Shown piece by piece: positions 1 through 64,000 of a DNA stretch of 64,000 nucleotides. Each line of letters begins with the position of its first letter. Position 1 is the stretch's first letter. This stretch comes from Cytobacillus oceanisediminis (GTDB lineage: Bacteria > Bacillota > Bacilli > Bacillales > Cytobacillaceae). The position numbers were made by a program, and so were the translations under genes. The notes beneath the pieces are model-generated. The model saw only the letters and a list, made by a program, of their open reading frames with translations. It was not told the origin of the DNA and did not search any database. The stretch covers positions 434,001-498,000 of the forward strand of contig NZ_SOEE01000003.1 in NCBI RefSeq assembly GCF_004366035.1, read 5' to 3'.

Positions 1-1108
1 AACCTTTGTTTAACCTATTCTTCATAAAATGGTTCTTAATCCATTTTATAATAAGAAGGAGAGGCAGGTACACATATACAAAACCGATCCCTGCATTAGC
101 GGTAAAATGGATAAGATAATCAGTACTTCTAAATTCTCTAAAGTTTACCGAAGCAATCATCTCCGCAATAAGTAAGAACAGTAAAGTCGCTTTAGGAGGA
201 ATTGAGAAAGTTCTTTTTGCGATTCTTGTACATACCCACAAAGAAATACATATAGGGGATATGATCACTAACAGCCAAATAAAGACGAATATATACTCAA
301 ATCTTTCCAGAAAAGAGAACATAACGACCTTAACCATCATCAGAGTGGGCCACGGTAAATGCTTCAATACATCCTGATTAAAGTATAAGAATGATACCAA
401 AGTTATAACTAGGTAAATGATGAAAGTATACATATTTCCGAGATGGGCCCATTTAGAAATATCTTTGTTATTCGAACTCCTAATGAAGGGATAATACATC
501 AGGATCCACTCGAAACCAAGAAAAAGCAGGGCATAGGCTTTAGAAGATAAAAATAGCTCAGTGAGGGAATGACTGAAGGCTGGGAGCAGATTAATATAAT
601 TCATATGCTTCAATGGGAAATAGATTAAAAAGAACAGAAAAGCAGGCAAAATAACTCCCCAGAAACTAAAGCCGGTTAGACTGCGAAAGCCGCTTGAAAT
701 AATATAATAAAATGTGAGTCCGAAAATGAAGCATAGCTGCCATGTTTTTATGGTAGGATACACCCATATTTGGATGACCTCAATATAAGCACGAAGGACC
801 GTCAAGGAAGCCAGCCAGAAATAAACCAATGCCAGGACAGACATGATACTCCCAGCCGTTTTTCCAAAGCAATACTGATGAACAGCTACTAAATCATTGG
901 TTTCCCCGTCTAACAGCTTAAAGATTATATAGAGTATGATATGGGTTATAACCCAAGTAATAATTAAAGAAATCCAGGCATCCTGTTCAGCATCTTTAAT
1001 CACCTGGCTTTGAAAATTCAGGATCCCAATTCCGGTTTGTGAAGAGTGAATGAGAAAGAATGTGAAAAAAGCCGAAACCTGAAATTGTTTTTCTACTTTT
1101 ACGCTCAC
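1..1108 (-). CDS. Spore germination permease, GerAB/GerKB family (cut by window edge)
   Basis: Integral membrane B subunit of a GerA-type germinant receptor, expected in the spore inner membrane. The GTG start at 1106-1108 directly abuts the stop codon of the preceding GerAC gene, with a GGGTGGG ribosome site inside that gene. About 369 codons are open and the frame is still open at base 1, so only the last residues are missing (the family is about 365-370 aa). The N terminus (VSVKVEKQFQVSAFF, then TGIGIL) and roughly ten hydrophobic segments match the APC-type spore permease family. It is the third gene of an A-C-B operon. Family assignment is firm; the germinant is unknown. Confidence 0.9.
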   Translation of the reverse strand, partial: MSVKVEKQFQVSAFFTFFLIHSSQTGIGILNFQSQVIKDAEQDAWISLIITWVITHIILYIIFKLLDGETNDLVAVHQYCFGKTAGSIMSVLALVYFWLASLTVLRAYIEVIQIWVYPTIKTWQLCFIFGLTFYYIISSGFRSLTGFSFWGVILPAFLFFLIYFPLKHMNYINLLPAFSHSLTELFLSSKAYALLFLGFEWILMYYPFIRSSNNKDISKWAHLGNMYTFIIYLVITLVSFLYFNQDVLKHLPWPTLMMVKVVMFSFLERFEYIFVFIWLLVIISPICISLWVCTRIAKRTFSIPPKATLLFLLIAEMIASVNFREFRSTDYLIHFTANAGIGFVYVYLPLLLIIKWIKNHFMKNRLNKG

Positions 1109-2188
1109 CTATTTTCCCACCCCAGTTTGCCTAATTGTAATTTTGGTATCTGCATCATATGTCATACCAGGATATATCCGATCGTAAAAACTCAGTTCAG
1201 AATAATTTTCGTGATTTGCTTTATACCTTCTTCCTATACCAATAGGATCAACACCATTTGCTTGAAACTTCTTAAGAAGGATTTCAGCCTCGGTTGAAAT
1301 GGATTTCTGTAAGGCGTTTTTTAACAGTTTAAGATCCTTTTCTTTTTCCAGATTAATCCACTCAGGCAAAGCATCAAGTTCTACATTCAAATTCAGGCTC
1401 ACTTTTACTTTTTCCTTTAGATTGTCCTTGATGAATTTGACCTTATGTTTTCCACTGATAATTCTTACCCCAATATTAGCTTTGTTTCCATTCATGTTGA
1501 GATTAAAGCTGTATACTCCTCTTTTATTTGCGTCCGTCATTAATTTTAATAAGAAGGTTTCTTTTTCCGAAATCCTAAGTGCCAATTTATCATCTTTAAA
1601 AATCCCCATTCCGTCGACTTTAACATTTTCTTTAGAATCCACAGTGAGATTGGGAAAGGACATATCAATACCGCTTCCAAAAAACTGGTCATACATTAAA
1701 TGCAGGTCAGTTTCAGGAATTCCCTCATTTTCTATACTTTTTTCAATCAGATTCATTAGGAATAGAGGACTCTCCTTCAGGGTTTTTCTAAGTAGTAGAT
1801 CTGGAGATCCATCTGTAATGACAATCCTTATTATGCCGATTTTTGGATCCTTGCAGATGGTGTCTAATATGGGTGCCAAACCCTCTCTGCTTAGTTTATC
1901 TCCAAATATCAAAAGCCTCACCTGACCGATTTCAAAGGGAAATTGAGATTTATGGCTAAGTTCTTCCTGCAGGCTGGATGGATTTTCAGCAGCCGCTGTG
2001 ATCAAAGCAGGATTATCACTCTCGGCATAATTTGGATAAACAACACTTGCTTTTAACATCTCTTCTTCTTTGTCAAATCCTATATTATGCATCAAAGAGA
2101 CTTCATCAATAGTATTGTGAGGCACACATCCAGCCAGGATAAGAGATAAAATAACACAACCCATTTTGACAAATGTGTTATTCATCAT
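1109..2188 (-). CDS. Germinant receptor lipoprotein, GerAC/GerKC family
   Basis: Lipoprotein C subunit of the germinant receptor, anchored on the outer face of the spore inner membrane. It has 359 aa, the usual family length. The N terminus is a lipoprotein signal with lipobox LILAGC, so Cys21 is the predicted diacylglycerol site. Typical GerAC features include VSLMHNIGFDKE near the N terminus and the C-terminal helical region with FQANGVDPIGIG. The start overlaps the end of GerAA by 11 bases and the stop abuts the GerAB start, so the three genes should be translationally coupled. Met1 and Met2 are both usable starts. Confidence 0.93.
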   Translation of the reverse strand: MMNNTFVKMGCVILSLILAGCVPHNTIDEVSLMHNIGFDKEEEMLKASVVYPNYAESDNPALITAAAENPSSLQEELSHKSQFPFEIGQVRLLIFGDKLSREGLAPILDTICKDPKIGIIRIVITDGSPDLLLRKTLKESPLFLMNLIEKSIENEGIPETDLHLMYDQFFGSGIDMSFPNLTVDSKENVKVDGMGIFKDDKLALRISEKETFLLKLMTDANKRGVYSFNLNMNGNKANIGVRIISGKHKVKFIKDNLKEKVKVSLNLNVELDALPEWINLEKEKDLKLLKNALQKSISTEAEILLKKFQANGVDPIGIGRRYKANHENYSELSFYDRIYPGMTYDADTKITIRQTGVGK

Positions 2189-3674
2189 TAATATCCTCCT
2201 TTTTTTTGTTCTTCTCTTTTGATGAATATTTTATTGTATCTTTAGCTCTCAAATAATCTGGCCTTTTATTAATTACACTGTAAGGTGATCTAATAAAACT
2301 ATCTTTAAAATTATTGCGCCGGAACGGATACAAAGGAACCATGTAAGGAGTTTCAAACGATTTTAGTTTAAACAAATGACATAATATGACTGCAAACCCT
2401 AACATAATACCTAATCCACCTAGCAATGATGACATAATGATAAAGGGAAATCTTAATAGCCGAATTGTATTGGACATAGACATAGTAGGTGTAGTGAATG
2501 AAGCCAGGGCAGATAAAGCCACGACAATTAATAATATATTACTTGTCAGTGCTGCCATAACAGCTGCCTGACCAATGACAATACCGCCAACAATTCCCAA
2601 TGTTTGTCCCACTTTTGTAGGCAATCGGGCTCCTGCTTCTCTTAATAATTCAATGGTCATTTCCAAAAAAAGAACTTCCATTACCGGCGGAAATGGAACG
2701 TTTGCTCTGGACTCTATTAGCGGTCCCAGTAAATCAGCAGGTACAACCTCATAATGAAACGTCACAACCGCAACATAAAGTGAGGAAGAAAAGATTGAGA
2801 AAATGATCGCAAATATTCGTATTAATCGAAAGAAGGACCCAACAATCCAGTTATAATAATAATCTTCAGGTGAAATGAAAAAATCGAGCAGGGTAGAAGG
2901 CCCGGATATTGCCGATGGTGAACCATCACTGAATATAACTACTTGTCCCAGAGAGAGCGTATAACAAATTCTATCCAGTCTCTCTGTAGATAAGTAAAGT
3001 GGAAAAGGGGTATGAGAATTATCTCTAATGATTTCGTCTAAAGCAGAGGTATCCCAAATAATATCAAAATCTATTTTAGCCAGTCTTTTTTTTACTGTTT
3101 CTATGTGTTTTTCATTTGTAATACCATCTAAATAAACAATGGCAACTCTTGTTTTCGACAGTGTCCCCAGAGTAAGCTCTTCAGTCGTTACTAAAGGAGA
3201 TTTCAACTTACTGCGAAGTAAAAGAATATTAGTATCAAGACTCTCAACAAACCCTAGCTTTGGCCCTGTAACACTATATTCATTCTCTGTTTCATTCGTT
3301 TCTCTAATCCCTTTAGATAAATTGCTGACGTTTACTAAAAGCCAATCTTCAGACGTATTTTCAAATGTAATTAGTACAAATCCTTTATGCAGCTTCTCTT
3401 CGATTTCTTTTGCATCCTGAGTTGTCATTACTTCTTCAAGAGGAATGCTGTTTTTAAATTGATTAATATCAAAAGCCTGATCAGTCTTTTTTTCGCATTC
3501 ATTAATATAGGGAAGAAATACTTGTTCCATCGTCTTGTGATCGATTAGTGAAGTGAAGCATGAAATGAATATCTTGACCCCTGAAACATTTTTTTTAATC
3601 TCTTTAAAATCAGATGACTTTTTAGCTCTTTTCACTATTTCTGCAGGATTCTGATTCTTTTTTTCCTTTATCAT
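2178..3674 (-). CDS. Germinant receptor A subunit, GerAA/GerKA family
   Basis: A subunit of the GerA-type receptor, about 498 aa. A soluble N-terminal domain (about 1-280) is followed by a membrane domain with roughly five segments, marked by RANVPFPPVMEVLFLEM and GGIVIGQAAV, both hallmarks of the family. The ATG at 3674 is chosen because AGGGAG lies about 10 bases upstream; an in-frame TTG at 3680 is the alternative. It is first in the operon. The gene order A-C-B resembles B. subtilis gerK rather than gerA. A sigma-G-like promoter lies just upstream. Confidence 0.93.
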   Translation of the reverse strand: MIKEKKNQNPAEIVKRAKKSSDFKEIKKNVSGVKIFISCFTSLIDHKTMEQVFLPYINECEKKTDQAFDINQFKNSIPLEEVMTTQDAKEIEEKLHKGFVLITFENTSEDWLLVNVSNLSKGIRETNETENEYSVTGPKLGFVESLDTNILLLRSKLKSPLVTTEELTLGTLSKTRVAIVYLDGITNEKHIETVKKRLAKIDFDIIWDTSALDEIIRDNSHTPFPLYLSTERLDRICYTLSLGQVVIFSDGSPSAISGPSTLLDFFISPEDYYYNWIVGSFFRLIRIFAIIFSIFSSSLYVAVVTFHYEVVPADLLGPLIESRANVPFPPVMEVLFLEMTIELLREAGARLPTKVGQTLGIVGGIVIGQAAVMAALTSNILLIVVALSALASFTTPTMSMSNTIRLLRFPFIIMSSLLGGLGIMLGFAVILCHLFKLKSFETPYMVPLYPFRRNNFKDSFIRSPYSVINKRPDYLRAKDTIKYSSKEKNKKKEDINDE

Positions 3675-3707
3675 AAACAACTGTACTCCCTAACATTTGT
3701 TACTACT

Positions 3708-3737
3708 TAGTATTATTCCTATCAAAAAATGTATGCA
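3708..3737 (-). promoter_or_regulatory. Sigma-G-like forespore promoter of the germination operon
   Basis: On the minus strand TGCATA is followed after 17 bases by AATACTA, ending about 33 bases before the GerAA start. This fits the sigma-G consensus (GHATR, 17-18 bases, CATWHTA) with one mismatch in the -10 element. Germinant receptor operons are classic forespore genes, and the second receptor operon in this window has a similar element. Confidence 0.6.
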
Positions 3738-3907
3738 CTTTAACATTTTTATTCTGGCTGGAAGATAGTATTGGTAATTCAAGGCCATTTTAGTAATTCA
3801 ATGAAAGGGCGCCTTTCTTGAATAAGAGATGCACTTTCTTCATGAATAAGATGCTGAATAAAACCCTTCTTATAGTTAGGGTTTTATAATTAGAGATATA
3901 AAACTTT

Positions 3908-3947
3908 AAAACCTTCCATTTCTAATGGTGAATAGGCGGAAGGTTTT
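3908..3947 (-). terminator. Terminator of the DUF421 gene
   Basis: Ten-base-pair stem AAAACCTTCC/GGAAGGTTTT with its left arm (minus strand) inside the last codons of the DUF421 gene, followed by a T-rich stretch. A second perfect hairpin (ATAAAACCCT/AGGGTTTTAT, 3858-3887) lies just beyond and may be a back-up. Confidence 0.6.
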
Positions 3948-4653
3948 GAAGATTATTTGTGGTTTTAATACTTACATATAGTTCATTCATATCGTTAACA
4001 GCTGCATAAAAGACATCCTTTACATCGAAAATATTTTTTCTTTCCAACTCCTCATAAAGCCATGATTCATTTAAATTCCTTGAGTATAGGACTTTTTCAT
4101 AAACCTCTCCATCAATAACAACTGGTACATCAATTCCCTTATTAAGAACATTCGGTTGAGGAAGAATATGTTCAACTCGTGCAACTTCCTTTTCAGGATA
4201 CAATTTAACAGATAAATTTCCATTTGCTTCAATTATGGCTAATTCAACATCCTGGACATTAAAAATTTGATGTTCTCTTAACATCTGTAAAATGGTATCA
4301 ATCGAATACTGTATTTTTTTCATTTTGTTCACTAAAAATTGTCCTTGATAAATGACCATTGTAGGTTCAAATGTTAACAAACGGCCTATCTTACGATTTT
4401 TGATTTTCCAGGTTGCAATTAATTTTTGTAGTAAAGCTATTGCAATAATAGCAATCGCTGTAAATAAATGATTTATCTTTGGGTCTGCTATATCAGCACC
4501 AACTACAGCACCTAAAGTTAAAATGACTAAAAAATCAAATACCGGCAATTCACCTATGGATCGTTTTCCCATATAAAGTGTTGCAAATAATGCTAGCGGC
4601 AAAATGGTGACAATTCGTCCTAAAACTTTTAATATTTGAAATGCATATTCCAT
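3922..4653 (-). CDS. DUF421 (YetF-type) membrane protein
   Basis: 243 aa. Three hydrophobic segments in the first ~90 residues contain the family signature LYMGKRSIGELPVFDFLV, followed by a cytosolic alpha/beta domain (about 95-225). This is the layout of the DUF421/YetF family (B. subtilis YetF, YdfS, YrbG). Relatives have been linked to spore membrane properties and wet-heat resistance, but the biochemical role is not settled. The start has a good GAGGTGAT ribosome site 5 bases upstream. Monocistronic with its own terminator. Confidence 0.9.
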   Translation of the reverse strand: MEYAFQILKVLGRIVTILPLALFATLYMGKRSIGELPVFDFLVILTLGAVVGADIADPKINHLFTAIAIIAIALLQKLIATWKIKNRKIGRLLTFEPTMVIYQGQFLVNKMKKIQYSIDTILQMLREHQIFNVQDVELAIIEANGNLSVKLYPEKEVARVEHILPQPNVLNKGIDVPVVIDGEVYEKVLYSRNLNESWLYEELERKNIFDVKDVFYAAVNDMNELYVSIKTTNNLQNLPPIHH

Positions 4654-4732
4654 AATATCACCTCATATAGGGAACTTTACATTTTAATATGACACAGATA
4701 ATTATTAATTATTTACTTGTCATCAATAATAG

Positions 4733-4858
4733 GGTGCTATTGTTGAACAAGCACTTAAAGGATCTTTAACTGATTTTCCGAATATGTTAATCATAAGTAT
4801 TAAATGCCAAAGCTCTGAAGTAAAACAACAAGAAAGAGAGTATTTATTTGACTTTTGA
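4733..4858 (+). pseudogene. Possible C-terminal gene relic, unidentified
   Basis: An open stretch after a TAG stop reads about 41 sensible codons, including VEQALKGSLTDFPNM and ending QQEREYLFDF, then TGA. There is no start codon or ribosome site. Composition looks protein-like rather than random, so this may be the 3' end of a lost gene. The family is not recognised. Confidence 0.35.
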
Positions 4859-4874
4859 CTCTGGATCTCTAATC

Positions 4875-4903
4875 TTGACACTTACCTATTAGTAAGTTAC
4901 TAT
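4875..4903 (+). promoter_or_regulatory. Sigma-A promoter of the TetR gene
   Basis: TTGACA (4875-4880), 17-base spacer, TACTAT (4898-4903). The spacer is almost entirely occupied by the 18-bp operator palindrome. Only six bases separate the -10 element from the ATG, so transcription should start at or beside the start codon and the mRNA would be essentially leaderless. Confidence 0.8.
4880..4897 (+). promoter_or_regulatory. TetR operator 1
   Basis: ACTTAC-N6-GTAAGT inverted repeat lying between the -35 and -10 boxes of the repressor gene. The same palindrome recurs at 5497-5514 ahead of the transporter, which supports autoregulation plus control of the exporter. Confidence 0.8.
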
Positions 4904-4909
4904 TGGGGC

Positions 4910-5473
4910 ATGGAAAACAGAAAAAAACAAATTGTAGACTTAGCCATTAAATTGATCCAGCAAAAAGGGTATGTAGCCTTCAGCTATGATGACATTTCTA
5001 AACAGCTTGGGGTGACCAAAGCAAGCATTCACTATCACTTTGAAAAGAAGGAGGATTTAGGAGTCGCAGTTACAGATCGTATGTTATTGAGACTGCAGGA
5101 ATCATTAATGTCAATTAAAAATTCGCCGGCTTCTGCTGAAGAGAAGCTAAAGCAGTTCATCCAGCAGCAGGCTCAAAGATTCGAGTGTACTGAAATTTGT
5201 CCTATTTCTTCGCTGCAGACGGATTATGAATCTTTGCCATCCATCGTACAAGAGAAGATTGGGGAAGTCAGCAGACTGGAGCTCCGAGTAATGAAAGAAT
5301 TAGTTGCCGAGGCACAAGCTGAAAATATCTTAAATAGCTCTGATGATGCCCATCAAGTAGCGATAACAATATTATCAAGTGTTAAAGGAGCTTTATTATA
5401 CAGGCGTGTTCTAGGTGATGATGTATTAGCCGATGTACTAAATCAGTTAAATCGTTTCTTAAAAAAACCGTAG
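4910..5473 (+). CDS. TetR/AcrR family repressor
   Basis: 187-aa dimeric DNA-binding repressor. The helix-turn-helix spans about residues 27-46 (DDISKQLGVTKASIHYHF) and the C-terminal ligand domain follows, with CPISSLQTDYESLP in its middle. No better start exists downstream, because residues 2-20 are part of the first TetR helix. It is followed 91 bases later by an MFS transporter with the same operator in front, so it most likely represses an efflux pump that is induced by the pump substrate. The ligand is unknown. The stop codon lies inside a terminator hairpin. Confidence 0.92.
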   Translation: MENRKKQIVDLAIKLIQQKGYVAFSYDDISKQLGVTKASIHYHFEKKEDLGVAVTDRMLLRLQESLMSIKNSPASAEEKLKQFIQQQAQRFECTEICPISSLQTDYESLPSIVQEKIGEVSRLELRVMKELVAEAQAENILNSSDDAHQVAITILSSVKGALLYRRVLGDDVLADVLNQLNRFLKKP

Positions 5474-5486
5474 AAACGGTTTTTTT
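5462..5486 (+). terminator. Terminator overlapping the TetR stop codon
   Basis: Stem AAAAAACCGT / ACGGTTTTTT with a four-base loop and a T run; the TAG stop is within the stem-loop. Confidence 0.75.
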
Positions 5487-5496
5487 AAAGGAAAAA

Positions 5497-5514
5497 ACTT
5501 ACCTTCTAGTAAGT
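5497..5514 (+). promoter_or_regulatory. TetR operator 2
   Basis: ACTTAC-N6-GTAAGT, differing from operator 1 only in the spacer. It lies about 50 bases upstream of the MFS start, within the expected transporter promoter. Confidence 0.8.
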
Positions 5515-5564
5515 AACTTTTATTATTATTGAAGAATTTATAAAAGAAAGTGGGGATTACCACA

Positions 5565-6734
5565 GTGAAAAGAATGCTATTGGTTTCTCTATTGATGTCG
5601 TGTGGGGCTACCTTTATTACTCCATTATTCCCTCTATATAGTGAGACTTATCAACTGAACAGTCTGCAAATCACGATCCTGTTTGCTATTTATGCTGCAT
5701 TTCTATTGCCGACTTTGTTGGTTACTGGAGAAAAAGGCAGCACGTGGGGATTAAAGAAGGTGGTTCGCATCAGTATATGGATATCCATTGCCTCTACCTT
5801 GTTCTTTCTGGCAGGCAAAAATCCTTGGATGCTTTATGTCGCCAGATCATTGGAAGGAATCGCATACGGAGCTTTTACTGGTACAGCTGCTGCTTTGCTA
5901 ATGAAGCAAACATCTCCGAGCCAAATAGGTGCAGCTCTCAAATTATCAGGTGTTACGATTCTCATTGGTTTCGGGCTGGGACCAGCTATTGCGGGTATGA
6001 TCGTGCAATATATACATTACCTGCCACTCTACTTGCCATTTTGGATTCTGCTCGTCCTGCTTATCATCTCACTAATCGTGCTGGAATCTATTCCTAAAGA
6101 TGCTGCTTCCAGCGAACAAAAACGCGTAAAAGCTAAGATATCGCTTGGTGTGCCAGGCAATATTCGTTCTGCTTTCTTCTCAATGGCCGGATTGCCGATC
6201 TTCACAGTTTTCACCATCCAAGGAATCGCGTTTTCTCTTATTCCTAATTTCGTCAAGAATGTCATTCATACGTCCAACCTTGCTGTCTCCGGATTAATTA
6301 TTTTCGTGCTTCTCAGTGGAGCAGCAATGGCTCAGTTTATCCCCTGGCCGAGTCATCCCGTTACGCGTATTAGATTGGGCATCCTGCTTCTTGCTATGGG
6401 GTCATGGGTTATTGTTTCATCTGGATTAACATCAAGTTTGCCGCTGCTCTGGACAGGCATTTTCATCCAATCTATCGGAGGCGGGTGGACTTTTCAAATT
6501 GCCTTACGACTTGCCGGACAGTTACCGGAACCAAAAGAACGGCCACGAGTCATATCGGCCTTTTACTTGTGTGCGTATTCTGGATTTATTGTTCCCGTTA
6601 TTGGAGTCGGAATGCTTACCCAATTTTTCAATTTGAACTTTTCGCTGATTATACTAAACCTGTTTGCTGCATTTATTGTTGTATATGTCCTGCTTTATTC
6701 CGTAAAATTTAAACGCACTTATCCGGACATATAA
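5565..6734 (+). CDS. MFS transporter, probable drug/metabolite exporter
   Basis: About 389 aa with 12 predicted membrane helices and the major facilitator layout; the RSLEGIAYGAFTGTAAALL segment lies in helix 4. The GTG at 5565 is chosen because GTGGGG sits 9-10 bases upstream. In-frame GTG at 5550 lacks a ribosome site and ATG at 5574 is too far from one. The adjacent TetR gene and the shared operator make it a repressor-controlled exporter, by analogy with LmrA/LmrB-type pairs. The substrate cannot be read from sequence. Confidence 0.9.
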   Translation: MKRMLLVSLLMSCGATFITPLFPLYSETYQLNSLQITILFAIYAAFLLPTLLVTGEKGSTWGLKKVVRISIWISIASTLFFLAGKNPWMLYVARSLEGIAYGAFTGTAAALLMKQTSPSQIGAALKLSGVTILIGFGLGPAIAGMIVQYIHYLPLYLPFWILLVLLIISLIVLESIPKDAASSEQKRVKAKISLGVPGNIRSAFFSMAGLPIFTVFTIQGIAFSLIPNFVKNVIHTSNLAVSGLIIFVLLSGAAMAQFIPWPSHPVTRIRLGILLLAMGSWVIVSSGLTSSLPLLWTGIFIQSIGGGWTFQIALRLAGQLPEPKERPRVISAFYLCAYSGFIVPVIGVGMLTQFFNLNFSLIILNLFAAFIVVYVLLYSVKFKRTYPDI

Positions 6735-6798
6735 TTATTAATGCATTATCAACAATTAATGAGATCTTCTAAATCTAATCATATATGCTTTAAAATCC

Positions 6799-6823
6799 AG
6801 CTGCCGGTTCGGCGGCTTTTTTT
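6799..6823 (+). terminator. Terminator of the MFS gene
   Basis: Stem AGCTGCCG / CGGCGGCT (one G-T pair), three-base loop, followed by eight T residues. Confidence 0.85.
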
Positions 6824-6973
6824 CTCCTATTAAAAGGGAGTTTAGTTTGTGAAGAGTGCTTACATAATAAAAAGTGTACTGATGAGTAATAGTGAATTGT
6901 TAACTTCAAGAGCTGCAGAAAAGGATAATACGGTAAATATATTGCTGCTATTTAAAAGGGATTATATAAAGAG

Positions 6974-6987
6974 AATGTGATCACATT
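6974..6987. promoter_or_regulatory. Perfect 14-bp palindrome upstream of a membrane protein
   Basis: AATGTGATCACATT is exactly self-complementary and lies 25 bases before the preferred start of the next gene. It could be an operator, but the TGTGA/TCACA arms have no spacer, unlike Crp/Fnr sites. No cognate regulator is visible nearby. Confidence 0.4.
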
Positions 6988-7011
6988 GAAATGGTAAGGG
7001 GTCAGAATAGA

Positions 7012-7476
7012 ATGGGGACATCTATAGAAAGGCTATTATGGAGTATTGCACTTCCTGGTTTTGGGCAATTTTTAAATGGAAAACTGATAAAGGGAATGGT
7101 TATTGTATTTCTAGAGTTCCTTATCAATGTACAAGCGAATTTTAACGGGGTCATTATTTCAAGTTTTCATGGAGATATTGAAAAGGCAATAGCAGAAACC
7201 AATTATTTGTGGCTGATGTTTTACCCGTGTTTGTATTTCTTTGCGATGTGGGATTCCTTTAAAGATGCCGGAGGAGGGAAAAACAGTTATTCTTTTCTTC
7301 CGTTTGTGTCTTCAGCTTACTTTGTTACGGTGGGATGTATATATTCCTCTACCTTTAAGGTTTTTGGGGTATTATTAGGGCCTATTTGGCTTCCCATATT
7401 GTGTGTAATACCAGGTGTCAGTGTGGGATTCTTGTTAATGAAGATAATAATGAAAAAAAACATCGAACCATTCTAA
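7012..7476 (+). CDS. Small multi-pass membrane protein (TM2/DUF5683-like motif)
   Basis: About 154 aa with four hydrophobic segments. The N terminus carries ALPGFGQFLNGKLIKG, the PGxGQxxNG motif seen in TM2/DUF5683-type small membrane proteins. ATG 7012 is favoured by AAGGGG ten bases upstream; ATG 6991 would add seven residues but has no ribosome site. Function is unknown. No neighbour on the same strand within 130 bases. Confidence 0.72.
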   Translation: MGTSIERLLWSIALPGFGQFLNGKLIKGMVIVFLEFLINVQANFNGVIISSFHGDIEKAIAETNYLWLMFYPCLYFFAMWDSFKDAGGGKNSYSFLPFVSSAYFVTVGCIYSSTFKVFGVLLGPIWLPILCVIPGVSVGFLLMKIIMKKNIEPF

Positions 7477-7612
7477 ACAATGCAGCATTTTATTGTTAAG
7501 CCCTTAGAGGATTGTCGCTGGCAGATATTTAAACCTAATGCAATTTAATGAATAATTAGCATTTTCAATTACAAACTAAGAAAAGAAAATAAATTGTGGA
7601 GGGGCCTTTTAA

Positions 7613-8575
7613 ATGAATTTAAACGAATTAGGCTTTCTTTGGTACTTACATTCAAGTTCAAATATGGTCAATATTTTTTTGGGAAATCTGATTGAGACTG
7701 CTGAAGATACTGATTTGAAAGATGTATTAACGGAGATTAAAACACTTTCAACATTTCAGGAACAAGAGGCTTGGCAGTTCTTAGCTGATAATGGATTAAA
7801 TATTACACCGTTTTTTAGTGAAAATGATTTACATAGCCCTACAGAAAAGTTATTTTCTGATCAATTAATGATAGAAATTCTAAAGCATATAACAAGTAAT
7901 GGACTGGGTGTACTTTCTTTTCAATATACAGACTTAACTGTCCCAAAGGTTAAGAATTTTTTTAAAGAAATACTCAATAAGTTAATTCAAATTGACATTA
8001 CTATTTTAAATTTGCTGGAGCACAAAGGTTTACTGCAAAACAGGTCTTTTTCATACAAGGATGCTGAAGACAGAGAAAACAAATTATTTAAAGTGGCATC
8101 AACCCAGCAGAGGCCGCTTAATGCTGTTGAATTAGCCAGTATGTTTGGTTCATTTCAATGTAATAATGTTGGTTTAGCTCTATGTACTGCTTTTTCGGAT
8201 GTGGCAAAGGATGAAGATACAAAGAGTTTTTTGCAGGATGGGATCAAATTGTCCTATCATCAAGTGGATGTTTTATCCGAAATATATAGAGAAAACGGAG
8301 TCCCGACAACCACCGGATTAGAGTCTCATGTTCATAAGGTGAATAATTCCCCATTTTCAGATAAGCTAATGGCTAACTTAACCATGTTCTTAAATCCTAT
8401 CGGAATCGGCAATCTGCAAACTGCTGTGATTTCCAGTTATAAAAAAAGTCACGTGAAAACACTAAAGGAATTAATTGAACAGGTGGAAAGCTATTCAGAG
8501 CAAGGGTTTAAGCTATTGGTAAGGAAAGACTGGTTTAATGAGCCGCCGGTAACGAACAGGTCAATTGATAGTTAA
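7613..8575 (+). CDS. DUF3231 family protein (two-repeat form)
   Basis: 320 aa of helical, soluble sequence with the family's internal duplication: about residues 1-150 and 165-310 each look like a four-helix bundle (FLWYLHSSSNMVNIFL and ASMFGSFQCNNVGLAL head the two halves). DUF3231 proteins are typical of Bacillaceae and their role is unknown. A single-repeat member lies at 42512-43045 on the other strand. Strong ribosome site (GGAGGGG). Ends ahead of a bidirectional terminator shared with the convergent enzyme gene. Confidence 0.85.
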   Translation: MNLNELGFLWYLHSSSNMVNIFLGNLIETAEDTDLKDVLTEIKTLSTFQEQEAWQFLADNGLNITPFFSENDLHSPTEKLFSDQLMIEILKHITSNGLGVLSFQYTDLTVPKVKNFFKEILNKLIQIDITILNLLEHKGLLQNRSFSYKDAEDRENKLFKVASTQQRPLNAVELASMFGSFQCNNVGLALCTAFSDVAKDEDTKSFLQDGIKLSYHQVDVLSEIYRENGVPTTTGLESHVHKVNNSPFSDKLMANLTMFLNPIGIGNLQTAVISSYKKSHVKTLKELIEQVESYSEQGFKLLVRKDWFNEPPVTNRSIDS

Positions 8576-8634
8576 TATTTAGAGTCAAACAATCTAAAAC
8601 ATTCCCTGAAAATCATCAAAATGGGAAGGAGAAC

Positions 8635-8675
8635 AAAAAGCCGATTTGTTGATTATAGAAAAATCGGCTTCTCAA
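8635..8675. terminator. Bidirectional terminator
   Basis: AAGCCGATTT (8638-8647) pairs with AAATCGGCTT (8661-8670). A-rich flanks provide T runs on the minus strand; it serves two convergent genes. Confidence 0.6.
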
Positions 8676-8709
8676 AATTCATCATTTTGTTGTTGGGTAT
8701 TAGAAGTTC

Positions 8710-9549
8710 TTATTGAATGAATTCAGTTAATCTTCTATAAGAAAGAACATCCCCATTTGTCATTTGATGAAAGGTCTGGCGGTTTACAATTTCTTCACTG
8801 ATAGACCGTAAATAGGTTAATGTCGCTCTGAATGGGCTGGAACCACAGCTAAGCCTTTCAATTCCGATCTCAGATAACTCCGATAAAGAAGGCATCTCTG
8901 AGTCAACCAATAAGTTGATCGGACAAGAAATTTCCTCTCTAATCCTTTTAATAATCTTCCTATCAGTTAAACCAGGAATGAAAATGCAATCTGCCCCTGC
9001 ATTTTGATAGGCTTTTGCCCGCTGTACAGCTTCTTGTAAACGCGTTGAAGAATCCCCAGCATTTAACCAATATAAATCTGTCCGTGCATTGATAAATAAC
9101 GGCATATTTCTGGATTCCGATAGTTCTTTAATAGCTGCTATTTTTTCCACATGAGATGACATATCAACTATAGGCCGGTTAGGATCACCTGTACCGTCCT
9201 CCAGATTTATCCCGATAGCTCCAGCAGCAGCTACTGCTTTTACGGTCTCTAAAACCTCTTCAACCGTATGACCATAACCTGCCTCAATGTCTGCGCTCAC
9301 AGGAACACTTACCGATTTGGCGATATTTTCAATCGTTTCAACCATTTTGTTAAGAGGTATACTCTGTCCATCCAAATACCCCAAAGAAGCAGCAATGCCA
9401 GCACTTGTTGTTCCAATCGCTTTAAAGCCGCATTCTTCAAACATTTTTGCACTGATTACATCCCATGCGTTTGGCAGAACAAAGGTTGACGCTTGCTGAT
9501 GTAAGTGGTGAAAGGTTTTTGCCTTTAATGATTGTTCTTTGCTACTCAT
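8710..9549 (-). CDS. Isocitrate lyase/PEP mutase family enzyme
   Basis: 279 aa TIM-barrel C-C bond lyase/mutase. Visible motifs are LPNAWDVISAK, the metal-site loop ADIEAGYG, LEDGTGD and NARTD. These place it with the PEP mutase/2-methylisocitrate lyase-like group. It lacks the KKCGH signature of true isocitrate lyase. The start at 9549 is set by AAAGGAG nine bases upstream; extending further to 9663 would add an unrelated tail. The substrate is not known, and neighbouring genes give no pathway. Confidence 0.88.
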   Translation of the reverse strand: MSSKEQSLKAKTFHHLHQQASTFVLPNAWDVISAKMFEECGFKAIGTTSAGIAASLGYLDGQSIPLNKMVETIENIAKSVSVPVSADIEAGYGHTVEEVLETVKAVAAAGAIGINLEDGTGDPNRPIVDMSSHVEKIAAIKELSESRNMPLFINARTDLYWLNAGDSSTRLQEAVQRAKAYQNAGADCIFIPGLTDRKIIKRIREEISCPINLLVDSEMPSLSELSEIGIERLSCGSSPFRATLTYLRSISEEIVNRQTFHQMTNGDVLSYRRLTEFIQ

Positions 9550-10069
9550 AATATTAGGCTCCTTTTCCTGATTTGGATTTAAGTTTCTTATTGCTTCATT
9601 TCTATTATAAGAGCTAAATAATTCGATTTTCATCGAAATATGGAATGCATATTGTTTTCTCAAATGAAGTCACAGTGGATGTCCTCTTAATGACGAGGAT
9701 CTATGGTTCGAAACCCCGGATGGTGTCCTTGGAGGTGCGGGGATCATCGAAATCTTTAGACATTATCTTTCAGAGCTTGTGATGACGAAGTGGAGAGGGC
9801 TGCTTAGTAAAAGACCTTCCCAATTGAAGGTTTTTATATTTTTACCACAATTTTTTTTCGCTAATAATGATTCCTTCAGGCTTTTTTTGAATCGAATCAT
9901 GCTATACAGATCTGTAATAGAGCTATCTATATAGGAATTAAATTTCTTTTTTATCTAATTCTTCCTCATTTGCACAGAACCTCGCACTTCCTAATGAATA
10001 GTATATGGGCAGATATTGTGTGCGCATTTAATTCCTCAATGGAAATTTATTCTTTGGGAAGTGAAGATC
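9550..10069. other. Long intergenic region
   Basis: No convincing gene. A GGTTCGAAACCCC segment near 9705 resembles a tRNA T-arm but no complete tRNA folds around it. A terminator hairpin is present at 9814-9842. The promoter of the LysM gene should lie in the last 100 bases. Confidence 0.5.
9814..9842 (+). terminator. Stem-loop with T run
   Basis: ACCTTC / GAAGGT with a six-base loop followed by TTTTATATTTTT. No intact gene precedes it, so it may terminate a lost transcript. Confidence 0.55.
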
Positions 10070-11887
10070 ATGCAAATTTTTTATACAGTACGTTCAGGTG
10101 ATACGCTGTATGGGATTTCCAGGAGATGGGAAATTCCGGCCGATTCCCTTATTGCGGCAAATAATTTGAAGCCCCCTTACACGATTTATATAGGTCAGCA
10201 GCTGTCCGTTCCACCTGGGGTTGATGCTGTGCGTGTTAGGCAAGGAGATTCAGTGTATCGAATTTCACAATTATACAAAGTTCCGCCTTCAGTTATCATA
10301 GAGGCGAATCAACTTCAGCCACCCTATGTCATTCAGGCCGGTCAATTATTAAAAGTTCCGCCAGGTGTTCCATATTATATCGTCCAGCCAGGGGATACAC
10401 TTTATCAGCTTGCCATTCGTTTTAATGTCATTACGAATGGGGAGGCAAATACTGAGCTTATTCGGTTTGTAAACCAGCTTTCATCCTCACAGCTATTTCC
10501 CGGAATGAAATTAAGGATTCCATACGCCCCTCCTGGTGGCCAAGGCCTTATTGCCTATACTGCTGATCGAGGAGGGCAATATGATATTTGGTTATATAAT
10601 CCCCGGACAGGAGAGAACGTGCAGCTCACCAGTGGATTGGGTGACTCTTTTTCAAGTCCAGAATGGTCACCCAATAGCAGGAGAATTGCGTTTATTGGAA
10701 AGAACAGAATTATATATGTTGTGGATGTTGCATCTGGTGCGATCGCTCAAATTGACCAGATGGAAGAAGGTGCTGAATTCAAATTGGATTGGTCACCTGA
10801 CAGCAGCCAAATTGCTTATACGAATCAAGGTCGCATTATCATGTACAACGTTCTGTCTCATCAAGCGCAAAGCATTCAACAACCTGACTCAACAGATGTT
10901 CAATGGTTTCCGAATGGCAGGGAACTGTTATTCCAGGCACCGGATGCATCAGGAATTAGTCAGCTTTACCGAATTCAAACCGACGGAACTGGGAAACAGC
11001 AAATTACACGTAACACAGGAGGGCGGCTTAATAATGCCCAGCTATCACCCAACGGAAGCTTTGTTCTTTATACAACACCAGGTGTCAGCATCTCCATCAT
11101 TCACACCATCGAGCTTTCAACAGGCAATGTGGCTGAAGTAAAAGGCGGGCCCCTTGCAAAAAATTATTATCCGACATGGTCACCTGATTCTTTGAAAATT
11201 GCCTATAGCGCTACCGCCTTTGAAGATCGGGGGTATTTTTCACAAGTTCGAACAGTGGGGAGGCGAGGAGAAGAGGATCGGATTTGGGCTATTTCTAATT
11301 GTTTTGCAACGCCTGTCACATGGTCAACAGACGGAACAAAAATAGCCTATCTTAGTGGATGCAAGGAACAGGAATTTGCAAGTGAAATGTGGGCTATCGA
11401 CCTCCGTCACCCCGTCCCGATACGGCTAATTGCAGGAGTTAACATTCAGTCACTTCAATGGTCTCCAACTGCCATATTGGATGGTACCCAACAGACCTAT
11501 ACGAACACGACCTACAAGGTTACTTTCCAATATCCGTCAAACTGGCGAAAAGTGAACGAGGAAAGATACGAAGGTGCTGACGGCTTTTTTCAAATATCAG
11601 CGATTTCAGCAGGTGAAAACTTAGATGAGGTGTGCCATGGAGAAGCGTTCCATCCATTAATGCCCTATGGATCCATGCCAAGCATCTTGAAGACTAGAAT
11701 TCAAAACCAGGAAGCCTGCTACATTTTTCCCTCTGCGGACCAGCCAGCAGAAATGCTGAATCAATCCGCTTTAATCGTAAGGTACCCAACTCCCATTACA
11801 ATCCAAGGACAAACCTACAATTACTTCATTTTATGGGCAGACCAACCGCATTTAAAGGAGATAGCTTTAAGTTTAATCTTTTTATAA
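10070..11887 (+). CDS. Triple-LysM plus TolB-like beta-propeller protein
   Basis: About 605 aa. Three LysM repeats occupy residues 1-150 (YTVRSGDTLYGISRRW; VRQGDSVYRISQLY; YIVQPGDTLYQLAIRF) and should bind peptidoglycan. They are followed by 6-7 PD40/WD40-like TolB blades (about 160-480, recurring W-SPDS and IAY/IAF motifs) and a C-terminal domain of ~120 aa starting at TYKVTFQYPSNWR. There is no signal peptide: the first LysM begins at residue 4. That layout is known from spore-coat/cortex LysM proteins made in the mother cell, so a spore-envelope role is a reasonable inference. ATG 10070 has GGGAAG eight bases upstream; a TTG at 10016 is less likely. Confidence 0.85.
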   Translation: MQIFYTVRSGDTLYGISRRWEIPADSLIAANNLKPPYTIYIGQQLSVPPGVDAVRVRQGDSVYRISQLYKVPPSVIIEANQLQPPYVIQAGQLLKVPPGVPYYIVQPGDTLYQLAIRFNVITNGEANTELIRFVNQLSSSQLFPGMKLRIPYAPPGGQGLIAYTADRGGQYDIWLYNPRTGENVQLTSGLGDSFSSPEWSPNSRRIAFIGKNRIIYVVDVASGAIAQIDQMEEGAEFKLDWSPDSSQIAYTNQGRIIMYNVLSHQAQSIQQPDSTDVQWFPNGRELLFQAPDASGISQLYRIQTDGTGKQQITRNTGGRLNNAQLSPNGSFVLYTTPGVSISIIHTIELSTGNVAEVKGGPLAKNYYPTWSPDSLKIAYSATAFEDRGYFSQVRTVGRRGEEDRIWAISNCFATPVTWSTDGTKIAYLSGCKEQEFASEMWAIDLRHPVPIRLIAGVNIQSLQWSPTAILDGTQQTYTNTTYKVTFQYPSNWRKVNEERYEGADGFFQISAISAGENLDEVCHGEAFHPLMPYGSMPSILKTRIQNQEACYIFPSADQPAEMLNQSALIVRYPTPITIQGQTYNYFILWADQPHLKEIALSLIFL

Positions 11888-11930
11888 ACATGTGGGCCTG
11901 TCCTTCGGTTCGTTGAAGTATTAGCGTACT

Positions 11931-12089
11931 GTGGAGGCTAGGCTCTTTTTTTTGTTCCTATTCGTGGCAGCTGCCCTAAAAGACTTATACCATTTTGAAA
12001 GATGGACAATTACCCTCGAGTTCTTATATATAGTGGCGCTGCTTGGATTTTCTTCTGGTTTAACAGAATTTATTAATAAGGTCATTTGA
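11931..12089 (+). pseudogene. Truncated small membrane protein, possibly DUF3953/YczI-like
   Basis: After a TAG stop, a frame reads about 52 codons of membrane-protein-like sequence (FLFVAAALKDLYHFE, then FSSGLTEFINKVI) and ends in TGA. The N-terminal membrane segment typical of such proteins appears missing and there is no ribosome site. The DUF3953 resemblance is from memory and tentative. Confidence 0.4.
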
Positions 12090-12162
12090 AAAAAGGGGAG
12101 GAAGGAGAAGAAAAGGGAAATAGAGAGGGCTGCTTATGATAGCCTTTTATCTAGCAACTAAG

Positions 12163-12192
12163 AAAAACGCCCGGCAATTTCCGAGCGTTTTT
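12163..12192 (-). terminator. Terminator of the DinB gene
   Basis: AAAAACGC / GCGTTTTT stem extended by CCGG/CCG with one mismatch, immediately after the DinB-family stop codon on the minus strand. Confidence 0.75.
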
Positions 12193-12202
12193 CTCTTTCC
12201 CT

Positions 12203-12706
12203 TTATAGCGGCGGATTAGTTACACCTAAATTAACCCAGTCTTCTTTTGGCGGACCATACACCCCAAATGGCTTTAATCCTGCCTGGCGGATGAGAATAG
12301 TCAATTGCCCCCGATGATGCACAATGTGTTTGATTAATCCCATCAAAATTTGAGCATTGGTTTCTTCTCTTCCAAATGCATTTTGTGTTTGGCTCAATGA
12401 GTCATCTGTCCACTGCTGCTCAATCGCCAGAGCTGCTTCCTCACTCAGCTTTTTAAATGTATCCGCAATTTCTTTTGCAGAAGCGGGGACATTTTCTTCA
12501 TTTACAGCTTTTTCTATTTTTAACCCGAAATGAGCTAAATAATCTGGAATACTTGCTGTTAAATGCCAGGCAATTCTCCCTAATGTGCGTCCTTCCGGGT
12601 AAACCTGCTGCTTTAAAGAGTCATCTGTTAATTCGTCTAACACCTTTTGCGTAAGCACTGCCTCTCTTTTCCATTCATTAATAAAGTCTGAAATGGTTAC
12701 ATACAT
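12203..12706 (-). CDS. DinB-fold family protein
   Basis: 167-aa four-helix-bundle protein of the DinB/YfiT superfamily. The three histidines expected to bind a metal are visible: the one in RIAWHLTASIP and the pair in IKHIVHHRGQL. Members act as thiol S-transferases or have unknown roles. Start at 12706 with GGAGG nine bases upstream. It is one of three intact DinB-fold genes in the window (others at 45412 and 45994) plus one relic. Confidence 0.88.
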   Translation of the reverse strand: MYVTISDFINEWKREAVLTQKVLDELTDDSLKQQVYPEGRTLGRIAWHLTASIPDYLAHFGLKIEKAVNEENVPASAKEIADTFKKLSEEAALAIEQQWTDDSLSQTQNAFGREETNAQILMGLIKHIVHHRGQLTILIRQAGLKPFGVYGPPKEDWVNLGVTNPPL

Positions 12707-12966
12707 CAATCGTTTCCTCCGTTCGTTGGATATTATAGATAAATGATAAAACATTTGTTCGTGTTTTTCAAACTCAAGTAAATATGGGAGAAATTAAAAG
12801 ATTTAAGCCACCTATAATGTATGAGATTCGCAACAAAAAATTCATATTTCATTCGACAATATTCGCGCGAAACGGAGGAGTGATTTCTATATAGTTGAAA
12901 GTGTTCCTGATACATGATAGATGCGGTGTCAATGCTGGCACCTTTTAATAGAAATGAGGTGTAGGG

Positions 12967-14031
12967 ATGAGGACTTTAAAGATAAAAGACTTAACCCTGG
13001 ACGAGCTGGAGCTGCTTGAACAGGATCTTCACGAAAACGGAGAAAAAAGCGATTATGGCTTTTACATGCAGCTTATGATCGTTTATGAAACTATGTATAA
13101 AAAACTAAGAAGCTTAGCCAGAAACAGCGGTCCGGAATATGATGATGCCCTTCAGTACACGAAGAAACTGCTTGTTTCCCATCTTATCAAATTCGGAGCA
13201 TATATAAAAATGAATCACTTCAAGGATGACGGTGATGCTGTAGAGTCACTGATCAAGGCCATCGGTTTAGAGCAAAAACTTCCCATTGCCTATTATCGTC
13301 TTGGTTTTCTGGCTTATAAACATGGCAAGTATGGCTCAGCCGTCCGCTATTTTCAGCAAGCCCTGAACAGGCAGCTGCTGAATGATCCAAGATACGCCCT
13401 TAATCAGCAGCAGGAATTCCATGCACATATGTATCTGGCCAATAGTGCTTTATATGTTGCCAGCCAAACCTATGAAACGATGGAAAATCTCCCATATTTC
13501 CAGGAGGAACAGCTGCCAAATCCAGAGCTGTCGCCATTATTTGAAACATTGTCATCGAATGAAAAATACTTACAGAACCATGCATTCTACAAAATCACAA
13601 AAAATAAAACCGAAACATGTTCAAAAGAAGCATGTGAAGACCTCTATGAAAACAGTGAACCTAATGAACTGGTCCTGTACTTTAATGACCGCGAAAATAT
13701 TCTCTTATTTAATGGGGAGGAAGTCATTATCACCCCAACCCAGGCCAATATGATCAGACACTTCCTGCTGTCCTCCAGCAAGGAAAATCCCTGCACGAGA
13801 ATCACCATGCGTTATTTTTATGGAAGGACTGGCAGTGATGGAGAGGTAAAGAAGAACACGTTTATCAAATCTATTGAACGACTCAGAGTAACTTTAAGAT
13901 CAATAGATATACCAGAGATAATTGATGTTACTCAGTACAGGGGGGAGACTGCTTATTATTTTAATGAGTCAGTTCCTTTTACTGTTTTGTTTAGGGTGGA
14001 TGAGGCTTTTGCTAATGAGTATGTGAACTGA
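12967..14031 (+). CDS. TPR protein with C-terminal winged-helix-like domain
   Basis: 354 aa. A charged N-terminal segment (DLTLDELELLEQDLHENG) is followed by TPR-type helices; the clearest repeat is PIAYYRLGFLAYKHGKYGSA (about residues 103-135). The C-terminal ~100 residues (LFNGEEVIITPTQANMIRHF... IERLRVTL) resemble an OmpR-type winged helix, so a transcription regulator is suggested. No family name is recognised. A second gene with the same N terminus starts at 15470 but is truncated. The start has a GAGGTG ribosome site. It is followed by a strong hairpin. Confidence 0.75.
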   Translation: MRTLKIKDLTLDELELLEQDLHENGEKSDYGFYMQLMIVYETMYKKLRSLARNSGPEYDDALQYTKKLLVSHLIKFGAYIKMNHFKDDGDAVESLIKAIGLEQKLPIAYYRLGFLAYKHGKYGSAVRYFQQALNRQLLNDPRYALNQQQEFHAHMYLANSALYVASQTYETMENLPYFQEEQLPNPELSPLFETLSSNEKYLQNHAFYKITKNKTETCSKEACEDLYENSEPNELVLYFNDRENILLFNGEEVIITPTQANMIRHFLLSSSKENPCTRITMRYFYGRTGSDGEVKKNTFIKSIERLRVTLRSIDIPEIIDVTQYRGETAYYFNESVPFTVLFRVDEAFANEYVN

Positions 14032-14044
14032 AATGTACGAATGA

Positions 14045-14088
14045 GGAGCCTAATCAGCGGTTTTTTTAGCTGCTGATTAGGCTCCTTT
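14045..14088 (+). terminator. Terminator of the TPR gene
   Basis: Fourteen-base-pair perfect stem GGAGCCTAATCAGC / GCTGATTAGGCTCC, with a T-rich loop and a short T run. Confidence 0.7.
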
Positions 14089-14136
14089 GCACGGAATGCC
14101 TGTTACAGCTCTATCTTACATGAATAGAAGTGCAAT

Positions 14137-14173
14137 AAAACCAGCCCCTTATTCATTTTAAATAAGGGGCTGG
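14137..14173 (-). terminator. Terminator of the Cho-like nuclease gene
   Basis: Twelve-base-pair stem CCAGCCCCTTAT / ATAAGGGGCTGG spanning the stop codon, followed on the minus strand by TTTTATT. Confidence 0.8.
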
Positions 14174-15249
14174 AAGTGTTGAGGGTTATTTAGTAAATTC
14201 TTTAGTGCCAGATCCAGGGTGGAATGATTCTCATGGTCCAGCCAGTTTTCTGGAATGATGAGATAAGAGCAGCTGCCGCTGTGTAAATAACGGTAAATAA
14301 TATGCGCTGCATCGATTTCATGTCTGCTAACGTCTCGGGCTGCATTTGCTTCATCTTTATTAAAATAAGCTAAAATGTTCATTTTTACTTTTTCCTCAAT
14401 GTTGCCTGCTGCTGCATAGCTGTGGCTGAACAGAATTTCCGTCCTTTTAATAAGGAAAAGTTTAATCGTTAAATCTGTTAGTCTTTCGATAGCGGCGATA
14501 TTATGATTTTCTTCGGTGAATTCGATCACTTTTTCTTTCTTTAACAGGGAGCTTACTGCCTGTATATGATCCCGATAGGCGGATGCCGATTCAAAATCAA
14601 ATGCTTCAGAGGCGTTCAACATCATTTGATTCATTTCCTCAAGAATACTCATGTCAGTGCCTTTCAGAAAACCGATAAACCTGTCAAGGATGTCATTGTA
14701 CTGTTGTTCCGCAGGCACACCAAGACACCGGCCAAGGCATGAGCCTAAGGAATAATTCAGACAAGCAGAGTTCTTTCCAATGGGGTTGCTGCATTTCAGC
14801 TTAAAGCATTCCTTTAAGCCTCGGAGAGCTCTTTCCACATTGCTGCTTGTAAAAGGGCCAAAATAAACCTTGCCGTCATTTTCAATGTGATTATAGGCAA
14901 TATCAATCTTACGGTGCTTGCCGGTAAGGCTGATCGAGATATAAATGAATGACTGCGGACTCTTCATCATTCGATTATATAGCGGCTTAATGTTTTGAAT
15001 TAATTGGCATTCAAGCATAAAAGCCTCGAATTCAGTATCTGTCAGGATATAGTCAAAATCCCTTAAGTGTTTGACCAGCTTTTTAATCTTTGGTGAATGG
15101 TTGGTAGAGTTACGGAAATAAGACTGAACCCGATTCTTAAGATTTTTCGCCTTCCCCACATACAGAACTTGACCTTGTGAATCCTTCATGAGATATACGC
15201 CTGGGGCTAAGGGCAGGCTTCTCACCTTTTCTGTCAGATTAATAGACAA
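14158..15249 (-). CDS. GIY-YIG nuclease, UvrC N-terminal half (Cho-like)
   Basis: 363 aa. Residues 1-100 carry the GIY-YIG nuclease domain of UvrC (LAPGVYLMKD, VLYVGKAKNLKNRVQSYF). A zinc/cysteine cluster (KLKCSNPIGKNSACLNYS... CLGRCLG) and a UVR motif (FDFESASAYRDHIQ, about 215-235) follow. The RNase H-like 5' nuclease and the HhH domains of full UvrC are absent, so it should make only the 3' incision, like Cho. The start is TTG at 15249 with AAAGG five bases upstream; no ATG fits. Monocistronic, sitting between the TPR gene and its truncated copy. Confidence 0.88.
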   Translation of the reverse strand: MSINLTEKVRSLPLAPGVYLMKDSQGQVLYVGKAKNLKNRVQSYFRNSTNHSPKIKKLVKHLRDFDYILTDTEFEAFMLECQLIQNIKPLYNRMMKSPQSFIYISISLTGKHRKIDIAYNHIENDGKVYFGPFTSSNVERALRGLKECFKLKCSNPIGKNSACLNYSLGSCLGRCLGVPAEQQYNDILDRFIGFLKGTDMSILEEMNQMMLNASEAFDFESASAYRDHIQAVSSLLKKEKVIEFTEENHNIAAIERLTDLTIKLFLIKRTEILFSHSYAAAGNIEEKVKMNILAYFNKDEANAARDVSRHEIDAAHIIYRYLHSGSCSYLIIPENWLDHENHSTLDLALKNLLNNPQHFQPLI

Positions 15250-15469
15250 TCATTCCTTTACTAGAAAATATATATTTTGTATTTTATCATGGGATGGGAT
15301 TTGGCAGCTATTTCTCTGATTTTGGTATTGCCATGAATATGTACCACGTTTATAAGGCTGTTTTCGTAAAGTTTGTTGTGATAGGAGTTCTCTTGCTGTT
15401 AAAATATGGTATGATATTTCAGCGAATTGAAAAATACTATAAAGAGTGGAACAGGAGAAGTGTGAAAAT

Positions 15470-15619
15470 ATGAGATTAAGAGACTTAACTCTTGATGAGC
15501 TTGAGGACCTTGAACAAGAATTACATGAAAACGGGGAACAAAGCAATTTCGGTTATTACGCCAAACTGGAATGTATGGGTGGTAACTTGAAAAATCCCCC
15601 CCCTTTCAAAAAGGGGGAA
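15470..15619 (+). pseudogene. Truncated paralogue of the TPR/winged-helix gene
   Basis: Starts with ATG and an AGGAG ribosome site. The first ~30 codons (LRDLTLDELEDLEQELHENG, then SNFGYYAKL) are clearly homologous to the N terminus of the gene at 12967. Homology stops near 15560, and about 17 unrelated codons (ending PPPFKKGE) run to a stop. The break coincides with the left edge of the defence island, so insertion or deletion probably removed the rest. Confidence 0.75.
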
Positions 15620-15709
15620 TGATTCTTAAATGACTATCTAAGCTTTTCTTTTTATAAACTTTTCATCGGGAAATTATTAATTCTTTTTAAAAGAAATTAC
15701 TTTTATTGT

Positions 15710-15812
15710 TTACTTAGCAAATACTGTTGGTGTTGTAAGGGCAGATGCAACAATCACCGGCCACCAAAATAGTGTTCCATTCCAGCCATGTTCTTTTGTT
15801 TTTTTTACCCAT
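15710..15812 (-). pseudogene. Possible small hydrophobic peptide gene with A8 frameshift
   Basis: From ATG at 15812 (minus), an A8 run puts the start out of frame with a sensible hydrophobic tail (HGWNGTLFWWPVIVASAL, then TTPTVFAK and stop). With seven A residues the peptide would be 33 aa. No good ribosome site is seen, so this is tentative. Confidence 0.3.
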
Positions 15813-16083
15813 CTTAATTTTTGAACAGGCTAACTGATATACTGTTACCATATGAACGGTATGTTAAGATTTTTTAGGGATGGAAAGGCAAATGGGGCAC
15901 TGGATTTTTCAAGGCAATCCGAAACAATTTGATGTTGATACATATATATATAAATGAAGTCGTAGATTGGAATATTCGACAAAAGCAATTTTCGGATGAG
16001 GTACAAGTTGGGGATAAGGTGTTCATTTGGAGATCGGATGGTGGCAATAAAAACACTGGAGGTGTTATTGCCTTTTGTGAAAT
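15806..16083 (+). repeat. Direct repeat, left copy (mcrB leader plus EVE-coding segment)
   Basis: About 278 bp nearly identical to 19306-19587, running from the promoter region (CTTAATTTTTGAA) through codon ~65 of mcrB. Several substitutions and a 2-bp deletion show that it is the older or unselected copy. The pair brackets the module at 16.1-19.3 kb. Confidence 0.85.
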
Positions 16084-16113
16084 AAAATTGTTTTCAATAA
16101 TAGGGCGTTTTTA
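15892..16113 (+). pseudogene. Truncated, frameshifted EVE-domain fragment of mcrB
   Basis: ATG-initiated copy of the first ~65 codons of the mcrB gene at 19393 (HWIFQGNPKQFDVDTYI; DEVQVGDKVFIWRSDGG). A 2-bp deletion near 15950 shifts the frame. Homology ends after GGVIAFCEI, and the frame closes shortly after in unrelated sequence. Non-functional. Confidence 0.85.
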
Positions 16114-16151
16114 ATTAATGGTAAAATACGGTAAAGTATAAAGGTTCTGAC

Positions 16152-16305
16152 TTAGTCTCTGAGTTTACAATCCACAAATGTATTAATTGTCTGTATCTCT
16201 TTTTCTGAAACTGCAGCATGTGTCGCATTTACAGTATTAAATCCACCTTTTCTTAGATCACAGCACCTGCTCCTTAGCCCAGAACTTGAAAATAAAAGTA
16301 GTTAA
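16152..16305 (-). pseudogene. Unidentified 3' gene relic
   Basis: On the minus strand about 50 sense codons (GLRSRCCDLRKGGFNTVN, then HAAVSEKEIQTINTF) end in TAA, with no start and a stop just upstream. The sequence looks like a genuine protein C terminus, but I do not recognise the family. The rest of 16114-16490 holds only the promoter of the next gene. Confidence 0.4.
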
Positions 16306-16490
16306 TGGGGAGGGTTAATTCGGAAATTAGCAGTCTCGGACGAAGAGGAATAATTAATAGAAAGGTTTCTGCAAGAGAACAAAAATGGTAATATCATGAA
16401 ATGGCAGCCTAGTAACCTTTACTAATTCCATCCATTACAAGATGATTGTAATAAAGGTTAATATAAATGTTATGGTAGGGGGGTATTTAA

Positions 16491-16919
16491 ATGAGCCAGA
16501 ATATATATGGTTCCCAAGAGAAGGAATTATCCTTGATAGAAGAAGCATTCGAATTATTACAAAATGCGGATATTGATGTTTCACTGGAAGATGTAAAAAA
16601 CCTTTTGCAATTTTCCCCTCATGTTAAGGAGTTATTTGTAAAGGCAACAGAATTGTCTCATAATTCTGGGCAAAATGTGTTTGACGTTATAAAAAAAGTT
16701 ATCTCAGTTTATGAAGAAGAGTTAAAGAGAGATGACCTTACGTTTGAACAAAGGACAGCCATTTATGACCGTATGGACAAACATGCTTTGAATGCAATGC
16801 AACAGGACGATAGTAATAAAAAATTTATTGGAGGAGCAATTGGTGTTGGAGTTGTAGCTTTAGTTGGCGGTGCAGTCAAATTTGGTCCTAAAATAGTTAA
16901 AGCTATGGTCAAAAAGTAA
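16491..16919 (+). CDS. Hypothetical protein with C-terminal glycine-zipper membrane segment
   Basis: 142 aa, not recognised. Residues 1-105 are acidic and helical (SLIEEAFELLQNADIDVSLEDV). Residues 109-136 form a glycine-rich hydrophobic helix (KKFIGGAIGVGVVALVGGAV) ending in a basic tail, so one membrane span with the helical domain outside it is likely. It has a strong GGGGGG ribosome site and its own terminator. Lying inside the defence island next to the Nmad3 gene, it could be a membrane effector or simply a passenger. Confidence 0.7.
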   Translation: MSQNIYGSQEKELSLIEEAFELLQNADIDVSLEDVKNLLQFSPHVKELFVKATELSHNSGQNVFDVIKKVISVYEEELKRDDLTFEQRTAIYDRMDKHALNAMQQDDSNKKFIGGAIGVGVVALVGGAVKFGPKIVKAMVKK

Positions 16920-17024
16920 AATAAACAATAACAAATTAGGGTAAATTCGTTATTTAATTATGGAAACTATCTCCTTAAATTACCGTATTTTTACATGCTC
17001 CAAGATTAATACATAATCAAAATT

Positions 17025-17070
17025 AAAATACCGTTTAGGGAAAAATTACCCAACGGTATTTTTTTTGTAT
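17025..17070 (+). terminator. Terminator of the hypothetical gene
   Basis: AAAATACCGTT / AACGGTATTTT stem with 16-base loop followed by a long T run. Confidence 0.8.
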
Positions 17071-17217
17071 AATTAACTTAAAGAATCAAGAAGAAAGGCG
17101 TATGACTGGTAAGAAGAAAAATGTGAATTTCTTTATGAAACTAACCTAGAGCTTTCCCGAAAGTTACTTTTTGATTTTAACCTGTACAATAAAAATAATT
17201 AAAGGCAGGTAATTGTT

Positions 17218-18399
17218 ATGAAATTAGTCCTTAGTAGAAAAGGGTTTGATTCCGGTAGCGGTGGATGTTTGTCTCCATATAACCATGAAACGGGGCAATA
17301 TATATGGTTTCCAATACCGGAAAAGGTCAATAGTTATTCAAATCAGATTCGATATCCAAATATACTCGTGAAAAATGAATATCTTAGTGGCCTAAATGGG
17401 TCTACTTTAAGTGAGGTGTATAAAAGTTTAAAGGGGACAGACCGTGTTAAGTTACGAAAAAATGAGTTCGCTTCCATTGATGATAATGAATTATTTGCTC
17501 ATTTCGATCCAATGCTGGGAATACCCCCTTGGATAGAAGAAAATGAAAAATTCAAAATCGGTAAGGGGTTTGGCCAATTCAATGCTGCACCTCATTTAGA
17601 GAAACACAATGTTAATGAAGGGTCTGTTTTTCTATTCTTTGGTGGGTTTCAGTCAACATCCCATAGAAAAATATCGGGCCACTATATATACGGGTGGCTA
17701 AAGATAAAGAAGAGAATAGAAACTTATAAGGAATGTAAAGAAATCATTGAACAATACAACCTCGACCATCATCCTCACATCTCAGAAGCCGCTTTTAATA
17801 GAAACCAGAAGAACTATATTTTTTTACCCGATAAATGGTTATTTGAAGATTTGAAAATTCCAGGCTGTGGTTATTTTACTACTCTAAATGATTCCTTATT
17901 GCTCTCAAGCAATAAGGAATCTAATAAAGCTACTTGGAAACTCCCAATCTTTTTTTATCAGAATCTTACACAGGTTCACCAAAAAACATGGCAACACACA
18001 CAAGATGGATTTTGTACAGTGAAGACAGGGATTGGGCAAGAGTTCGTTACACAGCTGTCAGCAAAAGGAGAAGAATGGTTCCGGGAGCTATTTGTGAAAA
18101 ATCAAAATAATATACACCGTCATGAAACGCCTGCAGCAAAGGGGAGGAGTAAAGAATTGGACTTTCAAGAGTATTTAATGCAGAAACATACACTTAAAAA
18201 AGGAGAAAGGAAGTTACAGCCCATTTCTGTAGAGCAATATATTAAAAGGCTAGAAAGTATGCGTCGCCATGGCATATATAACGAAGAAAATCTGATTGAC
18301 GATACCTTGGTTGGAAAAATCCAAGAACAATATAAGGAATGGAAGACATATTTGAAGACGGTGGAGCATTACTTAAACTATAAAACTATTATTCAATGA
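17218..18399 (+). CDS. Nmad3-type protein (nucleotide modification associated domain 3)
   Basis: 393 aa. The N terminus (MKLVLSRKGFDSGSGGCLSP) is the signature of the Nmad3 family, a predicted glycosidase/transferase-like domain found next to DNA-modification and restriction genes in phages and bacteria. Other family-like blocks are IPPWIEENEKFKIGKGFGQF, VFLFFGGFQ and GCGYFTT. The C-terminal ~90 residues are basic and helical. It is followed by a DUF6946 pseudogene and then the EVE-McrBC operon. A role in making or sensing a modified base is inference from the family name and the neighbours. The start has a GGCAGGT ribosome site. Confidence 0.75.
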   Translation: MKLVLSRKGFDSGSGGCLSPYNHETGQYIWFPIPEKVNSYSNQIRYPNILVKNEYLSGLNGSTLSEVYKSLKGTDRVKLRKNEFASIDDNELFAHFDPMLGIPPWIEENEKFKIGKGFGQFNAAPHLEKHNVNEGSVFLFFGGFQSTSHRKISGHYIYGWLKIKKRIETYKECKEIIEQYNLDHHPHISEAAFNRNQKNYIFLPDKWLFEDLKIPGCGYFTTLNDSLLLSSNKESNKATWKLPIFFYQNLTQVHQKTWQHTQDGFCTVKTGIGQEFVTQLSAKGEEWFRELFVKNQNNIHRHETPAAKGRSKELDFQEYLMQKHTLKKGERKLQPISVEQYIKRLESMRRHGIYNEENLIDDTLVGKIQEQYKEWKTYLKTVEHYLNYKTIIQ

Positions 18400-18429
18400 T
18401 AAATGAAAATATATATAGGGGATAAGCTA

Positions 18430-19141
18430 ATGGGCAATTACTTTATACCAACAAATGGTCCAGAATCATGGAGATAGTTCCTTGCAAACCCTGAAAAGCA
18501 GTCGAAGAATGGATATTCCGCTTATGAATTGGCTTATTGTAGGGAAAGAGCGACAAAATTGCCAGCTTGCGTTGATAGGGTACTCAAACAGAGTGAGTTA
18601 CCGGTATTCCAAAATGTAGAAGTATTGTTTGGATTTCCAGAGTATAAAGAGCCTTTACCTGGAGGAAGTGCAAGTTCCCAGAATGTTCTTTACGTCCTTG
18701 CGAAGTCAAATAATGAACTAATAACGATTATGGTGGAAGGAAAGGTCTTAGTTCCGTTTGGGGAAACTGTAGAAGCCTGGTTAGGTAATAATCCTAGTGA
18801 AGGGAAAAGAAAAGATTAGATTTCCTACTCGAAATATTGGGGTTACAGGAATCTCAAGTACTCAAAATAAAGGAACCAATTATTACATAGGGCTGCATTT
18901 GCAGTGATTGAAGCTACGAATATAACTGCCAAACATTCGCTTGTTCATTTCATTTAGTGAGACTGGAAAATGGTTTGACGACTATGAAGAGTTTGTAAAA
19001 CTATTTCATTTAACTCTAAAGAAGGACAGAATAGTTGGCCCAGTGCAACTACAAGGGAAGGAACTCTATTTTGGCTGGGTTATTAGTGTAAAAATAAAAT
19101 CAGCTGGATTGCCTGAAGAAAACTATTTGATAAAAAACTAA
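18430..19141 (+). pseudogene. DUF6946-like gene, amber stop and several frameshifts
   Basis: Begins ATG at 18430 with an AGGGGA ribosome site. Codon 16 is TAG (18475-18477) within SWR-stop-FLANPEK. The frame then runs through FPEYKEPLPGGSASSQN and VEGKVLVPFGETVEAWLGN, typical of the DUF6946 family. Indels near 18810, 18870 and 18950 move the remaining homology (LDFLLEILGLQ; LLHRAAFAVIEA; SFSETGKWFDDYEEF) between frames. The intact gene would have encoded about 235 aa. Family naming is from memory; the broken state is plain from sequence. Confidence 0.75.
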
Positions 19142-19272
19142 AATCGAAGAAAGTTCCCAAAAGATAGAGTTATGGTCAACAAAACGATTGCAGTTTGAGC
19201 CCAAGGGCTGGATGAACCGTACACACATAATGGCACAACACATCAAGCAATAAATGATATAAACGCAATGCT

Positions 19273-19306
19273 GCTACCCCCTTTCTATATAAGGGGGTAG
19301 CTTTTT
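19273..19306 (+). terminator. Terminator before mcrB
   Basis: Perfect 11-bp stem GCTACCCCCTT / AAGGGGGTAGC, seven-base loop, six T residues. It separates the DUF6946 relic from the mcrBC operon. Confidence 0.88.
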
Positions 19307-19587
19307 TACCCCTCTTAATTTTTGAAAGGGGTTAACTGGTATACTATTACCATAAGAAGCTATGTTAATATTTTTCGAGGAGGTACTGGCAAATGGGGAA
19401 CTGGATTTTTCAAGGCAATCCGAAACAATTTGATGTTGATACATATATAGAAAATAATGAAATCGTCGATTGGAATATACGGCAAAAGCAATTTTTGGAT
19501 GAGGTACAAGTTGGGGATAAGGTGTTCATTTGGAGATCGGATGGTGGCAATAAAAACACGGGAGGTGTTATTGCCTTTTGTGAAATT
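19306..19587 (+). repeat. Direct repeat, right copy (functional mcrB leader and EVE region)
   Basis: Matches 15806-16083 with scattered substitutions. It includes the likely promoter (TATACT near 19340) and the first ~65 codons of mcrB. Recombination between the copies would delete the Nmad3/DUF6946 module. Confidence 0.85.
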
Positions 19588-21855
19588 GTATCCGAGCCAT
19601 ACGAAGATGATGAAAACGATAAGGTTGATCTGAGAATTCTTGAGAAGCGACTGGCTCCTGATACTGGTATGCTATTACGTCATGAATTAAAAGAACTTCC
19701 TGAAATCACGAATTTAATGATCTTTAGAATGCCGCAAAACACGAACTACAGACTAACGGATGAAGAATTTGAACGCCTATACCAGCTATGGGAATCACCA
19801 GAGAAATTGGCTGAAAAACTAAATATGTCAATTGTTGAAAAATATCTTCATTTCTTTAAAGATCATGCTGAAAATTGGTTTGAAAACAACACGGATTACT
19901 TACAAGAAAGTTATCAATTTTTCAGTCATTTCAAGCAAAAAGACCATTTAAACACAATGGAATGGGAGGATGTGCAGGAGCTTGGTGAGCACATCAATTC
20001 TTTCAGGATGGCACTCGCTAAAAAAAGAGCTCTAGGAAATCCTAATGCATCCATTGAACATTACCGCAAAAGTTTTAACTATTTAATTCATGGAACAGAA
20101 CCGCTTAAAAGAAGAATGGATCAATTTGTCCATCATGAAGATTATAAGCTATTTGGCTTTGGGTATAGCGTGGTCAGTGAGCTTATAGGAAATATTTTTC
20201 CGGAAGAATTTTGCTTTTATAACCAGAGAGACCGAGTAGCGGCAGAAAATATACTCGAACTAACTCCTGGATATGCACGAGGAGATACATTTGGGGAAAA
20301 GTTCATCAAATTTCAGGAATGCCTAAAGGAAAATGGAATAGTGGAAAAGTACTTGGAGGTAGTTGGCAAACAAACCAGCCTTCCAATTTTCTATGAAATA
20401 GATCAATTTTTCAGCTATCTTTTTGAGAATTTTGGCAAGAAAGAAACTGTTATTGCAGAAGAAGAAACGATTCCTCAGTACTGGCTTTTGGCTGCTGGAG
20501 AAGGAAACTTCATGTGGGGGGATTTCAAGGAAAATGAGCATATTGCAATTGGGTGGGATGAATTAGGTGATTTAAAAGCTTATGGAAGCAAACGAGAAAT
20601 AATGGAGGCTTTAAAGGAGCTCTATGAAGTTGACTATAACCCAAGTAATGATGCACTCGCTAACTATCAGTTTGCCAACGAAATAAGTGTAGGTGATTAT
20701 GTACTTATTAAACGAGGGACACACAAGCTTATAGGTTACGGTAAAATTGTATCGGAATACAAATTTGATCCTGCAAGAGAATCTTTCAAATCATTAAGGA
20801 AAGTTGAGTGGATATCACTAGGAGAGTGGGATGTAGAAACACTTCATAATAAAACCTTAACAAACATCACACCATATGATGAGTACTTGGAAAGATTGCT
20901 TGCTTCTATTGGTAAAGAAGGAAAAACGGTATATCCAACCTCAGAGGATAATTCCTCATCAGTAAAGGAAAGTGAAAAGGAAACGATTCCTTACACACAT
21001 GAACAGCTTCTCAGTGAGGTATTCATGACACAAGATAAAGTGGAGGATATCCTTGAAACATTGGATTATAAAAAGAACATTATCCTACAAGGCCCACCAG
21101 GTGTTGGAAAAACATTTGTAGCCAAGCGCCTTGCTTATCTTCATATGGGAACAAAAGATGACAGCAAAGTGGAAATGCTGCAGTTCCACCAATCCTATTC
21201 ATATGAAGACTTCATTCGTGGATATAAGCCTAATACGCAAGGGCATTTTACTCTTAAAGATGGTATTTTCTATTCATTCTGTAAGAAAGCGATAGAAGAT
21301 CAGGATAACAATTACTATATGATTATTGATGAAATTAACAGGGGGAATCTATCCAAAATCTTTGGTGAGCTCATGATGTTAATCGAGGCAGACAAACGAG
21401 GTAATAAATTCGCGGTTAAGCTTGCATACAGCGAGGGAGAAGAAACCTTCTACATTCCTAAAAACCTTTACCTCATTGGAACCATGAACACTGCGGACAG
21501 ATCTTTAGCTTTGGTTGATTATGCATTAAGGAGAAGATTTTCCTTTATCAATTTAGAACCAGCTTTCCATACAGAGCAATTTCATGATTATTTAATCAAC
21601 AAGGGAATTAGCCAGGGATTTATTGACAAGCTTATTGCCGGCATTATGGACATCAATCAGGCAATTACAAATGACATGATTAATCTAGGTAAAGGTTATG
21701 AAATCGGTCATAGCTATTTCTGTCCAACAACAGAACAGGTAGATGATGAACAAAAATGGTATGAGCGAATCATTCGTCTGGAAATCGCTCCACTTTTAAG
21801 GGAATACTGGTTTGATCAGGAGGACAAAGTCAATGAACTCCTTGACAGACTCTAA
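19393..21855 (+). CDS. mcrB: McrB-type GTPase with N-terminal EVE domain (type IV restriction)
   Basis: 820-aa motor and reader subunit of a modification-dependent restriction system. Residues 1-135 form an EVE (PUA-like) domain (WIFQGNPKQFDVDTYIEN; VGDKVFIWRSDGG) expected to read modified bases. A helical linker domain (about 140-345) and a second EVE/PUA-like reader (about 355-510: YWLLAAGEGNFMWGDF, IAIGWDELGDL, VGDYVLIKRG) follow. The AAA+ domain (about 540-820) has Walker A GPPGVGKT, Walker B-type MIIDEINRGN and the McrB signature GTMNTADRSLA. Start ATG with GGAGG nine bases upstream. The end overlaps mcrC by 23 bases. Two reader domains in one McrB are notable. Confidence 0.9.
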   Translation: MGNWIFQGNPKQFDVDTYIENNEIVDWNIRQKQFLDEVQVGDKVFIWRSDGGNKNTGGVIAFCEIVSEPYEDDENDKVDLRILEKRLAPDTGMLLRHELKELPEITNLMIFRMPQNTNYRLTDEEFERLYQLWESPEKLAEKLNMSIVEKYLHFFKDHAENWFENNTDYLQESYQFFSHFKQKDHLNTMEWEDVQELGEHINSFRMALAKKRALGNPNASIEHYRKSFNYLIHGTEPLKRRMDQFVHHEDYKLFGFGYSVVSELIGNIFPEEFCFYNQRDRVAAENILELTPGYARGDTFGEKFIKFQECLKENGIVEKYLEVVGKQTSLPIFYEIDQFFSYLFENFGKKETVIAEEETIPQYWLLAAGEGNFMWGDFKENEHIAIGWDELGDLKAYGSKREIMEALKELYEVDYNPSNDALANYQFANEISVGDYVLIKRGTHKLIGYGKIVSEYKFDPARESFKSLRKVEWISLGEWDVETLHNKTLTNITPYDEYLERLLASIGKEGKTVYPTSEDNSSSVKESEKETIPYTHEQLLSEVFMTQDKVEDILETLDYKKNIILQGPPGVGKTFVAKRLAYLHMGTKDDSKVEMLQFHQSYSYEDFIRGYKPNTQGHFTLKDGIFYSFCKKAIEDQDNNYYMIIDEINRGNLSKIFGELMMLIEADKRGNKFAVKLAYSEGEETFYIPKNLYLIGTMNTADRSLALVDYALRRRFSFINLEPAFHTEQFHDYLINKGISQGFIDKLIAGIMDINQAITNDMINLGKGYEIGHSYFCPTTEQVDDEQKWYERIIRLEIAPLLREYWFDQEDKVNELLDRL

Positions 21856-22867
21856 AATACCAATTAAAAACCTATACTATATGCTTTGTTATGCATGGGG
21901 GCATCTTGCGGAGAAAGACATGGCCGATGTAGCCCGTGAAGATGAGAAGGACATTAAGCACCTTTTAACAAGAATTCTCCTTGTAAAGCTCCGCTCACTC
22001 ATCAAGCGGGGCTTTTACCGGGAATATAAATCCTATCAGAAGGAAACAGGAACATTAAAAGGGAGGATCCTCTTTCAGGATTCAATCAATACGTTTTCTT
22101 TTAAAAAAGGCAAAATGCACTGTGAGTTTGAAGAAATGAACCATGGTATTGTTCATAATTAGGTTATTAAGTCAACTTTATTCTCCTTACTGCAAAACCA
22201 GGAGCTAGATAAACTTTTAAAAGAAGAGATTCAGCAGCTGTATCCATACTTTGCTGAGGTTGCAGTCATTAAGTTAAATCTGAGAATCTTTCAGGAGATT
22301 AAATTGCATAGAAGTAACCAGCACTATCGTTTTGTACTAGACATCTGCCGTTTTCTTTATGAATCATTGCTATTAAACGAGGACAATGTAGAATTCCAAT
22401 TTGCTGATTTTGAAAGGGATCCAAAGGCTATGGCTCGTTTATTTGAAGAATTTGTGCGTAACTTTTACAAAAAGGAAATGCCAGAATATAGGGTGTATCG
22501 TGAAAATATTTATTGGGATGCTGAGGGGGAAGAGACTAGTTACCTTCCTATAATGCAAACGGATATTTCTCTTGAGAGTAATGACCGGAAGATTATTATG
22601 GATACGAAGTATTATCAGCATACTTTTACCCAAAATTTTGGCTCGCAGAAATTGATAAGCGGAAATTTGTATCAGCTGTTTGCTTATTTAAGTAATCATA
22701 AGAAGTCGGAAGGGAAAGAAATAACGGGCATGCTCCTTTATCCCAAAACTGGCAAGGAATTGATGTTAGCTTATAGAATTAAAGAGTTTTCAGTAAAGAT
22801 CAATACTGTTGATTTGAACCGCGATTGGTTAAGCATTCATACAAGGTTGAAAGAAATTGTAAGTTAA
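21833..22867 (+). pseudogene. mcrC: McrC nuclease subunit interrupted by one in-frame amber codon
   Basis: One 345-codon frame encodes a McrC-type protein: N-terminal KIPIKNLYYMLCYAWG, central IYWDAEGEETSYL and the PD-(D/E)XK core MQTDISLES...KIIMDTKYYQ. Codon 110 is TAG (22160-22162, context HN-stop-VIKS). Both sides are in the same frame and otherwise look intact, so a single substitution explains the break. Start 21833 with AGGAGG nine bases upstream, inside mcrB. Without readthrough the system lacks its nuclease and would not cut. Confidence 0.88.
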
Positions 22868-23002
22868 AATCCTAAGAATGGTAGAGAATTTATGTTGTTA
22901 GATTATAGGGAATATGGAGTTATCAGTAAGAATCAATACTATTGAATTGAGTAGAATTTGTTTAAGTATTCAAACAGTTTAAAAGAAATTGAAAGTTAAA
23001 AT
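22751..23002 (+). repeat. Degenerate tandem duplication of the mcrC 3' end
   Basis: 22751-22870 (the last codons of mcrC) and 22878-23002 align with many substitutions and small gaps. Shared blocks are TTATCAGTAAG/TTTTCAGTAAAG, AATCAATACTATTGA/GATCAATACTGTTGA and AAAGAAATTG-AAGTTAAAAT. The second copy has no coding capacity. It suggests that a second, divergent mcrC once lay here. Confidence 0.65.
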
Positions 23003-23058
23003 GGTTGATAAACTATTTATATTCACAAATACTGCGATCCTAAGGAAGAGTGGTAAAA

Positions 23059-23298
23059 ATGATAAATGTAAACTCCGCTGAAATAATTAGTAATTATACT
23101 AAAAATGGAAAAAATTATTATGTTGAAATTTTTCATATTGATACAGGTATACAAGCTTTTGCTTCTTTCCAAGAGAACATTGATATAAATGGAGATAGTA
23201 TAGTTAGTTCTGGATACCATTCAAATAATAAAAAATTAGCTATTGAGAGTGCAATTTTTAACTTGATGGTTCAATTGAAACGGCGGTTTTGTTATTAG
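23059..23298 (+). CDS. Small hypothetical protein upstream of the Avs-like gene
   Basis: 79 aa (from ATG 23059; a GTG at 23050 adds three residues), not recognised. Moderately hydrophilic with YYVEIFHIDTG and a C-terminal HSNNKKLAIESAIFNLM helix. An AAGGAAGAG ribosome site precedes it. Only 25 bases separate it from the Avs-like gene, so the two may be co-transcribed. It could be a regulator or partner, or an unrelated island gene. Confidence 0.5.
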   Translation: MINVNSAEIISNYTKNGKNYYVEIFHIDTGIQAFASFQENIDINGDSIVSSGYHSNNKKLAIESAIFNLMVQLKRRFCY

Positions 23299-23323
23299 AG
23301 AAAATATAGAAGGGGTGGTATGT

Positions 23324-26300
23324 ATGATAAAACCAAATTGGGATGTATTCAAAGCAAAATTTAGCGATAACCCTCAGAATAATTTTGAATGGCTTTGTTA
23401 CTTGCTGTTCTGTAAGCAATTTAATAAGGACTATGGAATATTTAGATATAAGAATCAGTCAGCAATAGAAACAAATCCTATTGAAGTTAATGATGATGTA
23501 GTTGCGTGGCAAGCAAAGTTCTATGAAACTCCACTTTCTAATCATAAAAATGATTTAGAGGATACATTAAATAAATTAAAGAGAGATTATCCAAATGTGA
23601 ATAGATTGCATATCTACTCAAATCAGGAGTGGGGACAAAACAAGGGACAGATGCCTCAAGGGCTAAAAGATATTGAAAAACTAGCAAAAGAATTAGATGT
23701 TAGGTTGGAGTGGAATTTAGCAAGTTTTTTTGAATCTGAATTTGTTACAGTAAAAAATGATATTATTTCGAAGCACTTTTTTACGTTTGAAAAAAGCATA
23801 TTCACAATATTAGAAGAAATGCGAGAACATAGTGATAATCTATTGAAATACATAAGCACGGACATCTCTTTCAACGATAAAAAATTTGAAATTGAAAAAG
23901 AGCATGAATTGAATCAACTTATCGTCGGTTCTAATCAAGTATGTATTATCAGTGGTGTTGGCGGGGTTGGAAAAACTGTCTTAGTAAAAAAAATGTATGA
24001 ACGTTATGCAGAAGGTGAACCATTCTATATCTTTAAGGCAACAGAGTTTGAGCTTAGAAATATTAATGATATGTTTGGTGATTTCAGTATGAGTGATTTT
24101 CTTGGTGTTCATAAAGACTTAGAGCACAAGACAATAGTAATTGATTCTGCGGAAAAATTATTAGATTTAAGGAATACTGACCCTTTTAAAGAGTTATTAT
24201 CAGCAATCGTTGAAGATAACTGGAAAGTAATTTTTACGACTAGAGATGCCTATCTTAAAGATCTTAACTATCAGTTTTTCGAAATTTATAAAATTGCTCC
24301 TTTAAATATTGGGATACGCCCTTTGGAACAGCATGAATTAACCACTATAGCTAGTGAAAATTCTTTTACTCTACCTAAGGATAAGAAATTATTAGAATTG
24401 ATAAGGAATCCTTTCTATTTAAATGAATATTTGAAATTCTACAAAGATATTGATGAAATTGATTATGTTGAATTTAAGTCAAAATTGTGGGAGAAAAGAA
24501 TAAAAAAAAGTAAGCCTGAAAGAGAAAAATGTTTCTTAAAAATTGCATCTCAAAGGGCGAATACAGGTCAATTTTTTGTTGATGTAAAAGCTGAGTTAGG
24601 TAGTCAATGTGATGAATTAATGCAAGATGGAATGATAGGCTATGAGGACATGGGCTATTTCATATCTCATGATATTTATGAAGAATGGGCATTAGAGAAA
24701 ATTATTAATAAAGAGTTCGCTAATAGGTCTGATGAACATGGATTTTTTGCTTCAATTGGCGAATCGCTACCAATAAGAAGGTGTCTACGAAACTGGATGT
24801 CAGAGAAATTATTACTTGAAGACTATGAGATTGTAGAATTCATTGAAGAAACTATTAAAAATGATGAGGTTGAATCCTTTTGGAAAGATGAGTTATTTGC
24901 ATCAGTTTTACTTTCAGATTATTCAAGAACTTATTTCAAAGTTTTTAAGAATGAACTATTGTTAGATGATTGTAGGCTACTGAAAAGGCTAACTTTCATC
25001 TTACGAATTGCATGTAAAGAGGTAGATGATGAATTCTTCTCACAATTAGGCATAAAAGATATAAATATCTTTACTCTGGAACACATTCTAACAAAGCCAA
25101 AGGGAATCGGCTGGGAGGCATTAATCGAGTTTGCTTACGAGAACATAGAAATAATCGGAATTGAAAATATTAATTTTATTTTGCCTATAATTAATGATTG
25201 GAATGACAAAATCAAAAGGGGAAATACTACTAGATGTGCTGGTCTAATTGCTCTGAAGTTTTATCAAAATACTATTCATAGAGATGCTTACTATTCTCGG
25301 GATGATACTCTAGAAACTATTCTTAAGACAATTATTAATGGCTCATATGAGTTGAAAAACGAATTGAAGGATATCATAACGGAAATACTAAGCAATGAAT
25401 GGAAAAATCACAGAGACCCTTATTATGATTTATCTAAGTTTATTTTGACAAAGCTTGATGGTTTACCTGTCTGTAAAGTATTACCTGATGAAATTTTAGA
25501 ATTAGCTGATTTTTATTGGACTTATACACCAAAAGAAAACCAATTGTTTTCGAGCTGGAGAGATGATGTCGAACATGATTTTGGTATTGAAAAAGATTAT
25601 ACAGATTATCATCCTGCTAGTGCTTTTCAAACTCCTATTTATTGGCTGCTCCAGATTAAACCCAAAGCAACTATGGACTTCATAGTAAGTTTTACAAATA
25701 AATCTGTAAAGAAGTATGTGTCTTCAAATCTGGCTACTAGACTTGATACGATAACTGAAGTTGAAGTTAAATTAAGTGATAAAAGTCAGAAAAAGCAGTA
25801 CATTAGTCAGTGTTTGTGGGAGATTTACAGAGGGACGAGTTCTCCAGTAAGTCCTAACTTGTTGCAATCTGTTCATATGGCTTTAGAAAAGTTTCTTCTA
25901 GAAATAGCAGAGAGAATGAAAAACGAAGTGTTGGTCAGTTGGTTGAATTATTTACTGGAAACTTCTGAAAGTGCCTCAATTTCATCAGTAGTTACAAGTG
26001 TTGTATTAGCAAATCCAGAAAAAACATTTGACACTGCAAAAATATTATTTGGAACTAAAGAATTCATCATTCATGATACTCATAGATTGGCTTCTGAACA
26101 AGGTGCTAAGACACTATATTCAATAGGGGGAAATTGGGGTATTAGCAAAAGTAGTTTTTATGATAATGAGAGATTGAAAACGTGTGAAGATAAGCATCGG
26201 AAATGGAGTTTAGAAAGCCTCTGCTTAAACCATCAAGTTTTTGCAATGCAAGAATCAGAAGAAGATGAGGCGAAGAAACGTCAAGAAATTCTATGGGGTA

Positions 26301-27841
26301 TTCTAGATGATCACTATAAAAAACTACCACCAGACTCAGAGCAGAACGAAAGAGATAAGACCTGGAGATTGTTTTTAGCTAGAATGGATAGGCGAAAAAT
26401 GAATATTAGTACTGAAGAAACTGATGGTGGCATATTGATACAGTTTGAACCTGAGATAGAACCAGAAATAGATAAGTTTAGAGAGGAAAATCAAAGAGAA
26501 TACAACGAACATACGAAGTATATTCCTTTAAAGTTATGGGCTGATTTCAAATTTAAAAATGATGAAAAATCTAAGGAATATGAGAAGTATGATAGTAATC
26601 CCCTAATTGCATTAGGTGAAGCTAAAGAAATATTAGAAAGACTTAATGAGTGTTACAATCCAGATTTACCTCAGGTAACACGCGCTGAAAATGAGAAATT
26701 CTATTTATTTAATTACCAAATACCATCATGTGTATGTGTGATATTAGTTGAGCATTATATCGATAAATTGAATGATGAAGATAAAGAGTTTTGTAAGGAC
26801 GTTATAATTGCAAAAGTGAATTCGTGCGTGAAGCCAAATTATATCTATCAAATAGGGGATGGTGTACAGGAAGCGATTGCTTCATTACCAAAACTGATGA
26901 GATTATATCCTAAAGAAAAAGAAACAATAAAACAAGTGCTTTTACTTATACTACTTAAGGATGAATCTGTTGGAGGAATTATATCATCTGAAAGATTCAA
27001 CGTTTTTTCTATGATTGCGATTCATAAAATGTGGGAAAAAGAATTTGAGGATGCTCATTCATTGCTATTGGGTTATCTAGTATTAAAGCACAAATATAAT
27101 GAGTTAATAAGTGAAATTCGAAGAGAGAACTTTGAAAATGGGGTTTACGAAGCTGATTTAGGAGAGTTGTTAAACAGATTTTTAGCTGCAAACGAGATGA
27201 GTCTGAAAAAGATGGTTGCTAATGAGTTTTCAATTTCGGATTTAGGCAATATTCAAGAGCTTGATTTGTCTATATTATCCAATGCTCTTAAAATCATGCC
27301 TAGTAAATTAGAGCATACAGAACATATTGCCATTACACATGAGATAATTGCTGTGTTTGCAAGAGAGCTAACGCAAGGTAGAGATGTTGATAAAGTAGAT
27401 TACATGGTACGTAATGAATTTTTGAAAAAATATGCTTATCTTGTTCTAAATTCTGAAAGGAGTGAAGTACCACTATTGATCCAACCCTTTATCGATAACT
27501 TCAACTCATCAGAACCAATAGCAGAGATGTTACAAGAATTTATTTATGCTGAAGATAGAATACAAAGTTATAATAATTTTTGGTTAGTATGGAATCAATT
27601 CAAAGATAAAATAGTTGAAGTAACTAATTATGGAAGCTGGTATGTAGACAAAATTATTAAAAGTTACCTATTTGCACAAACAAGATGGAACGATTCTACT
27701 AAAGAATGGAATTCATTAAAATCAACTAATATGAGATTGATAAAGGATGTATCTGAGCAGATAGGTCAACATCCTGCGGTTTTATATTCAATCTCTAAAC
27801 TGTTGAATGATACGGGAGTCCGTTTGTTGCTGATGGAGTAA
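23324..27841 (+). CDS. Avs-like STAND NTPase with N-terminal nuclease domain (C terminus frameshifted)
   Basis: 1505-aa protein with the layout of antiviral STAND (Avs) proteins. Residues 1-150 look like a Mrr/PD-(D/E)XK nuclease (FEWLCYLLFCKQF; NDDVVAWQAKFYE). An NTPase core follows at about 205-400 (Walker A SGVGGVGKTVL near residue 210, Walker B TIVIDSAEK near 268, sensor-like VIFTTRDAY). The remaining ~1100 residues are helical repeats, the usual phage-protein sensor. In Avs4-type relatives such proteins recognise a phage portal and then degrade DNA. The TAA at 27839-27841 follows a probable 1-nt deletion near 27819; the next frame continues as a coherent C terminus to 28065. ATG 23324 has AAGGGG eight bases upstream. 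Confidence 0.8.
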   Translation: MIKPNWDVFKAKFSDNPQNNFEWLCYLLFCKQFNKDYGIFRYKNQSAIETNPIEVNDDVVAWQAKFYETPLSNHKNDLEDTLNKLKRDYPNVNRLHIYSNQEWGQNKGQMPQGLKDIEKLAKELDVRLEWNLASFFESEFVTVKNDIISKHFFTFEKSIFTILEEMREHSDNLLKYISTDISFNDKKFEIEKEHELNQLIVGSNQVCIISGVGGVGKTVLVKKMYERYAEGEPFYIFKATEFELRNINDMFGDFSMSDFLGVHKDLEHKTIVIDSAEKLLDLRNTDPFKELLSAIVEDNWKVIFTTRDAYLKDLNYQFFEIYKIAPLNIGIRPLEQHELTTIASENSFTLPKDKKLLELIRNPFYLNEYLKFYKDIDEIDYVEFKSKLWEKRIKKSKPEREKCFLKIASQRANTGQFFVDVKAELGSQCDELMQDGMIGYEDMGYFISHDIYEEWALEKIINKEFANRSDEHGFFASIGESLPIRRCLRNWMSEKLLLEDYEIVEFIEETIKNDEVESFWKDELFASVLLSDYSRTYFKVFKNELLLDDCRLLKRLTFILRIACKEVDDEFFSQLGIKDINIFTLEHILTKPKGIGWEALIEFAYENIEIIGIENINFILPIINDWNDKIKRGNTTRCAGLIALKFYQNTIHRDAYYSRDDTLETILKTIINGSYELKNELKDIITEILSNEWKNHRDPYYDLSKFILTKLDGLPVCKVLPDEILELADFYWTYTPKENQLFSSWRDDVEHDFGIEKDYTDYHPASAFQTPIYWLLQIKPKATMDFIVSFTNKSVKKYVSSNLATRLDTITEVEVKLSDKSQKKQYISQCLWEIYRGTSSPVSPNLLQSVHMALEKFLLEIAERMKNEVLVSWLNYLLETSESASISSVVTSVVLANPEKTFDTAKILFGTKEFIIHDTHRLASEQGAKTLYSIGGNWGISKSSFYDNERLKTCEDKHRKWSLESLCLNHQVFAMQESEEDEAKKRQEILWGILDDHYKKLPPDSEQNERDKTWRLFLARMDRRKMNISTEETDGGILIQFEPEIEPEIDKFREENQREYNEHTKYIPLKLWADFKFKNDEKSKEYEKYDSNPLIALGEAKEILERLNECYNPDLPQVTRAENEKFYLFNYQIPSCVCVILVEHYIDKLNDEDKEFCKDVIIAKVNSCVKPNYIYQIGDGVQEAIASLPKLMRLYPKEKETIKQVLLLILLKDESVGGIISSERFNVFSMIAIHKMWEKEFEDAHSLLLGYLVLKHKYNELISEIRRENFENGVYEADLGELLNRFLAANEMSLKKMVANEFSISDLGNIQELDLSILSNALKIMPSKLEHTEHIAITHEIIAVFARELTQGRDVDKVDYMVRNEFLKKYAYLVLNSERSEVPLLIQPFIDNFNSSEPIAEMLQEFIYAEDRIQSYNNFWLVWNQFKDKIVEVTNYGSWYVDKIIKSYLFAQTRWNDSTKEWNSLKSTNMRLIKDVSEQIGQHPAVLYSISKLLNDTGVRLLLME

Positions 27842-28065
27842 TATGGATATCTAATATTTTATCGAGGCATTCAGAGTATTACACTTTAAAGCTTGAGGCG
27901 AACACCGTTTACTATTTAGAAAACTTGGTGAGAAAGTATGTCTATGAAGAACGAGAAAAGATTAAGAAGAACAAGCGATTAAAACAGAAAATTTTAGTTA
28001 TACTAAATTTCCTTATAGAAAAGGGTTCTACAGTAAGTTATATTCTTAGGGAGAATATTATTTAG
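27820..28065 (+). pseudogene. Out-of-frame C-terminal remainder of the Avs-like gene
   Basis: In the +1-shifted frame, starting where the main frame reads GVRLLLME-stop, 81 codons encode PFVADGVIWISNILSRH, LEANTVYYLENLVRKYV and LVILNFLIEKGS, ending in TAG. It joins naturally to NDTG of the main frame if one base is restored, giving a product of about 1580 aa. It has no start or ribosome site of its own. Confidence 0.75.
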
Positions 28066-28191
28066 ATTGACGAAATTATACTTAAGCAGAAATTGAGCAT
28101 TATTATTAATTAAAAACCGCGTATTATACAGTAAGGTAATCCTTATTATGAGTTTAAGATAAACACCACTAGATCCATATGCTATAAAAAG

Positions 28192-28224
28192 GCATCAGTA
28201 AATTTGTCTACTGATGCTTTTTTT
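28192..28224 (+). terminator. Terminator of the Avs-like gene
   Basis: GCATCAGTA / TACTGATGC perfect 9-bp stem with 8-base loop and seven T residues. It lies after the out-of-frame tail, supporting 28065 as the original gene end. Confidence 0.88.
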
Positions 28225-28414
28225 GCCTTTTAAATAACTACGCTGAACAGTATCAATAGTTTTTGGTTATTCAAATAGATAGGAGAAATAATGAAGATAT
28301 GGATTTATTAAATGATGATTACAGCCAAGAGATTTTACCACCCTTGCCATCTTTTTTACCATCCTTCCGCCAAGGAATTTACCACGCTACGCTAACACGT
28401 TTACCAATGGATAA

Positions 28415-28458
28415 AAAAGCCCTACAGATTAACATTCTAGTAATCTGATAGGGCTTTT
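28415..28458. terminator. Strong bidirectional hairpin beside the IS21 relic
   Basis: AAAAGCCCTA (28415-28424) pairs with TAGGGCTTTT (28449-28458); AGATTA/TAATCT extends the stem. A and T runs on both sides. It lies just past the small gene that follows istB. The stretch 28225-28414 shows no supported gene. Confidence 0.65.
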
Positions 28459-28470
28459 ATTATTAACTAA

Positions 28471-28683
28471 CTACTTAGAGTGATTACTGAAGTAATCGAA
28501 GATTATCTTTCTAGTCCCTTCAAATATATCTTGCTCAGTCCAGCTATAAGGAACAGGTTCCTCGCCGTATACCTTTAAAAGCCTTTCATTTAGTTCCTTT
28601 GGGAAAGGAATCCAGGTTTTGTAACCCACCCAATAATAGTATTCTTCAATCTTCTGAATCTCTTTAGGGGTTAATGTGGCCAT
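28471..28683 (-). CDS. Small hypothetical protein following istB
   Basis: 70 aa, hydrophilic and aromatic-rich (EEYYYWVGYKTWIPFP; SWTEQDIFEGTRKIIFDYF). It begins 7 bases after the istB stop, so it was co-transcribed with the transposition helper. I do not recognise a family. It may be an accessory gene of this IS21 subgroup or cargo. It appears intact although istB is broken. Confidence 0.55.
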   Translation of the reverse strand: MATLTPKEIQKIEEYYYWVGYKTWIPFPKELNERLLKVYGEEPVPYSWTEQDIFEGTRKIIFDYFSNHSK

Positions 28684-28690
28684 ATTAAGG

Positions 28691-29398
28691 TTACCTGCCT
28701 AACCCATGACGCTCACGCATAGAAACTTCTCCATCTAGTAGAATTTGATAGGAGTCATGAATAATACGATCTAAGATTGCTTCCGCAATCGTTTCATTTC
28801 CTAGCTTTAAATGCCATCCACTAGGATCAATCTGTGAACAGAATATAGTGGACCCCACCTTATGACGAGCTTCTGTAATTTCCAAGAGGATTGCTGCTTC
28901 ATCCGTTGTTAAATCTGTTAATAGCCACTCATCTAGGATAAGGAGGTCTACTTTCGTATATTTTTTTATGCTCTTCCGATAACTTCCGTCTGCTGCTAAT
29001 TTAGCGAGTGACAGCTCATTCAGTAATTCTGGTAACCGAATATATTTAACGTTAAAAACTGCCGACAAGCAGATACTCCGAAGGCAGTAGCTAAGAATGA
29101 CTTTTCTGAACCAGTAGGTCCTTTTAATATAATGTTGTGACTATCCAGAATATAAGTACAACTAGCAAACTTCAAAATCAACTCTTTGTTTAGTCTTCGA
29201 TCCTCATGATATTCTAGGTCTTCAATACAAGCATTGGAGTTAAGAAAAGTCGCAGTCTTGATTAGGCGTTGAAGCTTATTACTCTTTCTGCGGGCATGTT
29301 CTAAATCGACAAGTAAACTAAATCGATCTTGAAAGTTATTTTTGAAATTCTTTATTCGCTGCTTGTTCCTTATAGGCTTCTGCCATTGTAATTTGCAT
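28691..29398 (-). pseudogene. istB: IS21-family IstB transposition ATPase, frameshifted
   Basis: From ATG 29398 (minus), the sequence reads an IstB-like helicase-loader: N-terminal AEAYKEQAANKEFQ, ARRKSNKLQRLIK, Walker A-like GPTGSEKSF, Walker B LLILDEWLL, and the hallmark end DPSGWHLKLGN...RIIHDSY...SMRERHG. Frameshifts near 29335 and 29055 break it. The P-loop has Glu where GxxGxGKS needs Gly, a second sign of decay. No istA or clear IS ends were found, so this is a relic. Confidence 0.85.
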
Positions 29399-29689
29399 GA
29401 AAAATTTGTTTACTCTTATAAAATTTTACATATATTATATTTAGATCATTAAAACGATTCCAACCACCGGTATCAGAAGGATCATTTTAGCCAGTTTAAA
29501 TAATTTAAATGCAATTGCATGAGCTTATTTCAAATAGAAAAATTAATAATCTACAATTAAATACCACCCGCAACAATATAGTGTGTGGTATTTTGTCAAG
29601 ATTTTCTTATATGAAATTACTCCCTCCTACTCAATATCATCTAAATGCCTTACAATAATGGTAATGATATACAGGAGGGAATAACTAAC
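29399..29689. other. Intergenic region upstream of the PLD-helicase
   Basis: Contains a stem AATACCAC/GTGGTATT with a T run (29560-29594) that could be a terminator. On the minus strand there is a short hydrophobic reading stretch (AKMILLIPVVGIVLM) without a start codon. No supported gene; the helicase promoter should lie near 29600-29670. Confidence 0.4.
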
Positions 29690-32578
29690 ATGTCAACTTT
29701 CATCAAAAGTTTAGAAGATTCCTTGTATAAAGGATTTATTGATCAAGATAGGATAATCAAGGGTAAGTATCCTCCTAAATTACTAGTGAATAATAGTAAT
29801 AAAAATGAGTATGTATTAAATTCGATACACGAAGAGCTAGAGCAATGTGAATCATTTATTTTTTCTGTTGCTTTTATTACAGAAAGTGGGTTAGCAACTT
29901 TAAAGTCCTATTTATGGGATCTTAGGCAAAAAGGGATTGGAGGGCGTATTTTGACATCTACTTTTCTAAGCTTTAATCATCCTAAAGTTTTTAGGGAATT
30001 AATGAAGATTGAAAATGTAGAGGTTAGATTAACGGATATAAAAGGTTTCCATTCAAAGGGATATATCTTTAAACAAAAAACCCATTTTTCTTTAATAGTA
30101 GGAAGTTCTAACTTAACTTCTAATGCATTAAAGGTGAATTACGAATGGAATGTAAAGCTGACCTCACATGAAAATGGAGAATTCATTCACCATTTTCAGC
30201 AGCAATTTGAGGATGTCTGGGGAAAGGCATCACCGCTCACTGAGAATTGGATTAATCGCTATGAGGAATTGTATACGCCTTTGGTAAACAGTAAGATTAT
30301 TGATCGAATTGGAGAAGCTTCTTCTCAATATGCTGGCAATGCGATTGAGGATGCACTTAAAATCATTCCAAATAAAATGCAGCAAGCTGCCTTGGAACAA
30401 ATTCAAGCTTTAAGAGGGGAAGGCAAGCAAAAAGGATTAATTATATCTGCAACTGGTACAGGTAAAACATATTTGTCTGCATTTGATGTACGGAGGTTTA
30501 CTCCTAAACGAATGCTTTTTATCGTCCATCGTGAACAAATATTAAATAAAGCAAAGGAAGACTTTAGAAGGATCCTTGGTGGTCTTGAAGAAGACTTTGG
30601 TATTCTTTCTGGTACGACTCGTCAAAAGAATGCTAGATATTTATTTGCTACAATACAATCAATCTCTAAAGAAGAGCACTTGTCTTCGTTTGCTAAAGAT
30701 CACTTTGAATATATTTTAATAGATGAGGTACATAAAGCGGGAGCAGGCTCTTACCAAAAAGTTATGGAGTACTTTACTCCTCAATTTATGATGGGAATGA
30801 CTGCAACTCCGGAACGAACAGATCATTTTAACATCTTTGAGCTATTTGATTATAACATTGCATATGAGATTCGTTTACAGGAGGCACTTGAAGAAGATAT
30901 GCTTTGTCCCTTCCATTACTTTGGTGTAACTGACTTTGAGTATGATGGGAAATTAATTGATGATGCTTCAAAATTGAGTGAATTGGTAACAGAAGAACGA
31001 GTTAAGCATATTATTGATAAAATTAATTATTATGGTGCTTCTGGAGAAAAGGTCAGAGGGCTAATGTTTTGTAGTCGTAAGGATGAAGCAAAAGAATTAT
31101 CCCTCTTGCTAAATGAAAAAGGCTTCAATACCGTCGTATTGACAGGAGAGGATTCCCAGGAAGAGAGAGAAGGGAGGGTAAATCAATTAGAAGCTGGCAC
31201 AATCGATTATATTCTTACTGTCGATATATTCAATGAGGGAATTGATATTCCGAGTATAAATCAAGTCGTGATGCTAAGACAAACGAAATCAAGTATAATT
31301 TTTATTCAGCAATTAGGTAGGGGATTACGCAAACACGATACTAAAGAGTTTGTTACTATCATTGATTTTATTGGTAACTATAAAAGTAACTTTTTAATAC
31401 CTATTGCTCTCTCAGGTGATAAATCTGTAAATGAAGATACAACACGCAGATATACTAAAAATACCAGTTTTATTAAGGGAGTTTCAACGGTTAACTTTGA
31501 AGAGGTAGCAAGGAAAAGAATTTTTGATGCAATTAATGATATGGGATCCCAGACAAAAAGGTTATTAAAGGATGCTTATTTAGAATTAAAGAATAAGATT
31601 GGCCGCGTTCCAAAATTAGTTGATTATAGAACCTATAACTCAATCGATCCAAATGTAATTATTAATGAATATGCAACTTACCCTAAATTTTTAAAGATAG
31701 TAGATAAGATTTCTACAAGTTTTTCTGAATACGAATTAAAAGTGATTAGTATGCTGTCAATCGAAGTGATGAATGGCAAAAGACTCCATGAGATTATCTT
31801 GTTAAAAGAAATATTATTAAATGGGGAAATAACCGTTCAAGACTACCTGAATGTCTTAAAAGAGAATAACTGCTATGTTGACGAAAATACTTTAAAATCC
31901 GTTGAGCGTATATTTAACTTATCCTTTTTTACAAAAACGGACCAAGCTAAATATGGTGAAGAAGAAATTATTGTATTGGAAAACGGAAGCTATAAATTCG
32001 GAGAAAAAACAAACAATTCCATTATTAACAATAAGGAATTTGAATTACATTTACGTGATATTTGTGATACTGCGTTCGAGATTAGTAAAAGATACATTAG
32101 TAATGAGCCATTAAAGCTGTACGAAAAATACTCGAAAAAAGACGTGTGTAGGCTATTAAATTGGGAGAATGATGAAAAAGGAACTATGTATGGGTATAAA
32201 ACAAAGCACGGTACTTGCCCTATCTTTATCACTTACCATAAAGATGAATCAGTTGAGGCGAGCATTGCCTACGAAGATGCTCTCATTAATCAAGAGACAC
32301 TACTGTGGTTTTCTAGAAATAGCCGCGTGATTGAATCGAAAGAATTGCAGCCGATTATTCATGCTGAGGAACGAGGTATTGAAATTCATATCTTTATAAA
32401 AAAAGACGATGATGAAGGTACAGATTCATACTATCTCGGAAAAGCTTCACCTATTATTGACACTGTCACACAAACAACCATTAATACTGACAATGGGGAA
32501 AAACCAATAGTCAATATGAATATGATCATGGAAACCCCAGTTGAATATAATATGTATAAATACCTTACTGCTGAATAA
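29690..32578 (+). CDS. PLD-nuclease/SF2 helicase/DUF3427 protein
   Basis: 962 aa. The N-terminal ~190 residues form a phospholipase D-like domain with the HKD-type motif HSKGYIFKQK and GSSNLTSNAL. A DEAH-family SF2 helicase follows, with motif I ATGTGKT, DEVH in LIDEVHKAG, GMTATPERTD and motif VI QLGRGLRKHD. The C-terminal ~330 residues look like DUF3427 (YSKKDVCRLLNWENDEKGTM). Such proteins are common in defence islands, often beside a NUDIX gene as here, but their mechanism is not established. ATG 29690 has AGGAGGG ten bases upstream; extension to 29645 has none. Confidence 0.88.
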   Translation: MSTFIKSLEDSLYKGFIDQDRIIKGKYPPKLLVNNSNKNEYVLNSIHEELEQCESFIFSVAFITESGLATLKSYLWDLRQKGIGGRILTSTFLSFNHPKVFRELMKIENVEVRLTDIKGFHSKGYIFKQKTHFSLIVGSSNLTSNALKVNYEWNVKLTSHENGEFIHHFQQQFEDVWGKASPLTENWINRYEELYTPLVNSKIIDRIGEASSQYAGNAIEDALKIIPNKMQQAALEQIQALRGEGKQKGLIISATGTGKTYLSAFDVRRFTPKRMLFIVHREQILNKAKEDFRRILGGLEEDFGILSGTTRQKNARYLFATIQSISKEEHLSSFAKDHFEYILIDEVHKAGAGSYQKVMEYFTPQFMMGMTATPERTDHFNIFELFDYNIAYEIRLQEALEEDMLCPFHYFGVTDFEYDGKLIDDASKLSELVTEERVKHIIDKINYYGASGEKVRGLMFCSRKDEAKELSLLLNEKGFNTVVLTGEDSQEEREGRVNQLEAGTIDYILTVDIFNEGIDIPSINQVVMLRQTKSSIIFIQQLGRGLRKHDTKEFVTIIDFIGNYKSNFLIPIALSGDKSVNEDTTRRYTKNTSFIKGVSTVNFEEVARKRIFDAINDMGSQTKRLLKDAYLELKNKIGRVPKLVDYRTYNSIDPNVIINEYATYPKFLKIVDKISTSFSEYELKVISMLSIEVMNGKRLHEIILLKEILLNGEITVQDYLNVLKENNCYVDENTLKSVERIFNLSFFTKTDQAKYGEEEIIVLENGSYKFGEKTNNSIINNKEFELHLRDICDTAFEISKRYISNEPLKLYEKYSKKDVCRLLNWENDEKGTMYGYKTKHGTCPIFITYHKDESVEASIAYEDALINQETLLWFSRNSRVIESKELQPIIHAEERGIEIHIFIKKDDDEGTDSYYLGKASPIIDTVTQTTINTDNGEKPIVNMNMIMETPVEYNMYKYLTAE

Positions 32579-32582
32579 GGTG

Positions 32583-32613
32583 AAAATAGTCTTCTTAGAT
32601 GAGAAGACTATTT
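32583..32613. terminator. Bidirectional terminator between helicase and NUDIX genes
   Basis: AAAATAGTCTTCT / AGAAGACTATTTT with a six-base loop and T run. It overlaps the 3' end of the convergent NUDIX gene. Confidence 0.88.
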
Positions 32614-33005
32614 TTTTCTTGGATCAATTGTTCAACCGCGGGTATATCTGCTGGTGCCCAAACTAGAGATTTTAGATTTTCTCGTTTAAACCAGACAAGC
32701 TTAGAATGCTCAGTTGCAGTTGGTGTTCCTTCAATTAATTTTGCTTTTATTGCAATTAAATTAATAGTGAAATTATCGTATTCATGTGTATGATCATTAA
32801 ATATTCCTTCTGTATGTATGACGCAATTCATTTCTTCTTTAATTTCTCTTTTTAACGCTTCGTAAAGGTCTTCACCTTTCTCTACCTTACCGCCAGGAAA
32901 CTCCCACATATTTGGAATACTCATTTCTGGGGACCTTAAGGCACATAAAATTTCATTTTCATCATTTTCAATGATCGCTGCTACAACCTTGATTGCTTTT
33001 TTCAC
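32595..33005 (-). CDS. NUDIX hydrolase, MutT/8-oxo-dGTP diphosphatase-like
   Basis: 136-aa NUDIX pyrophosphohydrolase. The NUDIX box is complete: G-x5-E-x7-REI-x-EE in GKVEKGEDLYEALKREIKEE (about residues 39-58), and WEFPGGK precedes it. This resembles MutT-type nucleotide sanitising enzymes. It is convergent with the PLD-helicase gene, sharing its terminator. Since helicase-DUF3427 genes are often paired with such NUDIX genes, a functional link is possible but unproven. The ribosome site AGGAC upstream on the minus strand is modest. Confidence 0.88.
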   Translation of the reverse strand: MKKAIKVVAAIIENDENEILCALRSPEMSIPNMWEFPGGKVEKGEDLYEALKREIKEEMNCVIHTEGIFNDHTHEYDNFTINLIAIKAKLIEGTPTATEHSKLVWFKRENLKSLVWAPADIPAVEQLIQEKNSLLI

Positions 33006-33118
33006 TTTTGTCCTCCAATTTATATATTTTCTTTTATACTTGCTTTAAGTTTAAAGAAATATAAATAAGTTGTAAACATAATGATGGATACGAAATTTTT
33101 ATCAAGTTGTTATATAGA

Positions 33119-33591
33119 AGAGACTTCAGAGAATTGAGTATTATCCTACCCGCGTAAGGAAAAGCTTCTTCAAGAATACCAGAAATTAAAACTCGAATTA
33201 GGCAGAAGACCCACTTATTTGGAACTTCATCTAAAAGGTGATGCTGACTCTGTTCAGTATAAGCACGAATTCAAATCTTATCACGGTTTCCTGGCATGGG
33301 CAGACGAGTTAGATGAAAGTGAAAAGATGGCCGGAGCATTGATATGATCCTATTACTCCAGAAAAGGCAGCACCGTTTTTCCATCACTATTTAATAGAGA
33401 AAGAACACTGGAAAAGAATAGACTTCTATGACAAAGCATCTAAAATGTTATGGGATTATAATAAAGCAGGGGTAAGCAGTTTGATCAGCCGGATGCCTAT
33501 GAGTAAATGGAACGGTAGTTCAAAAGGGTTAATTAGTTTTGAGGATGGTATTTTCAAGCTAGAGTTCAATGTACGATTCTTAATTTATTGA
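33119..33591 (+). pseudogene. C-terminal relic of an SF2 helicase
   Basis: Broken reading frames: RIEYYPTR, then KLLQEYQKLKLELGRRPTYL and KSYHGFLAWADELDES ending in TGA (near 33345), then in another frame KAAPFFHHYLIEKEHWKRID and SSLISRMPMSKWNGSS to a TGA at 33591. The LGRRPTYLELH block resembles the post-helicase region of the neighbouring intact helicase (IGRVPKLVDY), so a related helicase gene once lay here. No start or helicase core remains. Confidence 0.6.
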
Positions 33592-33695
33592 TGAGTTGCC
33601 CTTCCGCTCAAAAGGCCAATGTAATCGGTACTGACAGATCCCTTTCGTCCATTCATATAAAATATTATTATCATCTTTATCTTATTAAAAATATG

Positions 33696-33727
33696 AAAGA
33701 ACCGTCCATTTGTGATCGGTTCTTTCT
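33696..33727 (+). terminator. Terminator after the helicase relic
   Basis: AAAGAACCG / CGGTTCTTT stem, 12-base loop, followed by a T-rich stretch. Confidence 0.65.
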
Positions 33728-33906
33728 TTATTCCTGATAGGTAGTGAAATAAAGCAGGTCTTCTTGTCATTTTAAACTAAGGTAAAGTTTTGCATGAATA
33801 CCTGTTCAATATAAGATTAAACTCAACACTAGGTAACCTATCAATAAATTGTTTAGCTTTAAAGGAATGTGGAAGGAATAAAGATGAAAAAGGAAGGAGC
33901 TTAATA

Positions 33907-34461
33907 ATGAATAGAAAAAGAAAAACCACAGAAGAAACCAAGATAAGCGGGACTGATAAAACAATAATCGATTTCTGGAACTGGGGATTTTCTGATTTGC
34001 TAAGCAACTCCTTAAGAGGTATATTTGCAGAGTTTTTGGTGGGAAATGCTCTAGACTGTCTAAATGAATCAAGAGTTGAGTGGGATACGTATGATCTAGT
34101 TTATCGAGGGAAAAAGATTGAAGTGAAATCTGCTGCATATGTACAGTCCTGGCATACTGACACATTTTCAAAAATCAGCTTTAACATTGGGGTAAAAAGA
34201 GAATATAGTTATACGACCCGGAAATATAGTACAGAGATGAAAAGACACGCTGATATTTACGTCTTTTGTTTATTGAAGGAAAAAGATATTGATACTCTTG
34301 ATCCATTGGATATGAGTCATTGGGAGTTTTACATTGTCTTGACTAAGAAATTAGATGAACGTTTTCCGAGTCAAAAATCAATTAGTCTATCTTCTTTAAG
34401 TAAAATGGCAAAACCGGTCAAATATGGTGAAATAAAGCTAAAGATAGATGGGATTACTTAA
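33907..34461 (+). CDS. Stand-alone PD-(D/E)XK nuclease-like protein
   Basis: 184 aa. The core of a restriction-endonuclease fold is visible: a helix with Glu (LRGIFAEFLVGNAL), then WDTYDLVYRGKKIEVKSAA, supplying the catalytic D and E-x-K, followed by QSWHTDTFSKISF. I know of no named family for it, though similar small nucleases occur in restriction contexts. No methyltransferase is adjacent. ATG 33907 has AAGGAGG just upstream; an in-frame TTG further upstream would add a tail without a ribosome site. It lies at the right end of the defence island. Confidence 0.75.
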   Translation: MNRKRKTTEETKISGTDKTIIDFWNWGFSDLLSNSLRGIFAEFLVGNALDCLNESRVEWDTYDLVYRGKKIEVKSAAYVQSWHTDTFSKISFNIGVKREYSYTTRKYSTEMKRHADIYVFCLLKEKDIDTLDPLDMSHWEFYIVLTKKLDERFPSQKSISLSSLSKMAKPVKYGEIKLKIDGIT

Positions 34462-34504
34462 ATATTCATTGGATTAATTTTTTCAAAAAGTCAGCTATAA
34501 AAAT

Positions 34505-34560
34505 ATGTGCCTGTTCCCAAAGTTTGTAATGCTTTTCGTTACTGGGGGCAGGCACTATTT
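34505..34560 (+). terminator. Probable terminator of the nuclease gene
   Basis: GTGCCTG-TTCCCA pairs with TGGGGG-CAGGCAC around a long loop, followed by TATTTT. Imperfect. Confidence 0.45.
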
Positions 34561-34602
34561 TAAACAGGTTTATAAAAGTATTTAACTTTTGTACAGAGTA
34601 TA

Positions 34603-34756
34603 TTAAATATTATATTCCTCCCACTTTTCCATGTACTCCTGCCTAATTTCCGAAAGTGCTTTACCGTTTTTTTATGAATGGCAAATACGTAATTCCCGGA
34701 TATCTTATAAAAGTAGTAAACCTCCCTTTTTCTGGGGTGTTTCTAACCAACTCCAT
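34603..34756 (-). pseudogene. Possible small gene with A7 frameshift
   Basis: On the minus strand, MELVRNTPEKGRFTTFI then RYPGITYLPFIKK leads into an A7 run. After a one-base shift NGKALSEIRQEYMEKWEEYN ends in TAA. Both halves look like real protein (about 50 aa total). No family recognised. The right end of 34462-35007 also holds the ECF41-type promoter. Confidence 0.4.
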
Positions 34757-34804
34757 ATTTTGAGAGTCAATTCTTATAACTATTTTATTTTTCACAATCG
34801 AAAG

Positions 34805-34831
34805 TGTCACAAATGGAATCCTAGCATCGTT
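34805..34831 (+). promoter_or_regulatory. ECF41-type promoter upstream of the carboxymuconolactone decarboxylase gene
   Basis: TGTCACA, 16-base spacer, CGTT. ECF41 sigma factors are known to use TGTCACA-N16-CGTC. The identical arrangement precedes the sigma gene itself (36537-36563, minus strand). It lies 177 bases before the start of the target gene. Confidence 0.75.
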
Positions 34832-35007
34832 ATATTTATGAACCTGGACTAAGGAGGGAGATGCAACAAATCAAGGGAGAATGCTAAACAGAAAAAGATG
34901 GCAGCTATGAACATTAAATAAGCTTAAGTTTGGCGGCCAAAGAGTTATATTCTTAGATTACATGCTAAAAGAAAATAAAATTATAAACGAAAAGGGGTAC
35001 AACAATA

Positions 35008-35484
35008 ATGACACAACGTATTAATTACATGCAGCAATCTCCGGAATTTGTTAACAATATGATGGCACTGAGCAATGCAGAGAAGGAAAGTTCAATTGAG
35101 GAAAAAATCCGTCATCTCGTCCACATTAGAGCTTCCCAAATGAATGGATGCGGATTTTGCCTGGATATGCATATCAAGGAGGCAAAAATCCATGGCGAGA
35201 GAGAGCTTCGCCTTTATCATATCCCGATTTGGCGCGAATCTACTCTATTTAGCCCACGCGAACGGGCAGCGCTTGAATGGACAGAGATTTTGACTAAGCT
35301 GCCGGCACACGGTGTTCCTGATGATATTTATGACAGTGTTCGTGAGCACCTATCAGAAAAAGAACTATCAGATCTTACCTTCTCTATCATGGCAATTAAT
35401 GCCTGGAACCGTATCAGCATAGCTTTCAAAACGGTACCGGGTTCTGCTGACGCAGCTTTTGGATTGACTAAAGCGGGACTATGA
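35008..35484 (+). CDS. Carboxymuconolactone decarboxylase/AhpD-like protein
   Basis: 158-aa helical protein of the CMD/AhpD family. The redox-type motif NGCGFCLDMH (CxxC plus His) is present at about residues 47-56, suggesting alkylhydroperoxidase-like or related redox chemistry rather than true decarboxylation. Start ATG with AAAGGGG upstream. It is convergent with an ECF41 sigma gene; CMD proteins are the classic partners (the COE genes) of ECF41 sigma factors. The shared promoter motif makes it the likely sole local target. Confidence 0.9.
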   Translation: MTQRINYMQQSPEFVNNMMALSNAEKESSIEEKIRHLVHIRASQMNGCGFCLDMHIKEAKIHGERELRLYHIPIWRESTLFSPRERAALEWTEILTKLPAHGVPDDIYDSVREHLSEKELSDLTFSIMAINAWNRISIAFKTVPGSADAAFGLTKAGL

Positions 35485-35530
35485 GCGGTATAAACCCGTA
35501 ATTATCATGGGCTTCTGCAGTTTAATCTAT

Positions 35531-35573
35531 ACAAAAAAGACCGGTAAGATGGAAGTGACCATCTTATCGGTCT
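35531..35573 (-). terminator. Terminator between CMD and sigma genes
   Basis: AGACCGGTAAGATGG / CCATCTTATCGGTCT, 15-bp stem with one G-T pair. The minus strand continues with CTTTTTTG, so it mainly serves the sigma gene. Confidence 0.75.
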
Positions 35574-35605
35574 CCGTATAAATAGAACCCGGATGTAGTC
35601 TTTGT

Positions 35606-36478
35606 TTAAATCCCTGTATGCTTCAGTTTATCGGGGTTTCGGATAATGTATATGTTTCGGATCAAATTTCCCTCTGTATGAACGATTCCCACCGTATGAA
35701 TGCCATTATTAGAACGTTGTATAAAAGCAGGTTGTTCGTTAATTTGACTGATTTCAATTTGAGAAATTCCCTCAATCGTTGATGCTTTGCGTAAAACGCC
35801 GAGAAGAAAGCGAATAACGTGATCACTCGTTTTAATTGGAAAAATAGCAGCCTTTGCTTTTCCTCCTCCATCAGAGACCAGTATAACATTAGGATCAAGC
35901 ATAGAGACCATTCGCTTCATGTTCCCCTGTTTGAGTGCTGTCAGAAAGTCAGTAATCAGTTCGCTAGGGGCAGTTTCAGTATGAACAAGCTCTTCAGAGG
36001 TAATCCCCATTTTTGCACGTGCACGGCTGAACAGTTTACGGCAATTCACCGCACTTTTTTCCATAAGCTCTGCAATTTCCTCATAGTCAAAGCCCAGTGC
36101 CTCACGCAAAACAAACACAACACGCTCTGCTGGTGTAAGCCGTTCAAGAAGTACGATCATCGCATAAGACAATAAATCACCGCGCTCGACTGATTCTATG
36201 GAATCATCATTCGAACCCGATTGAAACAGGGGCTCTGGCAGCCATTCTCCAAAATATTGCTCCCGCTTTTTGCGCGCTGATTTTTGTAAATCATAACATC
36301 GATTCGTGACCATTTTACAAAGATAAGCTTTAGGCTCAGATAGCTTCTCTTTAGGAACATCATATAATTTCAAAAAAACATCATGTACAACATCCTCTGC
36401 ATCAGAGGCAGATCCTGTCAATTGATAGGCGAGCTTAAACAGCAATCCTTTATATTGCATGTACATTTCTTGCATCAT
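35606..36478 (-). CDS. ECF41-family RNA polymerase sigma factor (SigJ-like)
   Basis: 290 aa. Sigma region 2 (YKGLLFKLAYQLTGSASDAED) and region 4 (LTPAERVVFVLREALGFDYEEIAELM) are followed by the SnoaL-like C-terminal extension that replaces an anti-sigma factor in this group. Both diagnostic motifs are present: DGGGK (about residue 205) and NPDKL (281-285). The extension is known to tune activity both ways. Start at 36478 with GGAAG upstream. A matching promoter lies just upstream, so the gene is autoregulated. Confidence 0.9.
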   Translation of the reverse strand: MMQEMYMQYKGLLFKLAYQLTGSASDAEDVVHDVFLKLYDVPKEKLSEPKAYLCKMVTNRCYDLQKSARKKREQYFGEWLPEPLFQSGSNDDSIESVERGDLLSYAMIVLLERLTPAERVVFVLREALGFDYEEIAELMEKSAVNCRKLFSRARAKMGITSEELVHTETAPSELITDFLTALKQGNMKRMVSMLDPNVILVSDGGGKAKAAIFPIKTSDHVIRFLLGVLRKASTIEGISQIEISQINEQPAFIQRSNNGIHTVGIVHTEGNLIRNIYIIRNPDKLKHTGI

Positions 36479-36536
36479 TTCACTTCCAATCTTATTCTGC
36501 CAAATGCTGATTCAAAGCAAAAGGCTGCAAAAATAA

Positions 36537-36563
36537 AACGAGGTAAGGAGAGTTTTTGTGACA
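36537..36563 (-). promoter_or_regulatory. ECF41-type autoregulatory promoter of the sigma gene
   Basis: Minus strand: TGTCACA, 16-base spacer, CGTT, ending about 58 bases upstream of the sigma start. Same motif, spacing and terminal T as the promoter at 34805-34831. From here to 36838 I see no further gene. Confidence 0.75.
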
Positions 36564-36838
36564 AAGAGCAGAGGTGCTCCTGAATTTAGTACACAAGCTT
36601 CTTTGTACTTAATATGTGTGTTGGCTTAGGAAAAGTTCGTTTTTTAACTATTAATAAACGGCTGTCGAGTTGAAATGCCGCATACGCCCTTTTTAAAAAC
36701 GGGTGTACATACTATAAGACTTGGAATTTTATATATATTATATCTGAGCCACGTTGCTTGTAAGAACAAAATATGGTTAATTTGGTTATTAAATGATAAA
36801 ATTTACTGTTGTAAACCCTTAAGAAAAGGGGGCATATT

Positions 36839-37960
36839 ATGAAATCCTACTGGCTATGGATCCTATTAAATGTGGTTGTTTGGCCTTTTGCTATTGCTTA
36901 TCTTAACCTTCCTATAAACCAATTACCAGTATACATATTTGGAGTATCATTTTACTTCCTGCTTTTTTTTCTCGTTCCTTTAATCGAGAAAAAGCCAATT
37001 GTTTTATTGTTCATATTAGGTACTAATACGATTATTGCAGCAGCAACCCTGTTTCCCTACAATGACCATTTTAATCCCTTTCTTATTCTCATCCTTTCCC
37101 TTCTAATCGCTGAGGGCTTTTATCGACTTCCGTTTCGATACAGTATCGTGAATGGGGCATTAGGTGTATTCGCATTAGGGTTCACCACTTTACATAGTAA
37201 TCTGGGCTGGTTCCTTCAGACTTTCATAACTGTATATATCCTATTCCTTTTGATTGCTCTCATCCATTATAAAAAAACCAAGGATCATCTAATGGATCTG
37301 GAAGCACGCCATGAGGCTATTTTCAGTGAATTTCGCGATTTAAAACGGAGAGCTGTCACAGAGGAGGAGCTTGCCAGGCAAGAGGAGCGGGTGCTGATTG
37401 CCCATGAAATCCATGATTCAGTTGGCCATAAACTGACCGCCCTTATCATGCAGCTGGAAATGTTTCGTCTGCAAACCTCTGAAAACGAACAGAAAAGAGT
37501 AGAATCATTAAAGGAACTGGCTAACGAAAGCCTCAACGAAACACGCAGGGCCGTAAAATCTCTCAAGGCAAATGACACCGGCGGGCTTCCAGCCATCCTG
37601 CGGTTAATTCGCAGGCTCGAATTGGAAAATATGATGCACATTCATTTCTCCGTTAAATACGGTGCCTTTTCTGCCCCGTTGACTGGTGAACAATCCTTTG
37701 TGATCTACAGATCAGTCCAGGAAGCCTTAACCAATATCATGAAGCATAGTGATGCAAAAGAAGCAGAAATCACCTTCGAAGCACCAGGCGGCAGCATATT
37801 CCGATTCGAAATTCGAAACCCAACCACTGGAACGGAAGGCTATCAGGAAGGCTTCGGACTAAGTCAAATGCGGCAACGGTTAGAGAAGCATAACGGTGGT
37901 ATGAAGGTGTACCAAACCGAAGGACATTTCATAGTTACCGGATTCATAAAAATAAGGTAG
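36839..37960 (+). CDS. NarL-family sensor histidine kinase
   Basis: 373 aa. Five to six membrane helices (residues 1-145) with no large extracellular loop, then a coiled linker and the HisKA_3 dimerisation domain with phosphoacceptor His192 in HEIHDSVGH. The HATPase domain has SVQEALTNIMKHSDA and GFGLSQMRQRLE. This architecture senses membrane or intramembrane signals (compare YvfT, DesK, LiaS). It forms an operon with the response regulator and probably with the downstream ABC-2 transporter. Good AAAAGGGGG ribosome site. Confidence 0.92.
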   Translation: MKSYWLWILLNVVVWPFAIAYLNLPINQLPVYIFGVSFYFLLFFLVPLIEKKPIVLLFILGTNTIIAAATLFPYNDHFNPFLILILSLLIAEGFYRLPFRYSIVNGALGVFALGFTTLHSNLGWFLQTFITVYILFLLIALIHYKKTKDHLMDLEARHEAIFSEFRDLKRRAVTEEELARQEERVLIAHEIHDSVGHKLTALIMQLEMFRLQTSENEQKRVESLKELANESLNETRRAVKSLKANDTGGLPAILRLIRRLELENMMHIHFSVKYGAFSAPLTGEQSFVIYRSVQEALTNIMKHSDAKEAEITFEAPGGSIFRFEIRNPTTGTEGYQEGFGLSQMRQRLEKHNGGMKVYQTEGHFIVTGFIKIR

Positions 37961-38005
37961 TTCTCGTAAAGGCTTTTGAGCGCTTATCTATGTATTATCA
38001 CTGAG

Positions 38006-38131
38006 TTGATTGAAGCGGAAGGTTCGAGACTCCTGTGGGAGTAGCGAACCAGGGGAGACCCCGCAGACGCGCAGCGGCGAGGAGGCTCCCGGTAGCCCCA
38101 CGGAAAGCGAGTGCCTGCAGCGGAAATCAAC
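38006..38131 (+). repeat. 126-nt Bacillaceae dispersed structured repeat
   Basis: GC-rich element starting TTGATT and ending AATCAAC, so the termini pair. Internal blocks CGAGACTCCTGTGGGAGTAG, GACCCCGCAGACGCGCAGCG and GAGGAGGCTCCCGG are the hallmark of a repeat scattered in many Bacillus-group genomes. Its base composition differs sharply from the surroundings. It sits in the kinase-regulator spacer and should fold in the polycistronic mRNA; its function is unknown. Recognition is from memory of the sequence type. Confidence 0.75.
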
Positions 38132-38174
38132 GGGCAAAATTCAAAGACAATCTATGTTAATAGAGGTGATAACC

Positions 38175-38807
38175 ATGATTCGAATACTCCTCGCTGAAGA
38201 CCAGGTAATGGTAAGACAGGGCTTAAAAATGATGATTGAAACCGAACCTGAGTTTAAAGTCACAGGCGAAACAGATAACGGCAAAGAAGCCATCGCCCTT
38301 TGTGAAAAAATGCAATTTGACATTGCGATCCTTGATATCCGCATGCCTGTAATGGACGGACTAAAAGCGGCAAAGACCATCCAGTCCCGCTGGCCGCAGA
38401 CAAAGATCTTAATGCTGACAACCTTCGATGACGATGATTATGTCATGGAGGCGCTTCGGATTGGCGTGAGCGGATACATTCTAAAAAACGGTGACACGGA
38501 TTCACTGCTCCGTTCGATCCGTAGTGCACTAAAGGGCGGATTATCCATAGAAGAAGGGGTAGCCGCAAAGGTCGTTCCCCAGTTAATGAAACAGCAGAAC
38601 ACCAAGGAACCCGATCCATCCCTAACACCCAGGGAACGGGCTATATTAAAGTGTATTGGGGAGGGGCTCAGCAATAACGAAATTGCAGAACGGCTTGCTA
38701 TTTCAACAGGCACCGTAAAAAATAATACAAGCCAGATATTGACGAAGCTGGATTTAAGAGACCGGACACAGCTCGCCATCTATGCAATCCGCCATAACCT
38801 TGTCTAA
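38175..38807 (+). CDS. NarL/FixJ-family response regulator
   Basis: 210 aa. Receiver domain (IRILLAEDQVMVRQGL; phosphoacceptor Asp in AILDIRMPVMDG) and LuxR-type HTH (LTPRERAILKCIGEGLSNNE; STGTVKNNTSQIL). Partner of the kinase 214 bases upstream. ATG 38175 is set by GAGGTGAT; the frame continues upstream through the repeat element but that part is not coding. It probably controls the downstream ABC transporter genes. Confidence 0.93.
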   Translation: MIRILLAEDQVMVRQGLKMMIETEPEFKVTGETDNGKEAIALCEKMQFDIAILDIRMPVMDGLKAAKTIQSRWPQTKILMLTTFDDDDYVMEALRIGVSGYILKNGDTDSLLRSIRSALKGGLSIEEGVAAKVVPQLMKQQNTKEPDPSLTPRERAILKCIGEGLSNNEIAERLAISTGTVKNNTSQILTKLDLRDRTQLAIYAIRHNLV

Positions 38808-38854
38808 TTCAGAAAAAATGATGAAAGTAATGGTGAAATACATAACCCGTGACG

Positions 38855-38884
38855 GGAGACAGTAGTGATGCTGTTTCCTTTTTT
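38855..38884 (+). terminator. Possible terminator or attenuator after the response regulator
   Basis: GGAGACAG / CTGTTTCC (one G-T pair) with TTTTTT; may give partial readthrough into the ABC genes. Confidence 0.5.
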
Positions 38885-38924
38885 ATATCTTAAATGTATC
38901 AACTAAATAAAGGAGTGTGGAACC

Positions 38925-39857
38925 ATGCTCGAAACGGTAAAACTGACGAAAAGCTTTAAAGATAAAAAAGTGGTGGATGAAATCAACCTTTACTTGCAGA
39001 CAGGCGAATCAGTCGGCCTGCTGGGACCGAATGGCGCCGGTAAATCAACGACGATTTCCATGATTGCATCCCTCATTAAGCCGACTTCCGGGGATGTGAA
39101 GCTTAATGGGAAAAGCACGATTCAAAACCCTTCAGATCTTCGAAAAATGCTGGGAGTAGTCCCGCAGGAAATCGCGTTATACGAGGAGCTATCAGCGTAT
39201 GAAAACCTGAAGTTTTTCGGAAAAGCCTATCGTGTTGAAAAAGAAACCCTTGAAGTCCGTATTCAGGAAGTCTTGGATATGGTCGGCTTAAAGGATCGCC
39301 AAAAGGAGCTGATTAAAACCTTTTCCGGCGGAATGAAACGAAGAATTAACATCGCTGCTGCGCTGCTGCATAACCCGAAAATCCTCATACTCGACGAACC
39401 GACTGTCGGCATTGACCCTCAGTCACGAAACCATATATTAGAAACCGTTCGGGAATTAAATCAAACCCAAGGCACTACCGTCCTGTATACAAGCCATTAC
39501 ATGGAGGAAGTCGAGCAATTATGCAATCGGGTCTACATTATGGATCATGGGAAAATTATCGCAACTGGCAGCAAGGAAGAATTGCTGAGTATTTTATCCA
39601 GTGAAGATACCATCGGGGTTCAGCTCAGCAAGAGAAGCGAAGCATTTACGGACAAAATTAAAACACTGCCGGATGTCCTTCAAGTGGAACAAACGAGTGA
39701 GGGCCTTCGCATTATGGCGAAAAAGAATCATCATCTTTTAAGCAGCCTTGTGCACGCTGCAGAAAAAGAAGGCATTCAAATCATGAACTATAAAGTAGAA
39801 ATACCAAGCCTGGAGGACGTCTTTCTGCACCTGACAGGGAAAACATTGCGGGATTAA
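38925..39857 (+). CDS. ABC transporter ATP-binding protein (ABC-2 exporter type)
   Basis: 310 aa. Walker [11 protein letters not shown]-loop [11 protein letters not shown], signature FSGGMKRR, Walker [13 protein letters not shown] and H-loop TSHYMEE are all intact. A ~90-residue C-terminal extension is typical of DrrA/NatA-type exporters. First of three genes with 13-base and overlapping junctions to two permeases. The two-component system just upstream suggests induction by a membrane-active compound. Confidence 0.93.
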
Positions 39858-39870
39858 GGAGAGGTGAAAA

Positions 39871-41136
39871 ATGGGCGCTTTTATTAAAAAAGATCTTCTC
39901 GTTTTCTGGAGAGACCGCAAAGAGATCTTAATGGCATTATTGCTCCCCATCCTAATCATTGTGATCTTGAATTTTGCCTTTTCAGGCCTTTTTAAGGATG
40001 AAAAAGCGATGCAAATAGATATTTCAGTGGTGCAGGAGGATGATGTGAAGAAGGGGATGGAGCAATTTGCTGCTGCTGTGGAAGCGAAGGGATTATCATC
40101 TGAAGAAAAAAGTGCAGTACTTGCAGAAGCAGATAAGCTTGATCCTGTACAGCTTATTCATGATTTTCTGAACAGCTCTGATTTGAAGGAATGGGTGACT
40201 GTAAAGGACTTCAGTGAAAAGGAAGCAGCGGAACAAGTGAAAAACGGGGAACTGGATGCGATTATTAAAATTCCAGAAGGGTTTACGTTCGAATCGTTAT
40301 CACATGTTCTATTAGGGGAAACATCTCAAGGGTCCGTAACCATTTTAGCCGAGGAGGAATCGGCAGGAGTCAGCACTCTTCAAGAGGTCGTCCATAGCTT
40401 TATTAATACGGTAAATACACAATTTGCCCTTGGGAGTAAAGGAGTCCAGGCCACGGCAGAACCCATTTTGCCGAAGGGTGGCAAGGAAGTGGTTGAAGGG
40501 AATGATGGTGCGGATGCGTATACCATTTCCCAATATTTCACGATCGCAATCGGCACCCTTTTTGCCTTATTTATGGCTCAAACGGTTTCGTTAAAGACGA
40601 TGACAGAAAAGCGGGAGCAGGTGTTCAATCGGATTTTATTAACGAATAGCCATCCGTTGTCCTTCTTAATTGGGAAAACGGTATCCGCTTTTATTCTCTC
40701 CATTCTGCAATTCGCGATTACCCTGACGGTCGTTCAATTGCTGTTAAATGTATTTCCGGATAAATCATTCACGTTTTGGGCGGGATTAATGGTTGTCCTG
40801 ATCGCATTTGCCTTAACAGTAGGGGGACTTTCCGCTTTATTTACGGCTCTTACACTCCATTTAAGCGACACTAACGCAGCAAGTGGAATATCTACCCTGG
40901 TCATTATGGGATTTGGCGTTCTCGGCGGCAGCTTCTTCCCGCTGGAAGGACTTCCGGAGCCTATTCAAAAAATCGGCGAATGGACACCAAATGGCCTGAC
41001 ACAGACAGCCCTTATTGAATGGGTTCAATATAGCCATTTCAATGACTTGCTATTCCCGATTTCTTTTCTTATGGGTGTATTTATCATTTGTTTTGCCATC
41101 AGTGTGTCAATCTTTCCAAAAAGGGGGCGAAGCTGA
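39871..41136 (+). CDS. ABC-2 type permease 1
   Basis: 421 aa. An N-terminal membrane helix (LLLPILIIVILNFAFSGLF), a large extracytoplasmic domain (about 45-215) and five to six C-terminal helices give the YhgE/DrrB-like ABC-2 layout. The stop TGA overlaps the next ATG (TGATG), so translation of the pair is coupled. It probably forms a heterodimeric exporter with the next gene. Confidence 0.9.
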   Translation: MGAFIKKDLLVFWRDRKEILMALLLPILIIVILNFAFSGLFKDEKAMQIDISVVQEDDVKKGMEQFAAAVEAKGLSSEEKSAVLAEADKLDPVQLIHDFLNSSDLKEWVTVKDFSEKEAAEQVKNGELDAIIKIPEGFTFESLSHVLLGETSQGSVTILAEEESAGVSTLQEVVHSFINTVNTQFALGSKGVQATAEPILPKGGKEVVEGNDGADAYTISQYFTIAIGTLFALFMAQTVSLKTMTEKREQVFNRILLTNSHPLSFLIGKTVSAFILSILQFAITLTVVQLLLNVFPDKSFTFWAGLMVVLIAFALTVGGLSALFTALTLHLSDTNAASGISTLVIMGFGVLGGSFFPLEGLPEPIQKIGEWTPNGLTQTALIEWVQYSHFNDLLFPISFLMGVFIICFAISVSIFPKRGRS

Positions 41137-42239
41137 TGTATCCAGTGTTTTACGCTCAATTTCTAAAGGACAAACGAAAGCCGCTCCTAATCCTGACATT
41201 TATAGGCCTAAGCATTTTAGCTACTCTCATTTTTGGAAACTCAGCCTGGCAGACAAATACCACTGTTGCTGTGTTTGCCACTGGCCCAAATGCAGAGGAG
41301 ATTGAACAAAAATGGGTAAAGTTATTAAATAAGGATAATGAAAATACCGAATATGTTATTTCAGAAGAAGGGGAAGCACGTGAACAGGTTAGAGAGGGAA
41401 AAAGGGATATTGCCATTCTATTAATGGAACAGGATTATCGCCTAATAACCGCATCCGATATGCCCAATATTCAGCTCATAGAGCAGGAGGTTCATAAAGT
41501 ATTTACGGAGGAAGCACAGCTTCAGGCGATCGCAGGTTCAGCTGATACAGCAGAATTAAGAGAAGAAATCGATCGCTACCTGGAAAAACCGCCCTTGACC
41601 GTTAAAATCAAAAGCGTGAACGGCGGAGAATTGACCAGCCATAATATGGGGACCCAGCTGCTGTTTGGCTTTACCTTATTTATTGCCATGTTCACCATTG
41701 GCTTTAAGGTTAATGGCATAAATGCGGATAAAGTCAGCGGGGTATGGAACCGTCTGAACCTTTCGCCTGTAAGTAAAACCAATATGTATACCGGTCATTT
41801 ACTGTATAGCTTTTTCATTGGATTTTTTCAAATGGCCGCTGTTTTTCTGATATTCGAATATGTCATGAACTATGAAATAGGGCCGCTTTCCCTTATTCTG
41901 ACGATTGCCGCCGTCTTTACATTAAGCAGCGTAAGCCTGGCTATGCTGGTTGCCGGCTTTACCAAAACGCCGGAAAAGTTCAATATGGTTTATCCATCTG
42001 TTATTCCGATTATCCCGATTATCAGCGGTGTGTATGTGCCGCCGGGTGTAATGGATAATCCGGTTTTCACCTTTATTGCGGACCTGTTCCCTATGGGTTA
42101 TGCGGTTGAAGCGATGATGGATGCTGCTCTTTTTGGTGCTGACTGGAGTGAGATCATGCTTCCGGTTTCATTAATGCTGTTAATTGCGGTTATCTATATG
42201 GGAATCGGAATAAATCTTGGTGAAAGAAGCAGGAGGTAA
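41136..42239 (+). CDS. ABC-2 type permease 2
   Basis: 367 aa, same topology as its neighbour: one N-terminal helix (LLILTFIGLSILATLIF), an extracytoplasmic domain (about 40-180), then six helices ending VSLMLLIAVIYMGIGINL. The ATG at 41136 with AAGGGGG upstream overlaps the previous stop by one base. Substrate unknown. Confidence 0.9.
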   Translation: MYPVFYAQFLKDKRKPLLILTFIGLSILATLIFGNSAWQTNTTVAVFATGPNAEEIEQKWVKLLNKDNENTEYVISEEGEAREQVREGKRDIAILLMEQDYRLITASDMPNIQLIEQEVHKVFTEEAQLQAIAGSADTAELREEIDRYLEKPPLTVKIKSVNGGELTSHNMGTQLLFGFTLFIAMFTIGFKVNGINADKVSGVWNRLNLSPVSKTNMYTGHLLYSFFIGFFQMAAVFLIFEYVMNYEIGPLSLILTIAAVFTLSSVSLAMLVAGFTKTPEKFNMVYPSVIPIIPIISGVYVPPGVMDNPVFTFIADLFPMGYAVEAMMDAALFGADWSEIMLPVSLMLLIAVIYMGIGINLGERSRR

Positions 42240-42402
42240 GAAACAGGCATGTTTGGATCACAAGATGGTATTTGATAAACCTGCATCGTGGAAGAGAAGA
42301 AGAAATTGGGTTCTGATAACGGGATTCTTATAGAGAAAATATCATTTGCGATGTGTTGGATACCAAAAAGGTCCCCAACCTCTGCTTTAAATCGTTTATG
42401 TC

Positions 42403-42433
42403 AAGGGTCCCGGCAAGGGTACTGCCCTTTTTT
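42403..42433 (+). terminator. Probable terminator of the ABC operon
   Basis: AAGGG...GGCA / TGCC..CCCTT nested pairing followed by a T run. Confidence 0.45.
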
Positions 42434-42511
42434 AAACTCTTTTGCCCCGTTAGAAATAAGAAAAGCCGCCTGGTTTGGCAGCTGATTTATATCGTGAGTT
42501 CAACAGAATTT

Positions 42512-43045
42512 TCACTTGAAATTATTTATATACGGAGGAGCTTCCAGAATCCAATTACGTTCTAACATAAGTTGTTTTAATGGTATTGAAACGGATATAT
42601 GTTTGAGTAAAAACTTTGAGACCATAAATCCCACGTCTGCGCGTATTGATTCCGTTATTATTCTCATTCCTTGAGTCATGGCAATAAGAAGGTTAAAAGA
42701 TAATAAATTAGCTATTTCCTGCTCCGTAAACCTTGCCCCATCAGGTATAGACTGATAATCAGCTATTGGCTTAGGTGCACTAGGTTTGGGTAATGGTACA
42801 CCTTCTTGCAATAGAAATTCATTTAAATCATTTACAATTTCTTTATGAACATGGAAAACACTCGTAATTATCTCTTTAAATTCATTATCTTGAACTGTAT
42901 TTATCCAAACTTCCTCAAGTCGTAATGTATTTTGACCCATTCCTGCATATAACCATAAATTACTTGCTTCTAATGTATTTAATGGCTTTTTTTCACCATC
43001 TAAAAAAGGTTTAATGGTATCAAATAATGTTTCAAAATAATTCAT
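42512..43045 (-). CDS. DUF3231 family protein (single repeat)
   Basis: 177-aa helical protein of the DUF3231 family, one bundle long, with LWLYAGMGQNTLRLEEVWIN, EFLLQEGVPLPKPSAP and a C-terminal SKFLLKHISVSIPLKQLM block. Excellent GGGAGG ribosome site. A two-repeat relative lies at 7613. Function unknown. Confidence 0.82.
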   Translation of the reverse strand: MNYFETLFDTIKPFLDGEKKPLNTLEASNLWLYAGMGQNTLRLEEVWINTVQDNEFKEIITSVFHVHKEIVNDLNEFLLQEGVPLPKPSAPKPIADYQSIPDGARFTEQEIANLLSFNLLIAMTQGMRIITESIRADVGFMVSKFLLKHISVSIPLKQLMLERNWILEAPPYINNFK

Positions 43046-43334
43046 TTAGATCCTCCCGAAAATAGAACATTTTTGAGTTAATTTAACCTTAGAGGTCACA
43101 TTTATACAGATAGGGAATTAGATTACACTAAATTTCCCCATTAGCTAGTGGTCAAATCTTTTTTAACCTACTTGTCCTATTTGACTGACCCGCCCTGTTA
43201 ATACAATAAGCACTGCTTGGCATTTACGTATAAGTATACGTTTATACAGTTTTTCATTGAGAAATTAGTAAACATACTGCCAAAACCTACATCATTTAAA
43301 TGTAAGAAAAAATAGAAAACCTTTTAATTGAAAC

Positions 43335-43380
43335 AAAAGTAGACAAATCGAGACACTGTCTTAATTTGTCTACTTTTTTT
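43335..43380 (+). terminator. Strong hairpin with T run
   Basis: AAAAGTAGACAAAT / ATTTGTCTACTTTT 14-bp stem. No intact upstream gene on this strand; the stretch 43046-43334 shows nothing coding. Confidence 0.65.
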
Positions 43381-43426
43381 TGAGCATAAATTACCCTGAA
43401 GTGCTGAAATTAGAGCATTGGGTTCA

Positions 43427-43442
43427 TGGCACGGTTATTGCA
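43427..43442 (+). promoter_or_regulatory. Sigma-54 (SigL) promoter of the lost acetoin operon
   Basis: TGGCAC-N5-TTGCA, a full -24/-12 element, 42 bases upstream of the acoA relic start. In Bacillus the aco operon is SigL- and AcoR-dependent, so the element fits the gene behind it. Confidence 0.8.
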
Positions 43443-43484
43443 ATTAAGTTAGATGAAATCTATTTTTCCAAGGAGGCTGAAAAA

Positions 43485-43731
43485 ATGAAAGCATTGTAAA
43501 GCAGTAAAGATGTAGCTTTAACGAAGGAAAAAGCCCAGTGGATGTATCAAAAATGGTTGAAATCCGAAATTTTGAGGACAGAGTTCATTAGTTGTTTGCA
43601 AAGCGAATCTTACCGGGATTTGTTCATTTATATGCTGTGGAGGAAGCTGTCGCTGTTGGGGTTAGTGCACATTTAAATGACAAGGACAGCATAACTAGCA
43701 CCCTCGCGGACATGGTCACTGTATTGCAAAA
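43485..43731 (+). pseudogene. acoA: acoA relic: 5' part of acetoin dehydrogenase E1 alpha
   Basis: ATG with AAGGAGG ribosome site. Homology to the thiamine-dependent E1 alpha subunit is scattered over frames: ALTKEKAQWMYQKWL, then RNFEDRVH-stop-LFAK, LPGFVHLYAVEEAVAVGVSA, NDKDSITST and RGHGHCIAKG. It carries two stop codons (codon 5 TAA; VH-TAG-LFAK) and two indels. Only the first ~80 codons remain. Confidence 0.8.
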
Positions 43732-43840
43732 GGCTTTCATGACAAGAAAGTTAAGTATGTCAGGGGTAACAGCAGCAGCAAAATTCCTGGGCATCCCAAG
43801 AAGTAGCTTTTATAAAAGGCTGAAGAAGTTTGGAATGTGA
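43732..43840 (+). pseudogene. acoR relic: C-terminal Fis-type HTH of a sigma-54 activator
   Basis: Codons reading SGVTAAAKFLGIPRSSFYKR and LKKFGM to a TGA form the Fis-like DNA-binding end of an AcoR-type enhancer-binding protein. The fusion directly to acoA sequence shows that the operon interior was deleted. Confidence 0.7.
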
Positions 43841-44088
43841 GTATAGGAAACGAGGGACGGTTCTTTTGCTTTCGGGAAGAAAGTAAGGGAACCGTTTTTG
43901 ACATGTATCTGCATGCTGGAAGTTTCCATCACTTGGAGCTGGCTTTCTTTCATCTATAAGTTCCAGCATTACTCCATGTTTACTATCCCATAAACCCAAA
44001 TAAATAACTTTATAAAAAATAAAAATATACTTTTAAATCCAAACCAATAAGTCTATTATAGTTATTAAAATTAAAAAAGGAGATTCAT

Positions 44089-44988
44089 ATGCATTCATCT
44101 ATTCAAGAACAACTTCAGGTATTTAGAGAAAGTCAAAAAAACAGGGGGCGGCTGCTTATCAATTGTCCTGATCAACCGGGTATTGTGGCTGCTGTATCCA
44201 AGTTTCTGTTCCAGCATGATGCTAATATTATTGAATCGAGTCAATATTCGACAAATCCAGAGGGTGGAACCTTTTTTATACGAATCGAGTTTGAATGTCC
44301 TGGTTTACGGTCGAAGGAAGAAGAATTGAAGAGTCAATTTAAGGAAATCGCAGAAACATTTTCAATGGAATGGAAATTAGCATTTGTTTATGAATTGAAG
44401 AAGACAGCTATTTTCGTATCAAAAGAACTTCATTGTTTACGTGAGCTGTTATGGGAATGGCAAAGCGGTGATTTGCTTACCGACATCGCTCTTATTGTGA
44501 GCAACCACGAGGAAGCAAGAGAAATTGCAGAATCCTTGCATATTCCATTCTTTTACCTACCAGCAAGTAAAGAAAATAGAGAGGAAGTTGAAGAAAGACA
44601 GCTGCAGCTTTTAAAAGAATTTGATATTGACTTAATCATCTTAGCAAGATATATGCAAATTTTGACGCCAGCCTTTGTTGGGGCTCATCCATTCAAGATC
44701 ATTAATATTCATCACTCTTTTCTTCCTTCATTTGTTGGTGCGAGGCCATATGATCGAGCCCATCAGCGCGGAGTAAAAATAATTGGGGCAACGTCTCACT
44801 ATGTTACAAACGATCTTGACGAAGGACCAATCATTGAACAAGATATCAAGCGTGTTGACCACCGGGATCATATAGATGATTTAAAAAAGAGCGGACGTTC
44901 TATTGAACGAAGTGTTCTTGCCAGAGCGGTTAAATGGCATTTAGAAGACCGGATTATTGTTCATGAAAACAAAACAATTGTTTTTTAA
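44089..44988 (+). CDS. purU: Formyltetrahydrofolate deformylase
   Basis: 299 aa. It hydrolyses 10-formyl-THF to formate and THF, balancing one-carbon pools. The N-terminal ACT domain begins LLINCPDQPGIVAAVSKFLF; the formyltransferase-type domain has DLIILARYMQIL, the active-site block NIHHSFLPSFVGARPY, and SHYVTNDLDEGPIIEQD with the catalytic Asp. Full length and intact. Strong AAAAGGAG ribosome site. Monocistronic between the acetoin relic and an IS3 scar. Confidence 0.96.
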   Translation: MHSSIQEQLQVFRESQKNRGRLLINCPDQPGIVAAVSKFLFQHDANIIESSQYSTNPEGGTFFIRIEFECPGLRSKEEELKSQFKEIAETFSMEWKLAFVYELKKTAIFVSKELHCLRELLWEWQSGDLLTDIALIVSNHEEAREIAESLHIPFFYLPASKENREEVEERQLQLLKEFDIDLIILARYMQILTPAFVGAHPFKIINIHHSFLPSFVGARPYDRAHQRGVKIIGATSHYVTNDLDEGPIIEQDIKRVDHRDHIDDLKKSGRSIERSVLARAVKWHLEDRIIVHENKTIVF

Positions 44989-45042
44989 GGAAAAGGAGCG
45001 GTAATGAGTGCCTGTCCCTCAGTTTAGTAATGCATTGTCATA

Positions 45043-45135
45043 TGATCTGCCCCCTGTCAAGAAGACAGTAGAAATAATAAAAAAGCTTTAGGCGGCTTTA
45101 GCTCTATATTCTATAGGGCTAAGGCGGTTTAAGTG
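45043..45135 (-). mobile_element. IS3-family remnant (right end and transposase C terminus)
   Basis: The minus strand reads HLNRLSPIEYRAKAA and stop (45135-45088), the C-terminal end of an IS3/IS150-type OrfB transposase. The flanking CTGCCCCCTGTCAAGAAGAC resembles IS3-family terminal repeats. Everything else of the element is gone. It abuts a truncated DinB-fold gene. Confidence 0.65.
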
Positions 45136-45384
45136 TTTTGGTTTTCTGCTGAAGATTTTACCGAAATGAAATGGCAAGAACTTGTACGACGATTAGACGA
45201 GGGATTAGCTTAGCGGCAAAATGAGATTGAGGCAGCCACGGAATTAAAATTGCATGAACAAATCCCCCATTTTCCTGTAGACGCGCTTTGGTGGGGGGCG
45301 TTATCAAATTTGTGCACACATAACACTTATCATATTGGACAGATCATCTATATTCGAAAAGTCCAGGGGTTCAAGGCAAAGTAA
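45136..45384 (+). pseudogene. 5'-truncated DinB-fold gene with amber stop
   Basis: Open frame without a start: FSAEDFTEMKWQELVRRLDE, a TAG in GLA-stop-RQNE, then ALWWGALSNLCTHNTYHIGQ and IRKVQGFKAK to TAA. The HNTYHIGQ block is the C-terminal metal-site helix of DinB-like proteins. Truncation coincides with the IS3 remnant. Confidence 0.7.
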
Positions 45385-45411
45385 AGAGTAAAAAGAAAAG
45401 AGGAGGATACA

Positions 45412-45900
45412 ATGGAGCGGAAAGAATATGAATGGGTCAAAGAGAATCGAGAAGTGCTTTTGGACTTTTGCAGTAAAATGGATCCAAAAGATTTTACGTG
45501 TGAACTGGGTTTTGGCTGGCAGAGTGTGCGTGACACACTTGTTCATGTAGCGAATTGTTATCATGGCTGGCTAGGATCATTTGTTTTATTAAAAACGAAG
45601 AAGCCTATCACGCCTAGAGAAAACATTCCGACAATCGGTATCGAGGAAATCAGGACATTGTTTGAACAAGCAGATGCTTATGTGTATGAAGTTCTTGAGT
45701 CATTTTCTCAAAAAATGGATGAGTCAATCGTGCAGCCTATTCCTTGGAGAGAATCAACTGAGGAGATTTCAATGACTCCTCGAAAACTGTTCATGCATAC
45801 TGTCACTCACGAATACCATCACAAAGGACAGATAATGGCGATGGCCCGCCAGTTAGGGTATGAACCGCCAAATACAGATGTTCTGGGGACGAGAGAGTAG
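45412..45900 (+). CDS. DinB-fold family protein
   Basis: 162 aa. Helical bundle with the putative metal histidines in RDTLVHVANCYHGW and the HEYHHKG motif near the C terminus. Close to DinB/YfiT-type damage-inducible or thiol-transferase proteins of unknown substrate. GAGGAGG ribosome site. Convergent with another DinB-fold gene. Confidence 0.88.
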   Translation: MERKEYEWVKENREVLLDFCSKMDPKDFTCELGFGWQSVRDTLVHVANCYHGWLGSFVLLKTKKPITPRENIPTIGIEEIRTLFEQADAYVYEVLESFSQKMDESIVQPIPWRESTEEISMTPRKLFMHTVTHEYHHKGQIMAMARQLGYEPPNTDVLGTRE

Positions 45901-45909
45901 ATAGATAAG

Positions 45910-45956
45910 AAAGGATGCCCAATGGTGCTGTACGTAATATCGATGGGCACCCTTTG
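45910..45956. terminator. Hairpin between convergent DinB-fold genes
   Basis: AAAGGATGCCCA / TGGGCACCCTTT with one mismatch and a long loop; T content on the minus strand is low. Confidence 0.5.
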
Positions 45957-45993
45957 TACTATTAAGACTAAAATTAAAATGATCTTTGCTTTT

Positions 45994-46464
45994 TTAGTTC
46001 TTTACTCCTGTATGATGAATAACCCGTTCCATCGCTTGAATATGCCCCAAATGGTTTGCCTCATGAAACAGCGCAAATTCGGCTAATTCACCAAAGGTTT
46101 CAAGTCCCAAAAATGGTTTATCCAGCTTTTCATTTAACCGTTCAGCTGGAATTTGCTGGATTCGGGCCAATTGATCCTTCAGCTGTATAATGAGCTCATC
46201 TGCTTCAGGTATATCACCTTTCCAATCAGCCGGCTTTGTACCGTTTCCAAATAATTCAATATAGTTTGCAGGGATATGGGTCGTTTTGCGGGGAAAGCCG
46301 AACATAAACTGTTCACAGACCGTTAATACATGGCCAATATGCCAATGGATCGTGTTGTTAAAACCGTCTGGCTGTATACTTGCTACATCCTTTGATACTG
46401 ACTCGATCTTTTTAATAAAATAACCTCTTGTCTTCTCAAACTGTTTAAACACTAGTTCATTCAT
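45994..46464 (-). CDS. DinB-fold family protein
   Basis: 156 aa. NNTIHWHIGHVLTVCEQFMF and FHEANHLGHIQAMERV carry the metal-site histidines of the DinB superfamily. ATG 46464 chosen for GGAAGGGGAG immediately upstream; a TTG 18 bases further out overlaps that ribosome site. Third intact DinB-fold gene of the window. Confidence 0.87.
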   Translation of the reverse strand: MNELVFKQFEKTRGYFIKKIESVSKDVASIQPDGFNNTIHWHIGHVLTVCEQFMFGFPRKTTHIPANYIELFGNGTKPADWKGDIPEADELIIQLKDQLARIQQIPAERLNEKLDKPFLGLETFGELAEFALFHEANHLGHIQAMERVIHHTGVKN

Positions 46465-46692
46465 TCTTTTCTCCCCTTCCAAATATTCTCATCTGTTAAT
46501 ATACCAAAAATCCGGAAAGATTAGGAGTGTCAATGGACTGAAAAATTGATAATTGTTTTCTTTTATATACGGCGAAGGTTTTGTTTGAAATTAATAAATT
46601 TACATTTTGTAAATGGCAGGACCTTACATCCAACTAATTATAATGTCACTTACTCAACGTTAAGCTAACCCGTAAGCTTTACTTTCTTTACA

Positions 46693-46814
46693 CACCCCTG
46701 CCACCCGCCTGTATTCAATGATGAAACCACGGAAGAAGCAAGACGCGACTGCAATGGAGGGATTAAAGCAAGCAGGCTATTGATAAGGTCATTTATTATC
46801 ATTCAATTTGGTTG
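46693..46814 (+). pseudogene. Possible relic of a dehydrogenase C-terminal domain
   Basis: Frame reading HPCHPPVFNDETTEEARRD then GGIKASRLLIRSF. HPCHPP followed by GGIKA resembles the C-terminal domain of phosphogluconate-dehydrogenase-like proteins. No start, short, and it runs into the next gene on the other strand. The rest of 46465-46814 holds no gene. Confidence 0.3.
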
Positions 46815-48158
46815 TTAAAATATCATCGGAATAAAAGTAACCCCAACCACAGCAATCACAAACAAAATAATAAGCGATACTAAACAATATCCCCAAATAT
46901 CTTTCAAAGACAACCCGGACAAACCTAAAGCAGGGAGAACAAAGAAGGGCTGCAGTAAGTTTGTTACTAGATCTCCTATGGAGACCGTGTTGATTGCTGC
47001 TGATACAGGGATTCCCATGGTTTGTGCCGCTTCAACCATGATTGGGCCCTGGATTTGCCACTGGCCCCCGGCTGAAGGCACGAAAATATTAACAATAGAA
47101 GCAGACAACAGACTAAAAAACGGGAAAGTGAATTCATTTGAAATAGCCACAATGCCGTTTGATATCATGACAATTAAACCAGAGCCGATCATCATCCCCA
47201 TGATTCCAGCGTAGAAAGGAAATTGCAGGGCGATTCCGCCGGCTGAAGGCATGGCGCTGGTAATCGCGCTAATATAGCTTTTTGGAGAACCATGTAAGGC
47301 CAGGCCAAGAATAATAAAGCCAAAGTTCAGAATGTTAAGGTCGAGATTGAACCCACTTTTTGAGAAATACATAAATAGCCAGATCGCACCAATTGCAACA
47401 ATTAGATAGTTTAAAACTTTACTATTATCCAATCGATCTGCAATAGTTGGAGTTTCTCCAACTGTAACAGGAGATGCTTCCAAGCTGGCGGCGATTTCAT
47501 CGTTTCTGTAAAATGGAACGACTTCATCCGATTTAGGCATCATTTTTATATAGGCAAAAATGACAGCTGCCAAGCCGACTAATGCCACAAACAGCATGGT
47601 CGGGCTTAAGATTGTTTCTGTTAATGGTATTAGTCCGATTTTCTCTTCTAAGGAGTGCTGTGGAGTATTCACTAGGAGAGGTGCAGTCAATGTAATGCTG
47701 ATTGGGAGTATGGCGATTGTTGCGGTGTAAGCTGCAGCGATGAGAATTCGAAAGTCTGCTGTCTGGACGTTTCTAGCTACTTCCATTGCAAAGAGTGTTC
47801 CTAATACGAATCCTAATCCCCAGCTAAGATAACCGCCGAGAGCAGCGACAATCATCGTAATTATAATTGCTGACTTCTGTGTTTTAGGAATGGTCGCTCC
47901 TTTTTGAACCCATCTCTGGACAAGCGGTGCTTTAACGAGCGCATATCCAGTTATAATGATCAGGATCATTTGTGTTGTAAAAGCTAGAAAGCCCCAAAAA
48001 CCGTTGTACCAGTGTTCAACCATGCCAAAGAAGCTTTCACCAGTCATAATCATACCCATTGCCAAAACAATTAGGGTCAGTAGCAGGGCAAAGATGAAGG
48101 CATTCGGTAAATACTTTTCAACACCAACTTTAAAACTCTGCGAAATCGTTCTTAACAT
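46815..48158 (-). CDS. Short-chain fatty acid transporter, AtoE family
   Basis: 447 aa, about 12 membrane helices, with the family blocks ALLLTLIVLAMGMIMTG, YLSWGLGFVLGTLFAMEV, NTPQHSLEEKIGLIPLTETI and FVPSAGGQWQIQGPIM. AtoE-type carriers take up short-chain fatty or keto acids. AAGGAGG ribosome site. It is divergent from the TetR gene that faces the acyl-CoA synthetase operon, and the intergenic region carries two operator-like sites. Confidence 0.92.
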   Translation of the reverse strand: MLRTISQSFKVGVEKYLPNAFIFALLLTLIVLAMGMIMTGESFFGMVEHWYNGFWGFLAFTTQMILIIITGYALVKAPLVQRWVQKGATIPKTQKSAIIITMIVAALGGYLSWGLGFVLGTLFAMEVARNVQTADFRILIAAAYTATIAILPISITLTAPLLVNTPQHSLEEKIGLIPLTETILSPTMLFVALVGLAAVIFAYIKMMPKSDEVVPFYRNDEIAASLEASPVTVGETPTIADRLDNSKVLNYLIVAIGAIWLFMYFSKSGFNLDLNILNFGFIILGLALHGSPKSYISAITSAMPSAGGIALQFPFYAGIMGMMIGSGLIVMISNGIVAISNEFTFPFFSLLSASIVNIFVPSAGGQWQIQGPIMVEAAQTMGIPVSAAINTVSIGDLVTNLLQPFFVLPALGLSGLSLKDIWGYCLVSLIILFVIAVVGVTFIPMIF

Positions 48159-48211
48159 CTAAATCCTCCTTAAATTTAATCTTACGCCTATTTTTTGGTA
48201 ACAGGCTTTAA

Positions 48212-48224
48212 TAAAGCGCTTACA
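48212..48224. promoter_or_regulatory. cre-like element upstream of the AtoE gene
   Basis: TAAAGCGCTTACA (reverse TGTAAGCGCTTTA) matches the core of the CcpA consensus but not its final CA. Partial match only. Confidence 0.4.
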
Positions 48225-48273
48225 TTTACATAGAAAACAGGTTGACGAAGTATGGATCAATTGAGAATATATA

Positions 48274-48317
48274 AACTATAGTCTATGAATGTAGTTTTAC
48301 AAACCGTAGTCTATTTG
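48274..48317. promoter_or_regulatory. Two operator-like sites in the AtoE/TetR divergent region
   Basis: ACTATAGTCTAT (from 48275) and CCGTAGTCTATTTG (about 48304-48317) share the TAGACTAYRG half-site with the operators at 49079-49121. Centres are about 30 bp apart, on one face of the helix. They are the probable sites for autoregulation and AtoE repression. Confidence 0.65.
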
Positions 48318-48358
48318 TCAAGTTTATTTTTAATTTTCTGAAAAGGAATGATAGTCCG

Positions 48359-48952
48359 GTGAATAAAAGGCAGCTGCAAGCATTGGAGACAAAGAAAAGA
48401 ATTTTAAAAATTGCATTGGAATTGTTTCAGGAGAAGGGCTTCAGCAATGTGACTGTTGATGAAATCATTGAAAAATCCCAAACGTCCAAAGGCGCATTTT
48501 ATAATCATTTTAAAAGCAAGCATGATATTTTCTTTGAAAAGTTTCAGGAAGTTGACCAATATTATGTGCAGAAATTAGAACCGGAATTTCATTTATTCAA
48601 CTCTGCAGAGGAAAAACTCGGATGGTTTTTCTTCAAGCAGATGGAGTATATTGAGTTGAATCTTGGCTGGGATGTTATAAGAACCATATATGAGCACGAG
48701 CTTAATGTTGAAGCAGAAAGTTTTTTCTTAATACCTGACAGACCGCTTTATCAAATCCTAGGAAAGTTATGTGACGAAGGAAAACGGAATGGGGAGTTAC
48801 GTACGGATCTTTCCACAGTCGAAATGGTTGATATATTTGCCCGCACCATAAGAGGAATTCTTTATGACTGGGGGATCAATAAAGGTGCTTTTTCGCTGCA
48901 AAATGAACAGAGGTTTTTATTTGACGCGGTAATCAGAGGGTTAAAAAAGTAA
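48359..48952 (+). CDS. TetR family regulator of the short-chain acid genes
   Basis: 197 aa. N-terminal HTH (VTVDEIIEKSQTSKGAFYNHF, about 28-48) and a C-terminal domain ending WGINKGAFSLQNEQRFLFDA, the TetR_C layout of FadR/YsiA-like fatty-acid regulators. Start GTG 48359 with AAAGGA about 11 bases upstream. Four TAGACTA-type operators flank it, in front of the transporter and of the catabolic operon. An acyl-CoA is a plausible inducer (inference). Confidence 0.88.
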   Translation: MNKRQLQALETKKRILKIALELFQEKGFSNVTVDEIIEKSQTSKGAFYNHFKSKHDIFFEKFQEVDQYYVQKLEPEFHLFNSAEEKLGWFFFKQMEYIELNLGWDVIRTIYEHELNVEAESFFLIPDRPLYQILGKLCDEGKRNGELRTDLSTVEMVDIFARTIRGILYDWGINKGAFSLQNEQRFLFDAVIRGLKK

Positions 48953-49072
48953 AAGAATAAAAGTAAAAAGGCATCCCAAGAGGGGCCTTTTTATTTTTTA
49001 AAATTATAATCTAGAATTCTAAGATTTTGGGACAATGAACATAAATGAATTGAATTCTGAATATAAAAAATA

Positions 49073-49100
49073 TTGACACATAGACTACAGTCTGTAAAAT
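49073..49100 (+). promoter_or_regulatory. Sigma-A promoter of the acyl-CoA synthetase operon
   Basis: TTGACA (49073-49078), 16-base spacer, TAAAAT (49095-49100). The first operator palindrome fills the spacer. Confidence 0.75.
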
Positions 49101-49121
49101 AGCAATTAAAGACTATAGTCT
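49079..49121 (+). promoter_or_regulatory. Tandem TetR operators
   Basis: AGACT-AC-AGTCT (49082-49093) and AGACT-AT-AGTCT (49110-49121), both perfect arms, centres 28 bp apart. One lies in the promoter spacer, the other just downstream of the -10 element. Confidence 0.8.
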
Positions 49122-49141
49122 ATATAAAACACTTACTATTT

Positions 49142-49155
49142 TGAAAGCGTATTCA
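49142..49155 (+). promoter_or_regulatory. CcpA cre site
   Basis: TGAAAGCGTATTCA matches TGNAARCGNWWWCA exactly. Located downstream of the promoter and 22 bases before the start codon, a position suited to roadblock repression by preferred sugars. Confidence 0.75.
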
Positions 49156-49177
49156 AAAAAAGAAAGGTGGATCTATT

Positions 49178-50692
49178 TTGCTTACGTACGGAAACTTGAC
49201 ATTGCATTCATTACTGAAAAAACAAACAGAAAGATATCCTGATAAGGAATTCATTGTTTTTAAAGATGAATCCATCACCTATCGTGAATTCCTCAATCGA
49301 ACAGAAAAGATGGCGGGCTGGCTGTTGGATAGAGGAATACGAAAAGGTGATACTGTCGCTGCTTTTCTCTCCAATTCTCCGTTGTTTTACGAGACCTGGT
49401 TCAGCTGTGCGGCCATCGGTGCTATTCTGTTGCCGATCAACACAGCTTCGACACCTTCTGAATTGGAGTATTTCTTAAGCCACTCTGATTCAAAGGGATT
49501 TATTTATGAAGAGAACCTAGTTAATGAGCAGCATTTGATGGTGGCAGAAGATCTATCTCTCCTTTTTATTCAAAAGGATGAAGAGAATTGGAAAAGAGAG
49601 AAGGAGGCAAGCCAGTTCACCCCATCGGATGAACCGATTGACCCTGATGATGTTGCCTGCATCATGTATACCTCCGGAACGACTGCAAAGCCCAAAGGTG
49701 TGCTCATTACACATGAAAATTACTTGTTTGCAGGTCATTCATCTGTCCTTTATCAGCAGCTGACTTCAGAAGATCGCTATCTAATCTTTTTGCCGCTATT
49801 CCATGCCAACTCACAGTACTATACTTCCATGGCCATGCTTGCTGCTGGTGGAACCATTATCTTATTGGAACGGTTTAAATCTTCAACATTTTGGGATGAT
49901 GTAAATCGGTATCGCCCAACCGTCTCAAGTCTTGTGGCTACTGTTATTAAAATGCTGCTTGAATGTCCAAACCATCCAGCTGAAAAGGAGCATACCCTTT
50001 GCAAAGCTGGGTATGGTTTATTTATCACCCATCATGATTTGGTCAAATTTAAGGAAAGGTTTGGTATTAAGCTCTATCAATGGTATGGCATGACAGAATC
50101 GATCACCACTAACATTGTTACACCTCTTCATGAAGAAATGATTACGGACCCTGTTTCCGGGATTGTCCCGATTGGGAAGCCAGGCTTGGGCCATGAAATA
50201 AAGATTGTTAGGGAAGATGGCAAAGTGGCGATCCCTGGGGAAGTTGGAGAAATCATTATTAAAAGTCCATCTCTTATGAAAGGTTATTACAAGAATCCAG
50301 AGGCTACAGCCAAAACATTGCAGCATGGCTATCTTTATACAGGGGACAAAGGCTATTACAATGAGGAAGGATTTATTTGGTTTGTTGACCGGAACAAAGA
50401 CATGATTAAACGTGCTGGGGAAAATATTTCTTCCATAGAAGTTGAGAATGTTCTATCAAACCACGGTTCCGTGGAAGAGTGCGCCGTGATCGGGGAACCG
50501 GATTCATTGCGGGAAGAAGCAGTTATAGCCTATATAAGATGCTCAGAAGGAAAACAGGTTTCATCAGATGAGCTTTATGAATTCTGTAAAGATCGTCTAT
50601 CCTATTTTAAAGTTCCGCAGGAGTTCCGATTTGTGGATGACTTCCCAAGAACCTCTATAGGGAAAATCCAAAAGAATTTATTAAGAAAATAA
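49178..50692 (+). CDS. Acyl-CoA synthetase (AMP-forming)
   Basis: 504-aa ANL-superfamily ligase. The AMP-binding motif IMYTSGTTAKPKGV, LYQWYGMTES, LYTGDKGYYNEEG and the C-terminal catalytic lysine in RTSIGKIQK are intact. Nearest memory match is the CaiC/short-chain acyl-CoA ligase group. The start is TTG 49178 with AAAGGTGG seven bases upstream. First gene of a four-gene operon. It should activate a short-chain acid to its CoA ester for the dehydrogenase and thiolase downstream. Confidence 0.92.
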   Translation: MLTYGNLTLHSLLKKQTERYPDKEFIVFKDESITYREFLNRTEKMAGWLLDRGIRKGDTVAAFLSNSPLFYETWFSCAAIGAILLPINTASTPSELEYFLSHSDSKGFIYEENLVNEQHLMVAEDLSLLFIQKDEENWKREKEASQFTPSDEPIDPDDVACIMYTSGTTAKPKGVLITHENYLFAGHSSVLYQQLTSEDRYLIFLPLFHANSQYYTSMAMLAAGGTIILLERFKSSTFWDDVNRYRPTVSSLVATVIKMLLECPNHPAEKEHTLCKAGYGLFITHHDLVKFKERFGIKLYQWYGMTESITTNIVTPLHEEMITDPVSGIVPIGKPGLGHEIKIVREDGKVAIPGEVGEIIIKSPSLMKGYYKNPEATAKTLQHGYLYTGDKGYYNEEGFIWFVDRNKDMIKRAGENISSIEVENVLSNHGSVEECAVIGEPDSLREEAVIAYIRCSEGKQVSSDELYEFCKDRLSYFKVPQEFRFVDDFPRTSIGKIQKNLLRK

Positions 50693-50733
50693 AAATAGAT
50701 TAAGAGATTTTTATTTTAAAAGGGGGAAAATGA

Positions 50734-52050
50734 GTGGAATTGTGGAGTGTCTTTACAATCCTGTTATCGTTGGGGCTTTTAATTTTCATGGCCTTGCGCG
50801 GATTCAGCATTATCATTATTGCTCCGATTGCGAGTATTATTGTCATCCTGTTAAATGGCATGCCTTTTCTTGAAGGGATGCAGGAAAGTTATATGGCAGG
50901 ATTCATTAACTTTGCGAAAAACTATTATTTGATATTCCTTTTTGCTGCTCTTTTCGGCAAGTTCATGGAAGACAGCGGTGCAGCGAGAAAAATTGCAGAA
51001 GCACTTTTGAGGATAATTGGACGTGAAAGCAAGTTTAAAGTCCTCATCGCCGTAGTGGTTATTAGTGCCATTCTTACTTATGGCGGGATCAATGTTTTTG
51101 TGGTAATCTTCGCGATGCTTCCGATCGCAAAGCCATTATTCAAAGAGCTGGAAGTACCGTGGCACTTATTTGTCGGCGCATTCTTTTTTGGTATTGCGAC
51201 CTTTACGATGACGATGACACCAGGAACCCCCTCCATCCAGAACATCATTCCCACTAAATATTTCGGTACAACGGTTACGGCAGCCCCGCTGCTTGGGATC
51301 ATTGCTACGATTCTCGTCATTATCATCAATGTGTGGTACTTGCGTTTTGCATTAAAACGTGCAGAAAGTCGTGGAGAAACTTACAGCAATATGAAAAATC
51401 CGGATAAGAATCCAAAGCGGGAAATGACAGATCAGTATGCTGATAAAAAACTGCCTCCTTTATTTGTCAGCATCCTTCCACCCGTATTTTTACTTGTTGC
51501 TTTGAATGCCTTTAAGCTCGATATCCTTTTAACCCTAATGTTGTCAGTAGCTGTCTGCTTTGTGCTGTTTTGGCCATTTATTGAGAAGAAATTCAAGACT
51601 ATCAATGTTGGTGCCACGAATACGGTTCTGCCAATCGTTAATACAAGTGCTGATGTGGGGTACGGTACAGTCATTGCTGCTACTGCAGGGTTTGCGGTTG
51701 TATCTGATTGGCTAACTAGTATACCGGGGTCTCCGTTAATTTCATTATACCTGGCGACTACATTACTTGCGGGAATTACTGGATCGGCTTCAGGGGGACT
51801 TGGCATTGCCATGGAAACGCTCGGAAAAACCTATTTTGATATGGGTCTGGATCCAGAAATTCTCCACCGAATTGCCGCTATGGCGTCGGGCGGATTTGAT
51901 GCACTTCCGCACAATGGTGCTGTTATTACGATTCTGGCAGTGGTCGGTCTCACTCATAAAGATGCTTATCGTCATATTTTTGCAACCGCCGTTATTGCTC
52001 CTGTTATAGCTGCAATCCCGACTATTATTATTGCCTCATTATTCTATTAA
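50734..52050 (+). CDS. GntP-family permease
   Basis: 438 aa, about 12 helices. FSIIIIAPIASIIVILLNG, TYGGINVFVVIFAMLPIAKP, MTPGTPSIQNIIPT and GGFDALPHNGAVITIL are typical of the gluconate:H+ symporter/GntP family, which includes 3-hydroxybutyrate permeases. GTG start with AAAGGGGG upstream. Sitting between the ligase and the dehydrogenase, it most likely imports their substrate. Confidence 0.9.
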   Translation: MELWSVFTILLSLGLLIFMALRGFSIIIIAPIASIIVILLNGMPFLEGMQESYMAGFINFAKNYYLIFLFAALFGKFMEDSGAARKIAEALLRIIGRESKFKVLIAVVVISAILTYGGINVFVVIFAMLPIAKPLFKELEVPWHLFVGAFFFGIATFTMTMTPGTPSIQNIIPTKYFGTTVTAAPLLGIIATILVIIINVWYLRFALKRAESRGETYSNMKNPDKNPKREMTDQYADKKLPPLFVSILPPVFLLVALNAFKLDILLTLMLSVAVCFVLFWPFIEKKFKTINVGATNTVLPIVNTSADVGYGTVIAATAGFAVVSDWLTSIPGSPLISLYLATTLLAGITGSASGGLGIAMETLGKTYFDMGLDPEILHRIAAMASGGFDALPHNGAVITILAVVGLTHKDAYRHIFATAVIAPVIAAIPTIIIASLFY

Positions 52051-52067
52051 GAAAGGATGTAATGACT

Positions 52068-53015
52068 ATGTTTAAACAAATTGCCATTATTGGTGCTGGC
52101 ACAATGGGATATGGCATTACCTTTCAATTTGCTCAAAACAATCAAAATGTTATTTTAGTTGACCAATCTGAAGATGCACTTGTAAAAGCGAAAGAAAAGA
52201 TCGAAAAGTACGCGGAAATCTTTCATCGGAAGGATCCAGTGCAATATGCTCGTGCTAATAAAATTATGAAACAGTTGACGTTTACCACTTCCTTAAGAAA
52301 CGCAGCAGAAGCCGATTTAGTCACAGAATGCGTAGTTGAAAACCTTGAAGTGAAACAGCGTCTTTTTAAAGAAATGGATGAATTATTTCCGGAAGATACG
52401 ATCTTCGTCTCCAACACATCAAGCTTAAAATTATCAGACATTATTCGCGATGTTCAGAAGCATCGTTCGAGAAGCCTGCTGACACACTGGTTCAATCCTG
52501 CCCATATTGTCCCGCTTGTTGAAATGCTTCAGACGGATGAGACCGACCCGGCAGTGTATGCGAAAGTGAAGCAACTTTTAACTCAATGCGGAAAAGTCAC
52601 GATTGATGTGAAAAAAGAGCTTCCTGGCCTTGTTGCGAACCGAATTCAAATTGCGATGGCCAGAGAAGTTTTGAGTCTTCTTGAAGATGATGCTGCAACA
52701 AAAGAGGATATTGACCGGGCTGTAGCCTATGGTCCAGGATTCCGATTGGCACAAAGCGGCCTATTGGAGATTATGGATTTCGGCGGTCTGGATGTTTGGA
52801 TCAAGGTGATGGAACAGCTTCAGCCTGCCATTGCTTCAGGTGTGAAGGAATATCCTACACTTACCAGCAAAGTGGAGGCAGGTAAGTTCGGAGTTAAGAA
52901 TGGGGAAGGATTCTTTACTTATCCAAATGGAAGCATGGATGATTATATCTTTGAAAGAGATGAGAAACTCATTGACCAGATGCTATTAAAATCAAAGCAG
53001 CAAGAAAGAGTGTGA
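52068..53015 (+). CDS. 3-hydroxyacyl-CoA dehydrogenase
   Basis: 315 aa. N-terminal Rossmann fold (IAIIGAGTMGYGI), catalytic His in THWFNPAHIVPLVEM, and the C-terminal helical domain (VANRIQIAMAREVLSLL). Single-domain length fits 3-hydroxybutyryl-CoA dehydrogenase. ATG 52068 fits the AAAGGATG ribosome site better than ATG 52062. It oxidises a 3-hydroxyacyl-CoA to the 3-ketoacyl-CoA that the next gene cleaves. Confidence 0.9.
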   Translation: MFKQIAIIGAGTMGYGITFQFAQNNQNVILVDQSEDALVKAKEKIEKYAEIFHRKDPVQYARANKIMKQLTFTTSLRNAAEADLVTECVVENLEVKQRLFKEMDELFPEDTIFVSNTSSLKLSDIIRDVQKHRSRSLLTHWFNPAHIVPLVEMLQTDETDPAVYAKVKQLLTQCGKVTIDVKKELPGLVANRIQIAMAREVLSLLEDDAATKEDIDRAVAYGPGFRLAQSGLLEIMDFGGLDVWIKVMEQLQPAIASGVKEYPTLTSKVEAGKFGVKNGEGFFTYPNGSMDDYIFERDEKLIDQMLLKSKQQERV

Positions 53016-53068
53016 AAGGAAAGAACGGTCGGGCGGTATTTAATAGACATTTAAAGGAGGAAATCTTT

Positions 53069-54247
53069 ATGCAAGGAATCTATATACTCGATGGTGCACG
53101 CACACCTTTTACTGAATTCGGAGGATCATTTAAAGACATAACCGATATTGATCTTGCTGTCCACGCAGCAAAAGAAGCGATAAAACGTAGTCAAGTGTCA
53201 GAGGAGGATATTAAGGATGTTACGTTTGGAAATGTCATTCATACGAATCGATCATCCTCCTATTTAGCTCGTCATATCGGTCTGAAGAGCGGTATTCCTC
53301 AGAGTACCCCCGCATTAACCGTGAACCGGCTTTGCGGTTCAGGGATGCAGGCGATTGTATCGAGTGCCAGTACCATCTTACACGGAGATGCGGAGGTGGC
53401 ACTTGCGGGAGGAACAGAGAATATGAGCCAATCACCTCATGTTCTTCGCCATACACGCTGGGGATCTCCAGGTGGGGCACCTCCAGTTGATGATATGCTT
53501 TGGGGAACTTTAACAGATTCCTATATTGGCTATGGGATGGGTGTTACGGCTGAAAATCTCGCTGAGCGCTATTCGACCTCGAGAGAAGAGCAGGACCGGT
53601 TTGCAGTGGAATCGCATAGAAAAGCGGCAAAAGCAGCTGAATCTGGACGCTTTGCAAAAGAAATCGTGCCCGTGACAGTTAAGCAAAAAAAGAAAGAAGT
53701 TGTGGTAGATCTGGATGAACATATTCGACCGGATACAAATGTTGAAAAAATGAGCGGTCTAAAAACAGCTTTTAAAAAGGATGGAACTGTAACGGCAGGG
53801 AATGCGAGCGGAATCAATGATGGAGCGGCTGCTGTTGTTCTGGCTAGTGAATCTTACGTCAAGAAGCACAGCAAAAAGCCGCTGGCTCGGATCGTTTCCT
53901 GGGGGATTGCCGGTGTGGATCCTGAAACAATGGGGATTGGTCCTGTCCCTGCTATGCAAATCGCTTTAAAAAAAGCGGGACTGGGCTGGAATGATATTGG
54001 ATTAATTGAGATCAATGAAGCATTTGCGGCACAGTCATTGGCTGTGATCAAAGAATTGAAATTAGATCAGGAAGTCGTCAATGTGAATGGAGGAGCAGTC
54101 GCTCTGGGACATCCGGTTGGAACGAGTGGGGCCCGAATCAGTTATTCACTGGCAGTGGAGATGAATGAAAGGGATGTGAAATATGGGCTTGCGTCACTGT
54201 GTATTGGCGGTGGGCAAGGAATTGCTCTATTACTGGAAAAACCTTAG
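53069..54247 (+). CDS. Thiolase (acetyl-CoA C-acyltransferase)
   Basis: 392 aa. Nucleophile Cys89 in NRLCGSGMQA, NEAFAAQ, catalytic His in GHPVGTSGAR, and the second Cys in SLCIGGGQG. All are intact. ATG 53069 is set by AAAGGAGG eight bases upstream. Last gene of the operon; it cleaves a 3-ketoacyl-CoA, probably acetoacetyl-CoA, to acetyl-CoA units. Confidence 0.94.
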   Translation: MQGIYILDGARTPFTEFGGSFKDITDIDLAVHAAKEAIKRSQVSEEDIKDVTFGNVIHTNRSSSYLARHIGLKSGIPQSTPALTVNRLCGSGMQAIVSSASTILHGDAEVALAGGTENMSQSPHVLRHTRWGSPGGAPPVDDMLWGTLTDSYIGYGMGVTAENLAERYSTSREEQDRFAVESHRKAAKAAESGRFAKEIVPVTVKQKKKEVVVDLDEHIRPDTNVEKMSGLKTAFKKDGTVTAGNASGINDGAAAVVLASESYVKKHSKKPLARIVSWGIAGVDPETMGIGPVPAMQIALKKAGLGWNDIGLIEINEAFAAQSLAVIKELKLDQEVVNVNGGAVALGHPVGTSGARISYSLAVEMNERDVKYGLASLCIGGGQGIALLLEKP

Positions 54248-54294
54248 AATACAAACTTTACTGGTCAAATACACAGTATGAGAATGACAAAAGG

Positions 54295-54321
54295 AAAGCA
54301 GCCCCGGGAGGCTGCTTTTTA
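54295..54321 (+). terminator. Terminator of the acyl-CoA synthetase-thiolase operon
   Basis: AAAGCAGCC / GGCTGCTTT with a six-base loop and five T residues. Confidence 0.85.
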
Positions 54322-54381
54322 TGTGATAGAGTTTGTCAATTTAAGATTTCAGTTAAATTTACACCAATCATAGAAGTGCTT

Positions 54382-54939
54382 TTATTCTGCCGGATAAAAT
54401 AAAATCATATTTACACGTGCCAAAGATTTCCCTGAATTATGATAGGTATGGGGCTTATCCGCTTTGAATCTGATGGAGTCACCGCTTTCTAATGTATATT
54501 CATCGTTATTAACCCGTATGGTTATTTCCCCATCAAAGACCACAATCAGCTCCTCGGTTCCCTCGATATGTGGCTCAGCGCTAAGGTATCCTCCTTTGTC
54601 GATTTCGACGGTATACACTTCAAAACGCTTATCGTTTTCGAAAGGAAAGTAAGGATATACCCGATACCTGCCATGATCCTCTGATAATGTCTGAATGTCC
54701 TTCCTTAAAACAAGCTGAGTATCCGGCTGGGGATGATTAATCAGGGAGGTAAAAGAGATCTTTAAACCATTTGCAATCTTCCAAATGGTTGTGATGGTCG
54801 GGCTTGATTCCCCCCGTTCAATTTGGCCGATCATCGTTTTGCTTACTCCCGTTAATTCGGCCACCTTCTCTAAACTTAATTTTTTATTTTCTCGAAATGC
54901 TTTTAAATTCTTAGCAAGAATTAAATGAATTTCCTCCAT
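54382..54939 (-). CDS. XRE-family regulator with cupin domain
   Basis: 185 aa. HTH_3 at about 10-65 (LSLEKVAELTGVSKTMIGQI) and a cupin barrel at about 105-180 (GTEELIVVFDGEITI; GDSIRFKADKPHTYHN). Such regulators sense a small molecule through the cupin and often control amino-acid export or polyamine genes. Divergent from a LysE-type exporter with a shared inverted repeat in between. AAAGGA ribosome site. Confidence 0.9.
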   Translation of the reverse strand: MEEIHLILAKNLKAFRENKKLSLEKVAELTGVSKTMIGQIERGESSPTITTIWKIANGLKISFTSLINHPQPDTQLVLRKDIQTLSEDHGRYRVYPYFPFENDKRFEVYTVEIDKGGYLSAEPHIEGTEELIVVFDGEITIRVNNDEYTLESGDSIRFKADKPHTYHNSGKSLARVNMILFYPAE

Positions 54940-54960
54940 AGCTGCATTCCTTTCATCTGT

Positions 54961-55028
54961 ACAATATAACGTCCATAATATACAATATATAGTAAATCGT
55001 TATATTGTCGTTTTTGTACATTATAACA
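54961..55028. promoter_or_regulatory. Operator repeats in the XRE-cupin/LysE divergent region
   Basis: ACAATATAACG (54961-54971) is perfectly inverted as CGTTATATTGT (54998-55008). A third related copy, ACATTATAAC, follows TGT near 55015. Three copies of ACAWTATAAC between divergent genes strongly suggest binding of the XRE regulator. Confidence 0.7.
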
Positions 55029-55052
55029 TACATGGAAAGGAGGAAAGCAGCT

Positions 55053-55649
55053 ATGTCTTTATTATCCTTTTTCTTATATGTTTTTGTTACCAGCTTTACA
55101 CCAGGTCCAAACAACATTATGGCCATGGTATTCGCTAACCGGTTCGGTTTAAGAAAGACGATTCGGTTTTGTTTGGGGGTAAGCGCAGGGTTCTTTGTCA
55201 TAATGATACTTTGCAGTTATTTTAATCTATTGCTTCATCATTTCATTCCAAAGATTGAATTGATCATGACCATCATTGGGGTAATTTATATGCTGTTTTT
55301 GGCTTATAAAATCATGACCAGTAAATCGGATGACCAGAACAATAATGATGATAAGCATAATGGCTTTTTAATCGGGATGCTTTTACAATTTATTAATCCA
55401 AAGGGGATCTTATATGGGGTTACAGTAATATCAACCTTTATCCTCCCATACCATACCTCACATACGAGCCTGATTTTCTTTTCCATTTTCCTTGCATTTG
55501 TTGGTTTCCTGAGCACTTTTTGCTGGAGTGTTTTTGGATCGATTTTTCAATCCTTCCTTGCGAAGTATAGAAGTCAGTTTAATGTGATAATGGCTTTACT
55601 GCTGGTGTATAGTGCCGGGTCAATTCTTGTGGGGTATTTGATTCAGTAA
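55053..55649 (+). CDS. LysE/RhtB family amino-acid exporter
   Basis: 198 aa, six helices. The N-terminal signature FTPGPNNIMAMVFANRFG and LLQFINPKGILYGVTVIS define the LysE/Rht family. ATG 55053 with AGGAGG nine bases upstream. Divergent from its probable regulator. Confidence 0.92.
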   Translation: MSLLSFFLYVFVTSFTPGPNNIMAMVFANRFGLRKTIRFCLGVSAGFFVIMILCSYFNLLLHHFIPKIELIMTIIGVIYMLFLAYKIMTSKSDDQNNNDDKHNGFLIGMLLQFINPKGILYGVTVISTFILPYHTSHTSLIFFSIFLAFVGFLSTFCWSVFGSIFQSFLAKYRSQFNVIMALLLVYSAGSILVGYLIQ

Positions 55650-55664
55650 AGATCAATCTTAATG

Positions 55665-55693
55665 ATGGGGTACAGCCAACAGCTGTACCCCAT
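55665..55693 (+). terminator. Stem-loop after the LysE gene
   Basis: Perfect 12-bp stem ATGGGGTACAGC / GCTGTACCCCAT, five-base loop; no strong T run follows. Confidence 0.5.
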
Positions 55694-55821
55694 ACATGTT
55701 TAAATCGGTTTTATCCATTTTATTTAGCAGAAGATGCCTTTATAATATAAACAAACTATTAGATATACATAACAAATTCATAGATTAATGGTAATGTTTC
55801 ATCTTTAAAGGGGGGATTTTT

Positions 55822-57399
55822 ATGATTACAGTCAAAGACTTTGCTCATGTGTTAGAAAGCGATAATATTTTGCTTGTGAGCGGCGGCAGGCAAAATATAA
55901 ATAAAGAGATCGCCTACTTAACAAGCATGGAGCTTACTGAAAAAACATCCCGTATGAAAGAAAAAGGGTTTGTTATGACCACGTTTCATGCTTTCAAAGA
56001 TGTGAATCAGATGATTAGCCATTTAGAATGGATGCAGGAAATCGGAATTAGTGCTATTGGTTTTCATACAGCAGCTTTGAAAACGATTCCAAAGGAAGTT
56101 GTTGACTACTCCAATACTCATTCCTTGCCGCTTTTTGAAATCCCCCAAGAGGTCCCTTACTATATCATCCACGAAAAATACAATCAGCTAGTTAATCAAA
56201 GGGAAAATGAACAGGCTGCGAAAATCCATAAATTAAATGAGAAACTAATGGAAATTGTTCTCCTGGAGAAGGATTTGAATTCAATTGTAAAAGTAATAGG
56301 AGAATATATAAACAATGTTGTGTGCGTGTTAGACCCGTATTTTGATTTGATGGCGTATTGGAAAACGAAAGACCACACCAGAAATGAGATTAAGCACCTG
56401 ATTAATTTAATCATAAACCAGCATAAAGAGAACGTATTAAAAGTGCGCTTCACCAATCGTGAAACAAATATAGCTGTGAAAATGGATCGTTATCCTGATC
56501 AGACTTTCAAGGTAGCCCCTTTGTTCTCTAAGATGAACTTTCTTGGCTATCTGATCATTTGTCAAAATGGAGCGACGGATAAGTATTCAGAAGAGGTTAT
56601 TAAGAATGGCATTCGTGCTTTAAGTTTGGCAGCCTATAATAAAAATACAATGCTTCACTATCAAAAAAGCAAAGATATCGAAATGCTTGAACGTATTTTT
56701 GAAGATGAGTCCGATGATAAAAATCTATCAGATTTTTATATGGACCTTAAGAAAGTTAGATGTATTATCCAAGTGCAGTCCTCCTCTCCGGCAACACTTC
56801 AGTCAAAACTTCAAATGCTTTCTGAGCTTTTAATAGAAAATGAAACAAATTCGCGATTATGGATTTATAACAGAAAAATTGTCGGGGTGATCGATTCAAT
56901 TTTAGACAGAGAGAAGGTAGCGGACATTCTGACAGACTTTCCTGGAATCCGTATCGGTGTAAGTGGGATAAACGAAGTGAACCATTGCAGCAACATTAAG
57001 GCTATGTATGACCAGTCATCAATGGGGTTACTGCATGGTCAGATTCATGATGCACCATTGGTGTTTTGGGATGAGATGGGGATAGAGAAAATAGCCTACA
57101 ATTTACAAGCACATCATTTGTTTCAAAACTTCGATGAAGAATTACTGGGTCCTTTGATTGCCTATGATCAGGAAAAAAATGCTTCCTTAACCGAAACACT
57201 CTATACATATTTAAAACACTTTTTCAATTTGCAAAAATCGAGCGGCGAATTATTTGTGCATCCTAATACGGTCAAGTACCGATTGCAGAAAATAAACGAA
57301 TTACTGCATATGGACATACAAAATCCATCCAATTATTCAATGCTGATGGTGGCATTTTCTATGCACAGCTATAAACAGAAGGCAGTTCTGTTTCAATAG
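55822..57399 (+). CDS. PucR-family transcriptional regulator
   Basis: 525 aa. N-terminal purine-catabolism PucR domain (ITVKDFAHVLESDNILLVSG; SLPLFEIPQEVPY) and a C-terminal HTH_30 helix-turn-helix (FVHPNTVKYRLQKINELL). PucR-like activators control purine, amino-acid and amide catabolism in Bacillus. It is the first gene before the amidohydrolase-symporter-M24 cluster, ending in its own terminator, and is the obvious candidate regulator for it. GGGGGG ribosome site. Confidence 0.9.
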   Translation: MITVKDFAHVLESDNILLVSGGRQNINKEIAYLTSMELTEKTSRMKEKGFVMTTFHAFKDVNQMISHLEWMQEIGISAIGFHTAALKTIPKEVVDYSNTHSLPLFEIPQEVPYYIIHEKYNQLVNQRENEQAAKIHKLNEKLMEIVLLEKDLNSIVKVIGEYINNVVCVLDPYFDLMAYWKTKDHTRNEIKHLINLIINQHKENVLKVRFTNRETNIAVKMDRYPDQTFKVAPLFSKMNFLGYLIICQNGATDKYSEEVIKNGIRALSLAAYNKNTMLHYQKSKDIEMLERIFEDESDDKNLSDFYMDLKKVRCIIQVQSSSPATLQSKLQMLSELLIENETNSRLWIYNRKIVGVIDSILDREKVADILTDFPGIRIGVSGINEVNHCSNIKAMYDQSSMGLLHGQIHDAPLVFWDEMGIEKIAYNLQAHHLFQNFDEELLGPLIAYDQEKNASLTETLYTYLKHFFNLQKSSGELFVHPNTVKYRLQKINELLHMDIQNPSNYSMLMVAFSMHSYKQKAVLFQ

Positions 57400-57407
57400 A
57401 ATTGTTT

Positions 57408-57436
57408 AAAAGAGACAAATTTATGTCTCTTTTTTG
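57408..57436 (+). terminator. Terminator of the PucR-family gene
   Basis: AAAAGAGACA / TGTCTCTTTT with six-base loop and T run. Confidence 0.88.
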
Positions 57437-57510
57437 TTTGTAGTATACAATGATAAATAATCTTTCTATTGTTATGATTTTGAATAATCAAATAATAGGA
57501 GGACTTTAGA

Positions 57511-58695
57511 ATGCCAGCTAACACGAAATGGATATTAAAAAATGGCAGCATAATTGACGGAGTTAATGATGAGGTGCTGGAGAATGCGTACATCAAGGTT
57601 GAAAACGGGAAAATTTCAGAGGTGCAGCAAGGGGAGCCAAGGGAAACAGAAGGGTTTGAAATCATTGATTGTACCGGAAAACATATCCTTCCCGGCCTGA
57701 TTGACTGTCATGTACATCTCGTTTGGAATGGCAGTGCAGACCCGCAATCTGTCATAAAAAATGAAGAAAATGACAGGATTGCCTTGGAAGCCTACAAGCA
57801 TGCATTAGATACACTTAAATTAGGAGTCACTACGGTCAGAGATTTGGGTGCACCGGATCGAACCGTGTTGCATGTAAGAAATGTCATTGATTCCGGCTTG
57901 CTTGAAGGACCTACCATTATTGCTTCCGGAGCACCTATTTGTATGACAGGGGGACACGTCTATTATTTAGGCTATGAATCGGACGGGCCGGACGAAGTGC
58001 GAAAGAATACTAGAAGGGTGCTCAAGGAAGGGGCAGACCTGGTGAAAGTGATGGCAACGGGCGGTATTTATACAAAAGGGGAGGAGCCTGGTTCCGTCCA
58101 ATTAACAATTGAAGAATTGAGTGCGGCAAAAGAAGAGGCACTGAAGAAAAATAAGAAAGTCTCTGCTCATGCAGATGGAATTGAAGGAATTATGAATTGT
58201 TTAGAGGTCGGGATCGATACAATCGAACATGGAATTTACGCAGATCGTCAGGCACTTGAAATCATGAAAAATCAGGGTACTTTCTTAGTGCCGACAATGG
58301 CTGTCATGAGACAGCTTATAAGCAGCCCGGACATCCCGGCATTTGCTCTTGAAAAAGCTAAGCAAGTAGTGGGACCGCATTTCTCCATGCTGCAGGAGGC
58401 TGTCCAAATCGGAGTGAAGATTGCGACAGGTACTGACTGTGGGTCTCCATTAACCCCGCCCCGCTATTATTATGATGAATTAGCGATTATGCATGAAGCG
58501 GGAATGTCGGAAATGGAAGTCATCAAAGCATCTACGGCTGTTGCCGCTGAATGTCTGGGGATTGAAGATCAGCGCGGCAGTATCTCACCAGGGAAATTCG
58601 CAGATCTTCTGATTGTAGACAGCAATCCTTTAAATGATTTAAATCGTTTGCGGGGAGACAAGCTGGTTATGAAAAATGGTGTTTTGGTCAGCTAA
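57511..58695 (+). CDS. Metal-dependent amidohydrolase 1
   Basis: 394 aa TIM-barrel amidohydrolase. Metal ligands are visible: HxH (His67, His69 in CHVHL), Lys179 in VKVMATGG (possible carboxylated lysine), His220 (SAHADG), His240 (IEHG) and Asp309 (GTDCGSP). This subgroup includes Xaa-Pro/Xaa-Arg dipeptidases and imidazolonepropionase-like enzymes. AGGAGG ribosome site. A paralogue lies at 61534; both probably hydrolyse an N-acyl or peptide-type amide. Confidence 0.92.
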   Translation: MPANTKWILKNGSIIDGVNDEVLENAYIKVENGKISEVQQGEPRETEGFEIIDCTGKHILPGLIDCHVHLVWNGSADPQSVIKNEENDRIALEAYKHALDTLKLGVTTVRDLGAPDRTVLHVRNVIDSGLLEGPTIIASGAPICMTGGHVYYLGYESDGPDEVRKNTRRVLKEGADLVKVMATGGIYTKGEEPGSVQLTIEELSAAKEEALKKNKKVSAHADGIEGIMNCLEVGIDTIEHGIYADRQALEIMKNQGTFLVPTMAVMRQLISSPDIPAFALEKAKQVVGPHFSMLQEAVQIGVKIATGTDCGSPLTPPRYYYDELAIMHEAGMSEMEVIKASTAVAAECLGIEDQRGSISPGKFADLLIVDSNPLNDLNRLRGDKLVMKNGVLVS

Positions 58696-58753
58696 CGTAC
58701 ACTAACGAAAAATGTTTGGTGTCATGATTTCAGTATGCTGTAACGGAAAAAAC

Positions 58754-58781
58754 GGGGCTCTGCAATTGCGGAGTCCCCCTT
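58754..58781 (+). terminator. Hairpin after amidohydrolase 1
   Basis: GGGGCTCTGC / GCGGAGTCCCC with one bulged T; no T run beyond CTTG. Confidence 0.45.
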
Positions 58782-58896
58782 GTATACAACGTTCCTAAAG
58801 AAAATTAAATAGGAAACAAGGATCCATGTTCCAGGATAAAATCTGCATTAAGCTTCCACACAGCCTTATATAAAAATAGTAAAAGGAGTGAGCTTA

Positions 58897-60303
58897 TTGA
58901 ACATTTACTTAGTTGCAGTCATTCTTTATCTGATTCTGATGGCGTTGATAGGTGTGTATTTCGCAAAAAAATCGGTGAAAAACAGTGATGATTTCATGGT
59001 TGCAGGACGAAGCTTGCCGCTCTTCGTCGTAATGGGAACTCTTCTGGCAACGTTTGTTGGGTCTGGAACTGTGGTCGGCGGAGCGAGCTTTATTTACCAA
59101 TACGGACCGTTTGCCGCTATTTTTAATCTTTCAGGCGGAATAGTTGGAGCTATCATTTTATATTTTATAGCTTCCAAGATTCGAAAGATTGAAATCTATA
59201 CAGTACCGGAACTTTTGGAACGGCGTTTTGGAAAAACAGCTCTTTATATATCATCCGTTATTATCATCTTTGCATTTGTCGGAATAACAGCCTACCAGTT
59301 TACAGGTGGAGCCTATGTGCTGCAATTAACCACCGGTATTCCACTGGAAGTTGGCGCCATCATTATGTGTGCTCTCGTCATCTTCTTAACTGTGAGCGGC
59401 GGGCTATTTTCGGTGGCGTATACGGATGCACTTAGTGCCATCTTAATTATCATTGGCTTTCTATTCGGGGTTCCCTTTGCATTGAATGCTGTAGGAGGCT
59501 TTGAAGGATTATCTCTATCCTTGCCTGAAATGAATAAGACCTGGAATGGCGGATTAACATTTCCTCAGCTTCTCGGCTTCTTCCTGCCACTGTTTTTACT
59601 TGTACTGGGTGATCAAAACATGTATCAGCGATTTTCCGCTGCGAAAGATCCGAACGTAGCCCGGAAATCCACTATCGGCTTTTTTGTTGGCAGTGTGTTT
59701 GTCATTAGTTTAACCATCATCTTAGCAACTACCTCCATTGTGCTTTTCCCAGATATAAAACCCGATACAGCCATTTTATCACTTGCGATCGATGGTGTAC
59801 CCCTTGTAATCGGATTGCTTATTCTCTGCTCAGCCGTTGCTTTTATTATCACAACAGCTACTTCTTACCTGTTATCAGCATCAGGAAATATCGTCAGTGA
59901 CTTAATCCAGCGTTCAAGCAAAAGGAAGCTGCCTGAAAGTAAACTTCTATGGTACAACCGTGTCATTGTCGTGATATTAGGGGTTCTCGCTTATGTATTA
60001 GGACAATTCTTCCCGAGTGTCCTGGCCATCCAAATGTATTCCTATACGATGTATGGCGCGTCCTTAACTCCTGCCATTCTTGCAACCGTATTATGGAAAA
60101 ATGCGACAAAAGCAGGCGTGATCAGCTCCATGATTGTGGGTGGTTCTGCAACGATGATTTGGGAAATTGGTCTTGACCGGCCATTAGATTGGAATAGTGT
60201 CCTGTTTGCCTTGCCATTGTCCGTTTTAACACTCATTATTGTCAGTTTGGCAACCAGAAACAAAAATGTCACAGCAGACCTTACGACAGATCATACAAGC
60301 TAA
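58897..60303 (+). CDS. Sodium:solute symporter (SSS family)
   Basis: 468 aa, about 13 helices. The N-terminal SSS signature (DDFMVAGRSLPLFVVMGTLL, then TFVGSGTVVGGASF) and FSVAYTDALSAILIIIGFL are clear. Start TTG 58897 fits AAAAGGAG eight bases upstream; the GTG at 58888 overlaps the ribosome site itself. It leads the symporter, M24 protein, amidohydrolase 2 run and should import their substrate. Confidence 0.92.
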   Translation: MNIYLVAVILYLILMALIGVYFAKKSVKNSDDFMVAGRSLPLFVVMGTLLATFVGSGTVVGGASFIYQYGPFAAIFNLSGGIVGAIILYFIASKIRKIEIYTVPELLERRFGKTALYISSVIIIFAFVGITAYQFTGGAYVLQLTTGIPLEVGAIIMCALVIFLTVSGGLFSVAYTDALSAILIIIGFLFGVPFALNAVGGFEGLSLSLPEMNKTWNGGLTFPQLLGFFLPLFLLVLGDQNMYQRFSAAKDPNVARKSTIGFFVGSVFVISLTIILATTSIVLFPDIKPDTAILSLAIDGVPLVIGLLILCSAVAFIITTATSYLLSASGNIVSDLIQRSSKRKLPESKLLWYNRVIVVILGVLAYVLGQFFPSVLAIQMYSYTMYGASLTPAILATVLWKNATKAGVISSMIVGGSATMIWEIGLDRPLDWNSVLFALPLSVLTLIIVSLATRNKNVTADLTTDHTS

Positions 60304-60332
60304 AAAAATTTTCAAAAAAGGAGCTGGATATC

Positions 60333-61463
60333 GTGGATTCAATGAAAAGAATCAATCGATTAAAAGAGTATATGAAGGATCACTCCATTTCTGCTGTATT
60401 TGTCTTTAATCCTGACCATCAATTTTATTTAACAAATTTTAAAGCACTCATTTACTCTCGGCCTATCATCTTTCATTTGCAGGAAAAGACAGCCATGATT
60501 GTTCCTGGCCTTGAAGAAACACATGCACTGGAACATTCACATGCAGATGATGTCTTGGTCTATTATGAGCATCCTGGTGCCGGCAGGGATGAGACATCAC
60601 ATATGGAGCATATAAGTGCATTGGTAAAGCAAAGTCCTGACTCATCAAAAATTGGTGTGGATTTAGCGTTTATTCCAGGTGAGGTTCTTCTCTATCTTCA
60701 GAAATCAGGCTATCAGGTGGTTGACATCGGGCAATTTATTTATCAAATGCGATTTATCAAAGATGAAGAAGAAATTCACATGCTCGAGCAGGCCGGGCAA
60801 TTAGTGAACCTGGCAGTAAGCAAGTCATTAGCGCAAATTCAAGCGGGAACTACAGAATTGGAAATAGATGCAGCGGGAAATGCGGCACTGTTTGAAGCAA
60901 CTGCGGCACAATATCCGGATTCAGTGATTGATATTGTGGTTATGTCGCCTTCCGGGTTAAAACGAAGCATCATGCCGCACGTCTTTTCCAACACAAGAAA
61001 AATTGAAGCGGGAGATGTCATTATTCACAGCAGACAGGTTGGACTAAATGGGTATCGCGCTGAGTTAGAGAGAACCGTGATTGTTGGAAAACCGACATCC
61101 CAACAGGAAAAGGCGTTTCAAGCTGCAATAGAAGCTCAGCAGCGTGCGATTGATTTTATTAAGCCAGGTGTGAAATTTTCAGAGGTAGATAGTGTTGCAC
61201 GTGAAGTGTTTGAAAAGGCAGGACTTGAAAAATATGCAATTCACCGAACCGGACATGGAATAGGAGTATCAGCTCATGAGCAGCCATTTTTGCGTTATGA
61301 CCATCATGATGTGGTAGAGGAAGGAATGGCATTCTCGATTGAACCTGGGATTTATATACCGGGGGTTGGCGGTTTTAGACACTCTGATACTGTTCTGATT
61401 ACAGCTGATGGATGCCGATTAATTACAGAATATCCGCGTGATATGCAGTCCCTGCTTTTTTAA
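60333..61463 (+). CDS. M24-fold enzyme, creatinase-like active site
   Basis: 376 aa pita-bread-fold protein of the M24/aminopeptidase P-creatinase superfamily. His216 (MPHVFSN), His308 (HRTGHGIG) and Glu337 (SIEPGIY) are kept. However, the metal ligands expected in a peptidase are replaced: Asp by Ser233, Asp by Glu244, Glu by Ser351. AELERT with Glu246 matches creatinase ALERT, and the His216-Glu246 spacing equals that of creatinase His232-Glu262. A metal-independent C-N hydrolase is therefore likelier than a prolidase. GTG start with AAGGAG nine bases upstream. Confidence 0.85.
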   Translation: MDSMKRINRLKEYMKDHSISAVFVFNPDHQFYLTNFKALIYSRPIIFHLQEKTAMIVPGLEETHALEHSHADDVLVYYEHPGAGRDETSHMEHISALVKQSPDSSKIGVDLAFIPGEVLLYLQKSGYQVVDIGQFIYQMRFIKDEEEIHMLEQAGQLVNLAVSKSLAQIQAGTTELEIDAAGNAALFEATAAQYPDSVIDIVVMSPSGLKRSIMPHVFSNTRKIEAGDVIIHSRQVGLNGYRAELERTVIVGKPTSQQEKAFQAAIEAQQRAIDFIKPGVKFSEVDSVAREVFEKAGLEKYAIHRTGHGIGVSAHEQPFLRYDHHDVVEEGMAFSIEPGIYIPGVGGFRHSDTVLITADGCRLITEYPRDMQSLLF

Positions 61464-61533
61464 CTCATATACCGAACGAGAAAGGGAGAAGTATTGTACT
61501 TCTTCCTTTTAAAAGTGATAGGAGGAACATGTG

Positions 61534-62700
61534 ATGGAGCTTGTGATATCAAAAGTACAGCTATTATATGGCGAAGAATTGGAATATAAGAAGGGTTTAG
61601 CTCTTTGGATAAAGGACGGTTTGATAAAAGACATTATCCCTGAATCCGAACTGCCAGCCAACGTAAAGGTCATCGATGGAAATCAAGGGTTCCTCGCTCC
61701 TGGCTTAATAGATTTACATATTCATATGATGTGGGACGGTTCATTAAATCCAGTTCAAACCTCCGAAACAGAAGGTTATGAGCAGATGCTGATACGGGCT
61801 GTTTCTAATTGTCAAACATATCTCCAGCACGGCATAACGACTGTCAGGGACATTGGCTCAGTTGATGATATTGCCCTGCATGCAGCAAAAGGGATCAAAA
61901 GGGGGCTTATTTCAGGTCCCGATGTCATCGCCAGCGGAAAAACATTAACCATGACAGGAGGGCATGATCCGTTCTGGGCAAGATTTATTGATGGGAAAGA
62001 AGAGGCTTTAAAGGGTGTGCGCGAACAAATCTTTAAGGGTGCTGAAGTGATTAAAGTAAGTGCTACTGGAGGGGTCTATGGAAGAATAGAAGGGGAACAG
62101 GTCGGCCATGCAGAGCTTAGCCTGGAAGAGCAGGAAGTCATCTGTAAAGAGGCGCATCGGTTTGGACTCAAAGTTGCGTCACATGCGATTGGCCGTGATG
62201 GAATACTTAATTCAATTCTTGCTGGCGTCGATACGATTGAGCACGGTCATTTTCTGGATGATGAACTAGTTGACTTAATGGAAGAACGGAATACCGCCTG
62301 GATTCCAACATTGTTCGTCTATAAGCAAATTGCTTCACAGGAAGGGATTCCTTCTTATGCACGAGACAAAGCAGAAGAAATCGTCAGCATTCATCGGAAT
62401 GCATTTGAATCCTATTTTAACCGGAATATCCTGATTGGTGCCGGTTCAGATGCTGGTTCACCATGCACATCTCACCGGGCGCTGCTGGATGAATTGTATA
62501 CGATGTATGAGATGATTCCTGATGCAAAAGAGGTGCTAAAGACAGCAACAGTAAATGCCGGGAAAATTTTAGGTCGTGACGTTGGGCAAATTAAAGAGGG
62601 CTACAGGGCAAATCTGGTTTTGCTTAAGGAAAATCCGCTTGAGTGCCTGAGTAATCTAGAAAGCCTAGAAATGGTTGTTGTAAGGGGAGAAATAATTTAA
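61534..62700 (+). CDS. Metal-dependent amidohydrolase 2
   Basis: 388 aa, paralogue of the gene at 57511 with the same layout: HxH at His62/His64 (DLHIHMMWDG), VIKVSATGGVYG with the bridging Lys, ASHAIG, IEHGHF and GAGSDAGSP. ATG 61534 is favoured by AGGAGG eight bases upstream over GTG 61531. Last gene of the catabolic cluster, before a strong terminator. Confidence 0.92.
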   Translation: MELVISKVQLLYGEELEYKKGLALWIKDGLIKDIIPESELPANVKVIDGNQGFLAPGLIDLHIHMMWDGSLNPVQTSETEGYEQMLIRAVSNCQTYLQHGITTVRDIGSVDDIALHAAKGIKRGLISGPDVIASGKTLTMTGGHDPFWARFIDGKEEALKGVREQIFKGAEVIKVSATGGVYGRIEGEQVGHAELSLEEQEVICKEAHRFGLKVASHAIGRDGILNSILAGVDTIEHGHFLDDELVDLMEERNTAWIPTLFVYKQIASQEGIPSYARDKAEEIVSIHRNAFESYFNRNILIGAGSDAGSPCTSHRALLDELYTMYEMIPDAKEVLKTATVNAGKILGRDVGQIKEGYRANLVLLKENPLECLSNLESLEMVVVRGEII

Positions 62701-62711
62701 TTATCCTAATG

Positions 62712-62752
62712 ATTAAGAAAAGACATTTCATGTTGGAATGTCTTTTCTTAAT
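62712..62752 (+). terminator. Terminator of the catabolic cluster
   Basis: Perfect 16-bp stem ATTAAGAAAAGACATT / AATGTCTTTTCTTAAT with a nine-base loop and T-rich descending arm. Confidence 0.88.
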
Positions 62753-62871
62753 GAATAGCGAGCTTTTTATTTTATAAAGTTAAAACCAATTTCAGGTTTG
62801 ATGGTTAATATTGTTTAGAGACGCTTCCGGCAAAATTCTTTTTAAATTTAATTGATATAAGAGGGACTAAT

Positions 62872-62902
62872 TGCATGTTTTTCCAGCCTTAGATACAAAC
62901 TA
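62872..62902 (+). promoter_or_regulatory. Sigma-G-like promoter of the second germination operon
   Basis: TGCATG, 18-base spacer, CAAACTA; one mismatch to GHATR...CATWHTA. It lies 31 bases before the GerAA-type start. Confidence 0.55.
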
Positions 62903-62932
62903 AGTTATCATAATTTAGGCGGGAACCATCTA

Positions 62933-64000
62933 ATGAAATTCTTTCGGAAATACAATAATCAGCCCAATTTTACTCAGCAGCATAACCGCAATCCAATCAG
63001 TTCAGATTTAACGGAAAATATAGAAGAAATCCAGTCAATCTTTAGTGAAACACCTGATCTTGTTGTGAGGGATTTTGTCATAACACACTCAAATAGACAA
63101 GCAGCACTTGTCTATTTGAGCGGAATAACCGATAGTCAGACGATTAATAACCATGTGTTAAAACCTCTTCTATTTGAGAACGGTAAGGATAATAGTGAAA
63201 CGGATTTGAGGGTATCACTGGGTCACATAAAAGAAACAAATAAGTGGCAGCAGATTGAAAGTGCGATTTTGAATGGCGAATGTGTCTTGTTTGTAGAAAA
63301 ACGAACAGAGGCTTTTATTTATTTTACTTCTTCTTTTCCTAAAAGGTCCATTGAAGACTCGCCAATAGAATCTTCCATACATGGGTCACATGTGGGATTT
63401 ACAGAGACCGGTGGCGATAATGTAGCGTTAATCCGTAAGCAAATTTACAACCGGGAACTGAAAATAAAGGAAATGACTGTTGGCGAAAGGGGGAAGTCGA
63501 AGTTAGCTATCTTGTATCTGGCAGATGTCGCGAATCACGAAGTGCTGAAGGAGATTGAGGAACGAATTCAGAAAGTGAATGTTGATAGCGTAATAAACGC
63601 GGGCGTACTTGCTGAATACATTGAGGATAATCCATATTCTCCTTTTCCACAGCTATTATTGACAGAACGTCCTGATTTTGCGGCTTCGGAAATATTACAA
63701 GGAAGAATCGCAATAGTGGTAGATCGATCGCCTAATGTCATAATTGGCCCGGCAACATTTGATTCTTTTTTCAAAACTATAGATGATTATAGCTCCCGTT
63801 GGATGGTAGCTTCTTTTATTCGTCTAATGAGATATTTCGGTTTTTTAATCGCAATATTTCTGCCATCAATCTACATCGCCATCATTTTCTTTCATTTTGA
63901 AGTCATTCCTTTAAAGCTGCTATTATCCATAGGCGAATCAAGAGAACGTGTTCCCTTTCCCCCTTATATTGAGGCATTTATTATGGAGATTACTCTGGAA
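62933..64000 (+). CDS. Germinant receptor A subunit, GerAA family (cut by window edge)
   Basis: 356 codons are open to the window end. The N terminus (MKFFRKYNNQPNFTQQ) is divergent. NPYSPFPQLLLTERPDFAA, then VDRSPNVIIGPATFDSFF and the membrane-domain entry SRERVPFPPYIEAFIMEIT identify a GerA-type A subunit, distinct from the one at 2178. About 140 residues are missing. Ribosome site AGGCGGG. The B and C genes should follow outside the window. Confidence 0.9.
   Translation, partial: MKFFRKYNNQPNFTQQHNRNPISSDLTENIEEIQSIFSETPDLVVRDFVITHSNRQAALVYLSGITDSQTINNHVLKPLLFENGKDNSETDLRVSLGHIKETNKWQQIESAILNGECVLFVEKRTEAFIYFTSSFPKRSIEDSPIESSIHGSHVGFTETGGDNVALIRKQIYNRELKIKEMTVGERGKSKLAILYLADVANHEVLKEIEERIQKVNVDSVINAGVLAEYIEDNPYSPFPQLLLTERPDFAASEILQGRIAIVVDRSPNVIIGPATFDSFFKTIDDYSSRWMVASFIRLMRYFGFLIAIFLPSIYIAIIFFHFEVIPLKLLLSIGESRERVPFPPYIEAFIMEITLE

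Follow-up and report, generated by a model that had tools for sequence, protein, structure and literature searches.

The Nmad3 and DUF6946 genes described here form, to judge from sequence, a separate two-gene unit distinct from the adjoining McrBC, and the region around them is probably a site within a defence island at which an EVE-type mcrBC was exchanged for other copies more than once by recombination, leaving operon ends behind. The window, that is, the whole stretch of DNA analysed, comprises 64,000 nt of Cytobacillus oceanisediminis contig NZ_SOEE01000003.1; all coordinates are those of the window, and its own genome is labelled G000 in comparisons. Broken ends of other mcrBC copies adjoin the present copy, and the Nmad3–DUF6946 unit sits between these scars. 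The features are as follows.

15453..15567, + strand: scar, fragment of a second TPR-like gene (the label 'TPR-like' was assigned by eye)
15801..16083, + strand: c1, frameshifted piece of an mcrB (leader and first ~65 codons); group A head scar
16491..16919, + strand: 142-aa hypothetical gene, no Pfam match above cut-off; found apart from the rest
17218..18399, + strand: intact Nmad3 protein, 393 aa (PF18754, E 1.7e-39)
18448..19086, + strand: DUF6946 pseudogene (PF22187), with 3 TGA, 4 TAG and 1 TAA stops inside
19276..19392, + strand: hairpin-plus-T-run and mcrB leader
19302..19586, + strand: c2, the copy of the repeat where the intact mcrB begins; group B head
19393..21855, + strand: intact mcrB, 820 aa (EVE, middle region, second EVE-like domain, AAA+)
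21833..22867, + strand: interrupted mcrC, in-frame TAG at 22160-22162, PF10117 on both halves
22869..22999, + strand: decayed 3′ end of an mcrC, a scar left by a G035-type mcrBC that was probably the older resident (score 91 versus a shuffle maximum of 35)
23315..27841, + strand: Avs4 (PADLOC Avs4, 2126.6 bits; NCBIfam NF041815, 1908 bits, cut-off 1500), an island neighbour outside the unit
29645..32578, + strand: type IV methyl-directed restriction enzyme homologue (PADLOC PDLC03658, E 8.1e-289), a neighbour

The initial annotation had correctly recognized the Nmad3 protein and the DUF6946 pseudogene, and had placed the two together, which their arrangement bears out. In L113 and L114 (Robertmurraya siralis), where the full-length Nmad3 relatives are 81% identical, the Nmad3 and DUF6946 genes overlap by 4 bp, and in the window they stand in the same order with a 30-bp gap. 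This recurrent, operon-like pair was found in two lineages only, the window and L113/L114. The single gained module of the initial annotation comes apart, as the 142-aa gene is 88–89% identical in G032, where it lies 572 bp behind a divergent McrB/McrC-like pair without Nmad3 or DUF6946, and as Nmad3–DUF6946 occurs without McrB in the stretches of L113 (8 kb on each side) and L114 (right side just 3 kb). The TPR-like fragment matches the beginning of a similar gene in G032 (L211, 10345-10459) at 87.8% identity, and 98 bp of it are also present in G013 (L072).

Residues ~307–389 of Nmad3 make up a separate small C-terminal domain, named NCT in this work, which also exists as stand-alone genes. 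NCT alone lies upstream of DUF6946 in G019, L111, L116 and L117, with a broken-up match in L109 (= G018). It is also found without DUF6946 (0 of 5 NCT loci checked had one) and is therefore not a strict partner. The pieces upstream of DUF6946 in G018 and G019 had been candidates for Nmad3 remnants, but tblastn found nothing of the Nmad3 body at either place, and the piece is readable as an independent small gene. Nmad3 may be a reader of modified DNA, as suggested by the family name, a predicted structure of middling quality (pLDDT 72) and Foldseek rows for ATP sulfurylase, ASCH, PH0355 and PH1033, none of them significant (E 0.28 and above). Its profile did not match EVE (hhalign 0.2%).

DUF6946 (PF22187) was placed by the Pfam authors in nuclease clan CL0236, as given in PMC10584680, and this published membership is supported here. 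Among 60 DUF6946 sequences, 19 columns are invariant, including E70, D85, E102, G103, K104 and Q149; the family thus keeps all three D..(D/E)xK residues (D85, E102 and K104) of PD-(D/E)XK nucleases. The predicted structure (pLDDT 93) runs helix, three strands, helices, strand, which fits the alpha-beta-beta-beta-alpha-beta core. Foldseek yielded no match below E 0.001 in PDB or BFVD; among the first 17 PDB rows are weak ones for PaqCI, BamHI, an XisH-family protein, MGME1 and Dna2, with TDP2, a different fold, taking 9 of the 17, and the weak BFVD rows include ORF20/UL24, Cas4 and restriction-enzyme entries. In the window, the open piece 18529-18819 alone matches PF22187 (E 7.5e-27), Val stands in place of the conserved Asp, as judged by eye from the family alignment, and the frame is lost; the encoded nuclease is, by this reading, dead and not able to act. 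Sequence searches of the PDB gave nothing convincing for any of the three (Nmad3, none; NCT, best E 0.77; DUF6946, best E 0.52). Searches of the phage collection with the window Nmad3 and with the G019 DUF6946 found nothing. The viral_contigs set gave 0 matches for the single Nmad3 protein, 8 loci for the Nmad3 alignment and 9 loci for the DUF6946 alignment, and plasmid records with matches numbered 2 for Nmad3 and 8 for DUF6946.

The likeliest action of the unit would be modification-dependent restriction, in which the Nmad3 protein would bind modified or foreign DNA and DUF6946, as a PD-(D/E)XK-clan nuclease, would cut the DNA so bound. We tentatively propose that the pair may represent an undescribed two-gene modification-dependent restriction system, with a PD-(D/E)XK nuclease that takes exchangeable readers or adaptors: Nmad3 with NCT, NCT alone, or DUF1643, which stands fused in one frame with DUF6946 in G041. 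DUF6946 might instead be a free-standing nuclease or toxin with Nmad3 as an occasional, non-cooperating neighbour, an equally tentative possibility. Nmad3 is missing from 78 of 80 DUF6946 loci (the two that have it, in a single-sequence search, are nearly identical to each other) and from the five plasmid records viewed of the eight, and DUF6946 neighbours differ from one another among those listed. Against a free-standing DUF6946 speak the gene overlap in L113/L114, the same order and short gap in the window, and the recurrence of NCT upstream of DUF6946. If the two-gene system is real, two families of unknown function gain a testable joint role, one as reader and the other as nuclease, for which the intact pair of Robertmurraya siralis (L114, 6745-8684) offers the material, and the surrounding site shows island turnover in which restriction cassettes swap through common mcrBC ends.

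The operon to the right is of the EVE-McrB/McrC kind, described as a type IV restriction system in Bell et al. (2020, PMC7641849; 2024, PMC11090510); the former gives EVE-McrB as the architecture in which EVE most commonly occurs in defence, and as abundant in Firmicutes. McrB carries an EVE domain at residues 3-131 (Pfam, E 9.9e-14) and an AAA_5 motor (E 4.1e-24), and scores 359 bits with the NCBIfam McrB profile NF008457, below the equivalog cut-off of 637. The second reader domain (residues ~356-505) has no Pfam EVE match, but its profile matched the first EVE with an hhalign probability of 71% (E 3.6e-5), against at most 0.7% for the remaining 14 pairs among six profiles, so the two EVE-like domains initially annotated both stand. 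The mcrC gene shares 90.7% identity with the intact McrC of G006 and contains a single stop; among six relatives examined, five have an intact mcrC and that of G003 is frameshifted. The locus thus has the AAA+ motor and fused reader domain of a type IV McrBC but lacks an intact McrC nuclease. With the DUF6946 nuclease dead and McrC interrupted, neither system is expected to cut in this strain. The in-frame TAG in mcrC and the mcrC-end scar behind it had both been missed in the initial annotation. A host C5-cytosine methylase as the cause of mcrC loss is not supported by the distribution of PF00145, which among genomes with a broken mcrC is present in G000 and absent from G003, and among those with an intact mcrC is present in G009, G024 and G035 and absent from G006 and G011.

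The scars indicate how this operon came to its place. The repeat pair of the initial annotation is real: c1 and c2 align locally with 258 identities, 23 mismatches and 6 gap letters, scoring 423 where the best of 200 shuffles reached 29, and a genome-wide search (E ≤ 0.001) found the repeat at these two places only. Described as flanking the module exactly, the repeats do bracket it, but c1 ends 407 bp short of the first module gene. The 280-bp length speaks against a short target-site duplication of transposon type. Among 22 informative head columns (gaps as letters), 8 split {G000_c2, G006_c1, G009} from the rest, 0 unite c1 and c2 alone and 1 unites c1, c2 and G009. An AU test rejected c1 and c2 as sisters in G000 (p = 0.00136), as it did for G006 (p = 0.00068), and second, broken heads also precede other cargo in the relatives G006 and G011. 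Local duplication of the mcrB head, as first annotated, is therefore not supported, and on these alignments c1 is not a duplicate made locally from c2. The start-to-start distance between heads is 3.5 kb in G000, 8.3 kb in G006 and 28 kb in G011, with unlike genes in between.

At the other end of the operon, the decayed mcrC piece groups with the mcrC of divergent G035 and with a G011 scar (86/92), its pairing with the adjoining mcrC was rejected (p-AU 0.0066), and the G035 mcrC runs directly into the right flank common to the window. We read the locus as serial replacement of mcrBC. The earlier resident would have been a G035-type copy; a copy with a group A head and the present copy would have arrived later, and the exchanges would have gone through homologous mcrBC ends. 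The heads give a short alignment, and their tree has no branch that attains 95 bootstrap. The head groups disagree with the mcrBC body tree, in which G009 joins G003/G024 (90/95; G000+G009, p = 0.059), so the heads seem to recombine independently of the rest, and the term 'group-A copy' may denote no more than a group-A head. The initial reading of a restriction or defence locus remodelled through recombination within or next to mcrB is thus far supported. The site offers a legible history of the way in which one restriction locus may give place to another, and since the ends of lost mcrBC copies persist as scars, the order of lineages can be tested.

Random exchange leaves one observation unexplained, namely that the G000 and G006 scars, although of different groups, stop at the same mcrB point (19586 and 19585). 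An ancient tandem mcrBC duplication in the genus, with reciprocal loss by species in place of repeated arrivals, would accommodate this, as it would the uvrC-like gene beside the scars in both genomes and the presence of one group A and one group B head in each of G000, G006 and G011 (the broken piece of G011, unstarred, being grouped by tree only). We consider it unlikely, as the order differs, the left, broken head being group A in G000 but group B in G006 and G011, as G003, G024 and G009 each have a single head, and as the tail scar comes from a third, G035-type lineage. Still less probable is that c1 is more than a scar, either a working part or a preferred breakpoint (leader, truncated EVE piece or recombination anchor). 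Its leader is kept, in G009 a copy of the leader alone precedes a PADLOC 'HKD+Snf2' gene by 160 bp, and the common end point would suit a breakpoint. However, c1 is frameshifted, and similarity extends beyond that point, to 19876 in G011 and to 19616 in G013, so there is no one fixed end. Serial replacement remains our preferred account of the scars.

As for the linkage to McrBC, the initial annotation had Nmad3 and DUF6946 working with EVE-McrBC, to be checked by a survey of co-occurrence and refuted by regular unlinked occurrence. Among 101 genomes, full EVE-McrB occurs in 10 and DUF6946 in 7, with both in G000 only (~0.7 expected by hand), which by the annotation's own terms goes against the claim. 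Any McrB match (E ≤ 0.001, AAA-only included) was found in 3 of the 7 DUF6946 carriers (G000, G051 and G070) versus 46 of 101 genomes overall. Some loci do show linkage: in Filobacillus L112, a full EVE-McrB with McrC after it lies 431 bp downstream of DUF6946, and McrB-like genes stand no more than 8 kb away in L122 and L126. This speaks for a McrBC link but also fits clustering of defence genes. Of the 19 best Bacillales DUF6946 loci, 5 have McrB or the type IV enzyme within 8 kb, compared with 1 of the 61 others and none of 20 random stretches of relatives. A single modification-sensing restriction locus made up of Nmad3, DUF6946 and EVE-McrBC, its module gained through duplication of the mcrB head, is favoured by their adjacency in the window and by L112, L122 and L126, but is already largely refuted and very improbable given the chance-level overlap of carriers, the commonness of McrB matches overall, the intact pair with no McrB in its stretch and a c1 that is not the sister of c2.

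GmrSD-type and similar modification-dependent systems follow the logic of a DNA-modification reader plus a nuclease. The proposed Nmad3–DUF6946 unit shares this logic but has no GmrSD domain. A GmrSD-type gene (N-terminal domain plus HNH) adjoins DUF6946 in L161, and one adjoins Nmad3 in L100. Avs4 (AVAST type 4) is present in the same island as a full-length homologue, yet is a separate system. Like PF22187 in PMC10584680, the window gene matches the family, and its intact relatives keep the D..ExK pattern, whereas the window copy is a pseudogene with Val for Asp, and the pairing with Nmad3 is not described in that paper's account of the family. The present operon resembles the EVE-McrB/McrC of PMC7641849 and PMC11090510, as characterized there, in the fusion of EVE to the McrB AAA+ motor with mcrC downstream, and differs in its second, mid-protein EVE-like domain, its interrupted mcrC and the scars around it. 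Finally, the window Nmad3 has the full-length domain match and invariant motifs of PF18754, and stands apart from that family in its extra ~80-aa C-terminal domain and in having a nuclease gene as its partner.

The repeat pair reported at this site in the initial annotation is real. The copies at 15801-16083 (c1) and 19302-19586 (c2) share 258 identities, with 23 mismatches and 6 gap letters (alignment score 423; best of 200 shuffles 29), and a search of the window's genome found no third copy. The genes concerned are as follows.

Features of the site
15801-16083: c1, a frameshifted mcrB piece that ends after ~65 codons
Between c1 and c2: 142-aa gene of unknown kind
Between c1 and c2: Nmad3 gene, intact (PF18754, E 1.7e-39)
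Between c1 and c2: DUF6946 gene, wrecked (PF22187; 8 stops inside the match)
19302-19586: c2, leader and start of the intact EVE-McrB gene (mcrB 19393-21855, 820 aa)
23315-27841: Avs4, downstream of mcrBC
29645-32578: type IV methyl-directed restriction enzyme, downstream of mcrBC

Because Avs4 and the type IV enzyme lie downstream, the site is a defence island. Between these two stands a fragment of an IstB helper gene of IS21 type (28691-29068, minus strand), a vestige of a mobile element. Profile–profile comparison backed the second of the two EVE-like reader domains previously claimed for McrB (71%, E 3.6e-5; the other 14 pairs among six profiles, at most 0.7%). Two features had been overlooked: an in-frame TAG at 22160-22162 interrupts mcrC, and the end of mcrC recurs behind it in decayed form at 22869-22999 (score 91; best shuffle 35). 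What are most likely two neighbouring defence units each have a broken nuclease gene in this strain (mcrC; DUF6946). A frameshifted mcrC next to an intact mcrB was also seen in a second species (G003, L068 12294-13324); a host C5-methylase was not supported as an explanation of the mcrC losses.

The repeat had been read as a local duplication of the mcrB head, that is, its leader and start. Searching with the c2 head gave matches in 14 of 101 genomes, including that of the window (G000), and a second, broken head was present also in G006 and G011. With gaps treated as letters, 22 columns were informative, and 8 of them separated group B (c2, G006_c1 and G009) from group A (c1, G006_c2, G003, G024 and G011_c2); none united c1 and c2 alone, one united both with G009 and one united the two heads of G006. 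Own copies as sisters were rejected by the AU test in G000 (p 0.00136) and G006 (p 0.00068). In a head tree in which no branch reached 95 bootstrap, the broken head pieces of G011 and G013 joined group B. From head groups and tree placement, G000, G006 and G011 therefore each hold a group A and a group B head; that of the intact mcrB is of group B in G000 and of group A in G006 and G011. The broken head, or scar, starts 3.5, 8.3 and 28 kb from the start of mcrB in G000, G006 and G011, respectively, with unlike genes in between. In G013 and G004 a piece of the head is present but no full mcrB, and in G027 a piece of the leader. One caution on the head-scar reading is that the tree of the mcrBC body disagrees with the head groups, so mcrB heads seem to recombine by themselves. 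Another is a common end point: likeness to mcrB stops at 19586 and 19585 in the scars of G000 (15801-16083) and G006 (L066 6047-6353), which belong to different head groups; it reaches 19876 in the G011 scar and 19616 in that of G013. In G009 (L067 16265-16343) the leader alone (82 bp, 83% identical) was observed, with a PADLOC 'HKD+Snf2' gene 160 bp downstream of it; this defence gene looks as though it had been taken over by an old mcrB leader.

In G035, whose mcrBC is a divergent lineage, the mcrC end passes directly into the flank that starts after 22999 in the window. The tail scars of G000 (22869-22999) and G011 cluster with this mcrC end (86/92), pairing of the G000 scar with its own mcrC was rejected (p 0.0066), and G006 retains only the last bases of the tail scar. 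The simplest history, the direction of which we infer, would have a G035-type mcrBC as first resident and its replacement by the present type, with the tail left behind. c1 itself is not a G035-type head (67% identity, versus 92–93% to group A). The tail scar being G035-type and c1 not, the site preserves traces of three or more mcrBC lineages or head types. The repeat was well observed in the initial annotation, but its main reading gives way: serial replacement with scars, not duplication, is most likely. In G035, a micro-inversion disrupts the reader domain: the EVE-coding part of mcrB (L073 10114-10364) contains an inverted piece of ~75–114 bp that puts residues ~37–74 on the opposite strand, after which the remaining mcrB continues.

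The genes between the copies had been taken for one gained module. The 142-aa gene recurs in G032 (88–89% identity). There it follows a McrB gene and a gene McrC-like by eye at a distance of 572 bp, and a search of that genome found neither DUF6946 nor a match to the Nmad3 protein. The Nmad3 and DUF6946 genes themselves belong together: they are 30 bp apart in the window, and intact copies overlap by 4 bp in Robertmurraya siralis (L114) and in L113 (Bacillus methanolicus DE0196 by record name), which are nearly identical in this region; no McrB was found in the stretch around them (8 kb on each side in L113, 3 kb on the right side in L114). The C-terminal ~80 residues of the Nmad3 protein make up a domain standing alone upstream of DUF6946 in G019, L111, L116 (1.1 kb) and L117 (0.4 kb), as a broken-up match in L109 (G018), and without DUF6946 in G055, G082 and G005. 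In G055 (L242 8947-9165) the gene downstream of this lone domain, 240 bp away, encodes 1497 aa and begins, by eye, like a sacsin/HSP90-type ATPase.

Nor do the surveys favour Nmad3 and DUF6946 acting jointly with EVE-McrBC. Full EVE-McrB (one match covering ≥80%) occurs in 10 of the same 101 genomes (G000, G003, G006, G009, G011, G024, G035, G090, G094 and G100) and DUF6946 in 7; both meet in G000 only, against ~0.7 genomes expected (by hand). Any McrB match (E ≤ 0.001, AAA-only included) was found in 46 genomes, among them 3 of the 7 DUF6946 carriers. Nmad3 proper is in G000 and G085; in three further genomes the match is confined to the C-terminal domain. A phylum-wide sample of 397 other genomes held Nmad3 in 5, DUF6946 in 1 and both in none; DUF6946 was absent from the stretches fetched at six other Nmad3 loci (L078, L096-L100), as was Nmad3 from those at five plasmid DUF6946 loci viewed out of 8 records. 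Co-occurrence did appear in part: within 8 kb or up to the contig end, McrB lay near 3 and a type IV enzyme near 4 of the best 19 Bacillales DUF6946 loci (L109-L126, L128), 5 loci together, versus 1 of 61 other loci for either (L127, L129-L188; including Bacillales L149 and L155) and 0 of 20 random stretches, sampled from seven genomes related to that of the window and not from those with the DUF6946 loci. Genes that share a defence island show this pattern. It favours a defence function of DUF6946 in Bacillales and does not favour a joint machine. Two neighbouring defence units, not one, are most likely.

A genome scan found 325 relatives of DUF6946, of which 80 were kept. Invariant in 60 sequences are W13, A34, W37, P44, P69, E70, S82, D85, E102, G103, K104, E107, F109, R128, Y148, Q149, H152, F176 and W217; in the window the Asp is replaced by Val (by eye). 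The model (pLDDT 93) has a helix (45-53), three strands (63-73, 82-92, 95-104), two helices (123-136, 148-163) and a strand (168-175), the element order expected of PD-(D/E)XK. Matches to PDB were weak, the first 17 including PaqCI, BamHI, an XisH-family protein, fdxN excision controlling factor, MGME1 and Dna2, with TDP2 taking 9; those in BFVD (E 0.005 and above) were ORF20/UL24, Cas4 and restriction-enzyme entries, which we take to be PD-(D/E)XK proteins. The family's authors assign DUF6946 to nuclease clan CL0236, in a passage of PMC10584680. Nine Bacillales proteins (L110, L111, L115, L116, L118, L119, L123, L124, L126) carry a similar ~145-aa C-terminal extension, with no Pfam match in the two scanned (L110, L115); the extensions of L112 and L117 differ. 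In an Anaerolineae MAG, a uracil-DNA-glycosylase superfamily gene (L142 2980-3456) lies directly 3′ of DUF6946.

The Nmad3 model (pLDDT 72) gave insignificant structural matches throughout, several to ASCH, PH0355, PH1033 and ATP sulfurylase, presumably PUA-like proteins. Because the basis is name, context and weak fold hints, a reader role for Nmad3 is a guess. Neighbours fit it: DUF1643 follows Nmad3 in viral contig L202 and shares one frame with DUF6946 in G041 (L077 9897-11267), GmrSD-type genes adjoin Nmad3 in L100 and DUF6946 in L161, and an N6/N4 methylase precedes Nmad3 in L203. One viral-contig Nmad3 (L198 758-2068) has a ~165-aa tail, HNH-like by eye, where Pfam reports Nmad3 alone.

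Full-text searches of open-licence literature listed no paper on the Nmad3–DUF6946 pair, three papers that contain the name Nmad3 appearing unrelated by title, and PADLOC and NCBIfam models at E ≤ 0.01 gave no match to the window's Nmad3 or the G019 DUF6946. Among known systems, EVE-McrB is well described in passages of PMC7641849 and PMC11090510, figure legends of DefensePredictor (PMC13092281) name an NMAD domain, of a family unspecified there, in validated and predicted systems, and a table of marine toxin–antitoxin annotations (PMC12654330) lists a HigB-1/DUF6946 pair. Beside these, the Nmad3–DUF6946 pair is a candidate worth testing.
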